This document shows, piece after piece, positions 1 through 34,765 of a DNA stretch of 34,765 bases; positions within the stretch are counted from its first letter, which is position 1, and every line of letters begins with the position of its first letter. Made by a program: the position numbers and the translations under genes. The stretch is taken from assembly GCA_903902705.1 (NCBI GenBank), contig CAIUVX010000073.1, positions 1-34,765 of the forward strand, read 5' to 3'. A model generated the notes under the pieces. It was not told where the DNA came from. It ran no database searches and worked only from the letters and a program-made list of their open reading frames with translations. The DNA is from an uncultured Methylococcales bacterium (GTDB lineage: Bacteria; Pseudomonadota; Gammaproteobacteria; Methylococcales; Methylomonadaceae).

Positions 1-50
1 AAGCCCATCTGTCGCGATTGATGGGCTTCGTACCTCAGCCCATCCTATGC
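1..50 (-). repeat. Dispersed palindromic repeat, family A (cut by window edge)
   Basis: The reverse complement matches 25567-25616 at about 47 of 50 positions by eye. Its internal palindrome centres on TCGCGA, with AAGCCCATC arms. It is an inverted copy relative to the one at 25568-25637, and the rest of the element lies outside the window. Confidence 0.8.
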
Positions 51-172
51 ACTACAAAGGCGGCAAAGATGACACAGCACGAGTGGCATTTTTATTTGAA
101 CAGTATCAAAAACTAACCGCACCACTCATAGAAACTGAAACCGCTAAAAAACCTAAAAAAATAAAGCCGTAA
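2..172 (+). pseudogene. 3' end of an unidentified gene, its 5' side made of repeat sequence
   Basis: An open frame enters from the left edge and ends in TAA at 170-172. Its last 41 codons begin with Met-His-Tyr-Lys-Gly-Gly and end in a lysine-rich tail (KKPKKIKP). I do not recognise the family. The first 16 codons of the frame are encoded by a dispersed repeat that matches another copy near 25567-25616, so either a repeat inserted into the gene in frame or the frame through the repeat is accidental and the real upstream gene is broken. The amphipathic stretch RVAFLFEQYQKL looks like genuine protein rather than noise. No start can be chosen because the window begins inside it. Confidence is limited to this being the tail of a once-real gene. 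Confidence 0.35.
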
Positions 173-261
173 TTATGATTGAAAAAACTTACCTTAAATT
201 TAGAAAAGCCCTGCTACTTGCTATCGATAGCTTTGTCATGACTAACAGGATAAACTGATAA

Positions 262-282
262 ATAGGATGTGGTTTATCCTAT
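262..282. repeat. Short hairpin with ATAGGAT arms
   Basis: The arms ATAGGAT and ATCCTAT flank a short GTGGTTT loop. The arm sequence equals the outer terminus of the family A repeats near 25457-25637, so this may be a collapsed derivative. It lies about 35 bases before the coiled-coil gene. Confidence 0.45.
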
Positions 283-316
283 GGCAACAATTTTTGAATA
301 AACAATGAGGTGTATT

Positions 317-583
317 ATGTCAATAAAAGAAGAATTTGATCATTTAATGGATAAGTTAAAAACGGAACGCGATGAAATTAGTTTAAAACTGCATCTTGCT
401 TCGTTGGAAGCCAAACAAGAGTTTGAAGAAGCTGAACCAAAATGGAATCAGCTAAAAAGTAAAGGCTCTGAAATTCTGGATGAGTCAGTAGAAATATCAG
501 AAGAAGTGATTGCCAAAGCCAAAATCATTGGTGAAGAGCTTAAAGAAACTTACCAACGTATTGCGAAACGTCTCGCTGAATAA
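317..583 (+). CDS. Small soluble coiled-coil protein, function unknown
   Basis: This encodes an 88-residue, highly charged protein, mostly Glu and Lys, with a heptad-like pattern of Leu/Ile from end to end, so it is predicted to be almost wholly helical and to form a coiled coil. There is no signal peptide or membrane segment. An in-frame ATG lies 12 bases upstream at 305, but a GAGGT Shine-Dalgarno sequence at 307-311 sits correctly before the ATG at 317, so the shorter form (starting MSIKEEF) is preferred. The gene stands alone: a strong hairpin follows at 597-631, and the next gene begins about 180 bases downstream. I do not recognise a named family. A structural or stress-related role is possible but not supported by anything visible. 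Confidence 0.65.
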   Translation: MSIKEEFDHLMDKLKTERDEISLKLHLASLEAKQEFEEAEPKWNQLKSKGSEILDESVEISEEVIAKAKIIGEELKETYQRIAKRLAE

Positions 584-596
584 CTGATTGGCGATA

Positions 597-640
597 AAAG
601 GCACGAAAAATATCAGGTATTTCGTGCCTTTCGTGCCTTT
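597..640 (+). terminator. Hairpin terminator after the coiled-coil gene
   Basis: AAAGGCACGAAA (597-608) pairs with TTCGTGCCTTT (621-631), and a second TTCGTGCCTTT-like copy follows directly. The short motif recurs at about 25642-25667, so it is also part of a dispersed repeat. Its position 14 bases after the stop fits transcription termination. Confidence 0.6.
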
Positions 641-759
641 ATAGACAGTATGAATAACGATAGTTATCAGGCTTTTCATCATCGAATACTGGAATTCTAG
701 CTAAATTGATTTAAACTCTAACTACGCACGACCACTTTAAAGACTCGTTAGGAATCAAT

Positions 760-1869
760 ATGGCTTCTCGCACACGTTTTGGATTTATTTTGCCACTCCT
801 TTTCAGCATGACCACATGGGCGGCTGATATACCTATTAAACCCTCGCACCCCGATCAATATACAGTGGTCAAAAATGATACCTTGTGGGATATATCGGGT
901 AAATTTTTACAGCATCCTTGGCAATGGACGCAGTTGTGGAATGAAAATAAGCAAATTAAAAACCCGAATTTGATTTATCCAGGTGATACCATTTATTTTT
1001 CGATGGTTAACGGTAAGCCGCAGTTTAGTATTACCCGTAATCCTCAGCAAGCGGCACTTGCGACAACCTGTATTCTTAAAGAAGAAGATTATAAAAACGG
1101 ACGCAAGGATTTTGCACTCGATAAAAATGGTAAACTAAAACCCTGTATTCGAGAATCTGAGATTGAAAAGCCGATAAAACTGATTCCCTACCATGATATT
1201 GCTAAATATTTAAGTTCACCAAAAATTGTCGCTGAAAATGAGCTGAATCTAGCTCCTTATGTGGTTGATATAGCTAATGAACACATCGTTGCGGGTGCGG
1301 GTGATAAAGTTTATATTCGCGCAATAAACCAGCCAACCAGCGCGGAATATATGGTTTACCGTTCAGGTGCTACTTTTATTGATGCAGATACCCAAGAAGT
1401 GTTGGGGTATGAGGCAAAATATATTGCCGATGCGACGTTGCAACAAGCGGGTGATCCAGCTACCTTAATCATTACGCAATCAAACAGCGAAATTCGTATC
1501 GGCGACAGAGTGATGCCCCATACCGATGATGACATTAGTCTAAATTATTTTGCCAGACCTCCTGAACAGCCAATCAAAGGTAGCATTATTAGTGTGTTGG
1601 ATGGCGTTTCTCAAATCGGTATAAATAATGTGGTAGTGATTGATAAAGGCAGTCGAGACGGGCTTTTAGCGGGTCACGAACTGAATATTTATCAAAATGA
1701 AGGCATAGCCAGAGATCCCTACAGTGCGGTCAAAAGCGATATCATTCAACTGCCTAGTGAGTTAGCAGGAATGCTAATGGTGTTTCGTACCTTTGACCGC
1801 GTCAGTTACGCGCTAGTGATGCAAGCAACAGGCGCGTTACACGTTTTAGATAGAGTTGAAACCCCCTGA
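760..1869 (+). CDS. Exported LysM-domain protein
   Basis: This 369-residue protein has an N-terminal signal peptide (hydrophobic core about residues 8-20, likely cleavage after W-A-A at 22). A single LysM module follows at about 33-80, with the typical YTVVKNDTLWDIS opening and the NPNLIYPGDTI closing motif. LysM modules bind the glycan backbone of peptidoglycan, so the protein should sit in the periplasm on the cell wall. The remaining 280 residues are beta-rich and unrecognised; no catalytic domain is visible. The same gene pair, LysM protein then dprA, occurs in Pseudomonas and other Gammaproteobacteria, which supports the call. Its TGA stop (1867-1869) lies inside the open frame of dprA, so the two are probably translationally coupled. 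Its exact role is unknown. Confidence 0.85.
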   Translation: MASRTRFGFILPLLFSMTTWAADIPIKPSHPDQYTVVKNDTLWDISGKFLQHPWQWTQLWNENKQIKNPNLIYPGDTIYFSMVNGKPQFSITRNPQQAALATTCILKEEDYKNGRKDFALDKNGKLKPCIRESEIEKPIKLIPYHDIAKYLSSPKIVAENELNLAPYVVDIANEHIVAGAGDKVYIRAINQPTSAEYMVYRSGATFIDADTQEVLGYEAKYIADATLQQAGDPATLIITQSNSEIRIGDRVMPHTDDDISLNYFARPPEQPIKGSIISVLDGVSQIGINNVVVIDKGSRDGLLAGHELNIYQNEGIARDPYSAVKSDIIQLPSELAGMLMVFRTFDRVSYALVMQATGALHVLDRVETP

Positions 1870-2972
1870 ATACCAACACACTAAGCACCGACGAAGACAT
1901 AAAATACTGGCTTGCGCTATTGCGTACGCCAGCTATTGGTTGCCGAACCTTTCTTAGGTTATTACAAACCCATACCCCCGAACAATTGTTTGCCGAATCT
2001 GCGCAAACGTGGGCGCGTTTGGGTTTAAAAAATGAATCGATAGACGCACTTAAAAATCCAGATTGGGCAATCATTGACACTGATTTAGAGTGGTTATCGC
2101 AGACCAATAATTGGCTCGTCACCATTCAGGATGAACTTTATCCGCCTTTATTAAAAGAACTTCCCGACCCACCACCATTATTGTTTGTACGCGGTAATGT
2201 CGGCTTATTATCGTTGCCACAAATTGCCATAGTTGGTAGCCGTAATCCATCGACCTCAGGTAAAGACACTGCTTTTGAATTTGCCAAAAGTTTAAGTCGC
2301 TGCGGTTTTGTGATTACTAGCGGTTTAGCCTTAGGTATTGATGCCGCTAGTCATCAAGGCGCGTTAAGTGTAGGAGGCTGGACGATTGCGGTCGCAGGCA
2401 CAGGGTTAGATCGCGTATATCCAGCACGACACAAAGAGTTAGCTACTGAAATTGTCAATAAAGGTGCGATGGTGTCAGAATTCCCCCCTGGTACAACGGC
2501 TAAAGCCAATCATTTTCCTAGGCGTAATCGGATTATCAGTGGCTTAAGCCAAGGTTTATTAGTAGTGGAAGCCGCCAAACAAAGCGGTTCGTTAATTACC
2601 GCTCGTATGGCATTAGAACAAAATCGTGAGGTATTTGCTATTCCAGGGAGCATTCATAATCCCTTAGCACGCGGTTGTAATGCACTGATTCGCGAAGGGG
2701 CAAAGCTTGTCGAAACTACCCAAGATATTCTCGAAGAACTTAATCAATATAATCAACAGGTTGACAATTTAATTATCGAGGCAGTGCAATCAATGCTTGA
2801 CCTAGAGCAGCAAACATTATTGAATCGTGTCATGTTTAGCCCAACTTCCATTGATGAATTGGTTATCGAAAGCGGTAAATCCGTGGAAATACTTTCATCA
2901 ATGCTATTAATTTTAGAATTGCAAGGCTACTTAGAAGCAACCGCTGGCGGTTGCTATGTCCGTATAAAATAA
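1866..2972 (+). CDS. dprA: DNA-processing protein DprA (Smf), loads RecA on incoming ssDNA
   Basis: DprA protects single-stranded DNA during natural transformation and loads RecA onto it in the cytoplasm. The Rossmann-fold core is clear: the VGSRNPS motif, then ITSGLALGIDAASHQGAL, the VAGTGLDRVYP motif, FPRRNRIISGLS and SGSLITARMALEQ. The C-terminal ~70 residues form the winged-helix DprA/WH domain ending in GGCYVRIK. The start is uncertain. The first canonical codon in frame is TTG at 1920, but family-like sequence (DEDIKYWLALLRTPAIG) begins upstream, and an in-frame stop lies at 1857-1859. The only near-cognate start covering that region is CTG at 1866, overlapping the stop of the LysM gene; coordinates here use it, giving 368 residues. 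Gene identity is secure; start confidence is low. Confidence 0.9.
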   Translation: MNTNTLSTDEDIKYWLALLRTPAIGCRTFLRLLQTHTPEQLFAESAQTWARLGLKNESIDALKNPDWAIIDTDLEWLSQTNNWLVTIQDELYPPLLKELPDPPPLLFVRGNVGLLSLPQIAIVGSRNPSTSGKDTAFEFAKSLSRCGFVITSGLALGIDAASHQGALSVGGWTIAVAGTGLDRVYPARHKELATEIVNKGAMVSEFPPGTTAKANHFPRRNRIISGLSQGLLVVEAAKQSGSLITARMALEQNREVFAIPGSIHNPLARGCNALIREGAKLVETTQDILEELNQYNQQVDNLIIEAVQSMLDLEQQTLLNRVMFSPTSIDELVIESGKSVEILSSMLLILELQGYLEATAGGCYVRIK

Positions 2973-2985
2973 CCAGCTACTACTC

Positions 2986-3453
2986 ATGAAAGAAAATATT
3001 TTTGATGTTCTGATGTACTTATTTGAAAACTACATGGAAGAGGAAATTGAAATTTTCCCCGATACCGATGTGATTAGAACAGAATTACTAGAAGCTGGTT
3101 TTCAGCAAATAGAGGTCAATAAAGCCTTTGATTGGTTAGAATCACTTAGTTTACAAGGATTGATTCAAACCAGCATCGCACCGACTTTTCGTATTTTTTG
3201 CCGCGAAGAAATAAAAAAATTGGATATTGATTGTCGCAGTTTGATTATGTTTTTAGAACAAAGCGGTATTTTAAACGCGGCGAATCGAGAAATTGTCATC
3301 GATAGAGCAATGGCATTGGAAAACGAAGACATCTCTTTAGAAAAACTCAAATGGATTACCTTGATGGTTTTACTCAGTCAGCCTGATGAGGAAATTGCTT
3401 TTTCTCGCATGGAAGACTTTGTGTACGATCTCGTACCAACGTATTTACATTAA
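2986..3453 (+). CDS. smg: Smg family protein (DUF494)
   Basis: This 155-residue acidic protein matches the Smg/DUF494 family: the N-terminus MKENIFDVLMYLFENYM, the middle LEAGF..IEVNKAFDWLESL, and a C-terminus containing LKWITLMVLLSQPDEE. The family lies between dprA and topA in many Gammaproteobacteria, and that order is exact here (14 bases after dprA, 33 before topA). Its function is not established. It is a small soluble, mainly helical protein without a signal peptide. No strong Shine-Dalgarno sequence is visible, which fits coupling to dprA. Length is normal for the family. Confidence 0.92.
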   Translation: MKENIFDVLMYLFENYMEEEIEIFPDTDVIRTELLEAGFQQIEVNKAFDWLESLSLQGLIQTSIAPTFRIFCREEIKKLDIDCRSLIMFLEQSGILNAANREIVIDRAMALENEDISLEKLKWITLMVLLSQPDEEIAFSRMEDFVYDLVPTYLH

Positions 3454-3486
3454 TCGCCTTAACCTTTACCCCTAATCTATTGCACA

Positions 3487-5793
3487 ATGAGCAAGCATCT
3501 CGTTATTGTAGAATCTCCTGCAAAAGCCAAAACTATCGAAAAATACCTAGGCAAAGATTTTAAAGTATTAGCCTCCTATGGACACGTTCGCGATCTAATT
3601 CCTAAAGAAGGTGCTGTTGATCCTAGTCATGACTTTGCTATGAAATACGAAGTCATCGACCGTAATCAAAAACACGTTCAAGCCATTAGTGCCGCTTTGA
3701 AAAGTGCGGAAATCCTTTATTTAGCGACTGACCCTGATAGAGAAGGCGAGGCGATTGCGTGGCATTTATATGAATTGCTCAACGCCAAAAAACTGATTAA
3801 AGACAAACCTGTGCATCGTGTGGTGTTTCATGAAATCACTAAAAAAGCCGTCACTGAAGCGATTGCTAACCCTACCGCTTTGGACACCAATTTAATTAAC
3901 GCCCAACAAGCCCGCCGCGCCTTAGATTATTTAGTGGGTTTTAATTTATCGCCATTATTGTGGAAAAAAATCCGCCGTGGTTTATCCGCAGGACGGGTAC
4001 AAAGCCCTGCATTACGCATGATAGTCGAGCGCGAATTAGAAATTGAAGCATTCAAAAAACGTGAATATTGGACGATAGACGCGCTATTGACCGCAGATGA
4101 ACAGGCTTTCAAAGCCAAATTAACCCACTACAATGGCGAAAAACTCACCCAATTTCGCATCAACAATGCCGAACTTGCCGAGCAAGCCAAACAAACGCTA
4201 TTAATCGCTGCCAATGGTCAATTAGTTGTTAGCAAACAAGAAAAGAAACAACAAAAACGCCAGCCTGCACCGCCGTTTATTACTTCAACACTGCAACAAG
4301 AAGCGGCACGAAAATTAGGTTTCACCACCAAACGCGCCATGATGGTTGCGCAACAACTCTATGAAGGTATTGATGTCGGCGGTGAAACCGCAGGTCTCAT
4401 TACCTATATGCGTACTGATTCGGTCAATTTAGCAGTCGAAGCCGTCACCGAATTACGCGAGTTAATCGTGGAAAATTACGGCGCGGCTAATATTCCTAAA
4501 GAAGCCAGAGTTTTTAAAACCAAATCTAAAAATGCGCAAGAAGCTCACGAAGCGATACGTCCCACTTATCCACGTTACACGCCCAGCCAAATAAAACAAT
4601 ACCTGAGCGCGGAACAATTCAAACTGTATGAACTGATTTGGAAGCGTACCCTCGCTTGCCAAATGATTCATGCCACCTTGAATAGTGTTTCAGTGGATTT
4701 AAGCTGTGCGGATGGGCTACATAGTTTTAGAGCCACAGGTTCAAGCATTGCCAACGCTGGTTTTATGACCGTTTATCTGGAAGGCAAAGACGACAGCAAA
4801 GAAGGCGATGACAAAGAAAGCTTTTTGCCAGACTTAGCAGAAGGTCGAATTGTGCCGCTGAATGACATAATCACAGGGCAGCATTTTACTGAGCCACCCC
4901 CACGTTACGGCGAAGCTAGTTTAGTCAAATCCTTAGAAGAACATGGTATCGGCAGACCATCCACTTATTCGGCGATTATTTCCACGCTACAAAACCGTGA
5001 ATATGTCACACTGGAAACTAAACGTTTTTATCCTACCGATGTCGGGCGTATCGTTAATAAATTCTTAACGGAACATTTCACCAAATACGTTGATTATGAT
5101 TTCACTGCCAATTTAGAAGATGATTTAGACGCGGTATCACGCGGCGAAAAAGAATGGATTCCGCTCATGCACGACTTTTGGCAACCGTTTACCTCGCTAA
5201 TTCAAGAAAAAGAAACCAGCGTACAGCGTAAAGATGTCACCCAAGAAGCCATTGATGAGCTGTGTCCTGAATGCAATAGCCCTTTATCTATACGTTTAGG
5301 TCGTAATGGTCGCTTCATCGGTTGCACCCACTATCCAGAGTGTTCTTATACTCGCAATCTCAATGACGATGGCGAATCCAATGAGCCTGAAGTCGTTGAA
5401 GACCGCGCCTGCCCTTTGTGTGCTGAACCGCTCGTGTTTAAAGCAGGAAAATACGGAAAATTTATCGGCTGTAGTGCTTATCCAAAATGTCGCCACATAG
5501 AACCCATCGAAAAACCCACTGACACAGGCGTTGAATGCCCGCAATGCAAAAAAGGCAATATCCTTAAACGTAAATCACGCAACGGCAAAATATTTTATTC
5601 CTGCGTCAATTATCCTAAATGTGATTACGCCCTATGGAATGCCCCTGTCAAAGAAAGCTGCCCAGAATGCCAATGGCCAATTTTAACCGTCAAAGAAACC
5701 AAACGCCGTGGCGTGGAAAAAGTCTGTCCGCAAAAGGATTGTAAATATGCCACGCCTTATGAGGGTGATCCTATGGATGCTCAGGCGAGTTGA
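3487..5793 (+). CDS. topA: DNA topoisomerase I, type IA
   Basis: This enzyme relaxes negative supercoils by single-strand passage through a 5'-phosphotyrosine intermediate and is Mg-dependent. The N-terminal TOPRIM domain carries KHLVIVESPAKAKTIEKYLG and the DPDREGEAIAWH acidic motif. The catalytic tyrosine is Tyr307 in GLITYMRTDS. The domain IV motif EEHGIGRPSTYSAII follows. The C-terminus has four consecutive four-cysteine zinc ribbons (first cysteine pairs CPEC, CPLC, CPQC and CPEC) and then a short tail. At 768 residues it is of ordinary length for gammaproteobacterial TopA, though shorter than the E. coli enzyme. It closes the dprA-smg-topA run, and a family B palindromic repeat begins 7 bases after the stop. 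Confidence 0.98.
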   Translation: MSKHLVIVESPAKAKTIEKYLGKDFKVLASYGHVRDLIPKEGAVDPSHDFAMKYEVIDRNQKHVQAISAALKSAEILYLATDPDREGEAIAWHLYELLNAKKLIKDKPVHRVVFHEITKKAVTEAIANPTALDTNLINAQQARRALDYLVGFNLSPLLWKKIRRGLSAGRVQSPALRMIVERELEIEAFKKREYWTIDALLTADEQAFKAKLTHYNGEKLTQFRINNAELAEQAKQTLLIAANGQLVVSKQEKKQQKRQPAPPFITSTLQQEAARKLGFTTKRAMMVAQQLYEGIDVGGETAGLITYMRTDSVNLAVEAVTELRELIVENYGAANIPKEARVFKTKSKNAQEAHEAIRPTYPRYTPSQIKQYLSAEQFKLYELIWKRTLACQMIHATLNSVSVDLSCADGLHSFRATGSSIANAGFMTVYLEGKDDSKEGDDKESFLPDLAEGRIVPLNDIITGQHFTEPPPRYGEASLVKSLEEHGIGRPSTYSAIISTLQNREYVTLETKRFYPTDVGRIVNKFLTEHFTKYVDYDFTANLEDDLDAVSRGEKEWIPLMHDFWQPFTSLIQEKETSVQRKDVTQEAIDELCPECNSPLSIRLGRNGRFIGCTHYPECSYTRNLNDDGESNEPEVVEDRACPLCAEPLVFKAGKYGKFIGCSAYPKCRHIEPIEKPTDTGVECPQCKKGNILKRKSRNGKIFYSCVNYPKCDYALWNAPVKESCPECQWPILTVKETKRRGVEKVCPQKDCKYATPYEGDPMDAQAS

Positions 5794-5800
5794 TAATACT

Positions 5801-5890
5801 GTAATCGTAGCTTGGGTTAGGCGATAGCGATAGCCGTAACCCAACATAATGCGATGAGGTGTCGGATTACGCTGCGCTTCCTGACCTACG
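5801..5890 (+). repeat. Dispersed palindromic repeat, family B, copy 1
   Basis: This matches the reverse complement of 20047-20116, including the shared block from GTAACCC through AACATAATGCGATGA. An internal stem pairs GGGTTAGGC with GCCGTAACCC around a CGATAG repeat. It directly follows topA and could also act as its terminator. Confidence 0.8.
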
Positions 5891-5926
5891 AAACTCATTG
5901 TTAGAACAGTCTGTACGGAGACTTTA

Positions 5927-6649
5927 ATGTGTAAAATTTCCACCTCAATAGTCTTTGCCACATTCTTTTTTGCTTCTTTTAATTTGTGGGCTGACACGGG
6001 GGATATTCCTAAAGTTAAGACTCCTCATTTACCAAAATCTGGATCAACAGCAGAACAGTTTGTGCTGCAAGGTTGGAAACTTGAAAGTCAGGAGCAAGGT
6101 GATTTAAACAACGATGGAACAGCTGATTTAGTCATGGTTCTGCGGCAGGACGATGCTAACAATCTTGTGAAAAATGACGGCTATGGTGTTCCTGTATTGG
6201 ACACCAATCCGCGTATTCTGGCGGTTGCTTTTTGTAAGTCATCAACTGCCATTTGCACCTTGGCATTGGAAAATAACACACTTATTCCGCTTCATGAAGA
6301 CCCTGTAATGGAAGACCCTTTTCATGGCGTAGCCATTGTTAAAAATATCTTGACTGTTTCGCTTGGAACATGGATGAGTGCTGGCTCATGGGGAATGTCA
6401 AATAGCACGTTTAAATTTAGATTTGAAAAGGAGTGTTTTAGACTGATTGGATTTGACTACAGCGAAATGAACAGGGCTACACTGGATACATCTGACACAA
6501 GTGTTAATTATCTGACTGGAAAAATAAAATATACGACTGGAAATGGGAGTACTGACAAACTTAGTAGCATTGAATGGGGGAAACTATCAAGCAATAAAAA
6601 GCTATGTTTAGAGGACATAGGTGATGGTTTGGAGTATTCGCCCAAATAA
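5927..6649 (+). CDS. Exported protein of unknown function with a Ca-binding-like loop
   Basis: This 240-residue protein starts at an ATG with a good GGAG site 6 bases upstream. A signal peptide covers about residues 1-22 (hydrophobic core IVFATFFFASF, cleavage near LWA). Residues about 58-68 read GDLNNDGTADLVMVL, an EF-hand/dockerin-like calcium loop (D-x-N-x-D-G-x-x-D) of the kind found in FG-GAP or VCBS-type exported proteins. The rest is beta-rich, with four scattered cysteines that could form disulphides. It is first of three consecutive exported proteins between topA and aroE, about 110 bases before the next. I do not recognise a named family. A periplasmic or secreted location is well supported; function is not. 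Confidence 0.75.
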   Translation: MCKISTSIVFATFFFASFNLWADTGDIPKVKTPHLPKSGSTAEQFVLQGWKLESQEQGDLNNDGTADLVMVLRQDDANNLVKNDGYGVPVLDTNPRILAVAFCKSSTAICTLALENNTLIPLHEDPVMEDPFHGVAIVKNILTVSLGTWMSAGSWGMSNSTFKFRFEKECFRLIGFDYSEMNRATLDTSDTSVNYLTGKIKYTTGNGSTDKLSSIEWGKLSSNKKLCLEDIGDGLEYSPK

Positions 6650-6760
6650 CGCACGATAACCTGTAGAGACAAGAATGGATAGAGCAACGCGAAACTCATC
6701 ACCAAACTGAAACTACAAATGATGGGGTTTACCCATCCTAATTTTAATAAGGAGACGGCA

Positions 6761-7150
6761 ATGTTCAAGTTCAATCAATTTTTGTTCTTACTGGTCATCG
6801 GATTAGCTTGGCAAAACGTTTATGCGGAGGATGACACAGTTTCAGCCTTGCAGAAAACCCAAGATTGTCTTAGAAATCAAACGTGTGATGCTGCGAAAAG
6901 TAGCGCAGGACAAGCCGCTGACCAGAAAGCTTTAGAAGCTGTGGGTGGCAATGCCAATAACAAGCAAGAATTATATAATATCTCCGCTGACATTATGCCT
7001 ATGCTAATACAACAAACAGGCGGAGACCCAGAAAAAATGCAAGCACTGATGCTAAAAGCACAAACTGACCCTGAGGGGTTTTTCAATTCATTATCCCCCG
7101 ACGCACAAGCGAAAATTAAAAATATCGCTAATACCGTAGAGAAAAAATAA
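6761..7150 (+). CDS. Small exported helical protein, function unknown
   Basis: This encodes 129 residues. An ATG at 6719 is in frame, but AAGGAG at 6749-6754 precedes the ATG at 6761 with proper spacing, and starting there gives a clean signal peptide (MFKFNQFLFLLVIGLAW, cleavage after VYA at about residue 22), so the shorter form is chosen. The mature part is about 107 residues, mainly helical, with two cysteines (DCLRNQTCD) close together that probably form a disulphide. It lies between two other exported proteins on the same strand. No family is recognised. It may be a periplasmic accessory of the downstream beta-barrel protein, but that rests on neighbourhood only. Confidence 0.7.
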   Translation: MFKFNQFLFLLVIGLAWQNVYAEDDTVSALQKTQDCLRNQTCDAAKSSAGQAADQKALEAVGGNANNKQELYNISADIMPMLIQQTGGDPEKMQALMLKAQTDPEGFFNSLSPDAQAKIKNIANTVEKK

Positions 7151-7245
7151 ACCTTCTGAAGATTAGCGTATCTACATTATCATCTGACAAAAAATATCCT
7201 CTTTTTTAAAACTGTCCGAAGCATTGAATTTAATGAGTGTAAAAT

Positions 7246-8100
7246 ATGCGAATGTGGATTGATACTAAAGCCTGTCCAAAAATAATTAAAAGTATTTTGT
7301 TGTGGATGCAGGAGTCTTTCTCGATAAAAACATTTCTGATTTTGCTAATTGTAGGACTGACAAGCTTTCCAGTTGCTGCGTATGACGAAATTCAGGTCTA
7401 TGACATGAGCATCAATCAACCTGAACAGTTCGCGCTGGAGATGCACAGCAACTATGTGATTAATGGTCGCAAGCAAGCCGATTATAATGGTGAGTTACCC
7501 CCTGATGGACAACTGGCGTTTACTGGCGAGTTTTCTTATGGCTGGTCGAAACATATCGAATTAGGCTTGTATGTACCAATGACCATTAATACCAACACCG
7601 CTACAACTACGATGGACTACGCCAAAGCGCGAGTGAAATGGCTGAATGCTGATGATCCTAAACTTTTTTATGGTCTGAATACTGAAATTGGATTAGTACC
7701 CAAAAGACATTCTGAGCAGCTAGTCGGCATGGAATTACGCCCTATCATTGGTCGTTACACTGGAGATTGGCTGATCGCGTTTAACCCAACTTTAGAACTG
7801 GATTTGAGCGGTAGTAACCAGATGCCTGTTTTTGCCCCTGCTCTAAAAGTCACCCATCAAGTTTTGGATAATATTCATGTCGGCTTTGAACACTATGCCG
7901 ATGTTGGTTCGCTTGACCATTTTTCTTCGGGTAGCCAACAAAACCATACAACCTATTTAGTCAGTGACGTATCATTGGGAGATTACCGTTTACACGTTGG
8001 TATAGGGCATGGATGGACATCCCCCTCTGATGAATGGATGTTAAAATTTATCCTAGGTGGTATTCCCTTCACCGAACTGTTAAATCCACATCACTGGTGA
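7246..8100 (+). CDS. Predicted outer-membrane beta-barrel protein
   Basis: This encodes 284 residues. After an unusually long N-terminal region (charged stretch then the hydrophobic core FLILLIVGLTSFPVAA, cleavage near residue 45), the mature protein is built of alternating hydrophobic strands with aromatic girdles (for example FTGEFSYGWSKHIELGLYVPM and KLFYGLNTEIGLVP), typical of a small outer-membrane barrel. A start at the ATG at 7306 would give a more normal signal peptide (MQESFSIKTFLILL) and may be the true one. The C-terminus ends in a tryptophan rather than the usual phenylalanine. Some short barrels of this look are annotated as transporter or MetA-pathway-like proteins, but I cannot name a substrate. 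It is the third member of the exported cluster. Confidence 0.7.
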   Translation: MRMWIDTKACPKIIKSILLWMQESFSIKTFLILLIVGLTSFPVAAYDEIQVYDMSINQPEQFALEMHSNYVINGRKQADYNGELPPDGQLAFTGEFSYGWSKHIELGLYVPMTINTNTATTTMDYAKARVKWLNADDPKLFYGLNTEIGLVPKRHSEQLVGMELRPIIGRYTGDWLIAFNPTLELDLSGSNQMPVFAPALKVTHQVLDNIHVGFEHYADVGSLDHFSSGSQQNHTTYLVSDVSLGDYRLHVGIGHGWTSPSDEWMLKFILGGIPFTELLNPHHW

Positions 8101-8236
8101 AAATAAGGTGATAAGGTGTGCTAATCGGGAGGGTAAAACCCGTTACAGCGATATTAATAACTGGCAGTCATGCCCAAAAGTAAAAACAACAAAATTAACC
8201 TATTACCAAATATATCAATCACACCCACAATAGGAC

Positions 8237-9079
8237 ATGATGATGACATCACTAGATCGTTATGCGGTTTTTGGTCAGCCGATTAAACACAGTAAATCAC
8301 CGCGTATTCATCAATTATTTGCTCAGCAGACAGGGCAGGATTTGCTCTATTCTGCACAGGAAGTACCCGCCGAGCAATTCGTTATGACGACTGAGGCTTT
8401 TTTTGCGCAGGGTGGTAAAGGTTTGAATTGTACCTTGCCGTTGAAAGAATTGGCGTGGGCATGGGCTACTCATAAAACAGAACGTGCTGAGCTTGCTAAA
8501 GCCGTTAATACGTTAGCGGTGCAAGTTGATGGTTCGGTGTTAGGTGACAATACTGATGGTTGTGGTTTGGTGCAGGATTTGTTGGTTAATCATGGGATTG
8601 CATTAGCTGGAAAGCGGATTTTGCTATTGGGTGCAGGTGGGGCGAGTCGTGGGATTTTGTTGCCGTTGTTGGAACAGTCACCAGTGTGTTTGGTTATTGC
8701 TAATCGCACGGTACATAAGGCGATTGAATTAGCGGCTGAATTTTCACATAAAGGGGCGATTTCTGGCTGTGGTTTTGCTGATTTAATCGACTCCGCACCG
8801 TTTGATATAATTTTAAATGCGACATCGGCAAGTCTAAGTGGTCAATTGCCAGCGTTGCCTGAGGGGTTGTTGGTTGAGCAAGGCGTTTGTTATGATTTAG
8901 CTTACAGCAATGAACCGACGGCGTTTGTGCATTGGGGACGAGCGCGTCATGCGATAAAAAGTTTGGATGGTTTAGGAATGCTGGTGGAACAGGCGGCTGA
9001 GGCGTTTTTTATTTGGCGGGGAGTGCGTCCTGAAACGCAATCGGTGATTGCGTTGTTGAATTCAGAACGTGGCTTGTAG
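8237..9079 (+). CDS. aroE: Shikimate dehydrogenase (NADP+)
   Basis: AroE reduces 3-dehydroshikimate to shikimate in the aromatic amino acid pathway. Seen here: the N-terminal YAVFGQPIKHSKSPRIH shikimate-binding motif; the catalytic lysine Lys70 in NCTLPLKE with its partner Asp107 in GDNTDG; the NADP Rossmann motif LLGAGGASRG followed by ANRT; and the C-terminal DGLGMLVEQAAEAF motif. Length (280 residues) is normal. Three ATGs lie in tandem at the start with GGA just upstream; the first is used. It converges with a YrdA-type carbonic anhydrase whose stop lies 3 bases beyond its own. The E. coli aroE region also carries yrdA nearby. Confidence 0.97.
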   Translation: MMMTSLDRYAVFGQPIKHSKSPRIHQLFAQQTGQDLLYSAQEVPAEQFVMTTEAFFAQGGKGLNCTLPLKELAWAWATHKTERAELAKAVNTLAVQVDGSVLGDNTDGCGLVQDLLVNHGIALAGKRILLLGAGGASRGILLPLLEQSPVCLVIANRTVHKAIELAAEFSHKGAISGCGFADLIDSAPFDIILNATSASLSGQLPALPEGLLVEQGVCYDLAYSNEPTAFVHWGRARHAIKSLDGLGMLVEQAAEAFFIWRGVRPETQSVIALLNSERGL

Positions 9080-9082
9080 TGT

Positions 9083-9610
9083 CTACACTAAATATTCGTT
9101 TTTCAGCTCGATGTAATGCTGATAAGAATAGTGTAAAAATTCTTTTTCTGCGTCATTTAACGGTCTGACTCGTCTAGCAGGTGAGCCAACATAGAGATGC
9201 CCTGTTTCTAAGCGTTTGGAATGAGGCACTAATGAACCAGCACCTAGGATGACATAGTCTTCTACCACAGCACCATCCATAATGATTGCACCCATGCCAA
9301 TTAAGCAGTAATCGCCGATAGTACAGGCATGAATAACGGCTTTGTGTCCGATGGTGACTCCTTTACCGATAGTGACGGGGTAACTAGGTTCTAAATCATG
9401 GTGCGCGTGAGTGGTATGTAGCACTGAGCCGTCTTGAATATTAGTGCCGTCACCGATGGTAATACTTTCTACATCGCCTCTCAATACCGTCGTTGGCCAG
9501 ATGGATACGTCATTCCCTAATGTGACATCACCGATGATAACCGCACTGTCATCAATATAAACAGAATGACCAATGCTTGGCTGTTTATCTTTAAATTTTC
9601 TAATGGACAT
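9083..9610 (-). CDS. Gamma-class carbonic anhydrase family protein (YrdA/PaaY type)
   Basis: This 175-residue protein is made of left-handed beta-helix hexapeptide repeats (for example IGDVTLGNDVSIWPTTVLRGD). It carries the metal-site histidines of the gamma carbonic anhydrase family in HTTHAHHDLEP and IGHKAVIHACTIGD. Family members are trimers with a metal bound at subunit interfaces; many hydrate CO2, others have lost activity. The C-terminal helix (EKEFLHYSYQHYIELKNEYL) matches the YrdA subgroup. It is cytosolic, with no signal peptide. The gene is convergent with aroE, separated by 3 bases. A beta-class carbonic anhydrase is encoded at 16747-17319, so the organism has at least two unrelated candidates. 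Confidence 0.92.
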   Translation of the reverse strand: MSIRKFKDKQPSIGHSVYIDDSAVIIGDVTLGNDVSIWPTTVLRGDVESITIGDGTNIQDGSVLHTTHAHHDLEPSYPVTIGKGVTIGHKAVIHACTIGDYCLIGMGAIIMDGAVVEDYVILGAGSLVPHSKRLETGHLYVGSPARRVRPLNDAEKEFLHYSYQHYIELKNEYLV

Positions 9611-9788
9611 GAAAAGCTTCCTGAGGTTATAGGTTTGAAACGGTGAGCGACGTTTATTATTTTAATATTCTATTCGACGCTACGGTGTTTTTATCTACCC
9701 GTTTTATTCTGAGTTGGCGGGTTTGGGCTGTCATTATATATCTAATAAGGCGATAGTTTCTGATTCATCAGAAAGCGATGACTTATTT

Positions 9789-10259
9789 CTATAAAAATAT
9801 CCAGTCAGAAAAACACGCGGCTTGACCTTGATAAGCACCGTTGGCATCGGTGAGATTCCAAATAATGGCGTTGCGCATTTCAAAACGCTTGCCTGTATTA
9901 GAAATTCGCACACCACTATAACCCGTCATAAAACCTTGGGCGGTAACGTGAGCCATTAATTTTTCACGAGCAGCTTGATTGCTGGTTTCTGCGGAAGAGC
10001 GAGAAGGTAGGGTGATGAGTTGTTGCCAGTTCAATTCAAATAATTGCAAACCTTGAGCATTGGCATAATTAAAAATGGGATCAGATTCGGTGTTATGCGA
10101 TAGCAATACCAACGGCGCGTAATACAAGCGTTCGGCTAAATCGTCAATATCTGATAGCAGTGGATAACCGAGTAAGTTTTGAAAACTGTGGCAAATTAAC
10201 TCAATGTGTTCAGCTAGGTAGTGATTTTCAGCACTGGGAGGAGCGGGAAAATAGTTCAT
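9789..10259 (-). CDS. MEKHLA-domain protein
   Basis: This encodes 156 residues spanning a whole MEKHLA domain, a PAS-like module found as a stand-alone bacterial protein and at the C-terminus of plant HD-ZIP III proteins. Recognisable blocks are FNYANAQGLQLFELNWQQL, then LPSRSSAE, then GYSGVRISNTGKRFEMRNA, and IWNLTDANGAYQGQAACFSDW near the end. The frame stays open upstream to 10343, but those extra 28 codons are largely encoded by a REP-like palindrome (10289-10360), so the ATG at 10257-10259 (MNYFPAPP) is taken as the start. It is cytosolic, probably sensing a small ligand or redox state by analogy with PAS domains. No operon partner is obvious: a 178-base gap separates it from the carbonic anhydrase gene downstream. 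Confidence 0.85.
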   Translation of the reverse strand: MNYFPAPPSAENHYLAEHIELICHSFQNLLGYPLLSDIDDLAERLYYAPLVLLSHNTESDPIFNYANAQGLQLFELNWQQLITLPSRSSAETSNQAAREKLMAHVTAQGFMTGYSGVRISNTGKRFEMRNAIIWNLTDANGAYQGQAACFSDWIFL

Positions 10260-10288
10260 AGATGGATGACTTACAAATTTTATAGGCG

Positions 10289-10360
10289 CGTTCGTGGTGA
10301 GCTTGTCGAACCATGAACGGCTTAACCATCCTTCCTTCGACAAGCTCAGGACGAACGGTT
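10289..10360. repeat. REP-like palindrome, family C, copy 1
   Basis: CGTTCGTGGTGAGCTTGTCGAA (10289-10310) is the inverse of TTCGACAAGCTCAGGACGAACGG (10336-10358), apart from two changes. The same arms form the repeat at 27153-27202. It lies between amiC and the MEKHLA gene and extends the latter's frame artificially. Confidence 0.85.
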
Positions 10361-10401
10361 AAGTCTATTTGCCATTTGTTAAAAAACTTTTGAACGACTA
10401 C

Positions 10402-11778
10402 TTATAACGCGGCGACTTTAGTATCAGCAGGAACGGGTAGTTTGAAATAATCACGCACACCATTAAAAATAGCATCCGCCATTCTGATTTGATATTCAGT
10501 ATTTAATAAATTTACTTCTTCACTTGGATTAGAGATAAAGGCGGTTTCTACCAAAATAGAAGGAATATCTGGTGATTTGAGTACCATAAAGCCCGCTTTT
10601 TGTACCTCGTCTTTGTGTATTTCACCCACTGCACGGCAGTTTTTTAACACACTTTGGGCAACATCGACACTGGCTTCTTCAGTGGCACTTTGTGATAAAT
10701 CCAGTAATACCGAGGCTAACACATCTTCTTTATCTTCCAAACTTACGCCACCAATGGAGTCTGAGGCATTTTCACTTTTTGCTAACCAAAGCGCAGCTTC
10801 ACTGGACGCGCCACTGCGTGACAGTACATAAACCGATGAGCCTTTAACGGTGGTATCTTGAAACGCATCGGCATGAATGGAGATAAATAAATCTGCTTTT
10901 GCCGCTCTGGCAATATCCATTCTTTTTCTCAGTCCAACGTAGTAATCACCTTTGCGTATCATGACCGCTTTCATGTCGGGCTGCGCATTAATAAGCTTTG
11001 CCAGTTTGCTGGCGATAGCGAACACAACTTGTTTTTCTTCTGTACCTTGCGTTCCATGCGCACCTGGATCATCACCACCATGACCTGCATCAATAGCAAC
11101 GACAATTTTGTCATGTTTACCAGAGACTTGTTGCGTGGCTTTTTGTAATTTGCTTGATTTGTTATCTGAGTGACTAAACAACGCTAACATAGTAGACGGT
11201 TCTTCTGTGTGCAGAACAGGTGCTACTTTGCGCTCTACTGCTTCTTTTTTAGCAGGTTGTTGGTTGCTAGCTTCACTGGCAGCGGATTTATTGTCGATTT
11301 CTGGTGTTGGTTTAGCAGCTAATTCCTCTTTTTTGCTAACAACTGGTGTCACTTTTTTAGCAACGGTTTCTACTACTGTGTCTTTATTAATCAAATCAAT
11401 GATTAGTTTGTGTTCCGTTTTATTATTAGAACTTAGCGAGAAATTTTTTGCGGTGACTGGTTTTTTTAAATCAACAGCGATGCGTAAATTATCTTTGGTT
11501 TTTTCTAAAACGTGTATTTTTGTAAATAGTGGATGATTTACGCTAGGCTGACTTAAAACTTGCGCCAAGTTGGCATTTTTAATCTCTATAACTAGCTGTG
11601 ATGGATTGTTCTGCACAAAAACACGATGCTTAGGCGAGGCACTGACATCAAAGATAAGTCGCGTCTGCCTTGCTGCTTGTGCGTAATGTAATGAACTAAT
11701 ATCAACTTGTTGCGCATAACTTGGCACGGACAGCGATAGCAATCCAAAAGCACACAGCATTTCACAGTAATTTCTCAT
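10402..11778 (-). CDS. amiC: N-acetylmuramoyl-L-alanine amidase (AmiB/AmiC type)
   Basis: This periplasmic zinc amidase cleaves septal peptidoglycan during daughter-cell separation. The order is signal peptide (MRNYCEMLCAFGLLSLSVPSYA), AMIN domain at about 25-130 (targeting to the septum), a low-complexity Lys/Glu/Ala-rich linker at about 140-215, then the Amidase_3 domain at about 225-445. Zinc and catalytic residues are visible in IDAGHGGDDPGA (His), TEEKQVVFAIASKLA (Glu), LFISIHADAF (His) and ILVETAFISN (catalytic Glu). A TTG at 11793 would add five residues, but the ATG at 11778 gives a standard signal peptide. It is the last gene of the mutL-miaA-nnr-tsaE-ami block, about 80 bases after tsaE. 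Whether it is AmiB or AmiC cannot be settled from motifs alone. Confidence 0.95.
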   Translation of the reverse strand: MRNYCEMLCAFGLLSLSVPSYAQQVDISSLHYAQAARQTRLIFDVSASPKHRVFVQNNPSQLVIEIKNANLAQVLSQPSVNHPLFTKIHVLEKTKDNLRIAVDLKKPVTAKNFSLSSNNKTEHKLIIDLINKDTVVETVAKKVTPVVSKKEELAAKPTPEIDNKSAASEASNQQPAKKEAVERKVAPVLHTEEPSTMLALFSHSDNKSSKLQKATQQVSGKHDKIVVAIDAGHGGDDPGAHGTQGTEEKQVVFAIASKLAKLINAQPDMKAVMIRKGDYYVGLRKRMDIARAAKADLFISIHADAFQDTTVKGSSVYVLSRSGASSEAALWLAKSENASDSIGGVSLEDKEDVLASVLLDLSQSATEEASVDVAQSVLKNCRAVGEIHKDEVQKAGFMVLKSPDIPSILVETAFISNPSEEVNLLNTEYQIRMADAIFNGVRDYFKLPVPADTKVAAL

Positions 11779-11859
11779 GACTACAATCCACAAAAGTGAT
11801 AATTTAGATTAGATTATAGCAGTATGTTATTGTTTTTCAACAACTGGCATTTACTTTTT

Positions 11860-12282
11860 TTAATTCTCTGCTAAGGACTCCAAGGTCAGATTGCGTCCTA
11901 AGCCTTGAACAGCCAAGGAAATAACGGCATCTGGGGTAGGTAAGAAACCTATACCGCGCTCTGCCCATTCGATAAAACACAGGCAATTTTTTGAAAAATA
12001 ATCACGAATGCCTATCCATTCCAGCTCTTCAGGATCACTTAAGCGGTATAAGTCAAAATGAAAAATTTTGCGTTCGCCTAAGTTATATTCTTCGACTAAT
12101 GTAAAAGTTGGGCTTTTGACTGCACCTGTAAAACCTGCGCCGCGTAAAAATCCGCGTACTAACGTGGTTTTACCCGCGCCTAATTCACCTTGTAAAAAAA
12201 CCACCCCTGTTTCAGGTAGAATTGTCCATAAAGCCGCGCCAAATTGTTCAGTGGCTTCGGTGGATGCTAAATATTTATTCAT
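11860..12282 (-). CDS. tsaE: tRNA t6A37 biosynthesis ATPase TsaE
   Basis: TsaE is the small ATPase that works with TsaB, TsaC and TsaD to form N6-threonylcarbamoyladenosine at position 37 of ANN-decoding tRNAs. The P-loop GELGAGKTT lies at residues 32-40, followed by LVRGFLRGAGF. The family motif SPTFTLVEEY and the IFHFDLYRL, DPEELEWIGI and CFIEWAERG segments are all present. Its 140 residues are near the usual ~150. Its ATG lies inside the end of nnr (8-base overlap), implying coupled translation. Confidence 0.96.
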   Translation of the reverse strand: MNKYLASTEATEQFGAALWTILPETGVVFLQGELGAGKTTLVRGFLRGAGFTGAVKSPTFTLVEEYNLGERKIFHFDLYRLSDPEELEWIGIRDYFSKNCLCFIEWAERGIGFLPTPDAVISLAVQGLGRNLTLESLAEN

Positions 12283-13747
12283 TCATTCCTCGTCTAAGAT
12301 AGGGCATTAAATCACTGGCTAATAAACCGCGTTCACCATCGGCTAGTGCGGCTTTATCGGCAGCCAATCCATGCAAAAAAACACCTTGTTGAGCCGCTTG
12401 TTCAAGGCTCAAGCCTTGCGCAACTAAACCCGCTAATATACCCGTCAACACATCTCCCATTCCACCTGAAGCCATGCCTGAGTTACCTGTATTCGATACT
12501 GCTATGGTTTTATTACTGGCAATCAATGACCCACTGCCTTTTAGAATAGCTACGCCGTGGTATTTTGCTTGCAGTGCTGAGATAGCGGCAAAACGGTCTT
12601 GTTGTATGTCAGCCGTTGTGCAATGTAACAAGCGGGCGGCTTCGGCAGGATGCGGGGTTAAAATCCAGTTTGAATTAGTGATAGGATTACACGCCAATAG
12701 ATTTAAAGCATCAGCATCGATGATGAGCGGTTTTTGCGTGGCTAATACAGCGGTTATTAATAGCTCAATTGCCCAGTCACTTTGTCCTAATCCTGTGCCA
12801 ATACTGATCACACTGGCTTTGGCTAACAGCGGCATTAATTGTTCGCCAGTTTCCACGCCATGACACATCAGCTCTGGTCGATTGATAGTCATCAAACCTG
12901 CATGACTACTACGCGTTGCCACACTCACTAAACCCGCACCCACCCGCAATGCCGCTTCACCTGCTAAACGTGCCGCGCCTAAATAACCAAGTTCACCGCC
13001 AATAATCAATACATGACCATAAACGCCTTTATGGGTATAACGTAACCGTCTTGGCAAAGGCTGGTGAATAACGCGCATCGCTGAAGGAACTTGCATTGTT
13101 AATACTGCATCGGGAATATCAAGAGATTCATAAATAATATCGCCACAATAATCTGCCGCTTGCCCTGTGAATAAACCTTGGTTTAAGCCGATAAAAGTCA
13201 CGGTAGCATTTGCTTTCACAGCAACCCCCATTACATTACCTGTATCCGCGTTTAAACCTGAGGGAATATCCACTGCCAGCACAAACGCACCGCTTTGATT
13301 GATGGTTGCAATAGCATTGGCATACAGCCCCGTAACAGCTTTATTTAATCCTGAACCAAACAAAGCATCGACAATCACATCGGCAGTTAACTTTACTTTG
13401 GTTTGATAGTGAATAATTTTGCCGTGGGCGGCAGCATAATGCTGGTAAGCGGTTAGCGCGTCACCCTTTAATTGGCAGGTATTGGCAACACTGTAAACAC
13501 AGACACTAAGCCCAGCGTTAAGTAATAAGTTTGCGACAATATAGCCATCTCCCGCGTTATTACCCATCCCACAAAACACCGCGACCGATTGCACAGCGGG
13601 GCATAATCGAGTGAGCTGTTGAAACAGCGCATCACCCGCACGACTCATTAACTCAAAACCTGCGATACCGTATTCGTGAATAGCGATTCGATCCAGTTCT
13701 CTGATTTGCTCGTTACGATAAAGTGTTGTCGGTAGTTTTTGCATCAC
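12275..13747 (-). CDS. nnr: Bifunctional NAD(P)H-hydrate epimerase / ADP-dependent dehydratase
   Basis: This enzyme repairs hydrated NADH and NADPH. The N-terminal YjeF_N epimerase (about 1-215) has the GMGNNAGDGYIVANLL nucleotide motif and VDALFGSGL. The C-terminal ribokinase-fold dehydratase (about 225-485) has VLIIGGELGYLGAARLAGEAALRVGAGLVS, IGTGLGQ, DADALNLL, LTPHPAEAARLL, ILKGSGSLI and the SGMASGGMGDVLTGILAGL anion-hole motif. At 490 residues it is a full-length fusion. It lies 19 bases after miaA and overlaps tsaE; nnr-tsaE adjacency is conserved in Gammaproteobacteria. Confidence 0.97.
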   Translation of the reverse strand: MMQKLPTTLYRNEQIRELDRIAIHEYGIAGFELMSRAGDALFQQLTRLCPAVQSVAVFCGMGNNAGDGYIVANLLLNAGLSVCVYSVANTCQLKGDALTAYQHYAAAHGKIIHYQTKVKLTADVIVDALFGSGLNKAVTGLYANAIATINQSGAFVLAVDIPSGLNADTGNVMGVAVKANATVTFIGLNQGLFTGQAADYCGDIIYESLDIPDAVLTMQVPSAMRVIHQPLPRRLRYTHKGVYGHVLIIGGELGYLGAARLAGEAALRVGAGLVSVATRSSHAGLMTINRPELMCHGVETGEQLMPLLAKASVISIGTGLGQSDWAIELLITAVLATQKPLIIDADALNLLACNPITNSNWILTPHPAEAARLLHCTTADIQQDRFAAISALQAKYHGVAILKGSGSLIASNKTIAVSNTGNSGMASGGMGDVLTGILAGLVAQGLSLEQAAQQGVFLHGLAADKAALADGERGLLASDLMPYLRRGMNE

Positions 13748-13766
13748 GTCCCTTACTAAAATTTTA

Positions 13767-14714
13767 TTATGCTAGGAGTGCCAGTGCCGCCAACACCTCC
13801 GTTAATAAATCCACTTGCCCTGTCTCAAAATACAGTGCGTCGGTTTCTTTGCGTAACCAAGTAAATTGCCGTTTTGCCAATTGCCGTGTGGCAATAATTG
13901 CGGTTTCTGTCATCGTGGCTTTGTCGATGTCGTTTTGCAAATAAGACCATACTTGCCGATAACCGACCGCTCTGATAGCGGGCATGGTTTCGCTTAAATC
14001 ACCCCGTCGATAAAGAGCTTCGACTTCCTCGATAAAACCTTGCTGTAGCATACCCATGAAACGCTCAGCAATTACACCATGCAAAATTTTACGATCTGAT
14101 GGCGCGATAATCAGTTTAATGACTCGATAAGGCAGAACTTGCGCAGGTTCAGCGGTAAAAAATGACGTGAGTGACTTGCCACTAAGCGCGTACACTTCCA
14201 ACGCCCGCTGTACCCGTTGCGGATCATTTGGATGAATACGCGCAGCAGCTTCGGGGTCAACCAGAGCCAAGCGTTGATGTAATGCTTCTTTGCCCAACTC
14301 CATTAAGTCTAGGTCAAGTTGCGCACGAATCACAGCATCGGCGGGCGGTAATTCAGCTAAACCATGACTTAAAGCATTAAAATACAACATTGTACCGCCG
14401 ACTAAAATCGGTAGTTTGCCGCGTTGGTTAATATCAGCCATCAGCGAGAGAGCTTGGTTTCTAAACTGCCCAGTAGAAAAAACCTCATTAGGTTCAATAA
14501 TATCGATTAAATGATGAACAATACCCTGTCTTTGTTCCAGCGTAGGTTTTGCCGTACCTATATCCATGCCTTTAAACACCAGCGCAGAATCGACGCTAAT
14601 AATTTCACCGTTAAGTGCGTGTGCCAGTTGTACCGCTAACGCAGATTTACCAGACGCAGTAGGTCCCATTAAAAAAATAGCGGGTGGGAGGTTTTGCATA
14701 ATAGACAGATTCAT
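13767..14714 (-). CDS. miaA: tRNA dimethylallyltransferase
   Basis: MiaA transfers a dimethylallyl group to N6 of A37 in tRNAs reading codons that start with U. Visible motifs are the P-loop GPTASGKSALAVQLA at about residues 17-31, SVDSALVFKGMDIGTAKP, HHLIDIIEP, LPILVGGTMLYFNAL, HPNDPQRVQRALEVY, and the C-terminal AVGYRQVWSYL with TRQLAKRQFTWLRKE. A TTG at 14744 is in frame but extends beyond family length; ATG at 14714 or 14699 is more likely, neither with a good Shine-Dalgarno site. It follows mutL by about 80 bases. In E. coli, hfq follows miaA; here nnr follows instead and no hfq is present in the window. Confidence 0.96.
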   Translation of the reverse strand: MNLSIMQNLPPAIFLMGPTASGKSALAVQLAHALNGEIISVDSALVFKGMDIGTAKPTLEQRQGIVHHLIDIIEPNEVFSTGQFRNQALSLMADINQRGKLPILVGGTMLYFNALSHGLAELPPADAVIRAQLDLDLMELGKEALHQRLALVDPEAAARIHPNDPQRVQRALEVYALSGKSLTSFFTAEPAQVLPYRVIKLIIAPSDRKILHGVIAERFMGMLQQGFIEEVEALYRRGDLSETMPAIRAVGYRQVWSYLQNDIDKATMTETAIIATRQLAKRQFTWLRKETDALYFETGQVDLLTEVLAALALLA

Positions 14715-14792
14715 AAAATTAAAATGAGTGCGATTTTCACGCAATTTATTGATAGTAAAGGCGGTTAAAAATCATGATTGTTGATTCTGCAC

Positions 14793-16571
14793 TCATTGAC
14801 CACGCAAGAAAAATTTATCCAGCTCTTGTTTGGTTAATTCTATCCACGTCGGTCTGCCGTGATTACACTGCCCACTGCGTTCAGTTTGTTCCATATCACG
14901 CAACAAAGCATTCATCTCTGTGATAGTTAAATGTCGATTGGCTCTTACTGAACCATGACACGCCATTGTTGCCAATAGCTCGTTAGACTGGGTTTGTATG
15001 CGGCTGCTCATACCTTGAGTTTTTATGTCGGCTAATACATCGGCAATCAATCCAGCTACATCCGTTCCTGCTAATAACGCGGGGCTGGCGCGTAATACTA
15101 TCGACTCAGCCCCTGATCGCGATAGCTCAAAGCCTAGTAACACAAAAAATTCTTGCTGTTGTTCAACTAAATCGGCTTCTGCCGCAGTCACCTTGATTTT
15201 AATCGGTAATAATAAAGGCTGATTGGGGATTGCACCCTGTTGATAGTGCTGTTTTAGGCGTTCATAAATAACGCGCTCATGGGCGGCATGAGCATCGACC
15301 AGTACCATGCCATTGGCAGTTTGCGACAAAATATAAATATCGTGCAAATGGGCGATAGCAAAACCTAGGGGTGGAATGCTTTGCGTCGGTGGGGGGAATT
15401 CTGTTGCTTGCTCATCTATAGGGTGCAAGAGTGAATAAGCGTGTAAGGTTTCTGCGACGGTAAATGGTAATGTCGCTTGTTCTTTAGGATAATGTGGAAA
15501 GCTTGGTGGTGTGCTTTCTGGTAATAAGTACGCGGGGCTTGTGCTGTCGTTTTCACTAGCACTCGTCTCAGGTCTTAGCTTTGCCAATGAGCGATGCAAG
15601 GCACTGAATAAAAAGTCATGGACTAAACGCCCTTCTCTAAATCTAACTTCTAACTTGGCAGGGTGGGCATTCACATCGACTAAATTAGGGTCTAGGCTAA
15701 GATACAATACAAAAATCGAATGCCGTCCTGAAAATAACACATCTTGATAGGCTTGTTTAATGGCATGAGACACTAATTTATCGCGAATTAAACGCCCATT
15801 GACATAAAAAAACTGCATATCTGCCTGACTACGGGAATAAGTCGGCAAACTTACCCAGCCTGTTAAATGCAAGCCTAACGCAGCAACATCACAATACACC
15901 GCGTTATTAATAAACTCAGTTCCACAAATAGCCGCCACACGGTATTCTTGTTCCGCTACACTATTGGCAGGTTTGAGTTTGAGTATTTCTTTTTGATTGT
16001 GCGTTAGGGTGAAGCCAATATGAAAACGACTCAACGCCAGTTTTTGCAACAACGATTCAATATGGGTAAATTCAGTTTTTTCGGTTTTTAAAAATTTACG
16101 CCGTGCGGGAGTGTTATAAAATAAATCGCGTACTTCAACGGTAGTACCTTGTGGGTGTGGATCAGGTTCTGGATCGGCGTGTTGCTCCGAGCCATCAGCA
16201 CTAACGCGCCACGCACACGCGGTATCAGCAATGCGTGAAATCAGCGTCAATCTGGCAACAGAGCTAATGCTGGGTAACGCCTCACCACGAAACCCCATGC
16301 TAGTAACCTGTTCTAAATCCTGTAACACGCTGATTTTGCTAGTGGCATGACGTGATAACGCTAACGGCAAATCTTCTTTAACAATGCCACAGCCATCATC
16401 CCTGATTTTTATTAGCCGTGTGCCACCTTGCTCTATTTCAACAGTGATGTGGGTCGCACCTGCGTCAAAACTGTTTTCTAATAGCTCTTTGACAACGGTA
16501 GACGGTCTTTCCACCACTTCACCCGCTGCAATCTGGTTTATCAATTGAGTTGGTAATAAGTGAATACGCAT
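14793..16571 (-). CDS. mutL: DNA mismatch repair protein MutL
   Basis: MutL couples MutS mismatch recognition to strand incision. The N-terminal GHKL ATPase has NQIAAGEVVERPSTVVKELL, then ENSFDAGATHI, IRDDGCGI, ATSKI and GFRGEALPSI. The transducer domain has NGRLIRDK and VDVNAHPAKLEVRF. A proline-rich linker follows at about 335-385 and a C-terminal dimerisation domain at about 400-590. The C-terminal segment contains D426-AHAAHERVIYE, close to the DQHA(X)2E(X)4E endonuclease motif except that Gln is Ala; CHGSVRANR and CNHGRPTW complete the metal-site region. It therefore probably keeps intrinsic nicking activity. It starts the minus-strand block and is divergent from the carbonic anhydrase gene. 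Confidence 0.98.
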   Translation of the reverse strand: MRIHLLPTQLINQIAAGEVVERPSTVVKELLENSFDAGATHITVEIEQGGTRLIKIRDDGCGIVKEDLPLALSRHATSKISVLQDLEQVTSMGFRGEALPSISSVARLTLISRIADTACAWRVSADGSEQHADPEPDPHPQGTTVEVRDLFYNTPARRKFLKTEKTEFTHIESLLQKLALSRFHIGFTLTHNQKEILKLKPANSVAEQEYRVAAICGTEFINNAVYCDVAALGLHLTGWVSLPTYSRSQADMQFFYVNGRLIRDKLVSHAIKQAYQDVLFSGRHSIFVLYLSLDPNLVDVNAHPAKLEVRFREGRLVHDFLFSALHRSLAKLRPETSASENDSTSPAYLLPESTPPSFPHYPKEQATLPFTVAETLHAYSLLHPIDEQATEFPPPTQSIPPLGFAIAHLHDIYILSQTANGMVLVDAHAAHERVIYERLKQHYQQGAIPNQPLLLPIKIKVTAAEADLVEQQQEFFVLLGFELSRSGAESIVLRASPALLAGTDVAGLIADVLADIKTQGMSSRIQTQSNELLATMACHGSVRANRHLTITEMNALLRDMEQTERSGQCNHGRPTWIELTKQELDKFFLRGQ

Positions 16572-16746
16572 AAGTTAGTCCAAAGCAAAAAATAGGCATT
16601 TTACCTGAGATGATTAAAGCATAGTGTGCTAATAAAACGATATGCAAATACTTAACTCAAACTTGCAACCGTGATACTATAAACTGACTGTCTTGATTGG
16701 TATAAGAACGAGTACGGTCAATTATAAAAACACTGAGGAGTGAGCA
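16572..16746. promoter_or_regulatory. Divergent promoter region, mutL and beta carbonic anhydrase
   Basis: These 175 AT-rich bases separate two divergent genes, so promoters for both must lie here. GAGGAG at 16735-16740 is the ribosome binding site of the carbonic anhydrase gene. No operator palindrome stood out. Confidence 0.5.
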
Positions 16747-17319
16747 ATGACAAAAATATTGAACGAAGTATTAAGTGCTAATCGTGATTATGTGGCAGGG
16801 TTTGATAAAGGTGATTTAGCCATGCCACCTGCGCGGCAGTTTGCTATTTTAACCTGCATGGATGCACGGCTAGACCCAGCAAAATATGCAGGTTTATCAG
16901 AAGGTGATGCGCACGTTATTCGTAATGCAGGTGGACGTGCCAGTGATGATGCAATCCGTTCACTGGTGATTTCGTATAAGTTATTAGGTACGCGTGAATG
17001 GTTTGTGATTCATCATACCGATTGCGGCATGGAAACCTTTAACAATGAAATTATGTCGGACTTATTGGCAAGCAGTTTAAAAACCGCTTCAGTTGATTCA
17101 GAGGGTTGGCATGATTGCTGTGAAGGTGGTGGCTCAACCGATGGTAAGTATATTAATTGGCTGACTATCAAAGATCAGGCAGAAAGTGTGTTGGAAGACG
17201 TAAAGCGCATCAAGGCGCATCCGTTAGTACCTTCAGACATTCCTGTTTATGGTTATATTTATGATGTTAAATCAGGTCAGTTGTGTGAAGTGCCTGAGGC
17301 GACTGCGGCTGGAAAGTAA
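16747..17319 (+). CDS. Beta-class carbonic anhydrase
   Basis: This cytosolic zinc enzyme interconverts CO2 and bicarbonate. Zinc ligands are Cys37 in [10 protein letters not shown] (with Asp39 and Arg41 forming the catalytic dyad), His90 and Cys93 in HHTDCGME. The block around [18 protein letters not shown] and [18 protein letters not shown] closely resembles the compact mycobacterial Rv1284 subgroup. Residues about 125-145 form a glycine- and cysteine-containing insert ([13 protein letters not shown]) that makes it longer than Rv1284 (190 versus about 163). A strong GGAG site precedes the ATG, and an inverted repeat at 17333-17359 follows the stop. In an organism using serine-cycle and PEP carboxylation chemistry, bicarbonate supply is a plausible role, but this is inference. 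Confidence 0.94.
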
Positions 17320-17332
17320 GCTGTAAACGTAT

Positions 17333-17359
17333 GTTGGGTTGGTGATAAGCCAACCCAAC
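17333..17359 (+). terminator. Hairpin after the beta carbonic anhydrase gene
   Basis: GTTGGGTTGG pairs with CCAACCCAAC across a 7-base loop, 14 bases after the stop. It is followed by TTGT rather than a long T run. The same GTTGGGTTG arm appears in the hairpins at 26864-26929, so it may belong to a dispersed repeat family. Confidence 0.6.
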
Positions 17360-17437
17360 CTTGTATCATCATTGGTTTATTAGTTACAGTATTGAAAAAT
17401 GGAGAGTTGTGGGTAATCGTGTGATCTCATGCTCACG

Positions 17438-20008
17438 CTATCTATGATCTTGTATATTATTATCTGCAATTGGCTTTACTTCAGTATCATCAAAATCAGA
17501 TAGTAGTTCATCATCAAAATCATACATATCAAAAGTAATTTCATCATCCACCGTTGTTTGACTATTATCAATTGACTCCACACTTGCCTCCGCACTTGGC
17601 TTTACTTCAATATCATAAAAATCATATATATCAAAAGTAATTTCATCATCCTCTGTTGTTTGACTATTATCAATTGGCTTCATACTTGCCTCTGCACTTG
17701 GCTTTACTTCAGTATCATAAAAATCATACATATCAAAAGTAATTTCATCCTCCTCTGTTGTTTGACTATTATCAATTGGCTTAATACTTGCCACTGCACT
17801 TGGCTTTACTTCAATATCATAAAAATCATATATATCAAAAGTAATTTCATCCTCCTCTGTTGTTTGACTATTATCAATTGGCTTAATACTTACCACTGCA
17901 CTTGGATTTACTTCAGTATTATCGAAATCATACATATCAACAATAATTTCATCATCCACCGTTGTTTGACTATTATCAATTGGCTTAATACTTACCACTG
18001 CACTTGGATTTACTTCAGTATTATCATCAGACAGTAGTTCATTTACTCGATAGTGCCGCATTAGCCGACGGCTTTCTGCCGTTTTTTTGATATTATCAGC
18101 CAGTAGTTCATTGGCAGTCTTATGAACGTCCGTATTTTCACCTGAGTTCTCATCAGCTTGAGGTTTCATTGATTCGCGCTTTTTGTATTCATTCTCTATT
18201 TTGACAAGTCTTTCCCAAAAATCTTCGTCTTTATGCTCGATAACACTTGCTAGCTGCCTTTTATATGACGCAAAGGCGATTTTATTTTCACTTGCAAGGA
18301 ATACTTCCAATAATTTTAATTTATATTCAAAATTTTCTGGAGAATCTTTAATTGCCTGACGCATTAAAGATTCTGCATTTTCATATTTACTATAACTCAA
18401 ATAAACATCTGCCTCCGTACAAATGTCCATTTCACTATGTTCTACCTCAATGCCATGAAGATGAGAGTTGGATAAAAAATCATTGATAGAAACGGATAAG
18501 TTTTTAAATGAAGATTTGGTTATATCTAGCGGTTTTAAATATTCATTTATAGCATCCGCTTCAGCTTTTTCTTGCTTCTTTTTCCTCTTAAATCGTAAAA
18601 AATAACCTATTAAACCTAAAAAAATTCCACCAGCTCCAATCTGCAACAACAGCATAGAATTTGCTTTTAACTCCTGCATAATAGAGCTGAATGTAGTTGT
18701 GGTAACTATTTCAGTTACTACTGCATTATCTTTTTTAAGTTCTTTTGTGGTTGCAACAGATTGTGGCGTAGGCTCTACTTGCAAAGCCGTTATTGCTTTA
18801 TTTTTTTCTTGTAACGTAGCGATTAGCTCATCTTTTGAAGTAAGCATTGTTTGCATTATTGCCACTTGCTTCTCTAACGCATCCTGTTTGGCAATCAATG
18901 CTAAATTTTCGCTACTGAGAGCTGACGGTTCGGTTTTTTCATTAACAGGGGGTTCATTTCCAGAGACAGGCGATATCGTTAGCCTATCTTTTGAGACTAG
19001 GATGTTTTGCATCACCTCTATTTTCTGTTCCAGTTTATCCAGTTTATCAAGTATGGCTAAAATCTCTGCACTAGAAGTGCCTGCTAACTGTTTTTCATTA
19101 GCTTTTTTACCATGGTTAGGAATAGAAGAAACTGATTTAGTTATTTTTGTTCCAGAGTTGTTTAACGGGGTTTGTGAGTTATTCTTAGCAATATCTATCG
19201 CAATTTGCGGAACTTGTGCTTTAGCAGTAGAACGTTCTTTCCACATATTATTTTGCAGGTTAACTTGCTCTAATGCTTCTTTTCGAGATATTTGCAGTGC
19301 TTCTTTCTTCGCAGGAATTTTAAGCATTTTCTTTATTACCAACGCATTAATATTGTCGGTAAAAAATGCCTCAGGATTAGCTTTAAAAAGTGCTATTACC
19401 ATTTGTTCTATAGATACATCATCGTATCGAATTTTTTTAGCAATTCCTCTAATATAATCAGAGGGTTTTATTGGTCCATATTGAGCGTTATCTTTTTTAG
19501 CCGTCTTTTTGCTACCCTCAGTTGTAGAGAATTGAAGCATATTGTTTATGACTGGCTTTGTTTTAGGTACAGCAGAAACAACAGATAAATTATAGTCATC
19601 AGGGGGATCAAGTAATATAGTAAATTCTCGGTATGAAAGCCCTTTACTCCAACTTATTTCTAATATAAAACTCAAAAAAACTTCTTTTAAAACCTCTCTT
19701 GAGCTTAACTCAATTAAAATAGATCCATTAGCCTTTTTAACGGGTTTAATATTAATATTTTTGAGAAAATAACTCCAAGGGATTTTAGCCTCAACAAATT
19801 TTCCTAGCGGTGCTAAATTCACATGAAGACCAGATAAGTCTTCATTGGCAGAATCTAGTAATTCAATTTCGGCTTTAAGATTTTCATTAAGTCTTGATTG
19901 CAATTTAATATTACCAACTCCCAGTGGATATGCCGCCGTTGGAATTAGCATAGATACTGTCGTTATAACGACTATAATTATCGCTTTAGTTTTAGTTACA
20001 TTTGACAT
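17438..20008 (-). CDS. FimV/HubP-like polar protein with C-terminal tandem repeats
   Basis: This 856-residue protein has FimV architecture. A signal peptide or first membrane helix spans about 8-28. The FimV N-terminal domain (LGVGNIKLQSRLNENLKAEI, then ILIELSSREVLKEVFLSFILEISW, FTILLDPP) runs to about 138. A LysM-like segment occurs at about 173-235 (YGPIKPSDYIRGIAKKIRY). Two coiled-coil heptad regions follow (about 315-340 and 370-400), then one membrane helix at about 450-472 and a cytoplasmic TPR-type block at about 520-590 (ADVYLSYSKYENAESLMRQAI). FimV proteins mark cell poles and support type IV pili and twitching. The usual C-terminal FimV domain is not seen; the last ~190 residues are five 34-residue acidic repeats. 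It is isolated from any asd or truA gene, the common fimV neighbours. Confidence 0.85.
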   Translation of the reverse strand: MSNVTKTKAIIIVVITTVSMLIPTAAYPLGVGNIKLQSRLNENLKAEIELLDSANEDLSGLHVNLAPLGKFVEAKIPWSYFLKNINIKPVKKANGSILIELSSREVLKEVFLSFILEISWSKGLSYREFTILLDPPDDYNLSVVSAVPKTKPVINNMLQFSTTEGSKKTAKKDNAQYGPIKPSDYIRGIAKKIRYDDVSIEQMVIALFKANPEAFFTDNINALVIKKMLKIPAKKEALQISRKEALEQVNLQNNMWKERSTAKAQVPQIAIDIAKNNSQTPLNNSGTKITKSVSSIPNHGKKANEKQLAGTSSAEILAILDKLDKLEQKIEVMQNILVSKDRLTISPVSGNEPPVNEKTEPSALSSENLALIAKQDALEKQVAIMQTMLTSKDELIATLQEKNKAITALQVEPTPQSVATTKELKKDNAVVTEIVTTTTFSSIMQELKANSMLLLQIGAGGIFLGLIGYFLRFKRKKKQEKAEADAINEYLKPLDITKSSFKNLSVSINDFLSNSHLHGIEVEHSEMDICTEADVYLSYSKYENAESLMRQAIKDSPENFEYKLKLLEVFLASENKIAFASYKRQLASVIEHKDEDFWERLVKIENEYKKRESMKPQADENSGENTDVHKTANELLADNIKKTAESRRLMRHYRVNELLSDDNTEVNPSAVVSIKPIDNSQTTVDDEIIVDMYDFDNTEVNPSAVVSIKPIDNSQTTEEDEITFDIYDFYDIEVKPSAVASIKPIDNSQTTEEDEITFDMYDFYDTEVKPSAEASMKPIDNSQTTEDDEITFDIYDFYDIEVKPSAEASVESIDNSQTTVDDEITFDMYDFDDELLSDFDDTEVKPIADNNIQDHR
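17516..18025 (-). repeat. Five in-frame 102-bp tandem repeats in the FimV-like gene
   Basis: The landmark TTGTTTGACTATTATCAATT begins at 17554, 17656, 17758, 17860 and 17962, an exact 102-base period. Each unit encodes 34 residues, consensus TEVKPSA..S.KPIDNSQTT followed by an acidic DDEITFDMYDF segment. Units differ by a few substitutions, so the array has begun to diverge. Sequences resembling ELLSD flank the array on both sides. Confidence 0.95.
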
Positions 20009-20046
20009 ACGGATTACTTTATAGCCTGTTCAAATATTAGATTCGT

Positions 20047-20116
20047 GTAGCGTAACCCGACAATTTCATCGCATTATGTTGGGTTACGACTATCGCCTAA
20101 TCCAAGCTACTATTAC
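20047..20116 (-). repeat. Dispersed palindromic repeat, family B, copy 2
   Basis: This is the inverted copy of the repeat at 5801-5890; the reverse complement shares GTAAT, GTAGCTTGG, TTAGGCGATAG and CGTAACCCAACATAATGCGATGA with it. The hemL stop codon (20113-20115) lies within its edge. Confidence 0.8.
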
Positions 20117-21393
20117 AACTGTTTAAAAATCGTTTCAGCCGCATCCAGCGTTTGCTGTAAATCAGCTTCACTGTGGGCGGCAGACACAAAACCCGCTTCA
20201 AAGGCGGACGGTGCAAGATAAACACCCGCGTCTAACATGGCATGGAAAAAGCGTTTAAAACGAGCTTGATCGCACTGCATCACTTGGGCAAAGCTGGAAA
20301 TTTGACTTTCTTCGCTGAAAAATAAACCAAACATCGCGCCGACTCGGTTAGTGGTGAATGCAATGCCCGCTTGCTGAGCGCGTTGCGTTAAACCATCGGT
20401 AAGTTGTGCTGTTTTCGCGCTTAACTCAGTATAAAAATCAGGTTGAGCAATCAGTTCCAGTGTTTTTAAGCCTGCCGCCATTGCCACAGGATTACCTGAT
20501 AACGTCCCCGCTTGATACACTCCACCTAAGGGTGCGAGGCATTCCATGATGTCACGTCGCCCACCGAATGCTCCGACTGGCATACCACCACCGATGATTT
20601 TGCCTAGTGTGGTTAAATCGGGCTTGATATTATACACACCTTGTGCGCCTTGTAAGCCGACTCTAAAACCTGTCATGACTTCATCAAAAATCAACACACT
20701 TTGGTAGTCGTCACAAACTTGGCGCAGCGTTTCTAAAAATCCCGCGACGGGTGGCACGCAGTTCATATTACCTGCGACGGGTTCAACGATGATGCAGGCG
20801 ATTTGTTCACCGATGTTGGCGAACAGTTGTTTTACTGCTTCGCTATCATTATAAGGCAAGGTGATAGTATCGGCAGCAACCGCCGCAGGTACGCCTAAAG
20901 AACTGGGTACACCTAAAGTGAGTGTGCCTGAACCTGCTTTGACTAATAAGGAATCGGAATGCCCGTGATAACAGCCTTCAAATTTCACAATTTTGTCGCG
21001 GCGTGTGTAACCTCTGGCTAAACGTATCGCGCTCATGGTGGCTTCTGTGCCTGAACTAACCATGCGTACCAATTCAATTGAGGGCATGAGTTCACAAACA
21101 CGCGCCGCCATTGCGGTTTCAATTTCAGTGGGTGCGCCAAAACTTAAGCCTTTTTCAGCTGCGGTTTTAACAGCGGCAATCACGGCAGGATGGGCATGAC
21201 CTAATATCATCGGTCCCCATGATCCGACATAATCAATGTATTGTTTGCCGAAACTATCGACAATGGTCGCGCCAAGTGCGTGGTCGATGAATACGGGTGT
21301 GCCGCCTACGCCATTAAAGGCACGGACTGGGGAATTTACCCCGCCTGCAATAACGGTTTTAGCTTGGTCAAATAAACGTGTGGCTTCAGTCAT
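20113..21393 (-). CDS. hemL: Glutamate-1-semialdehyde 2,1-aminomutase
   Basis: HemL converts glutamate-1-semialdehyde to 5-aminolevulinate with pyridoxal phosphate, an early step of tetrapyrrole synthesis. The PLP lysine is Lys265 in [17 protein letters not shown], the canonical position. Other family motifs are [72 protein letters not shown] and [10 protein letters not shown]. Its 426 residues are standard length. The gene is divergent from a cobalamin adenosyltransferase, which also serves tetrapyrrole-derived cofactors, with a perfect 11-bp palindrome between them. Confidence 0.98.
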
Positions 21394-21433
21394 AAGAATT
21401 TTTTTAAGGTTACAATGGATGATAAAAATAGTC

Positions 21434-21466
21434 AGACCTGTCAGATTTTAAAAACCTGACAGGTCT
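21434..21466. repeat. Perfect inverted repeat between hemL and the adenosyltransferase gene
   Basis: AGACCTGTCAG and CTGACAGGTCT pair perfectly across an 11-base A/T loop. Lying between divergent genes, it is not a terminator for either; it is either an operator-like site or a small mobile palindrome. Confidence 0.7.
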
Positions 21467-21507
21467 ATCCAGAAATTAGCTTAATCATATAACGAAAGGC
21501 ATAAACA

Positions 21508-22044
21508 ATGAAATCCAGAGATAGACGACGCGGCTTGGTGGTGGTAAATACAGGTACAGGCAAAGGCAAATCATCCAGTGCGTTCGGCATGGTATTTCGT
21601 GCTGCTGGTTGGGGCTTGAAAATATGCGTGATTCAATACATTAAAGGGCAATGGCAAACAGGCGAACAAAAAGCTGCCGAACGTTTTGATAATATCGAAT
21701 GGCACGCTTTAGGGGACGGCTTTACTTGGGACACTAAAAATCCTGAGCAAGACATTAAAACCAGTCGAGAAATTTGGGAGCTGAGTAAACAAAAAATGCT
21801 GTCGGAGGAATTTGATGTGGTGTTGCTGGACGAGATAAATTATTGCTGTGGTTATAACTGGATTTCAGGGCAAGAAATCACCGATTTCATTACCAATCAT
21901 AAGCCCGCATGGCAGCATTTGATTTTAACCGGACGCAATGCTGCCCCTGAAGTCATCGCTATTGCCGACACTGTGACCGACATGACTCAAATTAAACACG
22001 CTTACGAACAAGGTATTAAGGCAGAACAAGGCATTGAATTTTAA
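21508..22044 (+). CDS. cobO: Cob(I)alamin adenosyltransferase (CobA/CobO/BtuR family)
   Basis: This 178-residue ATPase-fold enzyme adenosylates the cobalt of corrinoids, making adenosylcobalamin. Motifs seen are the P-loop NTGTGKGKSSSAFG (lysines at residues 19 and 21), RAAGWGLKICVIQYIKG, the FTWDTKN segment, VVLLDEINYCCGYNW (Walker-B-like) and LTGRNAAPEVIAIADTVTDM, ending AEQGIEF. It lacks the longer N-terminal extension of E. coli BtuR. GAAAGG lies upstream of the ATG. No other cobalamin synthesis gene is adjacent, so it may serve salvage as well as synthesis. No cobalamin riboswitch is visible in the short upstream region. Confidence 0.95.
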   Translation: MKSRDRRRGLVVVNTGTGKGKSSSAFGMVFRAAGWGLKICVIQYIKGQWQTGEQKAAERFDNIEWHALGDGFTWDTKNPEQDIKTSREIWELSKQKMLSEEFDVVLLDEINYCCGYNWISGQEITDFITNHKPAWQHLILTGRNAAPEVIAIADTVTDMTQIKHAYEQGIKAEQGIEF

Positions 22045-22123
22045 GATTCATTGCTGAATAGCGTTAATTCACATAGAATTAAACAGTCGATAACACGACT
22101 GAATAATCACTCAGGAGATAAAA

Positions 22124-22531
22124 ATGTCAGAAGAACAACCAGAAAAAACCTCAGAAGCACAAAAATTAATGTATGCTGTTTTTGGCATATTTATCATCGG
22201 ATTTGCTCTGGTTTGGACGAGTAAAGACGATGCAGGCAAGGGGAAAGGAGACAATGCAGAAGCCGCTACCATGAGAAATTATGTAGCGATGCAACAAATG
22301 GCAACCGATAAATGTACTAAAATGGTCACTGAAAAAACGGGTGAACAGGTTTATTTTGTAACCGACACTAAAACCGATAAAGAAACTTATGTCACGCTGA
22401 TATGGGAAGGTGAAAATGCCAAAAAAGGCGGTTTTAAAACCGCTTCATGCACATTGAATGGTCAATTAGGTGGTATTTCTGAACTGGTTATTGACGGCAA
22501 AGAAATCATCAACAAAAAAATTCCTAATTAA
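22124..22531 (+). CDS. Small membrane-anchored protein, function unknown
   Basis: This 135-residue protein has a good GGAG site 6 bases before its ATG. A charged N-terminus (about 1-14) is followed by one hydrophobic segment (LMYAVFGIFIIGFALVW, about 15-31) and then a hydrophilic domain of about 100 residues, so it is likely a single-pass inner-membrane protein with the domain in the periplasm. The soluble part contains two cysteines (DKCTKMV and ASCTLNG) that could form a disulphide. It lies 80 bases after cobO in the same direction and may be cotranscribed. No family is recognised, and no functional link to cobalamin is shown. Confidence 0.75.
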   Translation: MSEEQPEKTSEAQKLMYAVFGIFIIGFALVWTSKDDAGKGKGDNAEAATMRNYVAMQQMATDKCTKMVTEKTGEQVYFVTDTKTDKETYVTLIWEGENAKKGGFKTASCTLNGQLGGISELVIDGKEIINKKIPN

Positions 22532-22545
22532 ACAATTCAGGGCTG

Positions 22546-22573
22546 GTAGGGGTTTAGGTGATTAAACCCCTAC
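22546..22573 (+). terminator. Hairpin after the small membrane protein gene
   Basis: GTAGGGGTTTA and TAAACCCCTAC pair perfectly over a 6-base loop, 15 bases after the stop. It lacks a clear T tract, so termination is probable but not certain. Confidence 0.6.
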
Positions 22574-22622
22574 AGAAAGAACACAGCTACACGAACAAAA
22601 TAACGGATAGCGATCACAAAAA

Positions 22623-22650
22623 AGGAGTCAAAAAACGTTTTTTGATTCCT
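22623..22650. terminator. Bidirectional hairpin between convergent genes
   Basis: The arms AGGAGTCAAAAAAC and GTTTTTTGATTCCT pair with one G-T wobble. A/T-rich tracts within the stem would serve termination in both directions, between the plus-strand small gene and minus-strand ribBA. Confidence 0.6.
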
Positions 22651-22720
22651 GAAAGCATCCGCCCATCATTTCATTAACAGCGTTACCTGCCTAAAAACTG
22701 TTTTCAACAATAAGTGATAG

Positions 22721-23821
22721 TCATGAACCCAAATGCTCAGCGACTTCCAACTCAAACCCCGACAACCCGATATACTTTTTTTGCGCTCCTAGCACTTTCA
22801 ATTTATGCACACCTAAATCTGCAAGTATTCTCGAACCTGTACCAGTAATACGCCAATCAACATCAACCGTTTGCGTTGCCACGCAGCCGTTGTCTTCTAA
22901 TTGATAATGATGAATGAGTTCAGCCAAGGCTTTATTGTTTTCATTTTGACGGATCACCACTAAAACACCACGCCCTTCTTCGGCTATTTTTTGCAGTGCA
23001 AGACGAATTGGCATACTACAATCGGTGCGCTTGGAGGCAAACACGTCATCCATTAAATTGCGAGCATGAACGCGTACTAACACGGGTTCATCGCCTGACA
23101 CTTGCCCCATCACTAAGGCGATGTGTAGGTTGTTGTCATTAGCGTCTTGATAGGCATACAATCGAAACTCACCAAATTCAGTGGGATAAGCGCATTCGCT
23201 AATACGTTCTAAAGTGTTTTCGTGTTGAATACGGTAATGAATTAAATCAGCAATGGTGCCAATTTTAAGATTGTGTTGTTGCGCAAAAATTTCTAAATCA
23301 GGTCGTCTTGCCATCGTGCCATCTTCATTGAGAATCTCCACAATCACAGCCGCAGGTTCAACACCTGCTAAACGCGCTAAATCACAGCCAGCTTCAGTAT
23401 GCCCTGCGCGATTTAATACCCCACCTGCTTGTGCCATCAGTGGAAAAATATGCCCAGGCTGCACTAAATCATCGGCTTTAGCATTGGAAGCAACCGCAGC
23501 TAAAATGGTTTTAGCACGGTCTGCTGCTGAAATACCTGTTGTTACCCCTGTTGCCGCTTCAATAGAGACAGTGAAATTAGTGGAGTGCGAACTTTTATTT
23601 TCATTAATCATCAACGGCAAGCGCAATTGCTGACACCGCTCATGAGTTAGCGTTAAACAAATCAACCCACGACCATAACGCGCCATAAAATTAACATCTT
23701 CTGGACGGGTAAATGCCGCCGCCATCACTAAATCGCCTTCATTTTCGCGGTCTTCATCATCCATAATAATGACCATTTTGCCTAAACGTAAATCTTCTAT
23801 AATTTCTTCGATGCTGTTCAT
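22721..23821 (-). CDS. ribBA: 3,4-dihydroxy-2-butanone 4-phosphate synthase with degenerate GTP cyclohydrolase II domain
   Basis: This 366-residue two-domain protein belongs to riboflavin synthesis. The RibB domain (about 1-200) is intact: [20 protein letters not shown] with the acidic active-site cluster, then [49 protein letters not shown] and the catalytic GCDLARLAG region. The C-terminal GTP cyclohydrolase II-like domain (about 205-366) has lost two of the three zinc cysteines: the positions equivalent to Cys54, Cys65 and Cys67 of E. coli RibA are Asn255, Thr266 and Cys268. It is therefore predicted to make dihydroxybutanone phosphate but not to open GTP; such RibBA hybrids are known in Proteobacteria. 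No FMN riboswitch is visible in the ~100 bases upstream. Confidence 0.95.
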
Positions 23822-23846
23822 AAATGCTATAAGGTGTATAAAAAAT

Positions 23847-23878
23847 AAACCTCCGAAGTTTAAAAACTTCGGAGGTTT
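23847..23878. repeat. Perfect 15-bp inverted repeat between ribBA and the XRE gene
   Basis: AAACCTCCGAAGTTT and AAACTTCGGAGGTTT form a perfect palindrome with a 2-base spacer. It lies after the XRE regulator stop and 26 bases upstream of the ribBA start, so it could terminate the first, regulate the second, or be a mobile palindrome. Confidence 0.75.
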
Positions 23879-23925
23879 GAGTTCATGCGAGACAGTGAAA
23901 CAACGTTATTTCACCCGTCTTCTTA

Positions 23926-24342
23926 CTATTTTTGTTGTGCCTTCATCAATTCAATCACTTCCCTCAGCAAACCATTTTCAGTATTGAGATGTTCAAATTC
24001 CTTATCCCGTTCTTGCAACAACAAGCGCGTTTGGTCTAATTCGTGAGCGCATTGCGTTTCGGTGAGCAACGTCAAAGTGACATTTGGAGAATAATTATGT
24101 CGAATATACTGGCAATTTCCAGCAATATTGACCACATTACTTTCATTCAAACCCAATAAATCTTGCAAACTAATCCCCAGCACTCGCGCTATCTCTTCTA
24201 GCTTACCGAGAGATGGATCAGTTTCACCTCGTTCCAGTTTTGCGTAGCCTTGAATAGACGCATAACCCAATTTTTCAGCCATCTCTTCCTGAGTCAACTC
24301 CTTAAACAAACGCATCACCTTAATTTTATCGTGAACATCCAT
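23926..24342 (-). CDS. XRE-family transcriptional regulator with coiled-coil tail
   Basis: This 138-residue protein has an N-terminal Cro/C1-type helix-turn-helix at about residues 5-62 (IKVMRLFKELTQEEMAEKLGYAS, then YAKLERGETDPSLGKLEEIARVL). A central segment of about 25 residues rich in Asn and Tyr follows, then a C-terminal heptad-patterned helix (ELDQTRLLLQERDKEFEHLN) that should dimerise it. It has no phage neighbours. The target is unknown; a 300-base upstream region with two hairpins and the downstream palindrome at 23847-23878 are candidate sites. It may be cotranscribed with ribBA, 104 bases downstream, but the intervening palindrome argues for separate transcription. Confidence 0.85.
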   Translation of the reverse strand: MDVHDKIKVMRLFKELTQEEMAEKLGYASIQGYAKLERGETDPSLGKLEEIARVLGISLQDLLGLNESNVVNIAGNCQYIRHNYSPNVTLTLLTETQCAHELDQTRLLLQERDKEFEHLNTENGLLREVIELMKAQQK

Positions 24343-24637
24343 TAGACCTATCCTATAAACGGTTGTATTAGCTACTGTGGGTTGCTGTTATTCATACCAG
24401 AAAAAGCCTACTATTCGTGCGTCTGAAGAACTTTCAGACCACACAAGCATAGGCTAATAACGTCTATGTGCATTTTAACAGTGTTAGGGTTTTTTAACAC
24501 AAGCGATTTATGTTGAATGTGCGGGGGTATTTGTAAATCACGTTGTTATTCACGCATTCGGCAAGGCTCTATGTGAGGTACTAGCTACTCACTGCGTAAA
24601 ATTTTATTAACAAGCTCTTAATGAGGAATTGCTAAAT
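24343..24637. other. Gene-free divergent region with two hairpins
   Basis: No ORF is supported here. One extended imperfect hairpin runs 24405-24455: AGCCTA pairs with TAGGCT outside, and GTCTGA (24421-24426) with TCAGAC (24434-24439) inside. A second inverted repeat, GTGTTA/TAACAC, spans 24481-24500. It should hold promoters for the minus-strand XRE gene and the plus-strand lipoprotein gene. GAGGA near 24622 is the likely ribosome site of the latter. Confidence 0.5.
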
Positions 24638-25384
24638 ATGGAAACACCCAGCATTACAGAAGCGTATCAATCGAAAAATATGATTTTCTTCGCTCAATGT
24701 ATCAATAAATTATTTATTAAGAGAGTTATTACGGTTGTTGGATGTGGAGTATTACTTTGTGGATGTTCAATTTATGAAGCGTCAAATGCACCTCCGTCAA
24801 TAGACTATAAAAAAGTTCATGTGGATGTAAGTAGAGCTGAAACAATTTCAATTCTTGGTCTTCCTAAATTGACTGATAATAAAGAAAATCAAAAAACTGA
24901 TACATTTGAGTTTTTGGATGGTATTCATGGAGCATCAAAAGCCAGAATTATTTTATATTTGGCTGGCGATTTATTTACTGCTGGTCTTAGTGAATTAATA
25001 TTCTGGCCCATAGAATTAAATGCTTTCGATGGAAAACAGTGTCGGGCAACAGTTGGCTATAATGCTAATGACCGCGTGATTAGCTATGATATTTTGGATT
25101 CTGATGGTGAACACTTGTGGACTTCGGGGGCAAAACCAATGTCTTTCAATGCAAACACACCTGTAATGAATCAAGCCCCCGTTCCTTCTTACCAAAATAC
25201 GCCAGTAGCAAAACCACAAGCAGTACAACAGCCAATAGTTCAGCCAGTGGTAGAAGATACCATGCCAAGCTATGAACAAACCTACCAACAACCGCAAACC
25301 CATACTTCTGGAAAGGATTTAAGAGGTTGTCTTGCATTAGTGGATAATACTGCCATAGCTAAATGTGTTAGAGATGCTAAATAA
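24638..25384 (+). CDS. Predicted lipoprotein, function unknown
   Basis: This encodes 248 residues from the ATG at 24638 (a TTG at 24629 is also in frame; GAGGA fits the ATG better). The signal region is long: about 25 polar residues, then IKRVITVVGCGVLLCGC with a lipobox-like LLCGC at about residue 43, so lipidation at that cysteine is likely. An ATG nearer the hydrophobic stretch (24679, MIFFAQC) may be the true start. The region after it (VDVSRAETISILGLPKLTD, then TFEFLDG) resembles the start of SmpA/OmlA-type small lipoprotein domains, but this is weak. A Pro/Gln/Val-rich stretch (about 175-220) precedes a short C-terminal cysteine pair (RGCLALVDNTAIAKCV). Confidence 0.7.
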   Translation: METPSITEAYQSKNMIFFAQCINKLFIKRVITVVGCGVLLCGCSIYEASNAPPSIDYKKVHVDVSRAETISILGLPKLTDNKENQKTDTFEFLDGIHGASKARIILYLAGDLFTAGLSELIFWPIELNAFDGKQCRATVGYNANDRVISYDILDSDGEHLWTSGAKPMSFNANTPVMNQAPVPSYQNTPVAKPQAVQQPIVQPVVEDTMPSYEQTYQQPQTHTSGKDLRGCLALVDNTAIAKCVRDAK

Positions 25385-25456
25385 TCATATTCAGATTATC
25401 TACTAGCTACCCAACACACACCCTCATCTTACGAAACGCGATAAGGTGCGCTAATC

Positions 25457-25537
25457 ATAGGATGTGCTGAGGCACGAAGCGCATCGTTCGAGAAAATCCA
25501 CGCGAATGATGTGCCTCCTATCGTCGGCACATCCTAT
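25457..25537 (+). repeat. Dispersed palindromic repeat, family A-like, copy 2
   Basis: Outer arms ATAGGATGTGC and GCACATCCTAT are perfect inverses. Inner arms GCGCATC and GATGTGC flank a CG-rich centre. It has the same architecture as the next element but differs in sequence. Confidence 0.8.
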
Positions 25538-25567
25538 GGTACTAAACAAACCGCAATACTGTTAGTG

Positions 25568-25637
25568 CATAGGATAGGCTGAGGTACAAAGCCCATCAAT
25601 CGCGACAGATGGACTTCCTTACGTCAGCCCATCTTAC
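25568..25637 (+). repeat. Dispersed palindromic repeat, family A, copy 3
   Basis: Outer arms are TAGGATAGGCTGAGGTA and the near-inverse TACGTCAGCCCATCTTA. Inner arms GCCCATC and GATGGAC surround AATCGCGACA. The left 50 bases match the inverted copy at 1-50. Confidence 0.85.
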
Positions 25638-25674
25638 GTTTTTCGTGCCTTTCGTGTTTTTCGTGGACGAAAAA

Positions 25675-25923
25675 CTACCCCCGCAACGCCTTCAACACCG
25701 CCTGCATCGTCGTATTCGCATCGCCAAATAACATCCGCGTGTTTTCCATGACAAACAAGGGATTACCTACACCTGCATAACCTGAAGCCATACTGCGTTT
25801 TAGCACGATGGTGGTTTCACCTTTCCAACATTCCAATACAGGCATTCCTGCGATTGGGCTGTTGGGGTCGGTGATTGCCGATGGATTAACGATGTCATTT
25901 GCGCCGATGATGATGGAAAACGT
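25675..25923 (-). pseudogene. pntB: Remnant of pntB (NAD(P) transhydrogenase beta subunit), C-terminal 82 codons
   Basis: The minus strand reads [55 protein letters not shown] and [10 protein letters not shown], then a TAG stop at 25675-25677. This is the unmistakable C-terminal NADP-binding end of PntB. The reading is clean, but homology stops at about 25910-25930, where AT-rich foreign sequence begins, so about 80% of the gene is missing. PntB is the membrane subunit of the proton-pumping NADH/NADPH transhydrogenase. A complete copy may exist elsewhere in the genome. No pntA is present in the window. Confidence 0.85.
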
Positions 25924-26862
25924 GCTAAAAAAGTAAAAAATTGGAATGATTTAATTCTGCTTTGGAAAGAAAAAAGAGAAACTATTACTCCAGACAGACT
26001 TGATATATTTTCTTTTTTAATCCCGATAGAAATTATTTATCCAAAAGAAGAAACAGACGAAAAAAAATTCTTCTCTTATGTTTCTGAAATATCTTCAGCT
26101 AGAAATAATAATACTCAATTAAAAGAATCAACAAAAGCTGACTACAACGGGCATTATGACTATTTAAAAGAATGTTTGAATAGCGAAATAAACGACAAGA
26201 TACAATGGAAAGAAAATGAAGCGAATAAATCGCTGAAACCTGATGCAATTATCGCTCTTTCCTTAATTCCTTTATACGCTCTACAAGAAGCTTTAAAAGA
26301 AGAAAAGGATAGTTTGTTTTCTAGTGTCAAAAAAATAAGCCCTCCCATGATTTACAATAGTAAAGCTAAATGTATTATTATTTTTAATGCGATAGTTAAA
26401 TCTTTTTTAGATAATAAAGAAGAAATGAGCGACGAATTTAAAAGTGCAATGGAAATGATGGGTATTATCCCAATTTTATTTGATACTATTCAAGAGGATT
26501 TTCCTGAGTTATTTAATAAAGTAGGTAGGCTTGGTAATTACTGCAAACGTTCAGATAATAGAATAAAATGTAAAACAAAATTTTATGGAAAGGAAATGCA
26601 ATATCAAGTTCCAGATGGATTTATTTTTCCAATTCTCGTTTCTCTTCATAAATTAATGAAATATGAAAAAGATGAGAAAAAATTAGTTTGGCAAGTTTCC
26701 CCAGAAGTTTTTTTTGAAAAAAATATAATTGATATAGAAAAACTATGTGATGTTATAAGAAATCACGGAGGTCATCCAGATAAAGTTGGAAAAGATACTA
26801 ATGCGTATAATGTTATGGAATTGATATTTATGGAAACTATATCTCGCTCCCAAGCAATGTAG
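25921..26862 (+). pseudogene. AT-rich 5'-truncated ORF, possibly an AIPR-type (phage resistance) protein
   Basis: An open frame of about 313 codons runs on the plus strand from the pntB junction to TAG at 26860-26862, with no plausible start at its 5' end; the first internal ATG-like start with any length is a TTG at 26176, inside obvious coding sequence (SARNNNTQLKESTKADYNG, IIALSLIPLYALQEALKEE). Strong A-richness in codons (many AAA, AAT, GAA, ATA) contrasts with all neighbours and suggests horizontal origin. The RNNNTQL-type segment after a hydrophobic PIEIIYPKEE strand recalls the part of AIPR-family proteins that follows their NGxQT motif, but this is a memory-based resemblance and weak. 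The 3' end abuts a GTTGGGTTG palindrome and may also be truncated. Probably non-functional. Confidence 0.6.
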
Positions 26863-26863
26863 G

Positions 26864-26929
26864 TTGGGTTGCCGCTTTTTGGCAACCCAACATTTCACCC
26901 TAATCTGTTGGGTTGCAAAAAGCCGCAGA
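26864..26929. repeat. GTTGGGTTGC palindromes at gene break
   Basis: A perfect 11-bp hairpin, GTTGGGTTGCC/GGCAACCCAAC, spans 26864-26891. A third copy of the arm (GTTGGGTTGC) follows near 26907, with AAAAAGCCGCAG after it. The stop of the AT-rich ORF touches its left side and the truncated DUF1614 gene its right side. Confidence 0.75.
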
Positions 26930-27087
26930 TTAATTCCGCTACCAATTAGTGTACTAATCAATAATAGCAAGGTGGTTTCAGGCGTTAAACCAAGTTTTGA
27001 AAAAGCGATTTCAAAGAGATGAATTTGCACCATTGCCATGAAAAAAAAGGCGATAAAGAGAAAAATACCTAACGAGATAATTGGCAT
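26917..27087 (-). pseudogene. Truncated DUF1614 membrane protein gene
   Basis: The minus strand starts at an ATG (27085-27087) with a strong GGAAGG ribosome site and encodes two hydrophobic segments: ISLGIFLFIAFFFMAMVQIHLF and LTPETTLLLLISTLIGSGIN. The motif AFSKLGLTPE.. followed by GSxIN is that of the DUF1614 family of integral membrane proteins, which are normally much longer (over 200 residues). After about residue 52 the frame runs into the palindromic repeat and then antisense to the AT-rich ORF before stopping at 26743, so the remaining helices are lost. The intact start region suggests recent breakage. Function of the family is unknown. Confidence 0.65.
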
Positions 27088-27152
27088 AGCCCTTCCTTTA
27101 GTAAATAATTGTTAGGGTGCTATAGCTAACCGTCGATCAAATGATTACAAAA

Positions 27153-27202
27153 CCGTTCGCACCGAGCTTGTCGAATTGGTTCGACAAGCTCACCACGAAC
27201 GG
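27153..27202. repeat. REP-like palindrome, family C, copy 2
   Basis: CCGTTCGCACCGAGCTTGTCGAA and TTCGACAAGCTCACCACGAACGG are near-perfect 23-base inverse arms around TTGG. The arms match those of 10289-10360. Confidence 0.9.
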
Positions 27203-27274
27203 CATCATTCTATTATTCCTCAGCTCTACCTCAGATATTAGATAGAATCATTGGTATTTTTGCCACCAGCCTAT

Positions 27275-29698
27275 TTATTGAATATATAACTGATTGTTCA
27301 TTGCCGAAGTACAAGCGGTATAACTTGATAATGGTGTTGCAGCTACTGTGTTAAGTGCTTTGCTTTTTTGAGTAGGTACGGTGACATCTTCATAAGCACC
27401 AAACACCTCGCTAGCAGAACCTGCCAATTTGTAATAGACAAAAAGATCATTACCGCAGCCTAAAAAGTTGGCTAATTGTGCTTGAACCATTTGGTTTATA
27501 CGCACATCACTTTCAGCACTTTTGGCTAATGCCGCATTAGAGTTAACACTCAGATCAGGTCCACCTTCATAGGCAAAGCTTTTTAGCCCATAATAATTAG
27601 CAAGGCTCTTGAACTGAATACCCGTATAGACAACGCCGCCATTATACGCAGGCAATGATGAAAATCCTGGCATAGTCGAGTTTAAACCCACCTGAAGCGA
27701 AGTAAACAGGCTATTAATATCGGTATAGCTAGATGGCGTTGAAAAATAAGGTGCGCCTCCTATCGCATACAGATATTGATTGGGTGCGCCAAAATTGGCA
27801 TTAAGGTATGTCAACCCATCCTCAGCTAAGTAAGGTTGATCATATTGCGACATATAGACAGGTCTAATGATAGTGTTGATTGCCGCAGGACCAAATACAC
27901 CAGCGAATAATTGGCTCACTTTTAAAGTCTGGTGTGCAGCTCTTCGGTATCCCCAATACCACTGATTATTTATATTATCGTAATTAAGGGTCTTATCAGC
28001 CCCTGAATTGACATCAGCCACCGCAGCAGCGGTGTTGTCAGCTGTTTGAGAAAACCCAAATGCAGAATTCCAAAGCTCATTACTGTACTCAACATAAACA
28101 TGAATGTTAGGTTTGAGGGTGCTTTTAATCAAGGTCGCTAACTGTGTGACATAATTATTAGCGGTTAGATCATTCAAATCGACTTTATCAGGAATATTAA
28201 TCCAGATGTCTTTACCAGTCGCATTGGCAAGCTGAATGACGTATTCCCAAGCAATACCGCGTGGGTCTTGTTGTGTAGGATCGGTTGGAAGCTTTCGATT
28301 AGCCCACTTGGATTCTAACTTACCATTTGTTTCTAAGGTTTCCATAACCCGTATAGTACCAAAGGGTGCAAGTGCCTTTAAAAATTCTGACGTAAAGACC
28401 TGTGTTGTGCCAATAGGGTAACCAGGGCGTAACAACTGGAGGTTTTTAACGCCATTTTTTGTATTTGTAAACGTAAGCGCGAGTGTATCATTTGTTGGCT
28501 GGACAACAACATCGGCTGTCGTTGTATTGGTTGTTGGATTGTATAGCGCATTTTGAACTTGGCAGCAACTGAAACCATTCACGGTCGCCTGACCTGTAAA
28601 ACTGAGTTTATAAATGCCAAACATACTAGGAAACGTGGTGGTCAGAGGGCGATTTAACGGGTCTGCGGTATTGGTTATAAAATAAACACCAAAATCCGTT
28701 GTTGGCCAGCCATTAGCATCCAGAGGAACAGGGTTGTTAGTTGGATCCCAAGGTGCAGAGGTTGTAGCAAAACCACGCGCTTGCTTCATAACATCAATAA
28801 AGGTTAAATCCCTATCACCCCAGTCATTTACCCAACTGATATTGATACCCATCTTAGAACCTGCATTAGCCGCAGCGGCAGAAGTAACTGTGATAGTTGC
28901 CGATTGGTTTGCCGTTCCAGACGCGCCAGTACAGGTCAGCGTATAGCTTGTTGTTGCTGTCAAAGCAGGTGTGGCAAAAGAGCCAGAGAGTGCCTGAGTT
29001 CCCGTCCAACCACCCGATGCTGTGCAGGAAGTCGTATTTGTTGATGACCAATTTAACACCGAACTTGCGCCGCTGGCTATCGAAGCTGGACTGGCAGTTA
29101 ATGAGACAGTCGGTGCTGCTGGAGGTGTAACATTAGGTGCAACATTGACAGTCACCGATTTTGTTGACGAACCACCACTTCCATTACAAACCAAGGTATA
29201 GGTTGCTGTGTTTAACAACCCAGATAAAGTCACTTGACCCGAAGTCAATTGAGTTCCAGACCAAGCATTCGATGCAGTACAGGATGTTGTATTAGTCGAT
29301 GTCCACGCCAAAACCGATGAACCTTGATACGCTACGGATGTAGGTGTGGCTGTTAATGTTAAAACAGGTGGTTGTGCCGTAGGTGTCTGAACTAACTGAG
29401 TTACGGATGCTTGTCTTGTACCCCCTTTACCCTTACAGCTTATTGTGTAAGCCACCGCTTGAGTAAGGGCGGGGGTTACAAATCTTCCCGATGTCGCCTT
29501 TGTGCCAGACCATCCACCTGACGCTGTACAAGAGCTTGCATTGGTTGATGACCAGATAACCGTACCTGTTGAACCATAAGCGATGGTTTTTGACGCAACT
29601 GCAATCGTCACAGTAGGTGCTGTTGCTGCAATGGTTATTGCTGGCAGAAAAAAGACCATAGCGAGTAGCAAGGACTTAATTATATTTTGAGTTTTCAT
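27275..29698 (-). CDS. Large secreted protein: three Ig-like repeats plus glycosidase-like domain
   Basis: This encodes 807 residues from the ATG at 29698, which opens a signal peptide (MKTQNIIKSLLLAMVFFLPAITIAA). The frame extends 26 codons further upstream, but that adds a second hydrophobic stretch and is disfavoured. Residues about 27-290 hold three Ig-like beta-sandwich repeats of about 80 residues sharing SS.NA/TTSCTAS.GWSGT and a second cysteine (YTLVCNG). A (beta/alpha)8-like domain follows: KMGINISWVNDW, GTIRVMETLETNGK, then VYVEYSNELWN with Glu541 as probable acid/base, and FAYEGGPDL with Glu711 as candidate nucleophile. This resembles clan GH-A glycosidases acting on polysaccharides, but family and substrate are not assignable. 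The Ig repeats probably bind surface or glycan. It is monocistronic. Confidence 0.75.
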   Translation of the reverse strand: MKTQNIIKSLLLAMVFFLPAITIAATAPTVTIAVASKTIAYGSTGTVIWSSTNASSCTASGGWSGTKATSGRFVTPALTQAVAYTISCKGKGGTRQASVTQLVQTPTAQPPVLTLTATPTSVAYQGSSVLAWTSTNTTSCTASNAWSGTQLTSGQVTLSGLLNTATYTLVCNGSGGSSTKSVTVNVAPNVTPPAAPTVSLTASPASIASGASSVLNWSSTNTTSCTASGGWTGTQALSGSFATPALTATTSYTLTCTGASGTANQSATITVTSAAAANAGSKMGINISWVNDWGDRDLTFIDVMKQARGFATTSAPWDPTNNPVPLDANGWPTTDFGVYFITNTADPLNRPLTTTFPSMFGIYKLSFTGQATVNGFSCCQVQNALYNPTTNTTTADVVVQPTNDTLALTFTNTKNGVKNLQLLRPGYPIGTTQVFTSEFLKALAPFGTIRVMETLETNGKLESKWANRKLPTDPTQQDPRGIAWEYVIQLANATGKDIWINIPDKVDLNDLTANNYVTQLATLIKSTLKPNIHVYVEYSNELWNSAFGFSQTADNTAAAVADVNSGADKTLNYDNINNQWYWGYRRAAHQTLKVSQLFAGVFGPAAINTIIRPVYMSQYDQPYLAEDGLTYLNANFGAPNQYLYAIGGAPYFSTPSSYTDINSLFTSLQVGLNSTMPGFSSLPAYNGGVVYTGIQFKSLANYYGLKSFAYEGGPDLSVNSNAALAKSAESDVRINQMVQAQLANFLGCGNDLFVYYKLAGSASEVFGAYEDVTVPTQKSKALNTVAATPLSSYTACTSAMNNQLYIQ

Positions 29699-29852
29699 TA
29701 TTATTACCCGTGTTGCATTAAGGATTACTAATCCTGTTAATAGTGCGTAGACTGCGATAAAGTAGAATCCCAACATTTTGTCGATAGTGTGCTGGGATTC
29801 TCATTACATCATCACAACCAACACAGCCTGCGCAACATACTACAACAACGTT

Positions 29853-31106
29853 TTAACTATAAACAGGAAATAGCGCACAAAGCTCTTTGACTTTTTCGCG
29901 TACTGCCGCTAACACGCTTTCATCTTCCATGTTTTCCATGACATCACACATCAAGCCCGCGATTTCCGTGACTTCGGCTTCTTTAAAGCCGCGTGTTGTT
30001 GGCGCGGGTGTGCCAACACGAATACCGCTGGTGACGAAGGGTGATTCTGGGTCGTTGGGAACGGCGTTTTTGTTGACGGTGATGTGGGCTTTGTTGAGTG
30101 CCGCGTCTGCCGCTTTGCCTGTGATACCTTTTGGAATAAGTGACACCAGCATTAAATGATTATCCGTGCCGCCTGAAACCACATCAAAACCACGGTCGAT
30201 AAACACTTTCGCCATTGCTTTGGCATTTTTCTTCACTTGTTGTTGATAGGTTTTAAACTCAGGCTGCATGGCTTCTTTGAACGCAACCGCTTTTGCCGCG
30301 ATAATGTGCATAGACGGACCACCTTGAATCCCTGGGAAAATCACGGAATTAATTTTTTTCTCAATCTCAGGATTGCTTTTGCAGACAATCAAACCGCCGC
30401 GTGGTCCACGCAATGATTTATGGGTGGTGCTGGTGACGACATCAGCAAATGGTACTGGGTTTGGATATTCACCAGCGGCGACTAAACCCGCAACGTGTGC
30501 CATATCAACAACAAAATACGCACCGACTTTGTCGGCGATGTCACGAAAACGTTGCCAATCCCAAACGCGTGAATACGCGGAGAAACCTGCAATGATTAAT
30601 TTTGGTTTGTGTTCCAGTGCGAGAGCTTCGACTTGCTCATAATCAATTTCGCCCGTGACTGGATTTAAACCGTATTGCACCGCGTTGTACAGTTTGCCAG
30701 AAAAATTAGGTTTTGCACCGTGGGTTAAATGACCGCCATCGGCTAAGCTCAAACCCAGAATAGTGTCGCCAGCTTGAACCAATGCCATGAACACTGCCAT
30801 GTTGGCTTGTGAACCAGAATGGGCTTGGACGTTGGCGTAGTCTGCACCAAATAATTCTTTGGCGCGGTCGATAGCGAGTTGTTCCACTTTATCAACGAAT
30901 TCACAGCCGCCGTAATAGCGTTTGCCAGGGTAGCCTTCGGCGTATTTATTGGTGAGTTGTGAGCCTTGCGCTTCCATGACGCGTGGGCTGGTGTAGTTTT
31001 CTGAGGCAATCAATTCGATGTGATCTTGTTGACGTTGGCGTTCTTCTTCCATTGCAGTAAATAAATCATCATCAAAGCCAGCGATGGTCATGGTTTTTTC
31101 AAACAT
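29853..31106 (-). CDS. glyA: Serine hydroxymethyltransferase
   Basis: This PLP enzyme transfers the C1 unit of 5,10-methylene-tetrahydrofolate to glycine, forming serine, which is the entry step of the serine cycle as well as ordinary C1 metabolism. Seen: [32 protein letters not shown], the PLP lysine Lys230 in [24 protein letters not shown] and DNHLMLVSL. Its 417 residues are full length. A clear GGAGA site precedes the ATG. It is the downstream member of mtdA-gck-glyA on the minus strand, 11 bases after gck, so it is probably the copy used in C1 assimilation. Confidence 0.98.
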
Positions 31107-31117
31107 TTAGGTGTCTC

Positions 31118-32437
31118 CTAGGGTGTGGGGTGTATGAGTAAAATTTGTAAATCGGCAACGTTAGTGCCTGTCGCGCCTGTCATGAGTAAATCGTTAGAGC
31201 TATGTAACGCGGCGTAAGAGTCGTTGTTGTTCAAGTATTCGTTGGGGTTAATGCCTGCGTTTATCATCGTAGTTAAACTGTTAGCATTCACTATGCCACC
31301 AGCGGCATCTGTAGGTCCATCACGTCCATCTGTACCACCGCTGAGCAACGTCCATTGCCCTGTTAAACGATGTTTTTTGGCGGCAATGGCAAAGGCTAGG
31401 GCGAATTCTTGATTGCGTCCGCCGCGTCCGTTGCCTTTGAGTTGTACGGTGGTTTCGCCGCCTGCAAGTAGTGCTATTGGTTTTGGAGATGACGCTCCAG
31501 CGTTGCGAGATGTTAGTGTGCTGGCATAGATGGCTAGTTTTTCGGCTTCTTCTCCAGCAATTCCACATAGCTGTTCGCTATAGATTTGAGTGTTATAACC
31601 TAGCTGCTCAGCGGTTTTTTGTGCCGCTTTTAGGCTCACAGTATTGCTGGCACATAACACATAGCTGGTGCGATTAAACACACTATCGTCTGGCTTGGGC
31701 GTTTCAGCAATCAGACCTTGTTTACCTTTTTCTAAATGTTGTTGCACAGATTCAGGGGTACGCGTCCAAATGCCTTTTTTTTGCAATACCGCAATCGCTT
31801 CGCTGTAAGTGCTAGTATCGGGTACGGTTGTACCGCTAGCAATAGTGCTTAAATCATCGCCTAATACATCGGATAAAATCAGCGCGTGAACGGTTGCGGG
31901 AACGGCTAATCGTGCTAAGCCACCACCTTTTAACTGGGATAAATGTTTACGAACACAGTTTATTTCTTGGATGTCCACGCCACAGGCGAGTAGCAAATCA
32001 GTAGTGGCAATTTTTTCTTCTAAGCTCACACCATCCACAGGATAAGGTATTAGTGCCGAACCGCCACCGCTGATTAATACCAATACGAGATCATTCGTTT
32101 GGGCTTGTGACACGCGTTCAGCAATTTTTTGAGCCGCTTGAAAACCCTGCGTGTCGGGTAATGGATGCCCTGTCCCAATGACTTCAACAGTATCAACAGC
32201 CCTAACATTTTCATAATTTGTGACAGCAATACCAACACCCGCTAAACGATGCGCTGGAATCAATTCCACAGCCGCTTGTGCCATTGCACACGCGGCTTTA
32301 CCAAACGCGATAAGGTGAATTTTTTCGCTAGGTAACGCATCCAAATGTAGACAGTGTTTAACAGCTTGATAAGGATCAGCCGCGTCAACACCTGCTTGAA
32401 AAATTTGCAAGGCGTGTTGTTTTAACAGCGTGGTCAC
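31118..32437 (-). CDS. gck: Glycerate 2-kinase (MOFRL type)
   Basis: This kinase phosphorylates D-glycerate to 2-phosphoglycerate, the step that returns serine-cycle carbon to PEP. The N-terminal glycerate kinase domain (DUF4147) has HLIAFGKAACAMAQAA, GHPLPD and VLVLISGGGSALIPYP, then INCVRKHLSQLKGGGLA and LSDVLGDDLSTIASG. The C-terminal MOFRL domain has LLAGGETTVQLKGNGRGGRNQEFAL and LLSGGTDGRDGPTDAAGG. Length (439) is typical. Its start is GTG at 32437, overlapping the TGA of mtdA as GTGA, so the two are translationally coupled. Members have been annotated as hydroxypyruvate reductases, but the motifs fit kinase. Confidence 0.95.
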   Translation of the reverse strand: MTTLLKQHALQIFQAGVDAADPYQAVKHCLHLDALPSEKIHLIAFGKAACAMAQAAVELIPAHRLAGVGIAVTNYENVRAVDTVEVIGTGHPLPDTQGFQAAQKIAERVSQAQTNDLVLVLISGGGSALIPYPVDGVSLEEKIATTDLLLACGVDIQEINCVRKHLSQLKGGGLARLAVPATVHALILSDVLGDDLSTIASGTTVPDTSTYSEAIAVLQKKGIWTRTPESVQQHLEKGKQGLIAETPKPDDSVFNRTSYVLCASNTVSLKAAQKTAEQLGYNTQIYSEQLCGIAGEEAEKLAIYASTLTSRNAGASSPKPIALLAGGETTVQLKGNGRGGRNQEFALAFAIAAKKHRLTGQWTLLSGGTDGRDGPTDAAGGIVNANSLTTMINAGINPNEYLNNNDSYAALHSSNDLLMTGATGTNVADLQILLIHPTP

Positions 32438-33300
32438 GCAGCCGATGCCATTGCTTTGGCTAATGCGAAGATATTCTCTGCATCCAGCACTTGTTTGTTG
32501 TCGGTAAATAGTTGGGTGATACAGGCTCTATGTAAAGCCAGTTTCAAGGAGCCAAAACCAATCGCCCCCCAAATAATTTTGCCATGACGGTCAATGCCTT
32601 TATCCATCATATCGGTACCGCCTATGCCTAAGGGCGGTGTAGCATTGGCATCCGCCATCATTTTGATATTGCTATTATGCTGCCATTGTTCAGTACTGAG
32701 TAATTCAACACCCGCTGCACCTGTCGCTAAAACAATATTTGCGTACTCAATCGCACTGGCTCTCGCGTCACTATCAAAGGCTTCGATAGGTGTTACATCA
32801 ACTTCAAAACGGGCTTTGATATGCGCACACGCCTGCACAGCTCGCTCCATTTTTCTAGCAGTCAGAGAAACTTCCGCCCCTTCTCGTGCCAACATTGCCG
32901 CAGCTCGCAGCCCTACGGGACCAGTTCCTGCTAACACAACGGCTTTTCTATCTTTCAGTACACCACTAGCAGCAAGTTTTGCGACTGCCGCCGATGCGGT
33001 GGTATTACTACCGTTGCAGTCTAGCATCACCGAGACTTGAAAACCGTAGAAAAATTGTCTCTGTACAGCAGAAAGTAAGGCTTCACCAGCCACCATATCA
33101 CTACCGCCGATAAAAATGGCAGTGTTTTTTTTATCTTTAGGGGCGCGGGTAAAAATAGCCCCTTCTACCAGTGCAGCAACATTGTCAGGTGTTAATCCGC
33201 CGTGTCCAATAACATGATCTGCACCACCATCGTAGCCAACAACAGTATCAAAAACAGAGGGGTAAATATCGGTATCGAATTGAAAGAGTAATTTCTTCAT
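32434..33300 (-). CDS. mtdA: NADP-dependent methylene-tetrahydromethanopterin/-tetrahydrofolate dehydrogenase
   Basis: MtdA oxidises methylene-H4F or methylene-H4MPT with NADP+, a key C1 enzyme of methylotrophs. The 288-residue protein closely follows the Methylobacterium enzyme: KKLLFQFDTDIYPSVFD, VVGYDGGADH, TPDNVAALVEGAIFTR, DCNGSNTTASAAVAKL, the Rossmann motif VVLAGTGPVGLRAAAMLAREGAEV, NATPPLGIGGTDMMDKG and KLALHRACI. AGGT lies upstream of the ATG. It is the first gene of mtdA-gck-glyA and is divergent from mdh. Its presence is the strongest sign of a methylotrophic host. Confidence 0.97.
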   Translation of the reverse strand: MKKLLFQFDTDIYPSVFDTVVGYDGGADHVIGHGGLTPDNVAALVEGAIFTRAPKDKKNTAIFIGGSDMVAGEALLSAVQRQFFYGFQVSVMLDCNGSNTTASAAVAKLAASGVLKDRKAVVLAGTGPVGLRAAAMLAREGAEVSLTARKMERAVQACAHIKARFEVDVTPIEAFDSDARASAIEYANIVLATGAAGVELLSTEQWQHNSNIKMMADANATPPLGIGGTDMMDKGIDRHGKIIWGAIGFGSLKLALHRACITQLFTDNKQVLDAENIFALAKAMASAA

Positions 33301-33533
33301 GTTTGACCTGAGAATTTAGTAATTATTTCACGCGCATTATACCCGATAAAAAAAACCACGCCGCGATTAAGCCGCCGCTCATTTCTGAGGGCTAAATAGC
33401 TAAGCTGTATGCTATGATGACCATTCATTAATTATTAGCTGATATGACGCAGTCAACAAAAATCCAGAACTATTTATTGTGTCTGTGCCGTGTCTTAATC
33501 CGTTTTATCAACATAAACAACACAGGAAATTGA
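33301..33533. promoter_or_regulatory. Divergent control region, mtdA and mdh
   Basis: Both serine-cycle transcription units start from these 233 bases. TATGAT at 33413-33418 is a possible -10 box for the mdh side, but no good -35 pairs with it. ACAGGA before 33534 is the mdh ribosome site. No operator palindrome is convincing. Confidence 0.45.
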
Positions 33534-34511
33534 ATGAAAACACCAATTCATATAGCAGTGACAGGCGCGGCAGGACAAATTAGTTATTCTTTACTATTTC
33601 GTTTAGCCTCTGGTTCTTTATTAGGCGCAGAACAACCTATTGTCTTGCATTTATTAGAAATTACTCCCGCTTTAAAAGCCTTGGAAGGCGTAGTCATGGA
33701 GTTAAATGATTGTGCCAGCCCATTGTTACGACGTATTGAAATGACCGATGATCCTAAAATTGCTTTTAAGAATGTCGATTATGCGTTTTTGGTCGGTGCG
33801 CGTCCAAGAGGTGCAGGCATGGAACGCAAAGATTTATTAGAAGCCAATGCAGCGATTTTCTCCGCACAAGGTCAAGCGTTAAATGAAGTTGCTAGTCGTG
33901 ATGTTAAAGTATTGGTGACAGGTAATCCTGCTAATACCAATGCCTTAATCGCGTTAAAAAATGCGCCTGATTTAAGTCCAGCCAATTTTTCCTGTATGAC
34001 CCGTTTAGATCATAATCGCGCTATCAGCCAATTAGCAGAAAAATGTGGCGTGTTAGTGACTGATATAAAAAACATGACTATCTGGGGCAATCATTCATCA
34101 ACTCAATATCCTGACTTGCATCACGCGATAGTCAAAGGGCAAGAAGCACTGTCTTTAGTTGATAAGAATTGGTTTGTGAATGATTTTATTCCTAGCGTTC
34201 AACAACGCGGTTCAGCAGTTATTGCAGCTAGAGGACAATCCAGCGCAGCCTCCGCAGCAAATGCGGCGATAGATCAAATGCGCACTTGGACATTTGGTAC
34301 AGAAGAAGGCGATTGGGTCAGTATGGGTATATTGTCTGATGGCAGTTATGGAATAGACAAAGGTTTGATTTATTCATTTCCAGTCACGGTGATTAATGGC
34401 AAAGTTAGCATTGTTAAAGACCTACCAATTAATGATTTTAGTAAGAAAAAAATGCGCGAAACCGAAACTGAGTTAAAAGAAGAACGCGAGGCAGTTAAGC
34501 ATTTGTTTTAG
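33534..34511 (+). CDS. mdh: Malate dehydrogenase
   Basis: This enzyme interconverts malate and oxaloacetate with NAD(H), working in both the TCA and serine cycles. It is of the cytosolic-like MDH type (325 residues): NAD Rossmann motif [32 protein letters not shown], the Arg-bearing loop [27 protein letters not shown], catalytic Asp in TRLDHNRA and catalytic His187 in [12 protein letters not shown]. The final helix is Glu/Lys-rich ([15 protein letters not shown]). The gene is divergent from mtdA-gck-glyA, consistent with a C1-assimilation cluster. Confidence 0.97.
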
Positions 34512-34617
34512 GAAAAACACCAAAAATTGGTAGTGGATTAAATCTGTAATTAGGCATGAATATCAAGCCCTATAGTGAATCCCAAATTCAGGATAATAGT
34601 TTAAGCTATACCCTGTG

Positions 34618-34765
34618 ATGAAAAAGGGTTTAATAATAAGCGAAAGTAAACGTAAGATTTTTACCAGTGCAGAAAAGGCAAAAGTTGCCTTAACGGCGGT
34701 CAAGGGCATCAAGACGATCAATGAGAGAGCATCAAGAGCATGGTGTTCATCCAACGCAAGTAAGC
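34618..34765 (+). pseudogene. 5' fragment of an IS3-type transposase OrfA, frameshifted
   Basis: From the ATG at 34618 the plus strand reads ESKRKIFTSAEKAKVALTAVKGIKTINE, the helix-turn-helix start of IS3-family OrfA proteins (typical form: FTAEFKAKVALEAIKG..TINELA). The match then shifts frame: removing the T at 34732 restores AQEHGVHPTQVS, the expected continuation. So one inserted base breaks the gene. It runs off the right edge, so the rest of the element is unseen. The region 34512-34617 before it holds no gene; I could not define a terminal inverted repeat. Confidence 0.75.

Follow-up and report, generated by a model that had tools for sequence, protein, structure and literature searches.

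A probable recombination scar carrying a remnant of an AIPR-like gene in place of native genes in an uncultured Methylococcales bacterium

How does an AT-rich reading frame without a start codon come to lie between the truncated ends of two other genes, and what stood at the site before? We addressed this question in a window of 34,765 bp with a GC content of 0.419, which represents one contig (C73) of the 210 that make up the 3.97-Mb genome of an uncultured Methylococcales bacterium (G000). From left to right, the site comprises an HTH regulator gene, an ORF of 251 amino acids, two dispersed palindromic repeats (A and B), the tail of pntB on the minus strand, the AT-rich frame on the plus strand, a third repeat (C), the start of a DUF1614 gene on the minus strand, and a large ORF (Table 1). 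The pntB tail, the startless frame, the palindrome and the DUF1614 start were all found where the first-pass annotation had placed them; it had read the arrangement as the trace of a larger island, perhaps a defence locus, that was subsequently deleted. The 251-amino-acid ORF is presumably lipoprotein-like, judged by eye from the sequence and not from a tool result. Nothing reached the Rfam gathering scores in 24400-27300.

Table 1. Features at and around the replaced segment (window coordinates).
Feature	Coordinates	Strand	Remarks
HTH regulator gene	23926-24342	-	Native left flank, collinear with G006; Pfam HTH_3, E 4.8e-12; lies upstream of the G002 operon as well
Replacement segment, 2,406 bp	24510-26915	.	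In place of 2,417 bp of G006; BLAST breakpoints 24509/8299 and 26916/10717 of L052
251-aa ORF	24629-25384	+	Without Pfam match (E <= 0.01); C193 of the own genome has a DNA relative of 76% identity
Repeat A, dispersed palindromic	25435-25537	.	Many matches in the own genome, up to 96% identical; three other copies aligned
Repeat B, dispersed palindromic	25564-25637	.	Also just downstream of pntB on C20 and in G007
pntB 3' fragment	25675-25917	-	Last 81 codons including the stop (minus-strand stop at 25675), no 5' part; PF02233 positions 380-455 of 456, E 3.7e-33
AIPR-like C-terminal remnant, 313 aa	25921-26862	+	No usual start at its beginning; stop TAG 26860-26862 supplied by the left end of repeat C (from 26859)
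Repeat C, dispersed palindromic, without right arm	26859-26927	.	Final 12 bases shared with DUF1614
DUF1614 5' end, 57 codons	26916-27087	-	Codons run from 27087 down to 26917; 96% amino acid identity to the intact G006 gene
Large right-flank ORF	27275-29776		No Pfam match

The congener G006 is 89-93% identical to the window over long collinear stretches. In BLAST, it is continuous with positions 21498-24509 of the window and then again with 26916-34513; between the two breakpoints it carries genes of 309, 145 and 89 amino acids, the last of which bears a CxxCxxCC domain, and the remainder of an intact DUF1614 gene. BLAST also places the operon behind the same HTH regulator in G002, so it is probably ancestral there and was lost from the window genome. 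The operon and the DUF1614 gene of G002 are located on separate contigs (C131 and C32), so that the exact prior arrangement is taken from G006 only. No BLAST match to the right flank of the window was found for the DUF1614 flanks retrieved from G001-G004 and G007.

The DUF1614 gene is cut early, slightly later than the ~52 codons first estimated, and the 57 codons left retain only about 10 residues of the PF07758 domain, which covers residues 47-217 of the intact 218-residue G006 protein (E 3.6e-49, 167.4 bits). Neither another DUF1614 copy nor a PF07758 match is present in the own genome. Among the seven congeners, six contain DUF1614 as open frames of 221-245 amino acids, and the seventh, G005 (74% complete), gave no DUF1614 match. 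Alignment with related genomes thus confirmed the gene as intact in G006, with small native genes at the site, and did not confirm that pntB adjoins it: pntB is neither neighbour of DUF1614 in G006, it is intact elsewhere in the own genome, and the six congeners in which both genes could be located have them on separate contigs. The proposal that the two genes once adjoined and that an island parted them is therefore not sustained. Nor is the deletion of an island supported by G006, the sole congener seen to span the whole site, which has small native genes and no island there.

The pntB tail does end abruptly, as had been noted (~82 codons, to about 25920), and its homology stops at 25917. 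A full-length PF02233 match is absent for this fragment, and the full gene is located on C20. Since an intact pntB exists there, the piece in the window is imported and not a resident gene cut at the site. Its DNA is 91.8% identical to the C20 copy, with 3, 0 and 17 differences at the first, second and third codon positions, corresponding to 16 silent and 3 changed codons. Such a predominance of third-position differences indicates that most of the divergence arose within functional genes and that the fragment came from outside, instead of slowly decaying in place. In the pntB tree, the fragment groups with G006/G007 and not with C20, although this tree of 243 bp is weak (support 0.88). Of the earlier view that a foreign fragment separates two truncated neighbours, the truncation of both and the loss of 2.4 kb of native DNA stand, but the pntB piece itself is imported and is not a flank.

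Matches to pntB were found in 38 of the 41 genomes searched; 37 of them have one match, and the own genome alone has three. The third lies at C45:61824-62800 (L002, L058), where another truncated 3' end of pntB (profile positions 344-455) is located by transposase-like sequence at the contig end; on its other side is DNA that in G007 lies downstream of pntB. We take the transposase-like sequence, by eye, to be of the IS256 type. Site-specific integration into the pntB 3' end was considered as the main reading and rejected, because the truncated copies start at different points (profile position 380 versus 344). Positions 1-54 of the window and C20:1-40 both begin within repeat B, in a head-to-head overlap of 19 bp; pntAB may therefore sit just left of the window, its pntB running in the opposite orientation to the fragment at 25675, although repeat B has other copies.

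Three dispersed palindromic repeat families are packed in one 1.5-kb stretch of the window. Repeat C gave 54 match rows in the own genome, a count for which 40 of 50 candidates were scored and palindromic copies can count twice. We aligned six copies and read two more. The aligned copies start with GTAGGTTGGG, and in several of the copies read the right arm is the complementary CAACCCAACCTAC or a near variant. The GTTGGGTTG palindromes described at the ORF stop are thus real, with the correction that they form one copy of a dispersed repeat. At the junction with the DUF1614 gene the right arm of repeat C is cut, and the 12 bases CAAAAAGCCGCA at this joint are present both in the intact G006 DUF1614 gene and in two other repeat C copies (C131 and C94), which makes joining through short homology likely. 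The six copies aligned first have only 4-8 contiguous bases in common with DUF1614 at the joint. The pntB/AIPR joint at 25917-25921 lies within no repeat found here.

Repeats of this kind raise the question of an assembly artefact, in which unrelated sequences would have been misjoined at the palindromes or through chimeric reads. The three dispersed repeats in the segment would suit such a misjoin, as would a genome in 210 contigs and a window that itself starts within repeat B; however, the pntB/AIPR joint is outside every repeat found here, the pntB fragment is too divergent from the own copy (only ~92% identical) to be a misplaced copy of it, and the reported contamination is 0.31%. We consider a misjoin quite improbable. 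At least three contig starts in the genome (C20, C62 and C73) fall within repeat A or B.

The 313-codon frame is startless and AT-rich, as first described: its GC content is 0.284, as low a value occurring in only 0.06% of 938-bp sliding windows (10-bp steps), and, open from 25804, it contains no in-frame ATG, GTG or TTG before the TTG at 26176. Single-frame mononucleotide shuffling, repeated 2,000 times, gave no open run longer than 113 codons as against the 313 observed, so the frame is a real coding remnant. Its homology starts at profile position 133 of 456, and the N-terminal ~130 residues of its relatives (450-470 residues) are gone. In a search of 151 genomes (the own genome and 150 relatives), only two matched, the own genome and Methylotetracoccus oryzae (G143, contig 23, NZ_SRSH01000029.1; E 1e-41, 34% identity). 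Relatives also occur in 11 plasmid records, of which the Roseomonas plasmids (E 2e-37) carry genes of 454 amino acids annotated as hypothetical, and in tblastn the fragment matches shorter plasmid genes annotated as AIPR family protein (E 5e-13 to 1e-7). A phage origin was rejected, since 50,697 phage records gave no match.

A resemblance to AIPR proteins had been offered in the first-pass annotation as weak. The guess was right, through homology to annotated AIPR proteins and to full-length relatives, although the profile searches proposed with it were negative: PF10592 gave no match to 25921-26859 at E <= 10, and no other Pfam model, NCBIfam model or PADLOC defence profile (E <= 1) matched the fragment. 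The PF10592 test fails because the fragment begins past the part that this profile recognises in the long relatives. The full-length relative from the same order (G143) exceeds the curated PF10592 cut-off with 33 bits, so we class the fragment as the remnant of an AIPR-like gene and not as an AIPR protein. With the subfamily profile, the window gave the only match in the own genome, and no N-terminal part was found elsewhere.

The fragment retains the ARNNN motif and 43 of the 53 positions with at least 85% conservation in a 54-row alignment; among the relatives the mean is 95% and the minimum 81%. The lack of a stop over 313 codons indicates that the decay is recent or that some constraint is left. 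These features could also suit a short functional gene of 228 amino acids starting at the TTG at 26176, or one with a non-standard start. However, for 61 of 63 relatives the match spans most of the full-length query; the other two cover residues 53-260 and, at a contig end, 5-348. All 63 start earlier than the fragment, which has lost most of the ParB-like domain and shows no usual start. A functional short gene is accordingly a very remote prospect, and the AIPR-like piece, lacking its start and most of that domain, should be dead. An AIPR-like frame with an internal stop in an uncultured Oscillospiraceae (L087:8001-9347) is perhaps another pseudogene.

The 63 loci came from an alignment-based scan of genome contigs, where a single-sequence scan had confirmed no relative; a scan of viral contigs gave 10 loci with AIPR-like relatives. 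Previous studies report that AIPR is often found with restriction-modification (PMC3506569) and count PF10592 among the Abi proteins (PMC10121019); one literature source also ascribes an N-terminal HEPN domain to AIPR proteins. Compared with AIPR/AbiU1 proteins in the strict sense of PF10592, the subfamily shows differences. In three long relatives the profile covers only residues 42-49 to 114-116, with 33 bits in G143 and 17.4 and 15.5 bits in the others (cut-off 25), but it spans most of two shorter Bacillota AIPR proteins, with 111 and 108 bits. Two of these five relatives thus lie below the cut-off, and the window fragment is without the matching part, although it aligns with the plasmid genes annotated as AIPR family protein. 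In addition, the subfamily has ~40 extra residues after the DGGHN motif, which are absent in the two Bacillota proteins.

The predicted model of the full-length G143 protein has a mean pLDDT of 94.2. Foldseek against the PDB gave nothing at E <= 0.001 for this model, and a sequence profile search of the PDB gave nothing at E <= 1. In VIA-align, the top four rows are all ParB-type chains, situated within residues 22-259 of the model: the top row is the ParB-type PadC (Z 6.1, 2.9 Å, 98 aligned), with SspE (Z 5.3 and 5.1, 4.2 and 4.1 Å, 142 aligned) and a Pnob8-like ParB-N domain (Z 4.2, 5.6 Å, 147 aligned). In contrast, the DndBCDE-DndI entry reached only Z 2.8 at 8.0 Å. All rows have Z below 8, a range in which the tool warns of chance arrangements, so a ParB/SspE-type N-terminal domain in the intact AIPR-like proteins is probable only; families missing from the rows may also be similar. 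The window fragment retains about the last third of residues 22-204, the range covered by PadC and SspE.

The neighbourhoods of the intact relatives bear on the idea that the segment is the remnant of a larger defence island, since deleted. At least one of three kinds of homologous neighbour (HKD-Snf2 helicase, type IIG enzyme, PbeA/PbeC pair) is present in the fetched DNA of 18 of the 63 loci (910 kb) and in 0 of 69 control stretches (403 kb); the controls are shorter and from other genomes, so this contrast is a guide and not a test. The HKD-Snf2 helicase occurs near the AIPR-like gene in 16 of the 63, and large type IIG methyltransferase-like genes likewise in 16 (12 by one probe and 4 by the other); 45 loci have none of the six neighbour probes. 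The 18 loci with restriction or modification genes would lend an island some plausibility. However, the ORF list of the segment contains only the 251-amino-acid ORF and the remnants, with no further island gene, integrase or transposase and no restriction- or modification-type neighbour, and, with G006 free of an island and the pntB piece imported, we regard an island remnant as unlikely.

In eleven of the 63 loci (L069, L071, L073, L074, L075, L076, L079, L082, L117, L118 and L122), the fetched stretch with the AIPR-like gene also encodes an HKD-Snf2 helicase (PADLOC C3a139-like), together with a large type IIG-like methyltransferase whose C-terminal domain is of the ISP kind, as judged from scanning one protein per cluster; these may constitute a possible restriction system. 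The clustering used our own ORF caller and one threshold, and four loci have no AIPR-like frame in the main cluster. In the case of G143 (L063), a PbeA (E 8.5e-224) and a PbeC-like protein (E 1.1e-22) are encoded ~1.4 kb past the AIPR-like gene, similar to the Pbe/CxC ABC-ATPase systems (PbeABCD) treated in PMC6459918 and PMC10853773. Such a pair occurs in only 1 of the 63 loci (tblastn), however, and none was seen in the window segment.

Elsewhere in the own genome, a 1105-residue HKD-Snf2-type helicase (148.8 bits) is encoded near a contig end at C196:80529-83846 (L165:10530-13847). It was rejected as a partner, with 24% and 48% identity to the family's neighbour in two pieces and no AIPR-like gene among the ORFs listed beside it. 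A cluster at C144:8436-16982 (L166:437-8983) encodes a Z1-type protein (E 9e-99 to Terribacillus Z1), a 389-residue protein and a 619-residue AIPR protein (PF10592, 350.7 bits); from reading the translations, we take it to include an ATPase-like protein and a cytosine methyltransferase as well. The cluster looks like an intact AIPR-type restriction locus, separate from the window remnant. Its AIPR gene was rejected as the source of the missing N-terminus, as it does not match the subfamily profile.

We consider it probable that 24510-26915 is a recombination scar, where a native stretch was lost, ~2.4 kb of joined pieces took its place and the AIPR-like piece is dead. Compared with a simple insertion or a deleted island, mosaic replacement is the better account of the site. 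As in G006, the native stretch lost would have contained the three genes of the operon next to the HTH regulator, together with ~160 codons from the end of the DUF1614 gene. The incoming DNA would have comprised the lipoprotein-like gene, repeats A and B, a 3'-terminal piece of a pntB allele, two thirds of the AIPR-like gene (its C-terminal part) and repeat C, and the right joint, formed through short homology, points to illegitimate recombination of imported DNA as the likely route. The entry route, the order of events and the loss of function we infer from the pieces and their joints. Another reading, which we hold to be rather doubtful, starts from the intact pntB on C20, the 3' end by transposase-like sequence on C45 and the 3' end joined to a defence-type gene in the window: the pntB 3' end and the repeat behind it could be a recurrent joining point for incoming DNA, and the AIPR-like family a ParB-fold restriction partner, outside the defence catalogue used, that travels through such joints.

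The segment is most likely an ordinary, though well-resolved, genome scar with no working system. Nevertheless, the site displays, base by base, the loss of native genes and their patchwork replacement through short homology and dispersed palindromes, and a startless frame without any profile match is now assigned to a protein family. The intact relatives may have a role in defence. AIPR-like proteins of 450-470 residues occur near restriction-type genes, and none of the five full-length relatives tested matches PADLOC (E <= 0.01), a side result that may matter more than the scar itself.
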